Shown here: in pieces, positions 1 to 42,523 of the stretch
Layout of the letters: each line of letters opens with the position of its first letter
How positions within the stretch are numbered: position 1 is the first letter of the stretch
DNA from: Opitutia bacterium Tous-C1TDCM
GTDB taxonomy: Bacteria > Verrucomicrobiota > Verrucomicrobiia > Opitutales > Opitutaceae
Assembly (NCBI GenBank): GCA_002288455.1
Contig: NEUS01000020.1
Location: forward strand, 1 to 42,523
DNA length: 42,523 nucleotides
Direction: 5' to 3'
Position numbers and translations under genes: made by a program
The notes under the pieces: model-generated
Seen by the model: the letters and a program-made list of their open reading frames with translations, nothing else
Told to the model about the DNA's origin: nothing
The model's database searches: none

Positions 1-421
1 CGTTCCACGAGGTCCCGGACGGACACTGCGGCGAGACCACGATGAAGTTTGTCCTGAGCATCGCGGCGGATTTCTCCCGCTGCGCCTGCGCTTCCGGAGT
101 CTCGGGTGGCAGGGGAACGTCGCCGGCAGCCGGAGCGATTTCCGGCGCGCCGCCGCGGATCACTTTCGGCGGACCGTGCTTGGCGACGAGCCACGGGTTC
201 GAGCCCCGCTCGCCCGAGCCGTGCAGAAACACGAGCAACGGCCACTGCTTCGCGGGATCGGCTGCGTAGCCTTCGGGGAGCGAGAGCAGAAATGTGTATC
301 CGACTTTTTTGGTCAGGGTCTTCTCGAACAAGCCGACGGTCTGGGACTCGGCGGCAAGGGCGGCAGACGGGGCGACGCAGGCGAGAGCCACGAACACGGG
401 GAAACAGGCAGGAAAGCGCAT
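1..421 (-). CDS. Secreted esterase / peptidase-like alpha/beta hydrolase, 5' part only
   Basis: The reading frame starts at an ATG at 421 and runs off the left edge of the window without a stop, so only about 140 N-terminal residues are present. Residues 1-24 form a signal peptide (hydrophobic stretch ending ALAA), so the enzyme should be exported. Residues about 62-73 read PLLVFLHGSGERG, the oxyanion-hole region typical of the predicted-peptidase / polyhydroxybutyrate-depolymerase-like esterases (COG4099 type). The catalytic Ser-Asp-His lie in the missing part. It is divergent from the histidine kinase at 572. The fold assignment is fairly secure; the substrate (carbohydrate ester, lipid or peptide) is unknown. 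Confidence 0.8.
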   Translation of the reverse strand, partial: MRFPACFPVFVALACVAPSAALAAESQTVGLFEKTLTKKVGYTFLLSLPEGYAADPAKQWPLLVFLHGSGERGSNPWLVAKHGPPKVIRGGAPEIAPAAGDVPLPPETPEAQAQREKSAAMLRTNFIVVSPQCPSGTSWN

Positions 422-571
422 GGGGAGGGGTCCTCAGCGCTAACCGGAGGCGCGCCGCGGTTGAAGGGAATTCTGCCCCGGCCCCGGGCGAGCCGCGCCA
501 CGCCGGCGGGCCGACCATGACTTTGGTCATCTTCCCAAGCGGCGGGAAACCCGCTAGGGTCGGCGTCTCCG

Positions 572-1747
572 ATGCAATGGCTGCCTGACAACCGCTCTTC
601 ACTCTACGGCTACGGCGCCTTTGCGGGTGTCGTGGTGGCGTCGTACGCGGACCTCGCGTTCAACAATCGGCTGGGCGGCGAGCCCTGGCAGGTGCCGGTC
701 GTGTTCGCGCTCGGCGCGGCGTACATGACGCTGAACGTCGCGTGCGACCGCTTGACCGCCGGTCGGCCGGCCGTGTGGCTGCGGGCCTATTACGCGGTGC
801 AGATCGCGATCGTGCTGGCGGCGATCTGGCTCAGTCCGGCGCGGGGATTTTTCGGCATTCTCGGGCTGCCGCTCGTGAGCCAGGCGATTTTCGACTACGG
901 TTGGCGCGGCTTGCCGACGGTCGGAGCGCTGGTCTACGGCGGTACGGTGGCGGTGTGGTTTCCTGCTTTCGGTTGGTCTGGCGTCATGCGCGGCGTCCAG
1001 AGCTTTGCCCCGGGCTACATCTTCACGATCGCGTTCTCCTTCATCTCGCGGCAGGCCCTGCTGGCCCGCGAGCAGTCCGAGAAACTGGCCGCCGAACTCG
1101 GCGCGGCCAACGCGCAGCTCCGGGCCCATGCCGCGGCTACGGCCGAATTGGCGACGACCCGCGAGCGCAACCGGCTCGCGCGCGAGATCCACGACGGCGT
1201 CGGCCACTACCTCACCACGATCAAGGTCCAGCTCGACGCCGCGCAGGCGCTGTTCGCCGTCGATGCGGCGCGCGCGGCCGATTCCGTGGCGAAGGCGGCG
1301 CGGCTCGCGGGCGAGGCCCTCGACGACGTGCGCCGCTCGGTCGGATCGCTCGCCGCCGATGCCGCGCGGCCGCCGTTGCCCGACGTCCTGCGCAAGCTCG
1401 CCGCCGACGTGCAACCGGCGCCCGACCTGCGCATCGAAGGCGCGCCGCGCGGCTTGCCGGCGGCGACCGAACACGCGCTCTACCGCGCGGCCCAGGAAGG
1501 CCTCACCAACGTGAGCAAACACGCCGCCGCCAGCGCGAGTGCGGTCGTGCTCGATTTCCGCGACCCGGCGCGCGTGCGGCTGACGGTGCTCGACAACGGC
1601 CGCGGCGCCGCGGCGGGCGGCGACCGCGCCGCCGGCGGCTACGGCCTGCGCGGCCTCGGCGAACGGCTCGCCTTGCTCGGCGGCACGCTGCGCACGGGCC
1701 CGCGGCCGGACGGCGGATTCAGCCTGGAAGTCGAGGTGCCGGCATGA
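572..1747 (+). CDS. Sensor histidine kinase, NarL/DesK type
   Basis: This 391-residue membrane kinase autophosphorylates on histidine and passes the phosphate to the response regulator encoded directly after it. Residues 1-160 hold about five hydrophobic membrane segments with no recognisable periplasmic sensor domain, as in DesK-like kinases that sense the membrane. A coiled linker (about 160-195) leads to a HisKA_3 dimerisation domain with REIHDGVGH, putting the phospho-acceptor at His207. The ATPase domain has an N-box around Asn313 and the DNGRG box at about 341-345, followed by GYGLRGLGER. The stop overlaps the next start as ATGA, so the pair is translationally coupled. The signal is not visible from sequence; the ADOP permease downstream could be a target (inference). 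Confidence 0.93.
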   Translation: MQWLPDNRSSLYGYGAFAGVVVASYADLAFNNRLGGEPWQVPVVFALGAAYMTLNVACDRLTAGRPAVWLRAYYAVQIAIVLAAIWLSPARGFFGILGLPLVSQAIFDYGWRGLPTVGALVYGGTVAVWFPAFGWSGVMRGVQSFAPGYIFTIAFSFISRQALLAREQSEKLAAELGAANAQLRAHAAATAELATTRERNRLAREIHDGVGHYLTTIKVQLDAAQALFAVDAARAADSVAKAARLAGEALDDVRRSVGSLAADAARPPLPDVLRKLAADVQPAPDLRIEGAPRGLPAATEHALYRAAQEGLTNVSKHAAASASAVVLDFRDPARVRLTVLDNGRGAAAGGDRAAGGYGLRGLGERLALLGGTLRTGPRPDGGFSLEVEVPA

Positions 1748-2403
1748 ACGCGCCGAAGATCCGGTTGCTGCTCGTCGACGACCAATCGCTCTTCCGCGAG
1801 GCGCTGCGCACGTTGCTCTCGCTCCAGCCCGATTTCGATCTCGTCGGCGAGGCGCCGGACGGCGAAGCGGCGGTCGCGGCGGTGGCGAAACTCAAACCCG
1901 ACGTCGTGCTGATGGATCTGCGCATGCCCGTCCTCGGCGGCGTCGAGGCCACGCGACGGATCGTCGCCGCCGGTCCGAAGCCGCGGATCATTGTGCTGAC
2001 GACGTTCGACGAGGACGAGGAAGTCTTCGCCGCGCTGCGGGCCGGCGCCGTCGGCTATATGTTGAAAGCCAGTTCGGCCGAGAAACTCTGCGGGGCGATC
2101 CGCGCCGCGGCGCAAGGTTCGGCCGTGCTGGAGCCGAGCGTCGCCGCCAAGCTCATGGCCCGCGCCGCCGCGCCCGCCGCGCCGCGCGCGCCGGCGGCCC
2201 CGCCGTTGTCCGAGCCGTTGTCCGCGCGGGAACTCGACGTGCTGCGTTTTCTGGCGAGCGGTTTCAGCAACAAGGAAATTGGCGCCCAGCTGAAGATCTC
2301 CGAAGGCACGGTGAAGAATCACATGACAAACGTGCTCGGCAAACTCGGGGCGCTCGACCGCACCCAAGCGGCGCTGCGGGCGCGGGAGCTCGGGTTGGTG
2401 TGA
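1744..2403 (+). CDS. NarL/LuxR-family response regulator
   Basis: A 219-residue DNA-binding response regulator. The receiver domain (about 6-120) has the acidic pair Asp12/Asp13, the phospho-acceptor Asp58 in VVLMDLRMP, Thr86 and Lys108, all the expected residues. A short Ala/Pro-rich linker joins a LuxR-type helix-turn-helix at about 154-217 (LSARELDVLRFLASG, then NKEIGAQLKISEGTVKNH). The start overlaps the kinase stop by four bases (ATGA), so the two form a cognate pair. Targets are not known; the gene is followed by a purine-rich repeat array and then the permease gene on the same strand. Confidence 0.95.
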   Translation: MNAPKIRLLLVDDQSLFREALRTLLSLQPDFDLVGEAPDGEAAVAAVAKLKPDVVLMDLRMPVLGGVEATRRIVAAGPKPRIIVLTTFDEDEEVFAALRAGAVGYMLKASSAEKLCGAIRAAAQGSAVLEPSVAAKLMARAAAPAAPRAPAAPPLSEPLSARELDVLRFLASGFSNKEIGAQLKISEGTVKNHMTNVLGKLGALDRTQAALRARELGLV

Positions 2404-2443
2404 GTGGAGTTGAGCGTTGAGAGCTGAGGGTTGAGAGAACGAA
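2404..2443 (+). repeat. Degenerate heptamer array GTTGAGA/GCTGAGG after response-regulator stop
   Basis: Immediately after the TGA of the response regulator come irregular seven-base units of the form GTTGAGC, GTTGAGA, GCTGAGG, GTTGAGA, ending in GAACGAA. Similar purine-rich arrays follow other genes in this window (9473, 10708, 22236). About 20 bases further on, 2461-2497 carries repeated CTCCGG / TTCCGG units of the opposite base skew. Confidence 0.6.
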
Positions 2444-2577
2444 CCGCCGGTCGTAGGCCTGAGTCTCCGGTCTCCGGTTTCCGAGTTCCGGTTTTGGATC
2501 ATGACCTTCGGCCATGACTTCCGCGCGATGCGGGCGGCGGCGGGACGCGATACCTTGGCGGCACTTCGATTCGCCGC

Positions 2578-4992
2578 ATGTCTGCCGTCTCCATTTTCGC
2601 CGAGTTTCAATCCGCTTTCCGCACGTTGCGGCGCGCGCCCGGTTTCTCGTCGCTGGTGGTTGGCCTGCTCGCGCTCGGGCTTGGCGCCAATGTCGCGGTC
2701 TTCTCGATCTTCGAAGCGATCGTGCTGTCGCCGCTGCCGTATCCGGAAGCGGAGCGACTGGTCGGGGTGGGCTCGGTCAATGCGGCCAAGGCGCTCGACC
2801 AGCCGGCGCTGTCGGCGGCGGACTTTCGCGATGTGCGGGAACGCGCGCGCAGTTTCGCCGCGCTGGCGGCGTTTCGGCCGGAGTTCGTCGGTTACCGGCC
2901 CGACGGCGGCGACGCCCGGCAACTGGTCGGCGCGCTCGTCACGGAGGAGTTCTTCGCCGTCTTCCGGACGAATCCGGCGCACGGCCGGGTGTTCCGCGCG
3001 GACGAGTATTCGGCCGCCGCCCCGCGGACCGCGGTGCTGTCGGCGGCGGCGTGGCGCCGGCATTTCGGCGGGCGGCCGGAGGTGATCGGCACGACGGTGA
3101 CGCTGGAGCGCCAGCCCACGACGATCGTGGGCGTCATGCCGGACAATTTCCGGGAGCCGGAGTTCGTCGACCTGTGGCTGCCCTTCCCGCCGGAGTCGGG
3201 GGAAAACCTGGCCCGCGATTCGCGTTTTTGGACGACGGTGGGGCGGCTCGGCGCCGGCGTATCCGTGTCGGCCGCACGGGCGGAACTGGCGACGGTGGGC
3301 CGGACGCTCGAGGCGGAGTACCCGGCGGTGAACCGCGGCTGGACCTTCGAGCCGAAGCCGCTGTTGGAACAGCGCGTCGGCGGGCTGCGGCGCTCGCTGC
3401 TGCTGCTCGTCGGCGCGGTCGGTCTGGTACTGCTCGTGGCCTGCGTGAACCTCGCCAATCTGCTCCTCGCCCGCGGCCTGCGCCGCATGCCGCAGCTGGC
3501 CCTCAAGCTCGCGCTCGGCGCGACGCCCGGCGCGCTCGCCCGCGGGGTGTGGGCGGAATCGTTGCTGCTGGCGGCGGGCGGCGGGCTGGCGGGGACGGTG
3601 CTGGCGGCGACGGCGCTGCCGTTGCTCGTGCGCGCGCTGCCGGCCGGCCTGATTCCGCGGACCCACGAGATCGGCGTCGACGGCACGGCGCTGGTGTTTG
3701 CGCTGGGGGCGACGGCGCTGACGGGGTTGCTGTGCGGGTTGTTGCCGGCGTGGCAGGTGCGGCGGACGAATCTCGCGGAACTGTTGCAGTCCGCCGGGGC
3801 GAGGGGCACGCCGGGCGGATTCACCGGCAAGGCGCAGACGGCGCTGGTGGCGGTGCAGATTGCCCTGACCCTCACGGTCCTCGCGGCGGCGGGCGGCCTG
3901 ATGCGCACGCTCTTTGCGCTGCAGGCGACGGCGACGGGTTTTTCCCCGGCCCAGGTGCTCGCGGTCCGGATCGCGGGCGGGCAGGACGCCTGGGCGCAGC
4001 CGGCGGAGCTGGCGCGCTACTACGATCGGCTGCTGGCGGAACTGCAGGCGACGCCGGGGATCGAGGCGGCCGCGATCAACTCCAGCGCGCCGCTCGGCGG
4101 GATCACGTTGCGCTACCCGTTCTGGGTGCAGGGCCGGCCGCGGACCGAGGGCAACGCCGACGAGGCGGTGTTCGCGAGCGTCAGTCCCGACTATCTGCGC
4201 ACGCTGCGGATTCCGTTGCGGCGGGGCCGGTTCATCGAGGCGCGCGACGATTTCCAGGCGCCCCGCGTCTGCGTGATCAACGAGGCGCTGGCGCGGCGGA
4301 TTTTCCCGGACCGCGATCCGATCGGGCAAAAGATCCAGACGCTGCCGTGGTTGAATCGTGAATACCGGGAGATCGTCGGCGTCGTCGCGGACACGCGCCA
4401 GGACAACCTCTCCGATCCGCCCCCGCCGCAGCTCTACGTGCCGGCGGCGCAGTCGCCCTGGTTCTTCACGACCTACCTCGTGAAGACGGCGCCGGGCACC
4501 GGCGCCGCGACCGTGCAGGCGGCGTTGCGGCGGGCCGATCCGGCGGTGGCGCTGACGGTGCGGTCGCTCGAGGAGAACATCGCGCTGACGACCGTGCAGC
4601 CGCGGCTGCGGGCGTGGCTGCTGGGGATTTTTGCCGCGGCAGCGCTGGGGCTGTCGGCGTTCGGGCTTTATGCGAGCATGGCTTTCACGGTGAGCCAGCG
4701 CACGCGGGAGTTCGGCATCCGGCTGGCGCTGGGCGCGACGCCGGCGGGCATCGTGGCGCTGGTGCTGGGGCGCGCGGGCCGCGTGGCGGCGGCGGGGCTC
4801 GTTCTCGGCGGGCTCGGAGCGCTGGGCGCGGAGCGGGTGCTGCAGGCGACGGTGCCCGGACTCGTGCCGCTGACGGCGGCGGGATTGGCCGGGCTCGCGG
4901 TGTTGTTGGCGGCGGTGGCGTTGCTGGCGGGCGCGTTGCCGGCGTGGAGCGCGGCGCGGCTGAACCCGACCCGGGCGCTGCAGCACGACTGA
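2578..4992 (+). CDS. FtsX/MacB-family ABC permease, ADOP type (duplicated orphan permease)
   Basis: The 804-residue protein has the architecture of the 'acidobacterial duplicated orphan permeases'. A short cytoplasmic start is followed by a first membrane helix (about 22-45), a MacB-like periplasmic core domain, an FtsX block of three helices (about 268-410), then a second helix-core-FtsX unit ending with helices at about 680-800. The opening FAEFQSAFRTLRRAPGFSSL and the QRTREFGIRLALGATP segment near the C terminus are typical of the family. These proteins normally work with a MacB-type ATPase and move substrates or couple ATP hydrolysis across the envelope, but no ATPase gene is present here. 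The start ATG follows an array-rich gap after the two-component genes; co-regulation with them is an inference. Confidence 0.88.
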   Translation: MSAVSIFAEFQSAFRTLRRAPGFSSLVVGLLALGLGANVAVFSIFEAIVLSPLPYPEAERLVGVGSVNAAKALDQPALSAADFRDVRERARSFAALAAFRPEFVGYRPDGGDARQLVGALVTEEFFAVFRTNPAHGRVFRADEYSAAAPRTAVLSAAAWRRHFGGRPEVIGTTVTLERQPTTIVGVMPDNFREPEFVDLWLPFPPESGENLARDSRFWTTVGRLGAGVSVSAARAELATVGRTLEAEYPAVNRGWTFEPKPLLEQRVGGLRRSLLLLVGAVGLVLLVACVNLANLLLARGLRRMPQLALKLALGATPGALARGVWAESLLLAAGGGLAGTVLAATALPLLVRALPAGLIPRTHEIGVDGTALVFALGATALTGLLCGLLPAWQVRRTNLAELLQSAGARGTPGGFTGKAQTALVAVQIALTLTVLAAAGGLMRTLFALQATATGFSPAQVLAVRIAGGQDAWAQPAELARYYDRLLAELQATPGIEAAAINSSAPLGGITLRYPFWVQGRPRTEGNADEAVFASVSPDYLRTLRIPLRRGRFIEARDDFQAPRVCVINEALARRIFPDRDPIGQKIQTLPWLNREYREIVGVVADTRQDNLSDPPPPQLYVPAAQSPWFFTTYLVKTAPGTGAATVQAALRRADPAVALTVRSLEENIALTTVQPRLRAWLLGIFAAAALGLSAFGLYASMAFTVSQRTREFGIRLALGATPAGIVALVLGRAGRVAAAGLVLGGLGALGAERVLQATVPGLVPLTAAGLAGLAVLLAAVALLAGALPAWSAARLNPTRALQHD

Positions 4993-5000
4993 TTTTTCCC

Positions 5001-5768
5001 ATGAAATATCCGATCCTGATGCTCTTTCCCTTGATGGCCTTGCTCTTCGCGCCGGGCCGATTGCCGGCGGCGAGTGCCGACGACGCGCTCGCGACGGCCA
5101 AGGCCGCGTGGCAAAAAGGCGATCTTGCCGCCGTGGAAACGGCGCTGGCGCCGCTCACCGCGGCGGCGACGCCGTCCGCGCCGGCGGCGTACTACCTCGG
5201 TTTGGTCCGCCAGAAGCAGGGCCGCCTGCCCGAGGCGCTGAAGCTGCTGGAGCAGGCGGTGACGCTGGATCCGACGCAGCCGGACTATCACGTCGCGGTG
5301 GGGACGGCGGTGGCCGAGCAGATGCGCGGCGCGAACTTCATGCAGCTGGCGCTGCTCTCGGGCAAAATGCGCAAGGCCTACGCTAAGGCGGTGGAGCTCG
5401 ATCCGAAGCACATCGGCGGGCTGATCGGTTTGGCGCGGTACTATTCGAACGCGCCGGAAATTGCGGGCGGCAGCAGCGAGAAAGCGCGCGAGTTTGCGCA
5501 GCGGATCCACGCGCTGGTGCCGTTGATCGGCGAACAGGAACTGGGGCAGATTGCGGAGCGCGCGGAGGACTTCGCGGGCGCGTTGCGGCACTACGAGGCG
5601 GCGTGCGCCTTGAAGCCGGAGCACGCGGGTACGCAGGCGGCGGCGGCGCGGGTGCTGGCGAAAATGGGCCGCACGGCCGAAGCGCGGGCGCGCTATGAAA
5701 AAGTGCTGGTCCTGGCACCGAACAGCGAAACCGTCCGCGCCGCGCTGGCGAAGCTGCCGCCGTCGTGA
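5001..5768 (+). CDS. Secreted TPR-repeat protein
   Basis: A 255-residue protein starting eight bases after the permease stop, so probably cotranscribed with it. Residues 1-27 form a signal peptide (MKYPILMLFPLMALLF, cleavage near PAASA). The rest is tetratricopeptide-like helices: a unit at about 55-95 (AAYYLGLVRQKQGRLPEALK), a longer irregular unit around 105-165 that contains GLIGLARYYSNAPEIAGG, and C-terminal units at about 185-255. The protein should be periplasmic or envelope-associated and serve as a scaffold. No catalytic motif is seen. Its coupling to the ADOP permease suggests an accessory role, but this is only context. Confidence 0.8.
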   Translation: MKYPILMLFPLMALLFAPGRLPAASADDALATAKAAWQKGDLAAVETALAPLTAAATPSAPAAYYLGLVRQKQGRLPEALKLLEQAVTLDPTQPDYHVAVGTAVAEQMRGANFMQLALLSGKMRKAYAKAVELDPKHIGGLIGLARYYSNAPEIAGGSSEKAREFAQRIHALVPLIGEQELGQIAERAEDFAGALRHYEAACALKPEHAGTQAAAARVLAKMGRTAEARARYEKVLVLAPNSETVRAALAKLPPS

Positions 5769-6006
5769 GGTCGCGGCCCGCGTTCATGCCGTTGCCCGGG
5801 GAATTGCTGCAAACGTACTTACGCCCGAGCGGGTCGCGCAGGAGCTTGTAGCTGTTGGGCTGGTTGCTCCGTTCCCCTTCGAGCGCACATTTTCCGGCCG
5901 GATCCCGCAGAGCCTCGCCTTCGGCCGCGGGCGAAACCTTCGCATCGCGGCAGAGGGCGCCAAATCCGGCGGCCCCCCGAATCCATTCCGACGCGGAATC
6001 CGGTTT

Positions 6007-6237
6007 CTACTGTAACAGGTCTTGCAACACTTTCTTGGTTTTGGCCGAGACCGGATAGAGCGCGACCGGGGTCGCGTCCGGCTTCGCTCCGGCGGCCTGG
6101 ACTTCGATGCGACGGAACTTGCTTTGGGTCATTTCCGCGAGCAGGTCGCGTTCCGCGGCGTCGACTTTGCCGTCATCGGCCAGAATCGCCTTCTTCAGTT
6201 CCTTCGCATCCACCTCGGTCAGGGGGCCGGAATTCAA
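6007..6237 (-). CDS. Small acidic protein with a DG-x-VD-x-x-E motif, coupled to the Sel1 gene
   Basis: The 76-residue frame begins with TTG at 6237, overlapping the TGA of the Sel1-repeat gene (TTGA), and has no other close start. The core reads KKAILADDGKVDAAERDLLAEM, a helix-turn-helix-acidic pattern like that of TerB-type domains (stress-related, metal or membrane associated), which usually contain 'aDGxvxxxE'. No function can be assigned. Because its frame is exactly one base upstream of the Sel1 frame, it could be a separate coupled gene, or the C-terminal domain of the Sel1 protein separated by a frameshift. Codon use and GC content match the surroundings, which favours real coding. 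Confidence 0.6.
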   Translation of the reverse strand: MNSGPLTEVDAKELKKAILADDGKVDAAERDLLAEMTQSKFRRIEVQAAGAKPDATPVALYPVSAKTKKVLQDLLQ

Positions 6238-8072
6238 GTTTTGATCCTTTGCAAGGCGGCGAACGTGCCCGGATTCAGGGCCGCCACCTTGCCGTCGAGC
6301 ACCGGAGCCGTTGGCGCTGGGGCGGCACCGGGGCCGGCGGCGGCATTTTTGCCCAGTTTACCCTTGGTCGCCGCTTCCTCCCGTTGCGCGAGGAGCAGCT
6401 TCATGTCCGGGGTGGCGGAGATCTTCGCGTAGGCGTCCTTCGCCATCGCATGACCTTGGTCGGCGGCCCGCTTGATCCAATCATGACCCGCCAGCACGTC
6501 GGTCGGCACCCCTTCGCCCTTCAAGAGGTTTATCCCCGCGTTATACTGGCTCACCGCCAGACCCGTCTGCGCCGCCCTCAGGTAGTAGCCGAAAGCCGCC
6601 GCTTGATCGGCGGGGCGACCATAGCCTTTGGCGAACATCATCCCGAGGTTATGCAAGGCGCCGGGCTGCTCTTTTTCGGCCGCGCGGCTCAGCCAATAAA
6701 AGGCGCGGTCGTAATTCTGCGGAACCTGTTTCCCTTCAACGCAGGCGAGGCCGATGGCGCTTTGCGCTTTGGCCTCCCCGGAGAGCGCGCGCTGGAGCAG
6801 TTCGCCGTCGACATGCGCGAGATCCCACGCATCGGCTTGGTTCTGCCGGTTGGCGAGGAGCCGGGCAAACGCCGGGTCCTTCTCCGCAACCGCGATGCCC
6901 TGTGCGGCTTCCTTGCAGCCCATGGCCTGGGCCTTCTTCATCAGGTCGTAAGCCGCCGGTTGGTCCCGCGGCACGCCGAGACCGGACCAGTAACAGGTGG
7001 CCAAGTTGTAGGTCGCGGCGGAACTCCCGGCGTCCGCCGCCTTCCGATACAGGCGCACGGCTTGGTCGTAGTCCTGCGGGTAACCGCTCCGGCCCTTCAA
7101 AAAGTTAATCCCGTAGGAGACCAGCCAACCCGGGCTGGCGAAAAGCCGGGTTGCCGTGCCCTCGATCTCGGTGCGCAACGCCGGCGCCAGCTTGGTCCGC
7201 AGCAGCTCTTGCGCCTTGGCCCAACCGGCCGGCGACTCGATTCCCGGTGCGCCCTCCTTCAGCGCCAGGTCGGGATGCAAAGTCGTCAATTCTCTCCTCA
7301 GCAGCAGGGCGAGGTAGGCAAGCCGCGGCTGGGTGTCGCTGCACCACCCATAGATGAGCGATGCACCGGCCGGATGGCCGGCCTCCACGAGCGTATCCGC
7401 CCACTTCGTCATATCGCCATCCATCTGGCCCATTTGGGGCGGCGGTCCGGCCACTCGCTGGCCCCGCTGCTGCGCGACGAAGTTCTCGGAGATCGCCTTG
7501 GCGATCTGCCCGATGCGACGGCGCAGGGCGCGGTAGGCGGCGTCGGGGTCTTTCGCTTCGGCGAGTTTTTCGTCCTCGGCGGCAGCTTTGGCTTCAGCCG
7601 CGTCAGCCGAGAGCTGGCCGACGGCGGCCTTGTTGTCGGCGGCCAGTCGCTCCTTGGCGGTGACATGGCCTTGGGCCGCGGCCTTCTCCAGCCACGTCCT
7701 TTTGCCGGCGGCGGTTTCGGCCGAGAGCCAGTGGGTGGCGGCGAGGAACTGCGCCCCGGGGTGGCCGGCGCGCGCCGCGGACATGATCCAACGGAAGTCC
7801 GTGGCGTTGCGCTGCGGGTCATTGCAGTACGGGCCGGTCTGCTGGTTGCTCTCGAGCTGCCGGCGCTGGATGTCGGCGAGGCCGAGCCGATACATGGACT
7901 CGGCATTGCCGGCGGCGGCAGCCGTGCGGTGCTCGTCGAGGGTGAGGACCTTGGGGGCGGCGGCCGGCTTGGGTCGGGTCTCTTGCGCACTCAGCGGGAG
8001 GGAAATCGGCCCGCCGAGGAAAAGCAGGCAGGTGAACGCACGCGGACTGAACGAAGACGAGAGACGGAGCAT
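6234..8072 (-). CDS. Secreted Sel1-like repeat protein
   Basis: The chosen ATG at 8072 gives a 612-residue protein with a clear signal peptide (MLRLSSSFSPRAFTCLLFL, cleavage near LSAQ); the open frame extends 60 codons further upstream but that part is Arg-rich and looks non-coding. Sel1/TPR-like helical repeats occur in the N-terminal third (around LAATHWLSAETAAGKRTWLE) and in three or four clear copies from about residue 370 on, for example AVRLYRKAADAGSSAATYNL and AFYWLSRAAEKEQPGALHNL. Such proteins act as binding scaffolds in the periplasm or at the outer membrane. The middle region is not recognised. The stop overlaps the start of the small downstream ORF, so both are probably translated from one message. 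Confidence 0.85.
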   Translation of the reverse strand: MLRLSSSFSPRAFTCLLFLGGPISLPLSAQETRPKPAAAPKVLTLDEHRTAAAAGNAESMYRLGLADIQRRQLESNQQTGPYCNDPQRNATDFRWIMSAARAGHPGAQFLAATHWLSAETAAGKRTWLEKAAAQGHVTAKERLAADNKAAVGQLSADAAEAKAAAEDEKLAEAKDPDAAYRALRRRIGQIAKAISENFVAQQRGQRVAGPPPQMGQMDGDMTKWADTLVEAGHPAGASLIYGWCSDTQPRLAYLALLLRRELTTLHPDLALKEGAPGIESPAGWAKAQELLRTKLAPALRTEIEGTATRLFASPGWLVSYGINFLKGRSGYPQDYDQAVRLYRKAADAGSSAATYNLATCYWSGLGVPRDQPAAYDLMKKAQAMGCKEAAQGIAVAEKDPAFARLLANRQNQADAWDLAHVDGELLQRALSGEAKAQSAIGLACVEGKQVPQNYDRAFYWLSRAAEKEQPGALHNLGMMFAKGYGRPADQAAAFGYYLRAAQTGLAVSQYNAGINLLKGEGVPTDVLAGHDWIKRAADQGHAMAKDAYAKISATPDMKLLLAQREEAATKGKLGKNAAAGPGAAPAPTAPVLDGKVAALNPGTFAALQRIKT

Positions 8073-8462
8073 CGGCGGGAAGGGGTGCAAAATGTTCGGA
8101 GCATCTCTCCGGGTGAGGCAATCCCGCGATGGCGCGGTGGGGCGCATCGTTGCCATGGCGAGGAGCCCGCGCAGCGAAATCAGCAGGCGCCGAAGGGAGC
8201 GCAGGGAGGCGGTGGCCGGAGACCGTTTTCCGCGAAGCAGACTTCGGTTCAATCCGCGGCCTATCTCGCCTTACGCTCCGGGCGGCAGCGGGATGCCGGG
8301 CCGGCAATAGGCAGACCAAGCCCGGAGGGGAATTCCGTTTCCCAGCCGGCGACGGAACTTGAAACGCGAGCCGGCGACGCCGCGGCAAAGTAACCCAATA
8401 GGTTACTTTGCGGCGGGACGGTTTTTTGTGGCGGTCGGGCGGGAGGGAAGCAGCGTCGCGGC
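8073..8462. other. Intergenic region between divergent genes, with decayed palindromic repeat-like sequence
   Basis: No convincing gene lies in these 390 bases. At about 8149-8195 there is GTTGCCATGGCGAGGAGC followed by GCGCAGCG, which recalls the common palindromic family TGTCATTGCGAGGAGCGAAGCGA (resemblance only). AGCCGGCGACG occurs twice, at 8344 and 8369. A strong hairpin sits at 8380-8416 (separate entry). The region must also contain promoters for the Sel1 gene and the methyltransferase; no clear -35/-10 pair could be picked out. Confidence 0.4.
8380..8416. promoter_or_regulatory. Strong hairpin / palindrome upstream of the rRNA methyltransferase gene
   Basis: Eleven perfect base pairs, GCAAAGTAACC (8385-8395) against GGTTACTTTGC (8401-8411), enclose a five-base loop CAATA; one mismatch and four more GC pairs extend the stem. 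The site ends about 46 bases before the GTG start at 8463. It could be an operator for a dimeric regulator, a 5' leader hairpin, or a terminator of an upstream transcript; there is only a short T run (GTTTTTTG at 8421-8428) downstream, which would fit a terminator reading rightward. Confidence 0.5.
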
Positions 8463-9476
8463 GTGCTGTTTACCTGCCAGGCCGGATTCGAGGATTTGCT
8501 CGCGCGCGAGCTGACGGAAGTGCACGGCGCCACGGTGCCGGAGCGGGGTCCGGGCTGGGTGCGCACGGCGGCGGCGTTGCCGGCGGGCGGGCCGGAGTTG
8601 GCCTTTTGCAATTTGGCTTTCGCGGCGCCGGTCGAGGTGAAGGGCGAGTCGGTCAACGCGCTCGCGGCGCAGGTCGCGGAGTTTTTTCTCGGCAGCCTGC
8701 GCGGTGAGCGCATCGAAGGCGCGTGGCCGAATCTTTGGCTGGGGCCGCAGGAGTTGGTCGGGTTGGGGCGGCGGCTCGGGGCGGTGGAGTCGGCGTTCGG
8801 CGAAATCCTGAAAAAGAAACTCGGCCGGGTGGCGAAATTGGCCGTGGCGGAGGCGCCGCGCGGGGCGGGGGCGTTCCGCGGGCTGGGGGTGTTCTTCGTC
8901 GATTTCGGCCGGGCCTATGCGACGCGCGATCTGTTGAGCCACGGGCAGCGGCGGATGGCGGACGACGACCGGGCGCCCTCGCGGTCGTATCTCAAGGTCG
9001 AGGAAGCGTATGCGGTATTTGGATGCGAGCCGGCGGCGGGCGAAACGGTGTGCGACCTGGGGGCGGCGCCGGGCGGCTGGAGTTTCAGTGCGGCGAAGCG
9101 CGGGGCGCAGGTGCTCGCGCTCGACAACGGGCCGCTCAAGGGCGGCGCGCTGGACCACCCGCAGATCGAGCACCGGCGGGAGGACGCGTTCCGGTATGCG
9201 CCGGCGGAGGGGCAGGTTTTCGACTGGCTGTTCTGCGATCTGGTGGAGGAGCCGCACCACGTGTTGCGGCAACTCGTGGAACCGTGGTTGGCGCGGCGGT
9301 GGTGCCGGCGCTTTGTGATCAATCTGAAGTTCGGGCGCGTCGATGCGGTGGGCTTGCTGCGCGAATTGCGGGCGCCGGATTCGCCGCTCGTGCGGTATGC
9401 GCCGGGGACGAAAATCCGGCACCTCTATCACGATCGCGAGGAGATCACTTTGATCGGGGAAGTTCGCGGTAGTTGA
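8463..9476 (+). CDS. RlmM-like 23S rRNA ribose 2'-O-methyltransferase (FtsJ/RrmJ fold)
   Basis: The 337-residue protein starts with GTG at 8463, the only usable start in frame, with GGGAGGGAAG upstream. The N-terminal 130 residues (LFTCQAGFEDLLARELTE) match the THUMP-like region of RlmM. The C-terminal half is an RrmJ-type SAM domain: motif I CDLGAAPGGW (about 197-206) and the K-D-K-E catalytic tetrad, Lys178 (SYLKVEE), Asp259 (CDLVEEP), Lys289 (INLKFG) and a Glu at 326/327 (REEITL). RlmM in E. coli methylates the ribose of C2498 in 23S rRNA; the same target is likely but not proven. The stop TGA is formed by the first unit of a GTTGAAG repeat array. Confidence 0.88.
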   Translation: MLFTCQAGFEDLLARELTEVHGATVPERGPGWVRTAAALPAGGPELAFCNLAFAAPVEVKGESVNALAAQVAEFFLGSLRGERIEGAWPNLWLGPQELVGLGRRLGAVESAFGEILKKKLGRVAKLAVAEAPRGAGAFRGLGVFFVDFGRAYATRDLLSHGQRRMADDDRAPSRSYLKVEEAYAVFGCEPAAGETVCDLGAAPGGWSFSAAKRGAQVLALDNGPLKGGALDHPQIEHRREDAFRYAPAEGQVFDWLFCDLVEEPHHVLRQLVEPWLARRWCRRFVINLKFGRVDAVGLLRELRAPDSPLVRYAPGTKIRHLYHDREEITLIGEVRGS

Positions 9477-9507
9477 AGGTTGAAAGGTGAAAGTTGAAGG
9501 AACGGAA
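9473..9507 (+). repeat. Heptamer array (GTTGAAR/GGTGAAA) at the 3' end of the methyltransferase gene
   Basis: Units TTGAAG, GTTGAAA, GGTGAAA, GTTGAAG follow each other and end in GAACGGAA. The first unit contains the stop codon of the preceding gene. The same ending, GAACGGAA or GATCGGAA, closes the arrays at 10708 and 22236. Confidence 0.7.
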
Positions 9508-9532
9508 ACGGGGTCGCGGGCGGTGCGGAGGG

Positions 9533-9699
9533 ATTGGACACAGAAGGCACAGAGGGAGGAGACGGAGGTCACGGAGGCTGCTGCGGACTTCGACGGCGAC
9601 GATGTTTTGCCGGGCCGGGTGCGTCTCCGCGCTGAGCGGTATTGTACTCTGTGACCTCCTCTTCCCCTCCTCCGTGTCCTCTGTGACCCAATCACTGTG
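9533..9699. repeat. Imperfect long inverted repeat of CACAGAGG/GGAGG type
   Basis: The left arm (9533-9577) reads ATTGGACACAGAAGGCACAG and continues with GGAGGAGACGGAGGTCACGG; the right arm (9647-9699) is largely its reverse complement (CTCCGTGTCCTCTGTGACCC, AATCACTGTG). About 70 bases separate them. No gene is present between. The right arm runs up to the first in-frame ATG of the next open frame at 9697, though the real start of that gene is placed at 9760. Such an arrangement could be a decayed mobile miniature element or an RNA hairpin. Confidence 0.6.
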
Positions 9700-9759
9700 A
9701 CCCTCCGCTCCGGCGCGGTTTTGTTTGGTTTTGTGGCGGGGGGCTGCGCAGGCTTGGGC

Positions 9760-10719
9760 ATGAGCAAATTTCCTTTTCGCGGCGGCGATGAACGGCCGGC
9801 GTTGCGCCGATCGCCGGAACCGCGGCCGGCTCCGCTGGCGGCGCGGCCGCGGGCACGCGGCGAGACCGGCGGGCCGGATGAATTTGCGGCGCCGCCGCCG
9901 GCGGCCCCGGCGCACGATTTGCCGGGTTCGCGCAGCGGTCCGGCGCGGCACGAATTGAAAGTCTGCGGCCTCACGGCGGTGCGCGCGCGTTTCGCCAAGG
10001 ACCCGGATTCGATCCAGCGGCTGTTTTTCGACTACGCGACGGGGCGGCAGGTCGGCGTGATCAGCAAGGTGCTGGCGCAGAAGAAAAAGATCTACCGCTG
10101 CGTCGAGCCGGCCGAATTGGAAAAGGTGGCGGGCACGGTGCACCACGGCGGGATTGTCGCGGTGGTGACGCCGCCGGCGCTGCGGTCCGCGACGGCGGAG
10201 GACGCGGCGAAGTGGGGGCGGCGCGGCGAGGCGCTGCTGGTGCTCGATCGGATCGGCAACGCGCACAATCTCGGGGCCATCGCGCGCACGGCGGCGTTTT
10301 TCGGCGTGCCGCGGATCGTGATTCCGGACGACCCGGCGGCGGCGCGGCCGACGGATGCGGCGTTCCGCGTGGCGGAAGGCGGACTCGACCACGTCGAAGT
10401 GTGGACGGTGCCCGCGCTGGTGCCGTTTGCCGCGGCGTTGAAGGCGGCGGGTTTCGAAGTGGTCGGGGCGGCGACGCGCGGCGGGCGGCCGGAGGCCGCG
10501 GGCAAGCGCGGGGCGGAGACGAAGCCGGTGGCGTTGATTTTGGGCAACGAGGAGCACGGCTTGGCGCCGGAACTCACGGCGGCGTGCAGCCGGCTGGTGA
10601 CGATCCCCGGCGGCGGCGCGGTCGAGTCGCTCAATGTGTCGGTCGCGGCCGCGGTGCTGATGTGGGAATTGGTGGCGAAGGCCGCGCCGCGCGGCGCGGC
10701 GCGGCCGGTTGAAGGGTGA
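9760..10719 (+). CDS. TrmH/SpoU-family RNA 2'-O-methyltransferase (YfiF-like)
   Basis: The ATG at 9760 (MSKFPFRGG) gives 319 residues. Residues 1-60 are Pro/Arg-rich and probably disordered. A substrate-binding domain with ELKVCGLTAVRA and the GTVHHGGIVAVV segment (about 65-137) precedes the SPOUT knot domain with all three SpoU motifs: DRIGNAHNLGAIARTA (163-178), ALILGNEEHGL (258-268) and IPGGGAVESLNVSVAAAVLM (282-301). Layout and motifs resemble E. coli YfiF, a TrmH-family protein of unknown target, more than RlmB. The C-terminal codons and stop (PVEG-stop) are contributed by a GTTGAAG/GGTGAAA repeat array. It follows the RlmM-like gene at 283 bases; both would modify structural RNA. Confidence 0.88.
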   Translation: MSKFPFRGGDERPALRRSPEPRPAPLAARPRARGETGGPDEFAAPPPAAPAHDLPGSRSGPARHELKVCGLTAVRARFAKDPDSIQRLFFDYATGRQVGVISKVLAQKKKIYRCVEPAELEKVAGTVHHGGIVAVVTPPALRSATAEDAAKWGRRGEALLVLDRIGNAHNLGAIARTAAFFGVPRIVIPDDPAAARPTDAAFRVAEGGLDHVEVWTVPALVPFAAALKAAGFEVVGAATRGGRPEAAGKRGAETKPVALILGNEEHGLAPELTAACSRLVTIPGGGAVESLNVSVAAAVLMWELVAKAAPRGAARPVEG

Positions 10720-10744
10720 AAGTTGAAAGTTGAAAGATCGGAAC
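10708..10744 (+). repeat. Heptamer array at the 3' end of the SpoU gene
   Basis: Units GTTGAAG, GGTGAAA, GTTGAAA, GTTGAAA are followed by GATCGGAA. The first two lie inside the coding frame and supply the TGA stop. Downstream, 10789-10848 contains a different short repeat, AATTTCCGAAACTCC twice plus further GAAACCCGAACTCC-like copies, before the terminator hairpin. Confidence 0.7.
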
Positions 10745-10849
10745 CGGCGAATCCGGGCCGTGTTGCCGAAAGGGCAATTCGAGGCGCGGGGAATTTCCGA
10801 AACTCCAATTTCAAATTTCCGAAACTCCGAAACCCGAACTCCAAACTTT

Positions 10850-10878
10850 GAAAACGCGGCGGTTCACGCCGCGTTTTC
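10850..10878. terminator. Bidirectional hairpin terminator between convergent genes
   Basis: A perfect 12-bp stem, GAAAACGCGGCG (10850-10861) and CGCCGCGTTTTC (10867-10878), with loop GTTCA. The A run on one side and T run on the other make it a plausible intrinsic terminator in both directions. On the minus strand it overlaps the stop codon (10877-10879) of the small membrane protein gene. Confidence 0.85.
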
Positions 10879-11359
10879 AGTAGTGGTCCATGACGAACCA
10901 CATGATCCACGTGAGGCCGACGGTGAAGACGACGAGGCCGGCGAGGCCGAAGATCACGGTCATGGGATTCAGCCCGAGGAGAAAGACGAGGCCGGCGAGG
11001 CTGCCGTTGCCGGCGCAGAGCAAAAACCAGTAGTCGCGTTTGCGGCGCGAGGACGGGGGCGGGGGGAGGACGACGTCGTTGAGGCCGGCGGCGTTGGCGC
11101 GGGCGAGGTTTTCCCGGAGGACGCCGTGGACATCGGTGCGACCGGCGGTGGGTTCGCGGCGGGGCGAGAGCAGGGGTTGGCCGGTGGCGGCGAGCCGGGC
11201 GAGATCGCGGACATCGATGGGGCCGGAATCGGGCTGACCCGGGGGCGAAGCGGCGGCCGGGCCGGAGGCGTCGGCGGCGACCGGCGCGGCGTTCATCCGT
11301 TCGAATTCGCGCGGCTTCAGCTGGTAGTGTTTCCGCGGCGGGTCGTCGGTGTCGGCCAT
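10877..11359 (-). CDS. Unknown protein with two C-terminal membrane segments
   Basis: The ATG at 11359 gives 160 residues. Residues 1-105 are hydrophilic, Pro/Ala-rich and probably mostly disordered, apart from a possible helix around DVRDLARLAATGQPLLSP. Two hydrophobic segments follow at about 111-130 (WFLLCAGNGSLAGLVFLLGL) and 134-156, with a short Asn-Pro turn between them, and the chain ends on DHY. No family is recognised. The gene lies 74 bases downstream of the TPR gene on the same strand and may share its transcript. Real coding is supported by the membrane-like pattern and by the terminator placed at its stop. Confidence 0.65.
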   Translation of the reverse strand: MADTDDPPRKHYQLKPREFERMNAAPVAADASGPAAASPPGQPDSGPIDVRDLARLAATGQPLLSPRREPTAGRTDVHGVLRENLARANAAGLNDVVLPPPPSSRRKRDYWFLLCAGNGSLAGLVFLLGLNPMTVIFGLAGLVVFTVGLTWIMWFVMDHY

Positions 11360-11433
11360 CGGCGGGGAAGAAAGGCGATCGCGGTCCCGGGGTAAAGGCC
11401 GCGCCGCGTCCGGGGCCGCAATTCGCAGGGAAT

Positions 11434-12198
11434 TCAGGCGGGTCCGAGATCGGCGAGGGCGGCGCGGGCGCGGGCCTTGGCGGGTTCGTCGTGGATGCCT
11501 TTCGACGGGAGACCGAGGCCGTGTTGCCAGGCGGCACGGGCGGCGGCTGGGTCGCCGGCGGCGAGGAGGGCGAAGCCGAGTTCGAGGTGGTGCTGCAATT
11601 CGCCGGGCTCGAGTTCGAGGGCGCGGCGCAGATGGCGGACGGCGGTGGCGACGGACGCTTCGGGCAGGCCGCCGTAGAAGAGGCGGACGAAGAAGCGGGC
11701 GGTGGCGCCGAGGGTGGCGACCTCGTAGTTCCAGCGGCCGGCGACGTGGTGGGCCCAGGCGTAAGCCGGGTCGAGGGCGAGGGCGCGTTCGGCGTTTTCG
11801 AGCACGAAGCGGGAGTAGCGCACCTTGTCGCGGGTGTCGCTGTAGACGGCGAGTTTGCCGTAGGAGACGGCGACGGAGAGGACGTTGACGGCGTTCTTCG
11901 GATCGGCGGCGACGGCGCGCTGGGAGTAGGCGAGGGCGCGTTCGGCGGAGGTGCGTTTCTCCTCCTTGGTCGGGAGCTCGGGCGTGAGGTCGGAGTATTG
12001 CTGGGCGATTTTCTGGAGGAGAAAGCCGTCGGGCGGGGCGGCTTTTTCGGCGGCGAGAAACAGGTCCAACGCGCGGCGGACCTCGCGGTTGGCTTCGGCG
12101 GCGAGGCCGGCGCGGACGAGGTCGGCGGCGGATTCGGAGTGCGACGGGAGGACCGTGGCGAGTCCGAGCAGGCAGAGGGACACGAGACGGCGGAGCAT
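11434..12198 (-). CDS. Secreted TPR protein related to the RMDN (regulator of microtubule dynamics) family
   Basis: The ATG at 12198 gives 254 residues with a signal peptide (MLRRLVSLCLLGLATVLPSHS). The remainder is TPR-like helices. The central section has SRFVLENAERALALDPAYAW, HHVAGRWNYEVATLG and RLFYGGLPEASVATAV, and then LEPGELQHHLELGFALLAAG; this set of motifs is characteristic of bacterial homologues of eukaryotic RMDN proteins as I know the family. Those bacterial proteins are periplasmic or membrane-anchored scaffolds of unknown role. It is divergent from the VOC gene at 12283 and lies upstream of the two-helix protein. No enzyme motif is visible. Confidence 0.75.
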   Translation of the reverse strand: MLRRLVSLCLLGLATVLPSHSESAADLVRAGLAAEANREVRRALDLFLAAEKAAPPDGFLLQKIAQQYSDLTPELPTKEEKRTSAERALAYSQRAVAADPKNAVNVLSVAVSYGKLAVYSDTRDKVRYSRFVLENAERALALDPAYAWAHHVAGRWNYEVATLGATARFFVRLFYGGLPEASVATAVRHLRRALELEPGELQHHLELGFALLAAGDPAAARAAWQHGLGLPSKGIHDEPAKARARAALADLGPA

Positions 12199-12282
12199 AC
12201 GAAAGAGATACGGATGACGGAAGGCCGCGGGTGCAAGGATCGCGGTTTGCAGCCACGGAAGTTTTGGCCATGGTGGCCGACC

Positions 12283-12735
12283 GTGCGCAAGCGTCCCGAC
12301 ATTCCCCGGCTCGACGGCGGGCCGCAGACCGTGCTGCTGGTGGAGGACGTGGCGCGGGCGGCGGCGTTCTACGGCGGAAGCGTGCGGCTGCAGGCGCGCG
12401 ACGGCGACGCGGGGCGCTATGCGGAATTCGATACCGGCGACGGCGGCGTGCTGGTGCTGGTGAAACGCGAAGGGTCGATCGCGCCGATGGCGACGGCGGC
12501 CGCGGAGGAAGCGCCGGCGACGTTGACGTTCACGATCGAGCCCGACGGCTACGAGCTGTGGAAGAAGTGGTTCGCGAAATGCAATGTGCCGGTGGAGCGG
12601 GAAACGACGTGGGTGCACGGCGGCCGCAGCTTGTTCGTGCGGGATCCGGACCGGCGGCGGCTGGAGTTCAAGACGCCCGCGGCGGTGGCGCCGCCGAAAC
12701 CGGCGCCCTTGCCGGAGCGGAAAAAGGACGAGTGA
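12283..12735 (+). CDS. VOC (glyoxalase / bleomycin-resistance fold) family protein
   Basis: A GTG at 12283 gives 150 residues; a TTG 36 bases upstream is the only in-frame alternative nearby. The sequence shows one VOC half-repeat pair: QTVLLVEDVARAAAFYG at the start, a strand pair around RYAEFDTGDGGVLVLVKREG, LTFTIEPDGYELWKKW in the second half, and RSLFVRDPDRRRLEFKTP at the end, the usual 'DPdGnxlE' metal-ligand turn with Glu kept. A Lys/Pro-rich tail follows. VOC proteins act on many small molecules or bind drugs; the substrate cannot be told. It converges with holA. Confidence 0.78.
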   Translation: MRKRPDIPRLDGGPQTVLLVEDVARAAAFYGGSVRLQARDGDAGRYAEFDTGDGGVLVLVKREGSIAPMATAAAEEAPATLTFTIEPDGYELWKKWFAKCNVPVERETTWVHGGRSLFVRDPDRRRLEFKTPAAVAPPKPAPLPERKKDE

Positions 12736-12759
12736 GGTCAAGCGCCCCGAGCTTTCGGA

Positions 12760-12840
12760 GTTTGACCGCAGATTTCACGGATGGGCCCGGATGAGGCGAT
12801 TTTCTGCCCGTGAGTTTGCGTGAATTCCGTTTTGTGAAGT
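12760..12840. repeat. Dispersed short intergenic repeat (ACCGCAGATTTCACGGATG type)
   Basis: Between the convergent VOC and holA genes lies GACCGCAGATTTCACGGATG followed by GGCCCGGATGAGGCG, and then a loosely complementary segment TGAGTTTGCGTGAATTCCG. A second copy of the CACCGCAGATT motif occurs at 33000-33010 beside another gene junction. No gene is present. Confidence 0.45.
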
Positions 12841-12886
12841 CCGGAAGCCGAGGGGCGTTGGGGGTGGCCGCGGGCGGGCCTGGGGT

Positions 12887-13984
12887 TCAGGACGCGAGGC
12901 AGCGGACGGACATTTCGCGGAGCACGTCTTCCTGCTCGTGGGAGCGGCGGACGATTTCCTCGAAGGCGGCGATGAATTCCTGCTGGTTGTCGATCAGGCG
13001 TTTCAAGGCGGGCAGTTTGGCGCTGCCGGCGAGTTTGCCGACGTACCAGGCGTTCTGGCTGAAGAGATTGTAGGAGCTCTTCTCGGTCGCGCCGACGAAG
13101 TGCGTGCCGTACAGCGAGGCGGCGCGGGGCAGGCCGTCGAGCCCGCGCGGGCCGAGGCGGGCGGCCCCGGCGTCGACGAGGGCGCGGACCTGGAGCAGGA
13201 TGCGGTTGCGGTTCTGCAGGGCGCTGAGGATCGGGCGGGCGTCGCCGCCGGAGAAGAAATGCCGGTGGAGCGCGGCGAGCGTCCACTTCAGGTCGCCGCT
13301 GAAGAAGGCTTCGGCCGCCTCGAAGAAATCGCCTTCGGCGACGTTGGGCGTGAGTTCGGCGACATGCGCCTCCTCGATGCGCGCGCCTTCGCCGGCGTAC
13401 ATCGCGAGCTTGCGCGTTTCCTCGACGATGAGGCGGGTGTTGGCGCCGACTTTCGCGAGCATCAGCTCGACGGCGCCGGGGGCGAAGGCGGCGCCGAGGG
13501 ATTTCGCCTCGGCGAGCGCGACTCCGGCCAGGGCTTCGCCGGCGCTGTCGGCATCGCCGCCCACGAGGGTGAAGTCGGCGTTTTTCTCGCACCACTTGGG
13601 GAACGAGCGGCGGCGGTCGACGGGCGCGGCCGTGATCAAGATGGCGGTGTCGGCGGGATTGGCGGCGGCGAGCAGGGCCTGCAGATCCTCGACGAGTCTG
13701 AGGGTGCTTTCGGCGCGGCCGGTGACGGAGTCGGCGAGGAAGTTGACGTCCTTCAGCCAGACGAGCCGGCGGCCGCCGAACATCGAGACGGTCTGGACGG
13801 CGTCGCGGAAGCGGTTGATCGCGGATTCGACCTCGCCGACATTGGCGGCGAAGCCGTTGACGGTCTCGCGGGCGAATTCGTCGGTGATTTCGGCGGCGAG
13901 GGCCTCGTAACGTTCCTTGCCGAGGCGGCCGACGAGAAAATCGTCCGCGCCGCCGATGAACGTGAAGGATTTCGCCGGAGCCAT
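12887..13984 (-). CDS. holA: DNA polymerase III subunit delta
   Basis: The ATG at 13984 gives 365 residues, the usual length for HolA. The N-terminal part starts FTFIGGADDFLVGRLGKERY, the family's degenerate AAA+ opening without a P-loop, followed by SMFGGRRLVWLKDVNFL and AILITAAPVDRRRSFPKW. The lid (about 170-215) and C-terminal collar domain (about 225-365, with ALQNRNRILLQVRALVDAG and SYNLFSQNAWYVGKLAG) are complete. Delta opens the beta clamp during clamp loading in the cytoplasm. The gene is divergent from the Ara4N operon; the gap between them holds candidate operator sequences. A start 69 bases upstream exists in frame but adds an Arg/Pro-rich stretch not expected in HolA. Confidence 0.88.
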   Translation of the reverse strand: MAPAKSFTFIGGADDFLVGRLGKERYEALAAEITDEFARETVNGFAANVGEVESAINRFRDAVQTVSMFGGRRLVWLKDVNFLADSVTGRAESTLRLVEDLQALLAAANPADTAILITAAPVDRRRSFPKWCEKNADFTLVGGDADSAGEALAGVALAEAKSLGAAFAPGAVELMLAKVGANTRLIVEETRKLAMYAGEGARIEEAHVAELTPNVAEGDFFEAAEAFFSGDLKWTLAALHRHFFSGGDARPILSALQNRNRILLQVRALVDAGAARLGPRGLDGLPRAASLYGTHFVGATEKSSYNLFSQNAWYVGKLAGSAKLPALKRLIDNQQEFIAAFEEIVRRSHEQEDVLREMSVRCLAS

Positions 13985-14045
13985 GGGGCGGCGGTTATGG
14001 CCCCGGGGCCGCGGCGGCGGCGACAATATTTTCCGCGCGCGGCGA

Positions 14046-14087
14046 ATGAACACGGGTTCATGCGGCGTTCACTCCGCCTTCATGCGG
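14046..14087. promoter_or_regulatory. Candidate operator region upstream of the Ara4N operon
   Basis: A 16-bp near-palindrome ATGAACACGGGTTCAT (14046-14061; arms ATGAAC and GTTCAT perfect) overlaps the first of two exact direct repeats TTCATGCGG (14057-14065 and 14079-14087) spaced 22 bp apart, two helical turns. It lies in the gap between divergent holA and arnT, about 110-150 bases before the arnT start. Regulatory function is an inference; no -35/-10 boxes are obvious in this GC-rich gap. Confidence 0.4.
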
Positions 14088-14196
14088 GGGCGCGAAGATG
14101 CCGGCCTTGTTTTCCCGCGCCACCGATTCCGAAACTGTCCCCGGCCGCATTATCGCCTTGGCGGCGTTGCCGCGGGCGGTAGCTGATTCGGAGCGC

Positions 14197-15900
14197 ATGA
14201 CGACGGCGAACGACCCCGGCCCCGCCCCGAGTGCCGCCCGCGATATTCGCTGGCTGCTGCTCGGCTTCGGCCTGCTCTACCTGTTTCTGCTCGGCCGGCT
14301 GCCGCTGGCGAATCCCGACGAATCGCGCTACGCGGAGATTCCGCGCGAGATGCTGGCGCGCGGGGACTGGGTGAGGCCGTACCTGAACGACGTCCCCTAT
14401 TTCGAGAAACCCCCGCTGGTCTATTGGACGGTGGGGTTGGCGCGGACGCTGTTCGGTCCGGGGGAATTTGCGGCGCGGCTGACGCCGGCGCTGTTCGGCC
14501 TGGGCGGCGTGCTGCTGCTGTATGCGGCCGGCCGGAGTTTCGCGGGCCGGCGGGCGGGCCTGTTGGCGGCGGCGGTGCTCGGAACCTCGCTGCTGTACTT
14601 CGGCCTCGCGCGGATTCTGCTGCTCGACATGGCGGTGTCGGTGCTGATGAGCGCGACGCTCGTCTGTTTCTGGCTGGGCGTGCGCGAACCGGCGGGGCGG
14701 AAACGGCAGCTGTTGTTTCTCGGCCTGTATGCGAGCGCGGCGCTGGCGACGTTGGCTAAAGGGCTGATCGGATTTCTGATCCCGGGGGCGGTGATGTTTC
14801 TCTGGCTGCTGATCTTCAACCAATGGGCGCGGCTGCGGCCGTTGCATTTGCCGACGGGCATCGCGCTGTTTCTGGCGCTGGCGGCGCCGTGGCACGTGCT
14901 GGCGGCGCTGCGGCACCCGGAGTGGGCGCAGTTCTATTTTGTGCAGGAGCATTGGGAGCGGTTCACGTCGACGGGCCATTTGCGCGAGGAGCCGGTGTGG
15001 TTTTTCGGGCCGGTGCTGCTGCTGGGATTGATGCCGTGGACGGGGTTTCTGCCGGCGGCGTTGCGGGAGTCGCTGGCCGGGGGCTGGGCGCGGCGGAAGG
15101 AGAATGCGGACGCGTGGTTCTTCGTCACGTGGGCGGCCTTCATTGTGCTCTTCTTCACGAAGTCGCAGTCGAAACTGATCCCGTACATCCTGCCCGCGCT
15201 GCCGCCGCTCGCGCTGCTGGTCGGCGCGTGGCTGGCGCGGCGGTGGGACGAAGGCGCGGCGGCGCGGCCGCGGCTGCGGTTCGGGTTCGGCGCGTGGGCG
15301 TTTTTTGCCGGGCTGCTCGCGGTGGCGCTGATTTTCGCGGTGCTGAAACCGGGGTTGATCCGCGACCCGGCGCAGGTCGCGGCGTTGCGGCCGTATGCGT
15401 TCGGGTTGGCGGCGGTGCTGGCGGCGGGCGGCGTCTTTGCGCCGTGGGCGGCGAAGTTGCGCGGCGCGGCCGCGGGCGTGGGCGCGCTGCTGTTCACGAT
15501 GGCGATATTCTACGGCGGCCTCGTCTTGGCTTCGCCGCATTTCGCGCGGGCGGGAGCGAAGGAACTCGGGCTGGTCGCCCGCGAACGCATCCCGGCCGGC
15601 GAACCCGTTTTCCACTACTGGATGTTTTTGCACGACTTCGTGTACTACAGCGAAAGGCCGGTCGGGCTCGTGGGCTACAAAGACGAATTGCAGATCCAGT
15701 TTCTCGACGCGGAGGAACGCGCGCGCCGCTTCGTCACGGACGCGGAGTTGCGGCGGCGCTGGGCCGGCCCGGAGCGGCTCTGGCTCGTCGTACGCAAACG
15801 CGACCAGCGGCACGCGGAATCGGTCTTCGCGGACGCGGCGTTCCGTTATCATTTGATTGCGGATACGCCGGTTTACAGCCTCCTCAGCAATCGCCCCTGA
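14197..15900 (+). CDS. arnT: ArnT-like aminoarabinose (or related glycosyl) transferase, GT83/PMT fold
   Basis: The ATG at 14197 (MTTAND) gives 567 residues, close to the roughly 550 of enterobacterial ArnT; an upstream ATG at 14098 would add 33 residues before the first helix and is less likely. The protein has about 12 membrane helices. The first periplasmic loop (about 39-68) has NPDESRYAEIPREMLARGDW and YFEKPPLVYW, the catalytic Asp and signature of ArnT/PMT enzymes, and LLLDMAVSVL follows later. ArnT moves Ara4N from undecaprenyl phosphate to lipid A phosphates on the outer face of the inner membrane, lowering charge and sensitivity to cationic peptides. It is the first gene of a seven-gene operon, one base before arnB. 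Confidence 0.9.
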   Translation: MTTANDPGPAPSAARDIRWLLLGFGLLYLFLLGRLPLANPDESRYAEIPREMLARGDWVRPYLNDVPYFEKPPLVYWTVGLARTLFGPGEFAARLTPALFGLGGVLLLYAAGRSFAGRRAGLLAAAVLGTSLLYFGLARILLLDMAVSVLMSATLVCFWLGVREPAGRKRQLLFLGLYASAALATLAKGLIGFLIPGAVMFLWLLIFNQWARLRPLHLPTGIALFLALAAPWHVLAALRHPEWAQFYFVQEHWERFTSTGHLREEPVWFFGPVLLLGLMPWTGFLPAALRESLAGGWARRKENADAWFFVTWAAFIVLFFTKSQSKLIPYILPALPPLALLVGAWLARRWDEGAAARPRLRFGFGAWAFFAGLLAVALIFAVLKPGLIRDPAQVAALRPYAFGLAAVLAAGGVFAPWAAKLRGAAAGVGALLFTMAIFYGGLVLASPHFARAGAKELGLVARERIPAGEPVFHYWMFLHDFVYYSERPVGLVGYKDELQIQFLDAEERARRFVTDAELRRRWAGPERLWLVVRKRDQRHAESVFADAAFRYHLIADTPVYSLLSNRP

Positions 15901-15901
15901 C

Positions 15902-17047
15902 ATGTCCGCGCCCTTTTTGCCCCTCACGCGGCCCACGATCGACGATGCGACCATTGCCGGTGTCGCCGAGGTGCTGCGTTCCGGCTGGATCACGTCCGGG
16001 CCGAAGGTGAAGGAATTCGAGGCGCAGCTCGCCGCGGCCTGCGGCGGGCGGCCGGTGCGCGCCTTCAATTCCGGCACCTGCACGATGGAGATCGCGCTGC
16101 GCATCGCGGGCATCGGGCCGGGGCACGAGGTGATCACGACGCCGTTGTCGTGGGTCGCGACGAGCAACGTCGTTCTCGCGGTCGGCGCGCGGCCGGTCTT
16201 CGTCGATATCGATCCGGTGACGCGGAATCTCGACCTCGACCGCGTCGAGGCCGCGATCACGCCGGCGACGCGCGCGCTGCTGCCCGTAGACCTCGCCGGG
16301 TTGCCGGTCGACCGCGACCGCCTTTACGCGATCGCGCGCCGGCACGGCCTGCGCGTCGTCGAGGACGCGGCCCAGGCCTTCGGCAGCAATTGGCGGGGCC
16401 GCCGCATCGGCACGGAGGGCGATTTCGTTTCCTTCAGTTTCCATCCGAACAAAAACATCACGACGATCGAGGGCGGCGCCCTCGTGCTGAACGACGAGCG
16501 CGAGGCGAAGTTGGCGGAGCAGTATCGCCTGCAGGGTGTGGTGCGTTCGGGCACGGACGGGATGGAAGTCGAGGTCGTCGGCGGGAAATTCAACCTCACC
16601 GATGTCGCCGCGCGCGTGGGCCTCGGGCAGTTGCCGCACTTGGAAACCTTCAACGCCCGCCGCCGCGAATTGGCGCGGGCGTATTTCGCCGCGCTGGCCG
16701 CGCCGGAGGTGGCCGCGCTGGGCCTGGGCCTGCCGCCGGCCGATTTCACCCAGACCAATTGGCACATGTTCCAGGTCGTACTGCCGGAGGAGCGGCTGAC
16801 GGTGCGCCGGGCCGACGTGATGGCGCAGCTGCAGGCGGCGGGCATCGGCAGCGGCGTGCACTATCCGCCGATCCATCTGTTCGCGGTGTACCGCCGGCTG
16901 GGCTGGAAGGAAGGCGACTGCCCGGTCGCGGAGAAAACCGGCCGCAATATCCTGACGTTGCCGCTGTTCCCGGCGATGACGGAGGCCGACGTCGCGCGCG
17001 TCGTCGCGACGCTGGCGGACATCCTGCGGCGCCACGCGAAGCCATGA
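15902..17047 (+). CDS. arnB: ArnB-like UDP-4-keto-sugar aminotransferase (DegT/DnrJ/EryC1 family)
   Basis: A 381-residue PLP enzyme starting one base after the arnT stop. The start FLPLTRPTIDDATIAGVAEVL and the segment SGWITSGPKVKEFE match ArnB closely. Asp155 in VVEDAAQAFG and Lys184 in SFHPNKNITTIEGG are the expected PLP-binding residues; the C terminus has IGSGVHYPPIHLF and LPLFPAMTEAD. ArnB uses glutamate to convert UDP-4-keto-pentose to UDP-4-amino-4-deoxy-L-arabinose in the cytoplasm. Similar aminotransferases act on other keto sugars (for example perosamine or viosamine synthesis), but the neighbours argue for the Ara4N route. It overlaps arnC by ATGA. Confidence 0.88.
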   Translation: MSAPFLPLTRPTIDDATIAGVAEVLRSGWITSGPKVKEFEAQLAAACGGRPVRAFNSGTCTMEIALRIAGIGPGHEVITTPLSWVATSNVVLAVGARPVFVDIDPVTRNLDLDRVEAAITPATRALLPVDLAGLPVDRDRLYAIARRHGLRVVEDAAQAFGSNWRGRRIGTEGDFVSFSFHPNKNITTIEGGALVLNDEREAKLAEQYRLQGVVRSGTDGMEVEVVGGKFNLTDVAARVGLGQLPHLETFNARRRELARAYFAALAAPEVAALGLGLPPADFTQTNWHMFQVVLPEERLTVRRADVMAQLQAAGIGSGVHYPPIHLFAVYRRLGWKEGDCPVAEKTGRNILTLPLFPAMTEADVARVVATLADILRRHAKP

Positions 17048-17997
17048 GCGAGCCCGCCGCGCCGACCGTCGACCTCTCGGTCGTGATCCCCGTCTACAAC
17101 GAGGCGGCGAACCTGCCCCTGCTCTTCGCCCGGCTGTATCCGGTTCTGGATGCGCTGGGCCGCAGCTACGAGGTGATCTTCACCAACGACGGCAGCGCGG
17201 ACGGCTCGCTCGCGCTGCTGCGGGCGCAGCATGCGGCGCGGCCGGACACGACGCGGGTGATCGATTTCAACGCCAACTACGGCCAGCACATGGCGATCAT
17301 GGCGGCCTTCGAGCGGGTGCGCGGGGCGGCGATCGTGACGCTCGACGCCGATCTGCAGAATCCGCCCGAGGAAATCCCGGCGCTGCTCGCGGCGATGGCG
17401 GCGGGGCACGACTATGTCGGCGGGTACCGGCTCGACCGGCAGGATTCGTTTTTCCGCACCTGGGCGTCGCGGCTGATCAACCTCGTGCGCGAGCGCACGA
17501 CCAATATCCGGATGACGGACCAGGGCTGCATGCTGCGCGCGTATTCGCGCGCGATCGTCGACGCGATCGTGGGCAGCGGCGCGGCGAACACCTTCATTCC
17601 GGCGCTGGCGTATACGTTTGCGGCGAAGCCGACGGAGGTGGGCGTGAAGCACGAGGAGCGGCACGCGGGCGTTTCGAACTATTCGCTGTACCGGCTGATC
17701 CGGCTGAACTTCGACCTGATCACGGGCTTCTCGCTGGCGCCGCTGCAGCTGTTCACGATGTTCGCGCTGGCGAGCGCGGCGGGCAGTTTCCTGCTCGTGC
17801 TGGTGCTGGCGGCGCGGCGGATTTTCATCGGGCCGGAGGAAGGCGGGCTGTTCACCCTCTTCGGCATTTTGTTTTTCCTGATCAGCGTGACGATGGTCGG
17901 CATCGGGCTGATCGGCGAGTACGTCGGCCGCGCCTACCAGGTGCTGCGGGCGCGGCAGCGCTACCACGTGCGCGAGTTGCTCGAGGTGAAACGGTGA
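17044..17997 (+). CDS. arnC: ArnC-like undecaprenyl-phosphate 4-deoxy-4-formamido-L-arabinose transferase
   Basis: The 317-residue protein is a GT2 enzyme with two C-terminal membrane helices, as in ArnC and the polyprenyl-phosphate sugar transferases. SVVIPVYNEAANLPLLFARL opens the GT-A domain; NANYGQHMAIMAAFERVRGA and TLDADLQNPPEEIPALL carry the DxD-type metal site; TTNIRMTDQGCMLRAYSRAI and GANTFIPALAY-like segments match ArnC in order. The helices are at about 230-260 and 270-300, ending GLIGEYVGRAYQVLRAR. It attaches formylated Ara4N to undecaprenyl phosphate on the cytoplasmic face. The start overlaps the arnB stop by four bases; a 22-base gap leads to the next glycosyltransferase. Confidence 0.92.
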   Translation: MSEPAAPTVDLSVVIPVYNEAANLPLLFARLYPVLDALGRSYEVIFTNDGSADGSLALLRAQHAARPDTTRVIDFNANYGQHMAIMAAFERVRGAAIVTLDADLQNPPEEIPALLAAMAAGHDYVGGYRLDRQDSFFRTWASRLINLVRERTTNIRMTDQGCMLRAYSRAIVDAIVGSGAANTFIPALAYTFAAKPTEVGVKHEERHAGVSNYSLYRLIRLNFDLITGFSLAPLQLFTMFALASAAGSFLLVLVLAARRIFIGPEEGGLFTLFGILFFLISVTMVGIGLIGEYVGRAYQVLRARQRYHVRELLEVKR

Positions 17998-18019
17998 AAC
18001 GTCCGCAACCCCGGCGCCG

Positions 18020-19324
18020 ATGAAACGCGTCCTCATTGTCTCGCCGCATTTCCCGCCGGTGAACGCGCCCGACATGCAGCGCGTGCGGCTGGCGTTGCCG
18101 CACCTCCGGGCGCAGGGCTGGGAGCCGACCGTGCTCGCGGTCGAGCCCGGCCTGGTCGAGGGCGGCGTGCGGGAGCCGCGGCTGGAAGCGACGTATCCGG
18201 CCGACATCCGCGTGGTCCGGAGCGGCGGCGTCTCCGCCGCGTGGACGCGCTGGGCCGGCGTGGGCAATCTCTGGTGGCGCTGCGGGCGGGCGCTGGCGGC
18301 GGCCGGGGCGGCGGAGCTGGCGGCGCGGCGGCACGACGCGGTGTTGTTCAGCACGACGCAGTTTTCCGCCTTCGGTCTGGGGCCGGGGTGGCGGGAAAAA
18401 TTCGGCGTACCCTACGTGCTCGATTACCAGGATCCTTGGGTGAACGACTACTACGCGCGCACGGGCACGCGGCCGCCGGGCGGACCCTGGAAATACGCGC
18501 TCAGCCAGCGCGGGGCGAAACGCCTCGAGCCGGGGGCGTTGCGCGGGGCGGCCGGCGTGGTCGCCGTGTCCGCGGCCTACGCGGAAATGCTCGGGCGCCT
18601 TTACCCGTGGTTCGATCCGGCGCGGGTGGAGGTGCTGCCGTTCGGCGCGGCGGCGGCGGATTTTGCGGCGCTCGAGGGCTACCGGCCCGCGCAGCCGCTG
18701 ATCGATTTCGACGACGGCAATGTCCACCACGTGTACACGGGCCGCTGCGGTCCGGACATGGCCGGGGCGCTGACGATCGTGTTCCGGGCGCTGGCCCGGT
18801 TCCGGCGCGAGCAGCCGGCGGCCGCCGCGCGGCTTCGCCTCCACTTCATCGGGACCGGCTATGCGCCGCCGCCGCTCGGGGAGGACAGCGTGCTGCCGAT
18901 GGCGCGGGCGGAGGGCGTCGCCGATCAGGTGCGCGAACACCGGTACCGGGTGCCGTACTTCGATACGCTGCATTACCTGCGGCACGCCCATGCGCTGATG
19001 GCGGTCGGTTCCGACGACGCGACGTACGCGGCGTCCAAGATTTTCCCCTACGTGCTGGCCGGCCGGCCGCTGCTGCTGGTGTACCGGCGCGGGAGCGCGG
19101 TGGCGCGGTTCGCGGCGGAGGTCGGCGCGGGTTTCCGGGCGGATTTCGACGCGCCCGGTGACGCCGCCGCCGTCGTCCGCGTGGCGCAGGGCTGGTACGG
19201 CGGTGCCTGCAATTGCGCGGTGCCGGTGGCGGCCGCGGCGTTTGCGCCGTACACGGCGGAGGTGCTGACGGCCCGGCTGGCGCGCGTGCTCGACGCCGCG
19301 GCGGGCGGGCGGCGGGCGAATTGA
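18020..19324 (+). CDS. GT4-like glycosyltransferase of unknown specificity inside the arn operon
   Basis: The 434-residue soluble protein has a GT-B fold signature: an N-terminal Rossmann half beginning KRVLIVSPHFPPVNAPDMQR, a donor-independent segment with VPYVLDYQDPWVNDYYARTG, and a C-terminal half with VHHVYTGRCGPDMAGALTI, then ALMAVGSDDATYAASKIFPY where GT4 enzymes bind the sugar nucleotide, and AGRPLLLVYRRGS. There is no counterpart in the enterobacterial arn operon. It sits between arnC and the arnA formyltransferase gene, with its TGA overlapping the next ATG, so it is clearly part of the operon. It could add a further sugar to lipid A or the inner core, or glycosylate the lipid-linked aminosugar. 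Acceptor and donor are unknown. Confidence 0.75.
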   Translation: MKRVLIVSPHFPPVNAPDMQRVRLALPHLRAQGWEPTVLAVEPGLVEGGVREPRLEATYPADIRVVRSGGVSAAWTRWAGVGNLWWRCGRALAAAGAAELAARRHDAVLFSTTQFSAFGLGPGWREKFGVPYVLDYQDPWVNDYYARTGTRPPGGPWKYALSQRGAKRLEPGALRGAAGVVAVSAAYAEMLGRLYPWFDPARVEVLPFGAAAADFAALEGYRPAQPLIDFDDGNVHHVYTGRCGPDMAGALTIVFRALARFRREQPAAAARLRLHFIGTGYAPPPLGEDSVLPMARAEGVADQVREHRYRVPYFDTLHYLRHAHALMAVGSDDATYAASKIFPYVLAGRPLLLVYRRGSAVARFAAEVGAGFRADFDAPGDAAAVVRVAQGWYGGACNCAVPVAAAAFAPYTAEVLTARLARVLDAAAGGRRAN

Positions 19325-20244
19325 TGCTCCCGGACATGGCCTCTCCCCGCGTGCTTTTTTTCGGATACAGCGAAGTCGGCGCCGAGGCGCTGGCGCTGCT
19401 GCTGGAACGCGGCGTGAACGTCGTCGCGCTCGTGACCCACGAGGACAATCCGAACGAAAAGATCTGGTTCCGGACGCCGGCGGCGGCGGCGCGCGAGCGG
19501 GCGATCCCGGTGTACACGCCCGAGAACGTGAACACGCCGGAATGGCGGACGCGTTTCGCGGCGCTGCAGCCCGACCTGATCCTTTCGGTCTACTACCGCC
19601 ACATGATCGGGACGAAGATTCTGGGGCTGGCGCGGCTCGGGGCGTTCAATTTGCACGGCTCGCTGCTGCCGAAGTACCGCGGGCGGGCGCCGATCAACTG
19701 GGCGGTGCTGCACGGGGAAACGCGCATCGGCATGACGCTGCACCGCATGGTGACGAAGGCGGACGCGGGCGCCGTCGTCGACCGGGAGGGCGTCGAGATC
19801 GGGCCGCGGGACACGGCGGAGCAGGCTTTCCGCAAAGTCCTGCCCTGCGGCCGGCGCGTGCTGGCGCGGCAATTGGACGCGTTGCTGGCGGGCAACGCAC
19901 CGGAGACCCCGCAGGACGAGACGCAGGCGACGTATTTTTCCGGCCGCAAGCCCGAGGACGGCCGCATCGACTGGACGCAGGGCTCGCGGCGGATTTTCAA
20001 CCTGATCCGCGCCGTGACCGATCCGTATCCGGGCGCGTTCGCCGAGATGGCCGGCGGGCGGCTGATGGTGTGGTGGGCGGAACCGGATTCGCCGGCGACG
20101 GCCGGGCGGCGGGGCCGGCCGGGCGAGGTGCTCGGCGTCGATCCGCTCACGGTGGCGACCGGCGACGGCGCCCTTGAATTGACGCGCACCGAGTGGCGCG
20201 GTCCGGGCGCCGCCCCGGTCCTCTCCGCCGGCATGAACCTTTGA
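19324..20244 (+). CDS. arnA: UDP-Ara4N formyltransferase, stand-alone N-terminal half of ArnA
   Basis: The 306-residue protein corresponds to residues 1-300 of E. coli ArnA. The start ATG at 19324 overlaps the previous stop (TGATG); a second ATG at 19336 is possible. GYSEVGAEALALLLERGVNV and VTHEDNPNEKIWF match the folate-binding formyltransferase fold. The catalytic triad is present: Asn109 and His111 in FNLHGSLLPKYRGRAPINW, and Asp147 in TKADAGAVVD. It formylates UDP-Ara4N with 10-formyltetrahydrofolate, a step needed before ArnC. A methionyl-tRNA formyltransferase is excluded by the ArnA-specific pattern and the operon. In Enterobacteria this domain is fused to the decarboxylase; here a 10-base gap separates two genes. 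Confidence 0.9.
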   Translation: MLPDMASPRVLFFGYSEVGAEALALLLERGVNVVALVTHEDNPNEKIWFRTPAAAARERAIPVYTPENVNTPEWRTRFAALQPDLILSVYYRHMIGTKILGLARLGAFNLHGSLLPKYRGRAPINWAVLHGETRIGMTLHRMVTKADAGAVVDREGVEIGPRDTAEQAFRKVLPCGRRVLARQLDALLAGNAPETPQDETQATYFSGRKPEDGRIDWTQGSRRIFNLIRAVTDPYPGAFAEMAGGRLMVWWAEPDSPATAGRRGRPGEVLGVDPLTVATGDGALELTRTEWRGPGAAPVLSAGMNL

Positions 20245-20254
20245 AGACAAAACC

Positions 20255-21316
20255 ATGACCCGTTCCCCGTTCCCGACCCCGCCTCTCCGCATCCTGATTC
20301 TCGGCGCCAACGGCTTCATCGGCAGCTCGCTCACGCGGGCGATCTTGGCGCAGAAGGATTGGGAAGTCTTCGGCATGGATGTCGGGTCGCACAAACTCGC
20401 GGACAGCCTCGGCCACAGCCGGTTCTCGTTTCTAGAAGGCGACATCACGATCAACCGCGAATGGATCGAGTACCACATCAAGAAATGCGACGTCGTGATC
20501 CCGCTCGTCGCGATCGCGAACCCGATCCAGTACGTGCGCGATCCGCTGCGGGTCTTCGAATTGGATTTCGAGGCCAACCTCGAGATCGTGCGGAAGTGCG
20601 CGAAGTACCGGAAGCGGATCATCTTTCCGTCGACCTCCGAGGTTTACGGAATGAGTCCCGACGACGTGCTCGACGAGAATTCGAGCCCCTTGGTTTACGG
20701 GCCGATTGAGCGGCAGCGTTGGATCTACGCCTGTTCGAAGCAGCTGCTCGACCGCGTGATCTATGCCTACGGCGTGCGCGACGGCGTCGACTACACGCTG
20801 TTCCGGCCCTTCAACTGGATCGGGCCGCAGCTCGACGAAGTGATGGAACCGAAGGAAGGCAGTTCGCGGCTGTTCACGCAGTTCATCTCGAACGTGATCT
20901 TCAAGAAACCGCTGCAGCTGGTCGACGGCGGCAGCCAGAGCCGGTCGTTCACCTACATCGACGACGGCATCGATGCGCTCCTGCGCATCATCGAGAACCA
21001 AGGCGGCTGCGCCTCGCGGCAGATCTTCAATCTGGGCAATCCGGCGAACAACGTGACCGTGGCCGATCTCGCGCAGCTGATCATCGCGGCGTTTGCGGAA
21101 TTCCCGGATTACCGCGAGCACGCGGCGGCGGCGCGGACCGTCGAGGTGCCGGCGGAGGCGTATTTCGGCAAGTACTACCAGGACATCCGGCACCGCGTGC
21201 CGTCGATCGCGGCGGCGGAGGCGCGGCTGGGTTGGGAGCCGAAGGTGAATCTGAAGGATGCGATCCGGCGCACGCTCGAGTACCACCTCGCGCACAAAGA
21301 TTACCGGCTGGTCTGA
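20255..21316 (+). CDS. arnA: UDP-glucuronate dehydrogenase/decarboxylase, stand-alone C-terminal half of ArnA
   Basis: A 353-residue NAD-dependent short-chain (epimerase-type) enzyme matching residues 306-660 of E. coli ArnA almost segment by segment: RILILGANGFIGSSLT with the NAD-binding loop, EGDITINREWIEYHIKKCDV, NPLRVFELDFE-like sequence, FPSTSEVYGM with Ser128, Glu129 and Tyr131 (equivalent to Ser433/Glu434 of ArnA), FRPFNWIGPQLD, and YYQDIRHRVPSIAAAEARLG with the conserved Arg. It oxidises and decarboxylates UDP-glucuronic acid to UDP-4-keto-pentose, the substrate of ArnB. The distinctive Glu and Arg separate it from UDP-xylose synthase. It should hexamerise without the formyltransferase half. 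Confidence 0.93.
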   Translation: MTRSPFPTPPLRILILGANGFIGSSLTRAILAQKDWEVFGMDVGSHKLADSLGHSRFSFLEGDITINREWIEYHIKKCDVVIPLVAIANPIQYVRDPLRVFELDFEANLEIVRKCAKYRKRIIFPSTSEVYGMSPDDVLDENSSPLVYGPIERQRWIYACSKQLLDRVIYAYGVRDGVDYTLFRPFNWIGPQLDEVMEPKEGSSRLFTQFISNVIFKKPLQLVDGGSQSRSFTYIDDGIDALLRIIENQGGCASRQIFNLGNPANNVTVADLAQLIIAAFAEFPDYREHAAAARTVEVPAEAYFGKYYQDIRHRVPSIAAAEARLGWEPKVNLKDAIRRTLEYHLAHKDYRLV

Positions 21317-21325
21317 GCGAAAACC

Positions 21326-22240
21326 GTGCAACTCGCGCTCAAGGTCGACGTCGATACGGACCGCGGTACCCGCGAGGGCGTGCCGAACCTGGTCGCGGAA
21401 TGCCGGGCGGCGGGCGTGCCGGCGGCGTTTTTGTTTTCACTGGGGCCGGACCAGACGGGGCGCGCGATCACGCGCGTGCTGCGGCCGGGTTTTTTCCGGA
21501 AAGTCAGCCGCACGAGCGTGCTGGAACTGTACGGGCTGCGCACCTTGCTCAACGGCACGCTGCTGCCGGCGCCGCACATCGGGCGGCGCAATGCCGCGAC
21601 GCTGCGCGCCGTGCGCGACGCGGGTTTCGAAATCGGGATCCATGGTTTCAACCATTACCGCTGGCAGGATCATCTCGCGCGCATGACGCCGGCGGAGACG
21701 GCGGCGGAGTTCGGCGCCGCGCGGGCGGAGTTTCGCCGGATTTTCGGGAACGAGGCGCGGACGGCGGGGGCGGCGGGTTGGCAGAGCAACGCGGCCAGCC
21801 GGGCGGCCTACGACGGCGCGGATTTGCTCTACGGCAGCGACACGCGGGGCGAGGTGCCGTTTTTCCCGCGGCACGGTGGGCGGGTGTTCCGCACGCTCGA
21901 GATGCCGACGACGTTGCCGACCTTGGACGAATTGATGGGCCGGCCGGAATTTCCCGACACGGCCATCGTGCCGCACCTGTTGGCGAGCCTGCGGGCGGAT
22001 CGGCTCAACGTGTTTACGTTGCATGCGGAAATCGAAGGCATGGGGAGGCGGCAGCTGTTCCGCGACTTCTTGGCTGGGGCGAAAGCAGGCGGCGTGGAGT
22101 TCGTGCGGCTCGAAGAGGCGGCGCGGCGAATCTTGGAAAAACGGGATTCGGTGCCGGTGATCGATCAGGGTTACGCCGAGATCGATGGCCGCAGCGGCAC
22201 GGTGGCCGTGCCGCTGCCGGCGCCGGGCGCCGGCGGTTGA
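21326..22240 (+). CDS. arnD: ArnD-like undecaprenyl-phosphate formamido-arabinose deformylase
   Basis: The GTG at 21326, nine bases after the previous stop, gives 304 residues, the size of ArnD. It is a NodB-type polysaccharide deacetylase: KVDVDTDRGTREGVPNLVAE carries the metal Asp pair, GIHGFNHYRWQDHLARM the His ligands, GAAGWQSNAASRAAYDG and LYGSDTRGEVPF are ArnD-specific, and FTLHAEIEGMGRRQLF contains the last conserved His. ArnD removes the formyl group once the sugar is on undecaprenyl phosphate, making the step irreversible. It is the last gene of the operon; its TGA is part of a GTTGAAA repeat unit. Confidence 0.92.
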   Translation: MQLALKVDVDTDRGTREGVPNLVAECRAAGVPAAFLFSLGPDQTGRAITRVLRPGFFRKVSRTSVLELYGLRTLLNGTLLPAPHIGRRNAATLRAVRDAGFEIGIHGFNHYRWQDHLARMTPAETAAEFGAARAEFRRIFGNEARTAGAAGWQSNAASRAAYDGADLLYGSDTRGEVPFFPRHGGRVFRTLEMPTTLPTLDELMGRPEFPDTAIVPHLLASLRADRLNVFTLHAEIEGMGRRQLFRDFLAGAKAGGVEFVRLEEAARRILEKRDSVPVIDQGYAEIDGRSGTVAVPLPAPGAGG

Positions 22241-22336
22241 AAGATTCGAGTTGAAGGTTAAAAGAACGGAATCGAGCGCGCGAAGGCAGCCCGGTCAGCG
22301 GATCGGTCTTTCAACTTTCACCTTTCAACTTTCAAC
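22236..22336. repeat. Facing heptamer arrays between convergent arnD and lptG-like genes
   Basis: The plus array (22236-22275) has GTTGAAA, GATTCGA, GTTGAAG, GTTAAAA and then GAACGGAA; the first unit contains the arnD stop. After a 31-base core, the inverted array (22307-22336) reads TCTTTCAACTTTCACC and TTTCAACTTTCAAC, that is GTTGAAA, GTTGAAA, GGTGAAA, GTTGAAA on the minus strand. Each array is purine-rich on the coding strand of the gene it follows, and the pair could fold into an imperfect hairpin in either transcript. Confidence 0.75.
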
Positions 22337-22337
22337 G

Positions 22338-22364
22338 GCCGAAAGGCCGCCGCGGCCTTCCGGC
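22338..22364 (-). terminator. Hairpin directly after the lptG-like stop
   Basis: Twelve-base arms GCCGAAAGGCCG (22338-22349) and CGGCCTTCCGGC (22353-22364) pair with one mismatch around a three-base loop. On the minus strand the stem begins at the TAG stop (22366-22364) and is followed by the repeat array rather than a T run, so it may act as a terminator with Rho help or as an mRNA 3' end stabiliser. Confidence 0.6.
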
Positions 22365-23512
22365 TAGCGGCGGTCGATGCGCGAGAAGAGCCAGAGACCG
22401 AGGCCGATGAAGGCGAGGTTGGGCAGCCAGAGCAGCAGCTCGGGGTGGAGCGCGGGCCGTTCGTCGAGGGCCTTGATCATGACGGTGAGCAGGTAGAAAC
22501 CGAGGACGAGGCCGAGGGCGAGGCCGAGGTTGGCGGAGGTTTCGCGGCGCGAGACCTTGATGCCGAGGGGCACGCCGATGAGGGCGAAGGAGAGGACGGC
22601 GAGGGACAGGTTGAAGCGTTCCTGCAGAATCAATTTCGATTCCGTGATTTTCCGGAAATGCTCTTTCTGCTCGGCGGGCGGCGGCAACGGCGCGGCGGCG
22701 AGGCGGGCCTGTTCGGCGCGCAGGTCCTCGAGCGGCATCCAGTCGATTTTCATCCGGTAGTTTTTCCGGCTGAGGTAGCCGTCGAGCGGGATGCGCAGAT
22801 CGGCGGCTTTGTCCACGGAGGGAGCGCGCGGAGATTTCGAGAAATCCTCGGGGTTGTCGGAATCGCGTTCCTCGGTTTTCGCGCGCAGCAAAGTCGGCAC
22901 GAGGCTGTTCGTCGCTTCGTCGTAATCGATGCGGCCGGATTCGGCGCGGACGAGGCGCTGCACGCGGCGCTGGCTGTCGAGTTCCCAAAGCCAAATGTCG
23001 CGGAGCACGTTGCCCTGTTTTTCGCCGACGTAGATGACGCTGTCCTTGAAATCCCGGATGAAGGTTTTCGGCACGATGAAGTTGAGGGGATTGGCGCGGA
23101 CGGCGGCGGCGAGTTCGCGCTGGAATTCCATGCGGGCGCGGGGGCTGGCCTCGAGGTTGATGTAGAGGGCGAGGGCGGCGCCGGCGCCGCCGAGCAGAAA
23201 CACCGGCCGCGCGATGCGGAAGAGGCTGAGGCCGGCGGAGCGCATCGCGGTGATCTCGGAATCGGCGGAGAGACGGCCGAGGGTGAGCAGCACGCCGGTG
23301 AGCATGCCGGACGGCAGGGCGTAGCAGATGCCGAAAACAAAGATGAGCCAGACGAGGTGGGCGAAGGTGCCGAAGCTGATGGTGCCGGCGAGCAGCGGGC
23401 CGAGCAGTTCCTTCACGACGCTCGGCAGCGCCACGACGAAGGCGAACAGGCCGACGGCCGCCGCGCAGGTGGCGAGCACGCTGACGAAGAGGTGGCGGTC
23501 GAGGAGGTTCAA
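22364..23512 (-). CDS. LptF/LptG-family (YjgP/YjgQ) permease
   Basis: The frame has no ATG near the expected N terminus; a TTG at 23512 (TTG-AAC, protein LNLLDRHLFVSVLATC) fits the family start and gives 382 residues. Three or four N-terminal helices include GICYALPSGMLTGVLLTLGR and LSADSEITAMRSAGLSLFRI, the family signature that contacts LptB. A periplasmic beta-jellyroll region (about 130-270) precedes two or three C-terminal helices (FNLSLAVLSFALIGVPLGIK, SANLGLALGLVLGFYLLTVM). LptF and LptG together extract lipopolysaccharide from the inner membrane. Only one of the two is here, and I cannot say which. Its place next to the Ara4N operon fits an outer-membrane lipid role. Confidence 0.85.
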   Translation of the reverse strand: MNLLDRHLFVSVLATCAAAVGLFAFVVALPSVVKELLGPLLAGTISFGTFAHLVWLIFVFGICYALPSGMLTGVLLTLGRLSADSEITAMRSAGLSLFRIARPVFLLGGAGAALALYINLEASPRARMEFQRELAAAVRANPLNFIVPKTFIRDFKDSVIYVGEKQGNVLRDIWLWELDSQRRVQRLVRAESGRIDYDEATNSLVPTLLRAKTEERDSDNPEDFSKSPRAPSVDKAADLRIPLDGYLSRKNYRMKIDWMPLEDLRAEQARLAAAPLPPPAEQKEHFRKITESKLILQERFNLSLAVLSFALIGVPLGIKVSRRETSANLGLALGLVLGFYLLTVMIKALDERPALHPELLLWLPNLAFIGLGLWLFSRIDRR

Positions 23513-23580
23513 ACGGGCGGAGCGGACATCGGCGGAAAGGCGACGGTGTGATCGCAGACCGCTCCCTCGCGCACAAGGTT

Positions 23581-24285
23581 TCAGTCCAAGCCGAGCGCGA
23601 GTTGCGGTCCGGCGTCGGATGCGGACGGCGGCGCGAGATTTTCCGGTCCGTCGTGGCGCACGGAATTGACGCGGGGGGAAACCGCGCGGACGGACATCGG
23701 GGCGGCGGCGGGGACGAGCAAGGGTTCGAGGGCGGCGGGTTCGTTGACGGCCGGGTCGAGCCAGCGCGCGACGGCGGCGGGCGGCAGAATCACGGGCATG
23801 CGATCGTGAAACGCGGCGACGACGGCGTTGGCGCGCGTGGTCACGATCGTGCAGGTCTGGAGTTCGACGCCGTCGGCGCTGCGCCACGTTTCCCAGAGAC
23901 CGGCGAGCAGGCAGGGTGCCTCGCCGGCGAGTTGGAAATACTGCGGCAGCTTCACGCGGCCGCGCGTTTCCCATTCGTAGAAGCCTGAGGCGGGCAGCAC
24001 GCAGCGGCGGCGGCGGAAGGCGTCGCGGAACGCCGGCTTGGTCGCAATGCCTTCGGCGCGGGCATTGGCGAGCGGGGCGCCGGCGGCGTCCTTGGCCCAC
24101 GCCGGCACGAGGCCCCAGCGCAGCGCGGCTGCTTCACGGGTGCCGTCGGAACCGACGCGGATGGCGGGGACGACGGTGGTCGGGGCGATGTTGTAGCGGC
24201 TGACGAAGTCGCGGGGATCCTTGACGCCGAGTTGCGCCATGAGGGCCTCGAGATCCTGGCGTTTGAGCACGTAGCGGCCGCACAT
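23581..24285 (-). CDS. SOS response-associated peptidase (SRAP, YedK/HMCES family)
   Basis: The ATG at 24285 leaves Cys2 directly after the start Met (MCGRYVLK), as needed in this family where the processed N-terminal Cys forms a covalent thiazolidine with abasic sites in single-stranded DNA. Other active-site residues are present: Asn32 in RYNIAPT, Glu104 in SGFYEWE and His160 in FHDRMPVIL. The 234 residues cover one SRAP domain. The protein shields abasic sites from error-prone processing. The start lies just after a CT-rich heptamer array on its own strand; no LexA-like box was recognised in this gap. Confidence 0.93.
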   Translation of the reverse strand: MCGRYVLKRQDLEALMAQLGVKDPRDFVSRYNIAPTTVVPAIRVGSDGTREAAALRWGLVPAWAKDAAGAPLANARAEGIATKPAFRDAFRRRRCVLPASGFYEWETRGRVKLPQYFQLAGEAPCLLAGLWETWRSADGVELQTCTIVTTRANAVVAAFHDRMPVILPPAAVARWLDPAVNEPAALEPLLVPAAAPMSVRAVSPRVNSVRHDGPENLAPPSASDAGPQLALGLD

Positions 24286-24295
24286 GGGAGGGGCA

Positions 24296-24412
24296 GTTGA
24301 AAGGTGAAAGGTGAAAGGTGAAAGGTGAAAGCGCGGAGGGTCCATCTCCACGACGAAGACAGCCGTTTGTCTCGCCCGGTCCTTCGACGCTCAACTCTCA
24401 GCTCTCAATTTT
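24296..24412. repeat. Perfect GGTGAAA tandem array with a second facing array
   Basis: On the plus strand 24296-24330 is one GTTGAAA followed by four exact GGTGAAA units, the cleanest array of the window. About 50 bases on, 24381-24412 carries GACGCTCAACTCTCAGCTCT, whose complement on the minus strand (TTGAGAGCTGAGAGTTGAGC) matches the array at 2404. On the minus strand the order is heparinase stop, purine-rich array, core, pyrimidine-rich array, SRAP start. No gene is present. Confidence 0.75.
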
Positions 24413-24420
24413 ATCCGCCC

Positions 24421-26571
24421 TCAGCGCAGGCGGAGGGCGGAGTCGCCGACGGAGAGCAGGTCGGTCTTGCCGTCGGGGCGGACGATTTCCAGCGTATCCG
24501 TTTCCCGGATTCTAACCTGCGGGACCGGTGCCTGCGGGCCGCGTTCGGGCCAGAGCACGGCGTAGAGGGTGAGCGACGCGGCCGCGGAGTCCGACTCGAC
24601 GGCGAGGTGCGCCTGTTCGTGCCAGGAGCCGGTGATGTAGGCGGAGCTGCCGGCGGCGACGGCGTACTTCGGATCGACGGGGACGGGGAAGCGATCCGTG
24701 ACGGTTCCGCGCCAGCCGGTCGGGCCGGCGGCGACCAGTTGCACGGCCAGCGAGGCCTTGCCCTCGATGCCGCGGATCCGCGCGGAGCGGCGGGCTTCGT
24801 CCCAGGCCAGGTTCTGCTCGGCGTGCAGGAGCCAGGTGAAACGGCCGGGTGAGGCGAGTTCGACGCGGTCGCGGATCACGAGGTAGCGGCGGTCGACAAA
24901 GACGAAGTCGCGCGTGACGCGGCGGACGCGGTGCTTGTCCTTTTGCGCGGCGCGGTAAGCCGCGGTGGCGTCGCCGACGGCCCAGACGGTGCGTTCCGCG
25001 GTCTCGAAGCGGGTGATCTTGCCGGTGGAGACTTTCGATTTCGGCAATTGGCTGACGCCGTCGACGAGCAGCACGTTCTTGGAACGCGATTGGCGCGTCC
25101 ACTGTTCGTGGTGCGGCGAGTTGTGGTACTCGCGGTACGCGGAGTTGATCGCGAGGCCCTCGCCGTAGGCGTTGAGAATGAAGCCGAGTTGGTCGGCGTG
25201 GCTGTGGCTGAAGGAGCCGCAGGGCGAGGCGCGGAAGGTGATGTGGATGTCGTCGTCGGGCCGGCCCAGAGCGCTATGCAGCGACACCCAGCCGACGTCG
25301 GCGAAGTAGCGCTGCGGCGGTAGTTCCGCCAGCGGCTGCGGCGCGGGCAGCGGCCGGGCGGCGACGGAAAAATTGCGCAGGAGGAATTCCGCCGCGACGG
25401 GATAGCCGCGGTCGAGACCGGCGAGGCCCTTGTCGATCGGGCGGGGCCGTTTGTCGGTGCACAGGGCGGCGTAGCTGAGGAAGTGGCCGTTCTGCTGGAC
25501 GCGGGCGAGGTACTCGAAGTAGTCGGCCGTCGTCGGTTCGAGGTTGAAGCGGCCGGCGTTGGAGGCGTCGCCGACGATCGTGCGCAGGTAGGGCTGCACG
25601 TTGTAGAGGCAGAAGTACGGCGAGTTTTTCCAGAACGGCGACGCGTAGGCCGCGGGATCGCCGAGGGCGAGGAGGGCGTCCTGGAACGTGGCGTGTTCGA
25701 AAGTGCCGCGCCAATACGCGCTGCCTTCGCCCCAGCCGCCGTCGTCGCCGCCCCAGGGGCTGAATTGGTCGCGGTAGAACGCGTAGGCGAAGCTCCACCA
25801 GGCGCGGGCTTCGGGCAGATCGTCCCACAGTGCGAGGCCGGCGAGGCCGGTCATCGGCATGAAGCGGATCGGGTGCGAGGAGAGGTCCGCGCCTTCGATC
25901 GTGTTGCGGCGGACCTTGGCGATGTCGCCCTTGTCGGCGACCCATTTGGCGGAGCGGGCGCCACGGGCCTTCAAATGCGCGAGGATCGTCGCGCGGTCGG
26001 CGGCGGACAGGCGCGCGCGCAACTGATCGTACACGAGCGGGAGTTTTCGCCAGAGCCGGAAGTGGGCTTCGTCGTTGTAGTAGATGTCGGCGGCGCCGGG
26101 GACGGGACCGTTTCGCCAGTCGACCGGTTGGCCGGGCGGCCCGAGCGTCCACGCGGAGGTGGCAAGGAGGATCTCGCGGGCCTTGGCGAAGTAGCGTTCC
26201 TCGCCGGTCACGATCCAGAGCAGGGCCGCGGCTTCGGCGACGCCGGCGATGCGGCCGCAGACATCCTGCTGGCCGCGCCAGAGATCGGCCATGTCGGAGC
26301 TGCGTTTCGAGGGCGATGGATCGCCGTAGGTCAAGGGCTCGGCCGGTACCGTGAAACCGGCGAAGTCGCGGTCGAAGTCGGCTTTGATTTTCGCGAAGGC
26401 CTTGGCGCCTTCGCCCGTGGTGCAATAGGCGCGGAAGGCGGCGGCGCGGCCGGCGAGGACACCGGTCCGCGGAGCCTCGGCGGGAACGACGGCGGCCGGA
26501 TCCGCCGCGGCCAAGGCGACGCGCGCGAGGCAGAGGGCGACAAGGCAACGGAGCAACGGGCGCAGATTCAT
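24421..26571 (-). CDS. Heparinase II/III-family polysaccharide lyase, secreted
   Basis: The 716-residue protein has a signal peptide (MNLRPLLRCLVALCLARVALA). The N-terminal half (about 40-400) is an alpha-toroid with DIYYNDEAHFRLWRKLPLVY, the SSHPIRFMPMTGLAGLALWD segment and SPWGGDDGGWGEGSAYWRG. The C-terminal half is the beta-sandwich Heparinase II/III domain with the conserved FSHSHADQLGFILNAYGEGL (near residue 455), where metal is bound, and INSAYREYHNSPHHEQ. Related enzymes cleave heparin, heparan sulfate, alginate oligomers or other uronate-containing polymers by beta-elimination in the periplasm or outside the cell. The exact polymer is unknown. It closes a cluster of uptake and catabolic genes, starting 22 bases after the dehydrogenase stop. 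Confidence 0.85.
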   Translation of the reverse strand: MNLRPLLRCLVALCLARVALAAADPAAVVPAEAPRTGVLAGRAAAFRAYCTTGEGAKAFAKIKADFDRDFAGFTVPAEPLTYGDPSPSKRSSDMADLWRGQQDVCGRIAGVAEAAALLWIVTGEERYFAKAREILLATSAWTLGPPGQPVDWRNGPVPGAADIYYNDEAHFRLWRKLPLVYDQLRARLSAADRATILAHLKARGARSAKWVADKGDIAKVRRNTIEGADLSSHPIRFMPMTGLAGLALWDDLPEARAWWSFAYAFYRDQFSPWGGDDGGWGEGSAYWRGTFEHATFQDALLALGDPAAYASPFWKNSPYFCLYNVQPYLRTIVGDASNAGRFNLEPTTADYFEYLARVQQNGHFLSYAALCTDKRPRPIDKGLAGLDRGYPVAAEFLLRNFSVAARPLPAPQPLAELPPQRYFADVGWVSLHSALGRPDDDIHITFRASPCGSFSHSHADQLGFILNAYGEGLAINSAYREYHNSPHHEQWTRQSRSKNVLLVDGVSQLPKSKVSTGKITRFETAERTVWAVGDATAAYRAAQKDKHRVRRVTRDFVFVDRRYLVIRDRVELASPGRFTWLLHAEQNLAWDEARRSARIRGIEGKASLAVQLVAAGPTGWRGTVTDRFPVPVDPKYAVAAGSSAYITGSWHEQAHLAVESDSAAASLTLYAVLWPERGPQAPVPQVRIRETDTLEIVRPDGKTDLLSVGDSALRLR

Positions 26572-26593
26572 GGCGGGGGACGACGGCCTGGAT

Positions 26594-27604
26594 TCAGGTG
26601 GAGCGGTCGTAGATGTCCGCCGTGATCACGGCCTCGAGCGGCCGGTCCCCGGCGTAGGCGCGGAGATTCCGGAGCGCGAAGGCGCCGGCGTCGGGGTAGC
26701 GGTCGATCGTGGGGCCGGCGGTGTGCGGCGTGAGGCTGACGCGCGGCAGGGCGCGGAAGCCGCTGTCGGCGGGCAGCGGCTCCGCGGTATAGACGTCGAG
26801 GCCGACCTGGATTTGCCCATCCTGGGCGACGCGGAGCAAAGCGGCCTCGTCGACCACGGCACCGCGTCCTACATTTACGAATACGCCGCCGGGCCGGATC
26901 GAGCGCAGCAGTTGCTCCGTGACGATGCCGGTGGTGGCGGGGATCAGCGGGGCGAGTTCGACGACGACATCGGCTCCGGCGAAGAGCGCCTCGAGGGAGG
27001 CGGCGGCTGCGACGCCGTGCGCGCGGGCGAGTTCCGGCGTGAGGTCGGGGGCGAAGACCGTGACCGGGCATTGCCAGGGCCGCAGGAGGGCGACGAGTTC
27101 GCGGGCGACGGGACCGAAGCCGTGGATGCCGACGCGGCGGCAGAAGAGGGAGCGGGCGTCGGTGAGGCCGTTTTTCCAGGCGGCGACACCGGGTTGGTGC
27201 ATCGCCACGGCCCAGTGCGACGCGTTGCGCAGGCAGGCGAGAATGTGGAAGAGCGCGGCCTCGGCGACGGTGCGGCTGATGGTGCTGCCCCAGTTGGTGA
27301 CGAGGAGGCCGGCCTCGAGGTGGCGGCGGGTGAGCAGGCGTTTGACGGAGCCGACCAGGTAGCAGACGTAGCGAAGCCGCGGGTTCGGCGGTTCCGGCAG
27401 CGGCGGCGTTTTCCAGCAGCCGAGCAGGACCTCGGGATCGTGGGCGGCGAGCGTCGCGGCGAGACCGGCGGCGTCGAGGCCCGTGGGATCGAGCAGGCGG
27501 AAATCGGCCGCGAGCGCGCGGATTTCGGAGAGCATCGGCTCGGGCAGGAACTCGCGGACTTCCGTCGGCGTGAGCACCGCGAGGAGGGCGCTGGGTTTGG
27601 GCAT
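26594..27604 (-). CDS. D-isomer-specific 2-hydroxyacid dehydrogenase
   Basis: A 336-residue NAD(P)-dependent enzyme starting two bases after the stop of the isomerase-like gene, so translation is probably coupled. The nucleotide-binding loop is GIHGFGPVAREL (159-170). The catalytic residues Arg247 (NVGRGAVVDE), Glu275 (YTAEPLP) and His294 (TPHTAGPT) are all present. The family reduces or oxidises 2-hydroxy acids such as glycerate, lactate, glyoxylate or sugar-derived ketoacids. In this cluster it may handle an acidic breakdown product of the lyase; substrate not determinable. Confidence 0.88.
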   Translation of the reverse strand: MPKPSALLAVLTPTEVREFLPEPMLSEIRALAADFRLLDPTGLDAAGLAATLAAHDPEVLLGCWKTPPLPEPPNPRLRYVCYLVGSVKRLLTRRHLEAGLLVTNWGSTISRTVAEAALFHILACLRNASHWAVAMHQPGVAAWKNGLTDARSLFCRRVGIHGFGPVARELVALLRPWQCPVTVFAPDLTPELARAHGVAAAASLEALFAGADVVVELAPLIPATTGIVTEQLLRSIRPGGVFVNVGRGAVVDEAALLRVAQDGQIQVGLDVYTAEPLPADSGFRALPRVSLTPHTAGPTIDRYPDAGAFALRNLRAYAGDRPLEAVITADIYDRST

Positions 27605-27606
27605 GG

Positions 27607-28710
27607 TCAGGCGGGCGGCAGGCACTCGAGCCATTCGGCATGAGGGTGCGGCGTGAAACGGACCGGCCCGAGGCCGGCGGGGAGGAAGACTTTGTCGAAG
27701 GTGCGCAGGCGGTGGCTTTCGCCGCCGACCTCGGCGACGACTTCGCCGGCAGTGACGATGAGGATCGTCGGTTCGGCGGCGGCAAGGACGGCGGGAGCGG
27801 CGAGGTGCGTCTTGCGCACACGGAAACAATCGGTTTCCGCGGCGCCGATAAGTTCGTCCTGCCGGGAGCCGGCGCCGAGGTCGCGGAGCAGGCGGGGCCG
27901 GCAACGGACGCGGCGTTCGAGGGCGGCGGCGTCGAGCGGCTCGAAATTGAAAACCGAGAGGGCGAAATCGACGTCGCGGTTCATGAACCGCGCGCTTTCC
28001 GGCAGGACATAGCCGCCGCGTTCGAATTCGAAGCGGACGACGAGGTCGCTCGGTTCCTGGATTTCGACCATGAAGACCCCGGCACCGAGGGCGTGCGGGG
28101 TGCCGCCCGGGATGATGAAGGTGTCGCCGGCCCGGACGGGAATGCGGTCGAAGCAGGCTTCGATCGCGGCGAGATCCTGGGCGAGGATCGCGGCTTTGAG
28201 CGTATCCGGATCGGGCGGACGCTGGAAGCCGACATAGATGTAGCCGACGGCCTCGCCGCCGGCGACCTCGCCGGGCGGCCGGACGGCGAGCACGTGGTAG
28301 GCTTCGGTTTTGCCGCTCGGGGCGCCGAGGACGCGGCGGGCGAAATCGCGGGTCGGGTGGACCTGGAAATGGAGACGCGTGCCGCTGTCGAGGAACTTGA
28401 CGAGCACCTGCGGTTGGGCGCCGTACTTCGCAACATGGGCGGCGCCGAGGAAATACTCCGGGTCCGAGGCGAGCAGGACGGCGAAGTCGTGCGGCGCGGG
28501 ATCGTGGCCGAGCCGGACCTGGGAAACGCCCTCCGGGATTTCTTCGCGGCCGCGGTTCACGGCGCGGGTTGCCGAAGCGATCCAGTCTTCCGCCAGATGG
28601 GAATCGACGGGCGCGGCGGCACCGGCGAGGCGTTCCAGGGTGCGGCCGCCGGGGTAGGTGCGCCAGACGCGGTTCGGCGGAAGGAGGACGAGTTGGCCGC
28701 GGTGGGGCAT
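27607..28710 (-). CDS. Class I mannose-6-phosphate isomerase-like protein
   Basis: The 367-residue protein has the bicupin fold of type I phosphomannose isomerases. Zinc ligands are Gln116 and His118 in HFQVHPTRDF, Glu136 in KTEAYHVL, and His206 in PGGTPHALGAG. The start MPHRGQLVLLPPNRVWRTYP is that of divergent, environmental-bacterial members rather than E. coli ManA, so the substrate may be another sugar or sugar phosphate than mannose-6-phosphate. It is part of the minus-strand catabolic cluster, 62 bases after the symporter gene and two before the dehydrogenase. Confidence 0.82.
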   Translation of the reverse strand: MPHRGQLVLLPPNRVWRTYPGGRTLERLAGAAAPVDSHLAEDWIASATRAVNRGREEIPEGVSQVRLGHDPAPHDFAVLLASDPEYFLGAAHVAKYGAQPQVLVKFLDSGTRLHFQVHPTRDFARRVLGAPSGKTEAYHVLAVRPPGEVAGGEAVGYIYVGFQRPPDPDTLKAAILAQDLAAIEACFDRIPVRAGDTFIIPGGTPHALGAGVFMVEIQEPSDLVVRFEFERGGYVLPESARFMNRDVDFALSVFNFEPLDAAALERRVRCRPRLLRDLGAGSRQDELIGAAETDCFRVRKTHLAAPAVLAAAEPTILIVTAGEVVAEVGGESHRLRTFDKVFLPAGLGPVRFTPHPHAEWLECLPPA

Positions 28711-28772
28711 GGCAATTCGGGAATCGCGCCGCGCTCAGCGCGTCGCGGCGGGAAGGGCGCAGGGGCAGGCGT

Positions 28773-30536
28773 TCATGCCGCGGGGAGGTGCCGGGCGGCG
28801 CGGCGAGCGGAGCCCAGCAGGAGCAGGCCGATGGAGAGGACGACGGCGCCGCAGCCGATGAAGGCGAGGCGGCCGACGAGGGGATTGGGAATCAGCGCGA
28901 GGAGGCAGACGAAGGCGCCGTAGGCGACGCAGAGCCAGCCGACGACACGGGATTGGCGGGAGTCGTTGGCGGCGTCGGCGCCTTCCTCCCGCGCGAAATC
29001 GACGGGCCGGTTGAGTTTCAGGAAAAACTCGTCGACCTGCGCGCGCATGGCGGGGGAGGTGCGCGACCAGAACAGTTTCGTGCCGATGAACCAGATTGAG
29101 CAGATGCCGACGTTGCCGAAGAGTTCGGCGGCTTGGCGCCAGTACTCCGCGGCGGTCGGGGACAGGGCATGACCGAGGCCGAAGAAAGCGGCGGCCCATT
29201 CCGGGGTGAGCCGCTGGGTGATGAAGAGAGAACTGACGAACCCGACGGCGACGGTGCTCCAGGCGGACCAGGGCGGGGTGTGCTTGACGAGCAGACCGAG
29301 AAAGAGGGGCACGATGATCGGGATGCCGATGAGAATGCTGAGCCGCTGGGTGAGCTGGAAGAGCGTGAGGTCCTTCAGTTGGCTCATCTCGAGGGCGACG
29401 CCGACGATGAGGAGGCCGAAGGCGACGGTGGTGATTTTGCCGACCTTGAGCAGGTGGGCGTCGGAGGCCTGCGGGCGCAGCACCGGTTGGTAGAAATTCT
29501 TGATGAAGAAGCCGGTGTTTTTGTTCAGGCCGGAGTCCATCGAGGACATCGTCGCGGCGAAGATGCCGCTGACGAGGAGCCCCATCATGCCGACGGGCAT
29601 GACATCGCGGGCGATGGCGATGAAGGCGGCTTCCTCGGGATTGCGCAGATGGGGGAAGACCGCGTGGAGGTCGGGGAAACGGATGGCGGCGACGATGGGC
29701 GGCGTGAACCAGATCACGATACCGAAGAGGAAGAGGGCGGCGCCGAGGAAACCCGCGTGGCGGGCGTGGCGGCTGTCTTTGACGCAGAGGTAGCGGTTGG
29801 CGTCGGCGAGGTTGTTGGTGGTGTGGATCTGTTTGATCAGCATCGCGACGCACCAGAGGCCGAGGAAGTCGGTCGAGAAGACTTGCGAGAGATCGAGATG
29901 CCGGGCGGGCACCTGATCGAGAAAGGAGGCAAAGCCGCCGACCTTGAGCACGGCGAGCACCGTGACCGCGAGGCACACGGGCATGAGAATCAGGACCTGG
30001 ATGAAGTCGCTCGCGAGGACGGCCCAGCTGCCGCCGACGAGGGCCATGACGAGGACGACGAGGCCGGTGGCGACGATGGTCAGCGAGAGGTCGAGATTGA
30101 AAACGGCGGCGAAGAAAACGGCGAGGGAGTTGAGCCAGATGCCGGCCTGGAGAAGGCCGAAGGGCAGCTGGAGCCAGGTGAAAACCTGTTCGCTGGCGCG
30201 GCCGAAGCGCTGGCGGATCGCCTCGACGCCGGTGACGACGCGCATCTGGCGGAAACGCGGCGCGAAGTGGAGGGCGTTGAGCGTGAAGCCAAGGGCGTTG
30301 CCGAGGTAGATGACGGCGATGGGCCAGCCATCGGAGTAGGCCTTGCTCGCCGCGCCGGTGAAGGTCCAGGCGCTGAACTGCACCATGAAAGCCGAGCCGC
30401 CCACCATCCACCACAGGGCCTTGCCGCCGCCGCGGAAGTAGTCGCTGACGTTGGTGACGAACCTCCGGAAGACCCAGCTGATCGCCAGCATGAAGACGAA
30501 ATAGAAGACGATGACGGCGTGGTCGGCGAAAGTCAT
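28773..30536 (-). CDS. Sodium:solute symporter (SSS family), sugar-type
   Basis: The 587-residue membrane protein starts MTFADHAVIVFYFVFMLAIS and contains about 13 to 14 helices. Recognisable SSS parts are FRGGGKALWWMVGGSAFMVQ with the following FSAWTFTGAASKAY (the sodium-site helix region), GVEAIRQRFGR, and GIFAATMSSMDSGLNKNTGF, the usual 'sAxmSSxds' second sodium-site segment. It imports a small solute with sodium; in the company of a lyase and sugar enzymes a mono- or disaccharide product is likely. It is preceded by an AT-rich palindrome and the LacI regulator gene. Confidence 0.9.
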   Translation of the reverse strand: MTFADHAVIVFYFVFMLAISWVFRRFVTNVSDYFRGGGKALWWMVGGSAFMVQFSAWTFTGAASKAYSDGWPIAVIYLGNALGFTLNALHFAPRFRQMRVVTGVEAIRQRFGRASEQVFTWLQLPFGLLQAGIWLNSLAVFFAAVFNLDLSLTIVATGLVVLVMALVGGSWAVLASDFIQVLILMPVCLAVTVLAVLKVGGFASFLDQVPARHLDLSQVFSTDFLGLWCVAMLIKQIHTTNNLADANRYLCVKDSRHARHAGFLGAALFLFGIVIWFTPPIVAAIRFPDLHAVFPHLRNPEEAAFIAIARDVMPVGMMGLLVSGIFAATMSSMDSGLNKNTGFFIKNFYQPVLRPQASDAHLLKVGKITTVAFGLLIVGVALEMSQLKDLTLFQLTQRLSILIGIPIIVPLFLGLLVKHTPPWSAWSTVAVGFVSSLFITQRLTPEWAAAFFGLGHALSPTAAEYWRQAAELFGNVGICSIWFIGTKLFWSRTSPAMRAQVDEFFLKLNRPVDFAREEGADAANDSRQSRVVGWLCVAYGAFVCLLALIPNPLVGRLAFIGCGAVVLSIGLLLLGSARRAARHLPAA

Positions 30537-30567
30537 GGGGCGGGGGCCGGCGGGGTGGCGGACCTTC

Positions 30568-30581
30568 GATTAATAATTATC
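30568..30581. promoter_or_regulatory. AT-rich partial palindrome upstream of the symporter gene
   Basis: GATTAATAATTATC (10 of 14 positions symmetric) stands out in an otherwise GC-rich 90-base gap between the LacI gene and the symporter start, 32 bases before the ATG. It may be a promoter -10 region (TATTAAT on the minus strand) and/or the binding site of the adjacent LacI regulator. It lacks the central CG common in LacI operators. Confidence 0.4.
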
Positions 30582-30626
30582 ACCCAGCAAGGGCAAAGTG
30601 GTCCGGACCTCGCGGGGGGCGCCGCC

Positions 30627-31709
30627 TCAGGCCGCCGGGCCGGTGGTGTCGCCGGCGAAGAGCTGCGCGGGCAACATCAGGTCCGTGCAACCCTCGGCCG
30701 CGGGGCTGCCGCCGTCGAGCAGCAGGCGGGCAGCGGCTTCGCCGAGCGCAGTCGGATTGGAGCCGGCCGCGGTGATGCGGGGCGTGCTGTCGGTGGCGAC
30801 CGGCGAGAGATCGGCGCTGGCGACGCTGATGCGACCGGGGACGGCCCAGCCTTCGCGGGTGAATTCGCGCCCGGCGCCGGCGGCCATGAGCGTGTTGTAG
30901 CAGATGCACGCGGTGGGGAAATCCGGCCGGCGGCGATGGGCAAGGAGGAGGCGGGCGCCGTCGGCGCCGTCGATGCGGTCGCCCTCCTTCAGTTTCACGA
31001 CAAAGCGCGGATCGAGGCGAAGTCCGAGCCGGCGGAGCGCGCCTTCATAGGCCTGCAGCCGGGATTCGTGGCGGCCGAGGCCGACATTGCCGCCGATCCA
31101 GCCGAAGCGGCGGTGGCCCAGGGCATGCAGGTGGTCGACGAGGGATTCCAGGGCCTGGGGTTCGTTGCCGAGGACGGAGTGGCAAAGGCCGGAATAGCGG
31201 GCGGAGACGGCGACGATGGGGAGGCGGAATTTCCGCAACTGCTCGAGGAAAGTGCGGGTGACCTCGCCGACCAGCACGAGGCCGTGGAAAGAGTGGCCGG
31301 GAGCGAAAATCCGGCGGAGTTTCGCGGCGTCGAGCTGATCTTCGGCGCCGAGAAAAACGGTCGTGTGTTCGCGCGCCTCGATGCCGGAATGCAGGCCGTG
31401 CTGCACGTGGCCGAAGTACATCGTGGGCGTGTTGAGCCGGAGCGGAGCGCGAAGAATGATGCCGACCTGGCGCGCCTGGGCGGCGGGCGAGGAGGCGAGG
31501 TGCATGCCCTTGGGGTGGTAGCCGCGTTTGACGGCCCGGGCCCAGATGCGGTCGTAGGTTTCGGCGCTGATGCCTTGGCGGCGGCCGTTGAGGACGAGCG
31601 AAACCAGGGCTTGGGAAATGCCGAGCTCGCGGGCGAGTTGCGTCTGGGAAACCTTCTTGGCGGGGACGGGCACAGGCGGAAGTTCGGGGCGCGGCGGGAT
31701 GGCCCGCAA
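30627..31709 (-). CDS. LacI-family transcriptional regulator
   Basis: The 360-residue protein starts with TTG at 31709; there is no ATG or GTG between it and the in-frame stop at 31740, and AGGAAA lies five bases ahead, a good ribosome site. The helix-turn-helix is at about 20-45 (VSQTQLARELGISQALVSLV) with the hinge helix NGRRQGISAETYDRI following. Residues about 75-355 form the periplasmic-binding-like sensor domain (VGIILRAPLR, GLVLVGEVTRTF, HALGHRRFGWIGG). It probably represses the neighbouring symporter-lyase genes until a sugar binds. An N-terminal Pro-rich extension of about 17 residues precedes the HTH. Confidence 0.9.
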   Translation of the reverse strand: MRAIPPRPELPPVPVPAKKVSQTQLARELGISQALVSLVLNGRRQGISAETYDRIWARAVKRGYHPKGMHLASSPAAQARQVGIILRAPLRLNTPTMYFGHVQHGLHSGIEAREHTTVFLGAEDQLDAAKLRRIFAPGHSFHGLVLVGEVTRTFLEQLRKFRLPIVAVSARYSGLCHSVLGNEPQALESLVDHLHALGHRRFGWIGGNVGLGRHESRLQAYEGALRRLGLRLDPRFVVKLKEGDRIDGADGARLLLAHRRRPDFPTACICYNTLMAAGAGREFTREGWAVPGRISVASADLSPVATDSTPRITAAGSNPTALGEAAARLLLDGGSPAAEGCTDLMLPAQLFAGDTTGPAA

Positions 31710-31739
31710 TGCTTTCCTGCGGGTCGGCGAGGCGCGGCG

Positions 31740-32996
31740 TCAGCGCGGTTTCAGCCGGTAGCGGCGAACCTCGATCGGCTCGGTGACGGTGTAGAACGCC
31801 ACGACATTTTCGAGGCGCGCGAGGGTCCAGGGGACGGAGAACGCGGCGCCGTTCTTGGTGAACACGACATCGTCGGCGACGTAGACGCACGAATGGATGC
31901 CTTGGCCGTCGGGGCGGACCAGCATCACGATATCGCCGAGCGCGGGGGCGCCGTTGACCTGGTAGTAGTCCCGCAGCAGCGCGGTCCGGGCCTGGGCAAG
32001 ATCGGCGAATCGGTCGTCGGCTTCCGCGCTGTAGAAGTTCAGGGAGGTCCAGTGGCAGTCGCGATTGAGGTCGGCGGGATCGTCCGAGGGAGTCGGATAC
32101 GTGTAGAGGAGGCGGCGCGCGAACGCGGGCAGGAGGTGGACCAGGTCGATCCGGCCGCCTTCCGGCCGGCGGGCGAGCGATTGCAGGAGCGGTTCGATGT
32201 CCTTGGAGCGACGGCCCTGTCCCCAATAGCGGACGAGGGCGTCGACGTCGGATTCCGGCCCGACGTGGAGCAAGCCGAGCAGGGCGGTTTTGCGGGACAT
32301 GACCTTGATGTACCGGAGGCGGCCCTCGGCGGTCGGAATCCGGGGAAGGACGAGATCGTGATCGGATAAATACATCGAACCGTTGCGTTCGTAGAGGAGA
32401 CGACGGGTTAGCCCGACGACGTCGGCCGGCAAGCCGCTGCCTTCGAACCAATCCTCGACGGCGTCCACCCGGCAGCGGAACGGGTCGCGTTGCAGGGCAT
32501 TGCGCGGGTGGGCGGCCAACGCGGCGTAGAGCTTGGTTCGGTCGGCGGGCGACAGGTCGAGAACGGTGGCGTGGTCCGGCCGGACCAGCAGGCCGGCGGC
32601 TTCGCCGGCCGATAGTGTAGCGCGTTGGAGGGAGTCGCGGGCAGCGGGCGGCAATGCGAGATCCTGCCAAAAACGCGCGGCGGCGGCGGCATCGGCGACC
32701 GGGAGAAACCAGCGGATCGGCTGGGGGGTGGTGAAGACCACGGGGATGAAATCTTCCGGGGGTTCGATCAAGATACGGGAGAACGAAAGCGGACCCCAGG
32801 GGCCTGTGGTTTTTCCCCCGGAGGAATGAGCGTCCGTCGGCACGGGACGGAAGGCGGCGGAGGGTTTCCGGTCGGCGGGTGCATGGGCCGGGCGCAACCA
32901 GAGCCAGACGACGAGGACCCAGGGGACGAGCAGGACCAACGCGAGTCCGTACCAGGCCCGACGGGGAATCCGGACAACGGAGGGAGGAGCGGACAT
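31740..32996 (-). CDS. Membrane-anchored protein of unknown function with a possible cysteine-hydrolase end
   Basis: The ATG at 32996 gives 418 residues; a GTG two codons upstream is the alternative. One N-terminal helix (about 14-35, WYGLALVLLVPWVLVVWLWL) would anchor it in the inner membrane with the rest in the periplasm. The middle part is not recognised. The C-terminal 110 residues show NRDCHWTS (Cys314), then ALGDIVMLVR and GIHSCVYVADDVVF (His368), an order that resembles NlpC/P60-type hydrolases, in which a Cys, a 'GDxV' strand and a His occur in this order. This is a hypothesis only. It ends 30 bases before the LacI start and may share its message. Confidence 0.65.
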   Translation of the reverse strand: MSAPPSVVRIPRRAWYGLALVLLVPWVLVVWLWLRPAHAPADRKPSAAFRPVPTDAHSSGGKTTGPWGPLSFSRILIEPPEDFIPVVFTTPQPIRWFLPVADAAAAARFWQDLALPPAARDSLQRATLSAGEAAGLLVRPDHATVLDLSPADRTKLYAALAAHPRNALQRDPFRCRVDAVEDWFEGSGLPADVVGLTRRLLYERNGSMYLSDHDLVLPRIPTAEGRLRYIKVMSRKTALLGLLHVGPESDVDALVRYWGQGRRSKDIEPLLQSLARRPEGGRIDLVHLLPAFARRLLYTYPTPSDDPADLNRDCHWTSLNFYSAEADDRFADLAQARTALLRDYYQVNGAPALGDIVMLVRPDGQGIHSCVYVADDVVFTKNGAAFSVPWTLARLENVVAFYTVTEPIEVRRYRLKPR

Positions 32997-33042
32997 TGTC
33001 ACCGCAGATTCGCGGAACCCCAGCGGTCCCGGCCAGCGAAAA

Positions 33043-36000
33043 TCAGCGCCGCGTCTCCGCGGTCCGGCGCCACCGGCGCCAGCCCAGCAGGCCGAGGCAG
33101 CCGCCGATCAGGAGCGCGCCGTAGGTGGCGGGCTCGGGCGTCGGCCGGATCTCGCGGTCGAACCAGCCGCTGTGGTTGCCGGAGACCCACGTGGTGGTGA
33201 GGTTGTTGTAGTCGGTGAAGGTGATGTTGGCCAAACCGGGGCCGCCGAGAATGTCGCTGCCGCCGATCGTGATCGAGTTGTTGAGCAGGCCGCCCGAATT
33301 GAGCGTCGGGTAGTTCCGGAGGTACCAGGCCGTGCTGGCGGACGCGTTGTTGGCGACGCTGATCCAATTGTTCACCGTGACGGTGACGCCGTTGTCGATG
33401 ATGAGGTTGGCCGAGGAGAGGAAGGTGTTGCCGCTGGCGCCGAAATCGAGGATGGTGTTGCCGGTAATGCGGATGGTGCCGACCGTGATCTGGGCTGTAT
33501 CCAATTTCAGCGTACCGCCACTGAGGATGAGGGTGGCGCTGTCGGCGGTGAAACTGTTGTCGAAGACCAGGGTGCCGGCACCGTCCTTTTGGAAGGTGCC
33601 GCTGCCGGCGAGGGCGCCGGAGAAAAAAGTCGTGGTGCCGGTGCCGTAGTTGGCGACGACTTGGGCGCCGCTGCCGATGGTGAGGGTGGTGCCGCCGGCG
33701 GATTCGAATTCGGCGGTGTTCAGGGTCGTGGCGTTGCCGGTGCCGACGGTCATGGTGCCGGCGGCGAGGTTGACGGCGCCCACGGTACCGGTGCGGGGAG
33801 CGGCGCCGGCGAAGGTAAAATCGCCCGAACCGTCTTTGCGGAGATCGACGGCATCGGCGAAAGTCGTGCCATTGGTGATATTGCCGCTGACGGTGATGTT
33901 GCCGTTTTGGGCGGTGGTCCCGATCGTCAGGAGCTGCGCGGTGCCGGCGGTGCTGCTGAGGCCGCCGCTGAGGGTGAGGGTGTTGCCGGAGTCGGACGTG
34001 ATCAGGGTCGAGGAAGCGACGTTGACGAGACCTTGGAACGTATTGTTGCCGGAGAAATTCCGCAGGGCGCCGGTGCCGGAGATGCCGCTGCCGTTGAGGG
34101 CGAGCGGCTCGGCGTTGACGGTGAGTTGGTTCGCGCCCCCGCCGATCGCGGTGTTGTCGATGTAAACCGCGGCGCCGGTGCCGGTGACGGTGGTGCCGCC
34201 GGTGGTTTGGCCGAGGGCGGTGCTGCTTTGGACGCTGACCACCCCCGCGTTCACGGTGGTGGCGCCGCTGAAATTGTTGTTGCCGGAGAGGAGCAAGGTG
34301 CCGGCGTCGTTCTTGATCAGGCCGCCGGAATTGGTGCCGATGGCGCCCGAGATCGTGGTATTGCCGGCGCCGGCGACGGTGAGCGTCGAGCTGCTGGAGG
34401 TGATCGCGGTACTGATCGTGAAGGTGTCCTGGACGGACTTGATGGTGGCGTCGGCGGCGAGGGCGATGCCGGCGGTGCCGGCCCAGGTGTTGTTGCCGGC
34501 GAGGCTTTGGAGGGCGCCGTTGTTGTCGAAGCCGGTGCCGCTGAGGGTGAGTTTCTCGCCGCTGACCGTGAGATTGCCGTTGGCGACGTTGCTGAGTTGG
34601 AGGGTGCCGCCGGTATTCACGGTCGTGGCGGTGTCGGCGAGGCCGTTGGCCTGGCCGAGCGCGGCGTTGTTCTGGACGCTGAGGATACCGTTGTTGACGG
34701 TGGTCGTGCCTTCGTAGCCGCCGGTGTTGGTGCCGGTGATGGTCATCGTGCCGGCGCCGTTCTTGGTGAGGGAGCCGTTGTTGATGACGGCGCTCACGGT
34801 AAGGTCGGAGGTGTTGCCGACGCCGCCGACGACATTGAAGATGCGGTCGGCGTTGGCGACGATGTTGCCGGTGGCCTGGTGGACGGTGAGGCTGAGCGTG
34901 CTGGTACCGGTGCCGATGATGGTGGCGGTGTTGCCGGCGGAGGCGTTGACGGTGACGTCGCCGTTAAGGTAGAGGCCGCCGGTCGAGCCCAGGTCGACCG
35001 CGCCGCCGGTGAGGATGAGGTTGTTGGCCGTTTGGTCGGAGAGGAGGTTGAGGACGCCGTCGCGCAGGATCGTCATCGAGACGGTGTTGTTGATGAGCTC
35101 GGTGTAGAGGGAACCGGCTTGGACGAGAAGTTTGGCGGAGCCGGCGGCGCCGGTGGCATCGCCGATGACGATCGGGCCGTTGAGGGCGTAGAAGCCGACG
35201 TCCTGCGGGTCGGGATCGTTCGGCGAGGTGTTGGCGATCAGGGTGCTGAGGTTGAGGGTGCCGTTCTGGATCGTGGTCGTGCCGGTGTACGAATTCAGGT
35301 TGGCGGTGTAGACGACCTGGTCGGCCGTATTGGTCATGTTGATGACGACGTTGCCGGTGCCGGTGATGCGGGTGTTGGCGTAGATGGCGGCGTTGTCGCC
35401 CGCGGAGGTCGTGCCGTTGAGGGTAAGGGTATGGCCGCCGAGGCTGAGGGTGGTGGTGTCGGTGGGCAGGATCGGGAAGTCGACGCGGTTGTAGCCGGTG
35501 GAAGTGATGCCGAGGGCAAGGTAGCCGCTGCCGCTGGTGCCGATCGTGGTGTTGCCGGTGAGGGTGATGTTGCCGTCCCAGCGATTGTTGCCGGCGGATC
35601 CGACCAAGGCGCCGGTCCCGGATGCGCCGGTGCCGGCGAGGGAGAGATTGCCGTTGCTGGTGGTAAGGCGGCCGCCGTCGATCTGGAGCGTGGCGCCGGA
35701 GGTCACGGTGGTGCCCACGGTGCCGATGCCCAGGGCGTTGTTGCTTTGGAGATTGAGGGTGCCGGCGTTGACCGTGGCGCCGCCGGTGAAGCCGGCGCTG
35801 GCGCCGGAAAGGTTGAGGGTGCCGGTGCCTTCTTTGACGAGGGAGGGGTTGCTGTTGCCGCTGGTGAACGTGCCGGCGTAAGTGGTCGAGGTGGAGTCGC
35901 CGACGGTGAAGGCAGTGGCGGCGCCCGGGGTCCCGAGTTGGACTTGGGCGGAGGCGTTGGCCGAGGCGAGGGAGCCGATGCGTTCGGAGAACCCGTTGAG

Positions 36001-37941
36001 GTTCAGCACGGGGGTGCCGCCGGCGCCGAGGGTGACGGCGGCGGAGTCCGAGATTTGGTTGGCGGCATCGAGCCGGACGGTGTCGGTGCCGGCGCCGTTG
36101 CCGATGAGGAGCGAGCCGGCGACGGCGGTGGCGCCGCCCGACTTGTTCAGAGCCAAGGTGCCTTCGTTGACGGTGGTGGTGCCGGTGTAGGTATTGCTGC
36201 CGGAGCCGGCGAGCGACCATGTGCCGGTGCCGTTCTTCGTGACCGCGGTGGCGCCGGAGTTGTCGCCGATAACGGCGGCGAGGCTGCCGTTGTTGGAGCC
36301 GGCGAGGGTCAGGGTGCGGGCGCCGGTTTCGCCGTTGAAGCCCAAAGCGCCGATGTTGGAGAAAGTGAGAGTACCGGAGCCGGCCGAGACGAGGGTGCCG
36401 CCGGAGTTGCCGACGGAGAAGAGGCGGTCGGTGGAGACGGCGCCGCCGGTGTAGTTCAGGGTGCCGCCGTCGAGCACGATGTTGGAGGCCGCGCTGGTGG
36501 CGGCGCCGATCGAGCTGTTGGCCCCGCCGTTGGCGAGCGCCGAGACGGACAGATTGCCGCCCGCGACGGTGGTGCTGCCGGTGTAGGTGGAGGCGGCGTT
36601 GGTGAGGGACCAGTTGCCGGTGCCGGATTTGAGAATCGAGGTGAGATTGACGCCGGAGTTGTTGGAGATGACGCCGGACAACGTGTTGGCGGCCGTGCTG
36701 GTGCCCGTGAGCGTGAGGGTTTTGCTGCCGGCGCCGCCCGACGTGACGGCGCCGCTGAGCGCGAGGGCGCCGGCGCCGTTGGCTTCGAGGGTGCCGCCGC
36801 CGGTCGTGCCGCCGAGATTGAGACCGCGGTTAACCGAGTGCCCGGCCCCGGTGTACTGCAGGGTGCCGGTTGTCGTCAGGTTGCCCAGGACGATGGTGGC
36901 GTTGCGGCCGATCTGGGAATTGTTGGTGGCGTTCGTGAGGCTCGAGATCGAGACGGCGCCGTCGCGCACCTGCAATTGGCCTTGGAAGGTGGAGCCGGCG
37001 TTGGTGAGGGTAAGGTTGCCGGTACCGACCTTGATCAAACCGCCGGTGCTGCCAGCCAAGGTTCCGGCGAACGAGGTGCTCGTGTTGGCGGCGCCGACGG
37101 TGAGGTTGGCGGAGCCCAGCGAGATCGTCGACGAGGCGTTGACGGAGGCGATCGAGCCGACCTGTTGGGCGGTGCTGTTGAGATTGAAGGTCGGTACGCC
37201 GCCCGTGGTGAAGGTCAGGGCCGACGTGGCCGAGATTTGATTGGCGGTCGTGGTGCGGAGGACATCGGTTCCCCCGCCGTCGCCGATCACGATGTTGCCT
37301 GCAATCGCGACCACGCCGGCGGTCTTGCTCAGGTTCAAGGTGCCGACGCCGACGGTGGTCACGCCGGTGTACGTGTTGGCGGTGGTGCCTGAGAAGGTGA
37401 CGTTTCTGCTGCCGGTCTTCGTAAAGCCGAAATTGCTGCCGCTGATGGCGCCGCTGAGAACGATTTGGCCCGAGGTGGCGGTGAGGGCGCTGTTGGCCTG
37501 CAGGGCGATCGGCGCGGAAATCGTCTGGGTGCCGGTGTCGTTGTTGATGATGCCCGTAGCACCGAGGTTCAGCGTGGTGGAGCTGGAAACCGTGAAATTG
37601 CCGGCCGTATTCAGAAAAGTGATGCTGTTGACGGACCAAGGAGTCGCGCCGTCGGCGGTGCTGGTCAGCTGGACACCGCCGCCGAACTGATAGTCGTGGC
37701 CGGTGCCGGGGGCCGGGGCACCGTTGGGATTCCAATTGTTGGCCGAAGACCAAGCCGCAACTCCGGCGCCGCCGTCCCAAAGAAACGTCGCCGCCGACAA
37801 AACACCGGTTGAGCCGAGCGCGATTGCCAGTGTCGCCGCCCTAATCCCGAAAACCCGCGTCCGCCTTCTTCCTGCGGTACCGGCCGATTCGGCGCTGCGG
37901 CCAAATCGACACCGGCCAAAAGACTGGTGGTTGCGTTGCAT
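33043..37941 (-). CDS. Giant PEP-CTERM protein with autotransporter-associated beta-strand repeats
   Basis: The ATG at 37941 (MQRNHQSF) gives 1632 residues; a TTG 16 codons upstream is less likely. A long signal peptide ends near GVLSAAT. The body is a beta-helix of many repeats with at least eight copies of the autotransporter-associated (PATR) motif, e.g. KNGTGTWSLAGSGSNTYTG then TTTVNEGTLAL, and KEGTGTLNLSGASAGFTGGA. The C terminus has PTPEPATYGALLIGG, a hydrophobic helix and the basic tail WRRWRR, the PEP-CTERM sorting signal recognised by an exosortase. It should end up at the cell surface or in the exopolysaccharide. Classical outer-membrane beta-barrel autotransporter domain is absent. 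It is divergent from the next large secreted protein. Confidence 0.9.
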   Translation of the reverse strand: MQRNHQSFGRCRFGRSAESAGTAGRRRTRVFGIRAATLAIALGSTGVLSAATFLWDGGAGVAAWSSANNWNPNGAPAPGTGHDYQFGGGVQLTSTADGATPWSVNSITFLNTAGNFTVSSSTTLNLGATGIINNDTGTQTISAPIALQANSALTATSGQIVLSGAISGSNFGFTKTGSRNVTFSGTTANTYTGVTTVGVGTLNLSKTAGVVAIAGNIVIGDGGGTDVLRTTTANQISATSALTFTTGGVPTFNLNSTAQQVGSIASVNASSTISLGSANLTVGAANTSTSFAGTLAGSTGGLIKVGTGNLTLTNAGSTFQGQLQVRDGAVSISSLTNATNNSQIGRNATIVLGNLTTTGTLQYTGAGHSVNRGLNLGGTTGGGTLEANGAGALALSGAVTSGGAGSKTLTLTGTSTAANTLSGVISNNSGVNLTSILKSGTGNWSLTNAASTYTGSTTVAGGNLSVSALANGGANSSIGAATSAASNIVLDGGTLNYTGGAVSTDRLFSVGNSGGTLVSAGSGTLTFSNIGALGFNGETGARTLTLAGSNNGSLAAVIGDNSGATAVTKNGTGTWSLAGSGSNTYTGTTTVNEGTLALNKSGGATAVAGSLLIGNGAGTDTVRLDAANQISDSAAVTLGAGGTPVLNLNGFSERIGSLASANASAQVQLGTPGAATAFTVGDSTSTTYAGTFTSGNSNPSLVKEGTGTLNLSGASAGFTGGATVNAGTLNLQSNNALGIGTVGTTVTSGATLQIDGGRLTTSNGNLSLAGTGASGTGALVGSAGNNRWDGNITLTGNTTIGTSGSGYLALGITSTGYNRVDFPILPTDTTTLSLGGHTLTLNGTTSAGDNAAIYANTRITGTGNVVINMTNTADQVVYTANLNSYTGTTTIQNGTLNLSTLIANTSPNDPDPQDVGFYALNGPIVIGDATGAAGSAKLLVQAGSLYTELINNTVSMTILRDGVLNLLSDQTANNLILTGGAVDLGSTGGLYLNGDVTVNASAGNTATIIGTGTSTLSLTVHQATGNIVANADRIFNVVGGVGNTSDLTVSAVINNGSLTKNGAGTMTITGTNTGGYEGTTTVNNGILSVQNNAALGQANGLADTATTVNTGGTLQLSNVANGNLTVSGEKLTLSGTGFDNNGALQSLAGNNTWAGTAGIALAADATIKSVQDTFTISTAITSSSSTLTVAGAGNTTISGAIGTNSGGLIKNDAGTLLLSGNNNFSGATTVNAGVVSVQSSTALGQTTGGTTVTGTGAAVYIDNTAIGGGANQLTVNAEPLALNGSGISGTGALRNFSGNNTFQGLVNVASSTLITSDSGNTLTLSGGLSSTAGTAQLLTIGTTAQNGNITVSGNITNGTTFADAVDLRKDGSGDFTFAGAAPRTGTVGAVNLAAGTMTVGTGNATTLNTAEFESAGGTTLTIGSGAQVVANYGTGTTTFFSGALAGSGTFQKDGAGTLVFDNSFTADSATLILSGGTLKLDTAQITVGTIRITGNTILDFGASGNTFLSSANLIIDNGVTVTVNNWISVANNASASTAWYLRNYPTLNSGGLLNNSITIGGSDILGGPGLANITFTDYNNLTTTWVSGNHSGWFDREIRPTPEPATYGALLIGGCLGLLGWRRWRRTAETRR

Positions 37942-38255
37942 GAAAGATCGAACTTCGAAATGAAAGCGACGGATCTGCGGCAGGGTCAAGTGAAGAATAG
38001 GGTGATTTACCTAATCGGTTTTGGGGCCAGGTGGGCGTTCTGGGTCCGTTGTTGGGCTGTTGGATTTTTGAAACCAAGGGTGGAAATTGAAGAGTTGGGT
38101 GAGGGGTACGGTCAGAAAGCAGGGATTCCGGGGGATACGTAAACTAGGGGGTTGGAAACACGCAGATTGAGGGTTTTCAGTAGACAGCTGGGTATCTAAC
38201 CCTAGGCCTGGCCGAGTAGTTTATCGGTTTTTCAAGAAATCTTACCCTTCCTGTC
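37942..38255. promoter_or_regulatory. Shared regulatory gap between two divergent secreted-protein genes
   Basis: These 314 bases are less GC-rich than the surroundings and contain no gene. An imperfect inverted repeat pairs CTAGGGGGTT (38144-38153) with AACCCTAG (38198-38205), 44 bases apart; flanking AAACTAG and TAGTTTA extend the complementarity. It must carry promoters for both neighbours, but no confident -35/-10 or sigma-54 box was found. Confidence 0.4.
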
Positions 38256-40781
38256 ATGAAAATACTCTCCCTGGCCGCGTTTCGGTTCCCTGCCCGTTGG
38301 TTGTCCCGTGTCGCTGCGGCGATGGGTTTGCTTGGGCTCGCGAATGTTGGTTCCGCCCAAGTCGGAGTGCCGGCGCCGGTCGTTGAGTACACCCCCACCT
38401 TGACGCAGGTCCAAGGGCAGTTGCCGGTGAACCTGCCCTACAACGTCACGATCAAGTCGCCCAACAACGTGCCGGTCGGAGCGACCCAAGTGGTGACGTT
38501 GGACGTGGCGCCGACGGCGCTGCCGGGCGGCGTCGCGGTCGGGACGGCCGTCGGTTATCTCTCGTTTTCCAATCCGGTCAGCGGTGCGCCGGTGACCTCG
38601 CTGACGTTTGTCGGTCCCGGCCAGACGCAGACGGTGCGGATTTCGGTGGCTTATCCGGCCAACGCGTTGCCCGGGGTTTATGCGTTCAAGGTGCGGGCGG
38701 TGGGCTGGACGAACTCGGTCGGTTTGCGCAACGAAGGCACCGAGATCAACGGTTCCGTAACGGCCGCGGCGACGGTCTCGAATCCGCCCGAAGTGGTGAT
38801 CGAGGCTCCGACGGACGCCGAAGTGATTTCGACGCCGGCCACGAGCTTCCCGCTCGATGTCGCTTTTCGTTTCCGGGCGACGGTTTCCGGCGCCAACCCG
38901 ACTCCCATCAGCGCGGCTTCCGCGGACTTCGGCGGGGCGACGGTGACTTTGACTTCGTTGACGGGCCTCGACACGACGTCGGTTGTCGGCACGGGCACCC
39001 TGCGGATCGAGTCACCCGGACAATACAGCGTCACGGCCCGCGCCACGAATTCGGCCGGCAGCAGCGACGACACGAACGGTTTCCGCGTGGTGACGACGGC
39101 GTTGCCCCCGACGGTCGCGATTACGGCGCCGAGCAACGGCGAAGTTTTCACGTACCGTGCCGGCGGTGCGCCGGTCCCGGTGATCGTCACGTTTTCCGCG
39201 ACCAGCAATTTCGGCGGGATCCGGACTCTTTCGGCCAAGATCAACGGTGCGGCGGTGACGTTTGCCCCGAATGGCATCGGCACGCTTTTGGCGACGGGCT
39301 CCATCCCGCTGCAGTATTCGAGTGCCGGCGTGCACACGATCGAGGTGACGACGACCGACGACTACGGCACCGACACGAAGACCGCGACGTTCTCGGTCAA
39401 CGTGGTGTCGCCGACGCCGACGATCAGCATCGCCTCGCCCACCGCGACGACCCTGACGTTGCCGGCGGGTGCGACGACGATGTCGGTCCCTTTCAACCTC
39501 GTTTCCGGTTCCAACAACGGCTTCTTCGTCGATGAAGTCGCGGTTTCCTTCGACAACGGCGCGCCGTTTGCGCCGGCAACGACGGGCCTCGGTACCGCGG
39601 CGGCGGTGTCCACCGGCACGCTGACGAATGTCGGCGCCGGCACGCATACGCTGACCGCCACGGTTTATTCCGGCGGTTCGGCGCGGGTGTTCGCGACGCG
39701 GTCCGTGACGTTCACGGTGGCAAGTTCGAATGTTCCGCCTTCGGTCGTGATCAACTCCCCGGCCGCCGGGGCGACGTTCACCCGCGTGGCGGGCGGTCCG
39801 GCGCTCAGCATTCCGCTCACGTTCACCGGCACGAGCAACGTGGCCAACGGTGTGATTACCAATCTCAAGGCGACGCTCAACGGCAGCCCGCTCGCCGTGA
39901 CATTTCCGGCGAACCAAAAGGTCAGTGTCGGCTCGGCGACGCTGACGGTGACCAATGCCGGCACCTACACGATCGGTGTGACCGCGACGGACGCGATCGG
40001 TACGGCCACGGCCACGCGGACGTTTACGGTTGCGGTTGTCCAGGGTCGGACGATTTCCGGCGACACCTTCTTCGATATCGATTTCGACGGGCGCGAGGAT
40101 TGCGGCGAGTTCGGGCTGGGCGGGATCACGGTCAGACTTCTGAATTCGTCCAATCAAGTCATCGCAACCGATGTGTCCGATGCCTGCGGGAATTATTCGT
40201 TCTGCAACTTGGCTCCGGGCACCTATATCGTGGCCGCGGTTTTGCCGGCCGGCCTCAGTGCGACCACGCTGAACGAGCGGACCGTGACCATTTCCGGCAG
40301 CAACGTCTGCGTACCGGACTTCGGATTCGGGCTGAATTTCAACGCGCTCCGGACCATGACCGCCAACGGCAACACCATCGGTTACTGGAAGAACAATCTG
40401 GACAAGGCGATTGCGGGCAAAACGAACGGGATTCAGGTGAGCAAGTCGACGTTGACGACCTACACGTGCCGGATCGCCGATTTCGCGCTCGATCCCTACG
40501 ACGGGCTTTCCCTCAAGGCGGCGGCTTCGACGATGGGCTATTCCGGTTCTTCCCCGACGGCGCTGCTTTCCAAGCAACTGGTCGCCTCGGAGTACAATTA
40601 CCAGCAGGGAGCCTACCTGAACGGCAACCGGACCCTGACGATGCTCTTCCTTTGGTGGGGCGAGTACGTGCTGAAGAATCCCAGCAAGTACTCGACGAGC
40701 TATGTGCTCTGGGCGAAGGATTGGTTCGACGCTTACAACAACAGCCATGGTGGCGTGGTCAACGGACCGGCGCCGCGCTGA
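38256..40781 (+). CDS. Secreted multi-domain Ig-like / SdrD-B-domain protein
   Basis: The 841-residue protein has a signal peptide of about 35 residues ending GSAQ. Residues about 45-170 are a beta domain; about 170-590 hold four Ig-like units, each opening with a PPxVxIxAPxxGxxF-type strand (for example PPTVAITAPSNGEVFTYRAG and PPSVVINSPAAGATFTRVAG). Residues about 590-680 form an SdrD B-like (Cna_B type) unit: GDTFFDIDFDGREDCGEFGL then CGNYSFCNLAPGTYIVAAVL, with Cys pairs. The C terminus (about 690-841) starts GNTIGYWKNNLDKAIAG, a GYWKN-type domain often found beside such units, and has no PEP-CTERM tail. Likely an adhesin or surface/extracellular matrix protein. Confidence 0.82.
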   Translation: MKILSLAAFRFPARWLSRVAAAMGLLGLANVGSAQVGVPAPVVEYTPTLTQVQGQLPVNLPYNVTIKSPNNVPVGATQVVTLDVAPTALPGGVAVGTAVGYLSFSNPVSGAPVTSLTFVGPGQTQTVRISVAYPANALPGVYAFKVRAVGWTNSVGLRNEGTEINGSVTAAATVSNPPEVVIEAPTDAEVISTPATSFPLDVAFRFRATVSGANPTPISAASADFGGATVTLTSLTGLDTTSVVGTGTLRIESPGQYSVTARATNSAGSSDDTNGFRVVTTALPPTVAITAPSNGEVFTYRAGGAPVPVIVTFSATSNFGGIRTLSAKINGAAVTFAPNGIGTLLATGSIPLQYSSAGVHTIEVTTTDDYGTDTKTATFSVNVVSPTPTISIASPTATTLTLPAGATTMSVPFNLVSGSNNGFFVDEVAVSFDNGAPFAPATTGLGTAAAVSTGTLTNVGAGTHTLTATVYSGGSARVFATRSVTFTVASSNVPPSVVINSPAAGATFTRVAGGPALSIPLTFTGTSNVANGVITNLKATLNGSPLAVTFPANQKVSVGSATLTVTNAGTYTIGVTATDAIGTATATRTFTVAVVQGRTISGDTFFDIDFDGREDCGEFGLGGITVRLLNSSNQVIATDVSDACGNYSFCNLAPGTYIVAAVLPAGLSATTLNERTVTISGSNVCVPDFGFGLNFNALRTMTANGNTIGYWKNNLDKAIAGKTNGIQVSKSTLTTYTCRIADFALDPYDGLSLKAAASTMGYSGSSPTALLSKQLVASEYNYQQGAYLNGNRTLTMLFLWWGEYVLKNPSKYSTSYVLWAKDWFDAYNNSHGGVVNGPAPR

Positions 40782-41012
40782 ACGGGATCAGGCCGTTGAA
40801 AGCCAAAGGTTGAACGCCGAGAGATCGTCCGCTACCCACCGGTAACACGTCCGGCGGGCGGGGAAACGCGGAACCAAGCCGTTCGGCGCTTCACTCTCGG
40901 CCACGCTCACCCTACGGCGTGGGGCCGGCTGGGCCGTGAAGTCCTGTTCTCCGCGGGAACGAATTCGCCTTCGGGCAAGAGGCTGCGCGCCGGGATATGA
41001 CCGGCGTCGAAG
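40782..41012. other. Gap with weak repeat traces and a small hairpin
   Basis: After the stop, 40793-40826 has GTTGAAAGCC and AAAGGTTGAACGCC, a weak relative of the heptamer arrays. A hairpin CCACGC (40901-40906) with GCGTGG (40917-40922) could end transcription. The single reading frame found here on the minus strand is Arg-rich with no family resemblance and is not called. Confidence 0.35.
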
Positions 41013-41095
41013 TGCCCGGGGCGGGGCTCGAACCCGCACGCTCTTGCGAGCAAGGGATTTTAAGTCCCTAGTGTCTACCGTTCCACCACCCGGGC
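41013..41095 (-). tRNA. tRNA-Leu (anticodon UAA)
   Basis: On the minus strand the acceptor stem GCCCGGG pairs with CCCGGGC, followed by discriminator A. The D arm contains GTGGAACGGTAGACAC, the anticodon stem-loop is AGGGA-CTTAAAA-TCCCT with anticodon TAA, a long variable arm TGCTCGCAAGAGCGT marks a class II tRNA, and the T arm is GCGGGTTCGAGCCCCGC. Class II form plus UAA anticodon gives leucine, reading UUA and UUG. CCA is not encoded and must be added after transcription. Confidence 0.97.
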
Positions 41096-41213
41096 AGGAG
41101 GGTCGTTCTCAAGGAAGCCGAGCGGATGAGCCGGCACCAGCCAAACTTCCGGCGATGCTGTCAGCGGGAAATGCGACTTGCGGGGACGCAACCGCACAAC
41201 CACGGTCCGCCGG

Positions 41214-41801
41214 GTGAAAATCGGATTCCTCGGCGGGAGCTTCGACCCCGTGCATTTCGGGCATCTCCTCGCCGCCCAGGATGCCTATGAGCAGTACAAG
41301 CTCGACCGGCTGATTCTTGTGCCGGCCGCCCAGGCGCCGCTGAAGCCAAACGACGTCCAATCCTCTTCGGAGGAGCGGCTGGCCATGCTCCGGGCTGCGG
41401 TCGAGTGGGACGGCCGGTTTGAGATCTCCGATCTGGAACTCCGGCGCGGCGGGGTCAGCTATACGATCGATTCCGCCAGGCATTTCCGGGCGCTTTATCC
41501 GAACGATCAGCTCTATTGGGTGATCGGCGGTGACCAATTGCCGAAGCTGCATCTTTGGAAGGAGATCCGGGAGCTCGCGCAATTGGTGGAGTTCATCTTT
41601 CTGGAACGGCCCGGGTTCCCCGTGCGGGCGCAGCCGGATATCCCGGGACTACGGTTGCATCGGTGCGACGGGCATCTGCTGGCCATCAGTTCCACGGAGT
41701 TGCGCGACCGGACGCGGCGGAAGCTTTCGCTGGATTATTTCGTTCCGCACAAGGCGATTGTTTACATCAACGAGCGCGGGCTGTATCGCACCGAGGAATG
41801 A
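41214..41801 (+). CDS. nadD: Nicotinate-nucleotide adenylyltransferase
   Basis: The GTG at 41214 puts the conserved KIGFLGGSFDPVHFGHL at residues 2-18, the usual N terminus, and gives 195 residues. The nucleotidyltransferase motif (GSFDPVHFGH) and the ISSTELRDR motif near residue 160, the family 'SSTxIR' box, are both intact; YWVIGGDQLPKLHLWKE is also typical. NadD makes nicotinate adenine dinucleotide from NaMN and ATP in NAD synthesis in the cytoplasm. The stop overlaps the rsfS start by ATGA, an arrangement common in many bacteria. Confidence 0.96.
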   Translation: MKIGFLGGSFDPVHFGHLLAAQDAYEQYKLDRLILVPAAQAPLKPNDVQSSSEERLAMLRAAVEWDGRFEISDLELRRGGVSYTIDSARHFRALYPNDQLYWVIGGDQLPKLHLWKEIRELAQLVEFIFLERPGFPVRAQPDIPGLRLHRCDGHLLAISSTELRDRTRRKLSLDYFVPHKAIVYINERGLYRTEE

Positions 41802-42283
41802 AACCCACCACCCAAGCAGCGCTGGAGCTGACCAAGGCCTGCTGTCGACTTCTGGATGAGAAGAAGGCGGAGCACCTTGCGGTCCTCGACGTGTCCGAGC
41901 AGTCCTCGATCACCGACTTCCTGATTGTGGGGACTGCGACTTCCTCTCCGCATTTGCGGGCGCTGCGGGTCGAACTCGAGAAACTGCTCGATTCCCAAAA
42001 GGTGCACCTGGTCGGAGTCGAGGCGCCGCAAGACAGCGGTTGGGTGGTGCTGGATGCCTTCGATGTTATGGTGCACCTGTTTCTTTCGGAAACGCGTGAG
42101 CGCTATGGTCTTGAGCGGCTGTGGCGCGACGCTTCGGAAGTGAACGTCGGCAAACTGCTCGGTCTTGCGCCCACGAAAAAAATCCCGTTGGTGAAGAAGC
42201 CGCAATCCAAGGCCAAGGCAAAGGTTAAGGCGAAAGCGAAGCCGAAGCCGACTCCGGTTCGCAAGGTGACGAAGTCCAAGTAG
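41798..42283 (+). CDS. rsfS: Ribosomal silencing factor RsfS
   Basis: A 161-residue protein whose first 125 residues are the RsfS/Iojap domain: VLDVSEQSSITDFLIVGTAT, SGWVVLDAFDVMVHLFLSET and RERYGLERLW are characteristic. RsfS binds ribosomal protein L14 and keeps the subunits apart when nutrients are short. After residue about 128 there is a tail of some 33 residues almost entirely Lys, Ala, Pro and Val, absent from the E. coli protein and likely disordered and RNA-binding. The start overlaps nadD. Confidence 0.95.
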   Translation: MKPTTQAALELTKACCRLLDEKKAEHLAVLDVSEQSSITDFLIVGTATSSPHLRALRVELEKLLDSQKVHLVGVEAPQDSGWVVLDAFDVMVHLFLSETRERYGLERLWRDASEVNVGKLLGLAPTKKIPLVKKPQSKAKAKVKAKAKPKPTPVRKVTKSK

Positions 42284-42300
42284 GCGCGAGACGGCGGGCG

Positions 42301-42327
42301 CAGGGCTGACCATGGGGGGAAGCCCTG
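42301..42327 (+). terminator. Weak hairpin after rsfS
   Basis: CAGGGCT (42301-42307) pairs with AGCCCTG (42321-42327) around a 13-base loop, 18 bases after the stop. There is no T run, so termination is uncertain. Confidence 0.4.
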
Positions 42328-42328
42328 A

Positions 42329-42354
42329 TACGCATAATTACCTACTAATGCGTA
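42329..42354. promoter_or_regulatory. Inverted repeat TACGCAT-N12-ATGCGTA upstream of the prepilin gene
   Basis: Perfect seven-base arms (42329-42335 and 42348-42354) flank a 12-base AT-rich centre. The whole 42330-42470 stretch is strikingly AT-rich for this genome, as expected of a strong promoter region. About 115 bases separate the repeat from the prepilin ATG. It could be an operator for a dimeric regulator. Confidence 0.45.
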
Positions 42355-42469
42355 GATTCCCCTAATCTTTTACATTGCGCCATTGGAGCCTGTCGCCACT
42401 TTCTCGCACACTGCTCGCTTTTGAGCGTATATCATAATCAGTAAATCGATAGTCTGTACCAAAGTTCAT

Positions 42470-42523
42470 ATGAACCTCCGCAACTCCAAATCCAAGGGCT
42501 TCACCCTCGTTGAAATCATGATC
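42470..42523 (+). CDS. Prepilin-type N-terminal cleavage/methylation protein, cut by the window edge
   Basis: Only 18 codons are present: MNLRNSKSKGFTLVEIMI. A short basic leader, Gly10, Phe11 and Glu at mature position 5 are the exact class III signal recognised by prepilin peptidase PilD, which cuts after Gly and methylates Phe. The product would be a type IV pilin, a type II secretion pseudopilin, or one of the abundant verrucomicrobial proteins with this start. The AT-rich upstream gap should hold its promoter. Confidence 0.85.
   Translation, partial: MNLRNSKSKGFTLVEIMI

Follow-up and report, generated by a model that had tools for sequence, protein, structure and literature searches.

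A putative Burkholderia-type arn operon with a two-gene ArnA in an Opitutaceae bacterium

The window analyzed here, a stretch of 42,523 nucleotides from an Opitutaceae MAG (Verrucomicrobiota; assembly 86% complete), carries on its plus strand, at positions 14,197 to 22,240, seven ORFs that we interpret, with a probability of about 0.85, as an unfused, Burkholderia-type arn operon predicted to make Ara4N for lipid A or the inner core. This interpretation relies on family matches for six pathway steps, solved relatives for five of them, conserved residues and a conserved gene order; against it stand four proteins (ArnT, ArnB, ArnC and ArnD) that score below their equivalog cut-offs, an ArnB score close to that for PseC, the lack of ArnE/F where searched, and a patchy distribution among related genomes. 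Genes for the decarboxylase, aminotransferase, formyltransferase, Und-P transferase, deformylase and ArnT, the set of an arn operon, are present together, and the operon probably adds a sugar of positive charge to a lipid of the outer membrane. That a verrucomicrobium harbors an Ara4N-type operon, as the initial annotation of this DNA proposed, is borne out by the arn family matches and the Opitutaceae host; its view that such systems are little described in the phylum fits our literature searches, which gave no paper on the subject, judged by title.

Gene content and enzyme families

The genes encode, in order, ArnT (T), ArnB (B), ArnC (C), a GT4 enzyme, the formyltransferase half of ArnA (F), its dehydrogenase/decarboxylase half (H) and ArnD (D). 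They are as tightly packed as previously annotated, with gaps of at most 22 bases and overlapping junctions. Successive junctions from T to D measure 1, -4, 22, -4, 10 and 9 bases, the value at the C-terminal end of GT4 being taken with a TTG start of F at 19,321, to which ATG codons at 19,324 and 19,336 are alternatives. The best NCBIfam matches of T, B, C and D are arn families, each under its equivalog cut-off, and both F and H exceed the cut-offs of stand-alone families.

The ArnB-like PLP aminotransferase (15,902 to 17,047, 381 aa) has as its best solved relative PDB 4lc3, named a UDP-Ara4N aminotransferase (5.8e-173, 578 bits), against 213 bits for the best perosamine synthetase, in agreement with parts that resemble arn enzymes more than those of other sugar pathways. 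Among NCBIfam models, PRK11658 (5.6e-93) nearly ties with PseC (2.5e-92), both under cut-off. The ArnC-like undecaprenyl-phosphate glycosyltransferase of the GT2 family (17,044 to 17,997, 317 aa) matches PRK10714 (1.4e-94) and is 46% identical to E. coli ArnC. F, a putative stand-alone UDP-Ara4N formyltransferase corresponding to the N-terminal half of ArnA (ArnA1 type; 19,321 to 20,244), reaches 414.9 bits with PRK06988 (cut-off 316) and 2.4e-78 by sequence with the PDB ArnA-FT. H, the putative UDP-GlcA C4-oxidase/decarboxylase corresponding to the C-terminal half (ArnA2/U4kpxs type; 20,255 to 21,316), reaches 576.2 bits with PRK11908 (cut-off 294) and 5.8e-133 by sequence with PDB 3slg, the stand-alone dehydrogenase chain PbgP3. 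Both 4lc3 and 3slg presumably come from Burkholderia. The ArnD-like Und-P-Ara4FN deformylase (21,326 to 22,240, 304 aa) matches PRK15394 (4.6e-61) and, by sequence, the ArnD of PDB 8t0j (7.7e-47).

The ArnT-like GT83 Ara4N transferase (14,197 to 15,900, 567 aa) matches PRK13279 (1.4e-68) and, by sequence, PDB 5ezm, an ArnT (3.4e-58), so that the PDB comparison covers T, B, F, H and D. Alignment to E. coli K-12 shows that F keeps N110/H112/D148, that H keeps S128/E129/Y158/K162/R314, and that ArnB Lys184 pairs with E. coli Lys188, all of which we take to be catalytic positions. ArnT retains RYA at 44-46 and YFEKP at 68-72, given as ArnT motifs in excerpts of PMC5377068. The claim that catalytic residues are intact at every step thus stands for the residues of F, H and B and for the ArnT motifs, the check having been confined to these four proteins.

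The GT4-like glycosyltransferase (18,020 to 19,324, 434 aa) passes PF13439 narrowly (29.8 bits, cut-off 28.5) and matches nothing in NCBIfam or the PDB at 0.001. Listed at first as an operon member, it appears instead as a local, lineage-specific insert at the C-F junction, present at 4 of the 46 unique loci of the Opitutaceae group. A general role as a pathway enzyme is ruled out by this count and by the other two C-F inserts inspected, which carry different genes: an opposite-strand tricorn-like protease in both (L039 and L041), with a pilin-like protein in L041.

Proposed pathway and acceptor

We infer each reaction, the flipping step, the acceptor and the expression of the genes from the enzyme families. 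H would oxidize and decarboxylate UDP-glucuronate to the UDP-4-keto-pentose, which B would aminate to UDP-Ara4N and F would formylate; C would then load the formylated sugar onto undecaprenyl phosphate and D would deformylate the carrier-bound sugar. After flipping of the lipid carrier, presumably by some protein other than a recognizable ArnE/F pair, ArnT would transfer Ara4N in the periplasm to lipid A or the inner core. UDP-glucuronate would be supplied by a nucleotide-sugar dehydrogenase encoded on another contig of the host assembly (C81), which exceeds the TIGR03026 cut-off and is a candidate Ugd that may act on UDP-glucose. The assembly also holds LpxC (PF03331) and PF04413 genes over cut-off, and we take PF04413 to be the N-terminal domain of KdtA/WaaA; these genes point to Kdo-containing lipid A in the host. 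Decoration of this lipid A with Ara4N and tolerance of polymyxin are predictions.

To call the operon complete, as was done initially, is too strong, given the candidate Ugd on another contig and the lack of an ArnE/F-type flippase gene. The 27 T-B junctions examined in the Opitutaceae group are all devoid of an ArnE/F/SMR gene, whereas one is present at 28 of 33 junctions elsewhere. A genome-wide search with E. coli ArnE detected no similar protein in the host or in three further genomes (G007, G022 and G198); G029 gave one weak match (E 0.028).

Comparison with known systems places the operon closest to those of Burkholderia and Variovorax. In B. cenocepacia, according to excerpts of PMC3123600, formyltransferase and dehydrogenase are likewise separate (ArnA1, BCAL1933; ArnA2, BCAL1934) and both are required for Ara4N. 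The operon on plasmid 2 of Variovorax sp. RA8 has separate F and H and the same T-B-C-F-H-D order as the window; in Variovorax an SMR-family transporter gene separates T from B, where the window has one base, and the window in turn carries GT4 as an insert at the C-F junction. E. coli K-12 arnBCADTEF shares the enzyme set for six steps at 28-54% identity, but differs in its fused ArnA, its B-C-A-D-T-E-F order and its ArnE and ArnF flippase subunits.

A less probable reading, which partly overlaps the preferred one, is that the pathway yields Ara4N, or a 4-amino pentose related to it, and that ArnT serves an acceptor distinct from lipid A, for instance inner-core Kdo/Ko or a different glycolipid. 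ArnT is just 28% identical to E. coli ArnT across 410 residues, its PF18583 (Arnt_C) score falls under the Pfam cut-off, and the convergent neighbor is an LPS-export permease; Ara4N also reaches the inner core in B. cenocepacia, as stated in parts of PMC5377068 and PMC3123600. These points are countered by the RYA and YFEKP motifs and by the sole solved relative found, which is an ArnT.

Conservation among Opitutaceae

An arn survey across Verrucomicrobiota, proposed as a check in the initial annotation, recovered the T-B-C-F-H-D order with all six genes in 26 of the 46 unique loci of the Opitutaceae group, contig ends truncating many of the remainder; it also revealed fused ArnA elsewhere in the phylum. 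The convergent neighbor outside the operon (22,364 to 23,494, minus strand) is an LptF/LptG permease (PF03739, 9.3e-65; LptF model, 8.5e-45, under cut-off), and in 27 of the 36 loci that extend far enough an lptF-like gene converges on arnD at a distance of at most 2.5 kb. The divergent neighbor (12,887 to 14,053, minus strand) encodes a holA-like DNA polymerase III delta subunit (PF06144, 5.8e-06), which in 9 of the 21 loci with sufficient sequence starts or ends no more than 2 kb from arnT on its upstream side. In six related loci (L035, L036, L040, L042, L047 and L054) the sequence retrieved upstream of F, at least 7 kb in each, contains no T-B-C. Opposite-strand frames picked in GC-rich parts of L035 and L036 were excluded.

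No H was detected at E <= 1e-60 in 30 of 57 genomes searched (the host's own included) and in 6 of 27 within the genus, some genomes being incomplete; the Ara4N system therefore looks dispensable. This patchiness, the inserts at C-F and F-H junctions among related loci, and a genome (G018) in which holA and lptF matches lie 104 bases apart without arn genes would suit a decaying or mobile remnant, an explanation made improbable by seven intact frames with their residues kept and by the arnD-lptF synteny. A scan of viral contigs found no relative of ArnD.

Split and fused forms of ArnA

ORF coordinates and the same-frame, no-stop check by which fused and split forms were called confirm that ArnA is encoded here by two ORFs with 10 bases between them, and not as a PRK08125-type bifunctional polypeptide with both halves. 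Open-frame length was dropped as a sign of fusion, since high-GC frames are long by chance (663 aa in G007, yet F and H are split). Both F and H occur in 63 of 80 related loci, and all 63 are split. Presented initially as unusual, the two-gene ArnA is a common, already known form, and the window operon belongs to a known kind of system: NCBIfam holds families for both stand-alone halves, separate arnA1/arnA2 are published for Burkholderia cenocepacia (PMC3123600), and excerpts of a 2025 paper (PMC12650200) describe split as the majority form in its species sample, call the unfused state ancestral and report ArnA fusion exclusively in Pseudomonadota.

Among 387 sampled verrucomicrobial genomes, 72 encode a full-length fused ArnA without a stop, none of them from the taxonomic order to which the window's host belongs; these proteins are 58-64% identical to E. 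coli ArnA over full-length matches. The fused form predominates among the arnA-bearing Verrucomicrobiota sampled, and both of its halves belong to a lineage distinct from the window's. Ten fused-type loci were examined: like the window they lack an ArnE/F-type gene on the stretches covered, and the order is B-C-A-D in all four having both B and C matches.

The proposed phylogeny of the two halves groups both with split relatives. Fused forms, including those of Verrucomicrobiota and Enterobacterales, make one clade, and the fused/split state changes once on each tree; proteobacterial fused forms as a clade of their own gave p-AU 0.216, with only five rows. In the H tree, whose root on SDR paralogues is weak (branch length 10), fused sequences nest next to split ones; rooting the F tree on Fmt does not fix the branching order of L120, the fused forms and the split forms. 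The suggestion of an ancestral unfused arrangement is thus upheld in part: an unfused ArnA fits the older state, on the H-tree nesting and the published view and with a root that is not firm, but the phylum is not simply unfused. That the two genes of Opitutaceae arose by breakage of a fused arnA inherited within Verrucomicrobiota, as fused ArnA elsewhere in the phylum and same-frame F and H separated by a stop in G171 and a number of further split loci might suggest, is hardly credible, as the usual operon orders differ and a clade of Opitutaceae and verrucomicrobial fused rows is rejected under the model used (H, p-AU 2.6e-7; F, p-AU 1.6e-105).

Our survey of relatives carries more weight than the window operon itself. 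Tentatively, and at somewhat less than even odds, Verrucomicrobiota may possess two separately derived Ara4N systems, unfused and Burkholderia-type in Opitutaceae, fused and E. coli-type in 14 or more other families, neither with ArnE/F and hence with a novel Und-P-Ara4N flippase in the phylum, and a single ArnA fusion shared with Gammaproteobacteria by transfer in either direction. The missing flippase genes raise the question of which protein moves Und-P-Ara4N across the membrane in Verrucomicrobiota. The verrucomicrobial fused ArnAs provide many environmental enzymes for comparative enzymology and, set against the Pseudomonadota-only view found in the excerpts of PMC12650200, change the picture of where the fusion may have originated and how many times.

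Organization and setting of the arn operon

The arn operon of the window (14197-22240) is real and mostly ordinary, and the positions given to its seven genes in the initial annotation are borne out. Along ArnT, ArnB, ArnC, a glycosyltransferase insert (GT4), the formyltransferase half of ArnA (F), its dehydrogenase/decarboxylase half (H) and ArnD, successive gaps amount to 1, -4, 22, -4, 10 and 9 bases, the overlap between GT4 and F presuming a TTG start for F. In a comparison by sequence with the PDB, which covered F, H, ArnT, ArnD and ArnB and left out ArnC, the top solved relatives were ArnA-FT for F (2.4e-78), the 372-residue chain of PbgP3 (3slg) for H (5.8e-133, against a weaker 2.3e-124 for E. 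coli-type ArnA), ArnT 5ezm (3.4e-58), ArnD 8t0j (7.7e-47) and ArnB 4lc3 (5.8e-173), followed for the latter by ArnB 1mdo (2.1e-77). The catalytic residues had been described as intact, and F, H and ArnB indeed keep, in alignment to E. coli K-12, the residues that we take to be catalytic. The ArnT of the window contains the RYA and YFEKP motifs, which hold residues shown as needed in an earlier study (PMC5377068).

The window corresponds to contig C74 of a 4.15-Mb assembly (85.8% complete), in which LpxC and KdtA/WaaA-type genes were found and a nucleotide sugar dehydrogenase is encoded on contig C81. The operon is flanked by holA (12887-14053, reverse strand) and by the gene of an LptF-like (LptF/LptG) permease (22364-23494, reverse strand). 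In G018, a genome without an H match, 104 bases and no arn genes separate the holA and lptF matches, and this adjacency is an empty site. The two genes lie ~1.6 kb apart in genome G002; holA was not seen in the 4.4 kb fetched from genome G001, nor found near lptF in eight other arn-negative genomes. The abstract of PMC5377068 ties Ara4N to LPS export in B. cenocepacia; that such a link might hold for the operon of the window is a thought, not a result. Among the papers listed by literature searches, none is on verrucomicrobial Ara4N, judging by title.

Separate ArnA halves among relatives

Separate F and H genes, which the initial annotation set against the one polypeptide of E. coli and Salmonella, are ordinary, because all 63 loci with both halves are split, B. 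cenocepacia carries arnA1 and arnA2 as two genes (PMC3123600) and, in a recent survey, 39 fused forms are counted among 1299 species and separate genes are termed ancestral (PMC12650200). The 63 loci (F and H each at 60% coverage; none fused) come from the best 80 of 573 confirmed loci of a contig search, a scan biased to the relatives of the window and uninformative on distant fused forms. They span Opitutaceae, Proteobacteria and Nitrospirota plus one myxococcal locus; F precedes H in 55 and follows it in 8. In the other 17, one half is missing at the 60% cut, and several of these lie at contig ends.

Six proteobacterial loci of these 17 (L101, L104, L107, L110, L114 and L130) yield an H match but neither F nor D, in clusters with C-H and mostly B and T too; perhaps they encode a 4-amino-pentose pathway that skips formylation. 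Six further loci (L035, L036, L040, L042, L047 and L054) keep F-H-D with no T-B-C within the at least 7 kb fetched upstream. The C-F junction seems to be a point of break and insertion. Genome G020 has a second H copy (L038:2399-15118), in a stretch that lacks B, C, F and D and looks like an envelope-modification island: H is accompanied there by a sensor kinase and response regulator, an RND pump, an ArnT-like protein (49%) and a membrane protein with the PF00884 sulfatase fold, the one seen in EptA-type phosphoethanolamine transferases.

Fused ArnA in Verrucomicrobiota

E. coli ArnA matched 96 of 387 verrucomicrobial genomes, sampled from a larger group, at E <= 1e-80. In 73 of these a single place is matched from residue 1, or in one case residue 2, as far as at least residue 651; one of the 73 is interrupted by a stop (G379), leaving 72 full-length fused genomes over 14 family codes, none in the family or order of the window. 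All 42 fetched loci of this kind (L147-L158 and L169-L198, from 40 genomes, all outside that order) proved fused in a frame check, the full-length rows beyond them being called fused from the ArnA search alone. Two further matches are truncated where the contig stops (G213, G390). Within the family of the window, 16/16 matching genomes are split. The remaining matches are those of G142 and G154, with H only (on the G142 stretch C accompanies H but F is missing), of G384 and G051, whose loci have H but no F, and of G354, with a weak F interrupted by a stop. Contamination is not likely to explain the verrucomicrobial fused genes in general, since they largely group by family code, form their own clade and include a carrier assembled as a single contig (G198). 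These 72 genomes run counter to the statement, in PMC12650200, whose methods name 1105 bacterial species, that the fusion is "exclusively confined to" Pseudomonadota. In a gammaproteobacterial sample, 21/185 genomes matched at E <= 1e-100, one of them full-length without a stop.

In trees of H (74 rows, remote outgroup) and F (62 rows, Fmt root), fused rows, only five of them proteobacterial, form one clade (18 rows, 100/100 for H; 85/88 for F). In the H tree, the fused clade has as its sister the myxococcal split locus L120 (99/95), whose F and H matches lie 2 bases apart (L120:9090-11005), possibly a near-intermediate of the fusion. Opitutaceae stand beside four proteobacterial split rows in the H tree (81/84; 85/99 for the pairing) and beside a split Limisphaerales locus in the F tree (100/99; 95/88). 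F and H do not always travel together, since the two trees place four proteobacterial loci differently (L084, L088, L094 and L113). A tree of the joined halves (46 rows) recovers fused ArnA (100/100), its Verrucomicrobiota (95/91) and Enterobacterales (100/98). The one gammaproteobacterial fused row other than Enterobacterales (G603) falls weakly within Verrucomicrobiota for F, is basal in the fused clade for H and, with the halves joined, stands next to Verrucomicrobiota (90/83). On quick trees of 56 rows per half, one change between the fused and split states suffices for each half, and a single clade of Opitutaceae and verrucomicrobial fused sequences was rejected (p-AU 2.6e-7 with H and 1.6e-105 with F).

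The ArnT-ArnB junction

In Variovorax, the order T-SMR-B-C-F-H-D places an SMR gene between ArnT and ArnB, whereas the Opitutaceae group (the family of the window or Opitutaceae-like titled loci, identical H genes counted once) has none there. An SMR/ArnE-type gene occupies this junction in 28/33 non-verrucomicrobial cases, in 0/27 of the Opitutaceae group (gaps of -1 to 118 bases between matches), and in neither the one split Limisphaerales locus nor the one fused verrucomicrobial locus counted. It is absent from the fetched stretch of 10/10 fused verrucomicrobial loci, unlike in a fused gammaproteobacterial locus. With E. coli ArnE as query, no match at E <= 0.1 was obtained in four genomes (G000, the assembly of the window, G007, G022 and G198), and one (E 0.028) was obtained in G029; a diverged SMR gene may lie elsewhere in the genome. 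The part worth keeping is the phylum-wide contrast between split and fused ArnA, in operons without a recognisable flippase.
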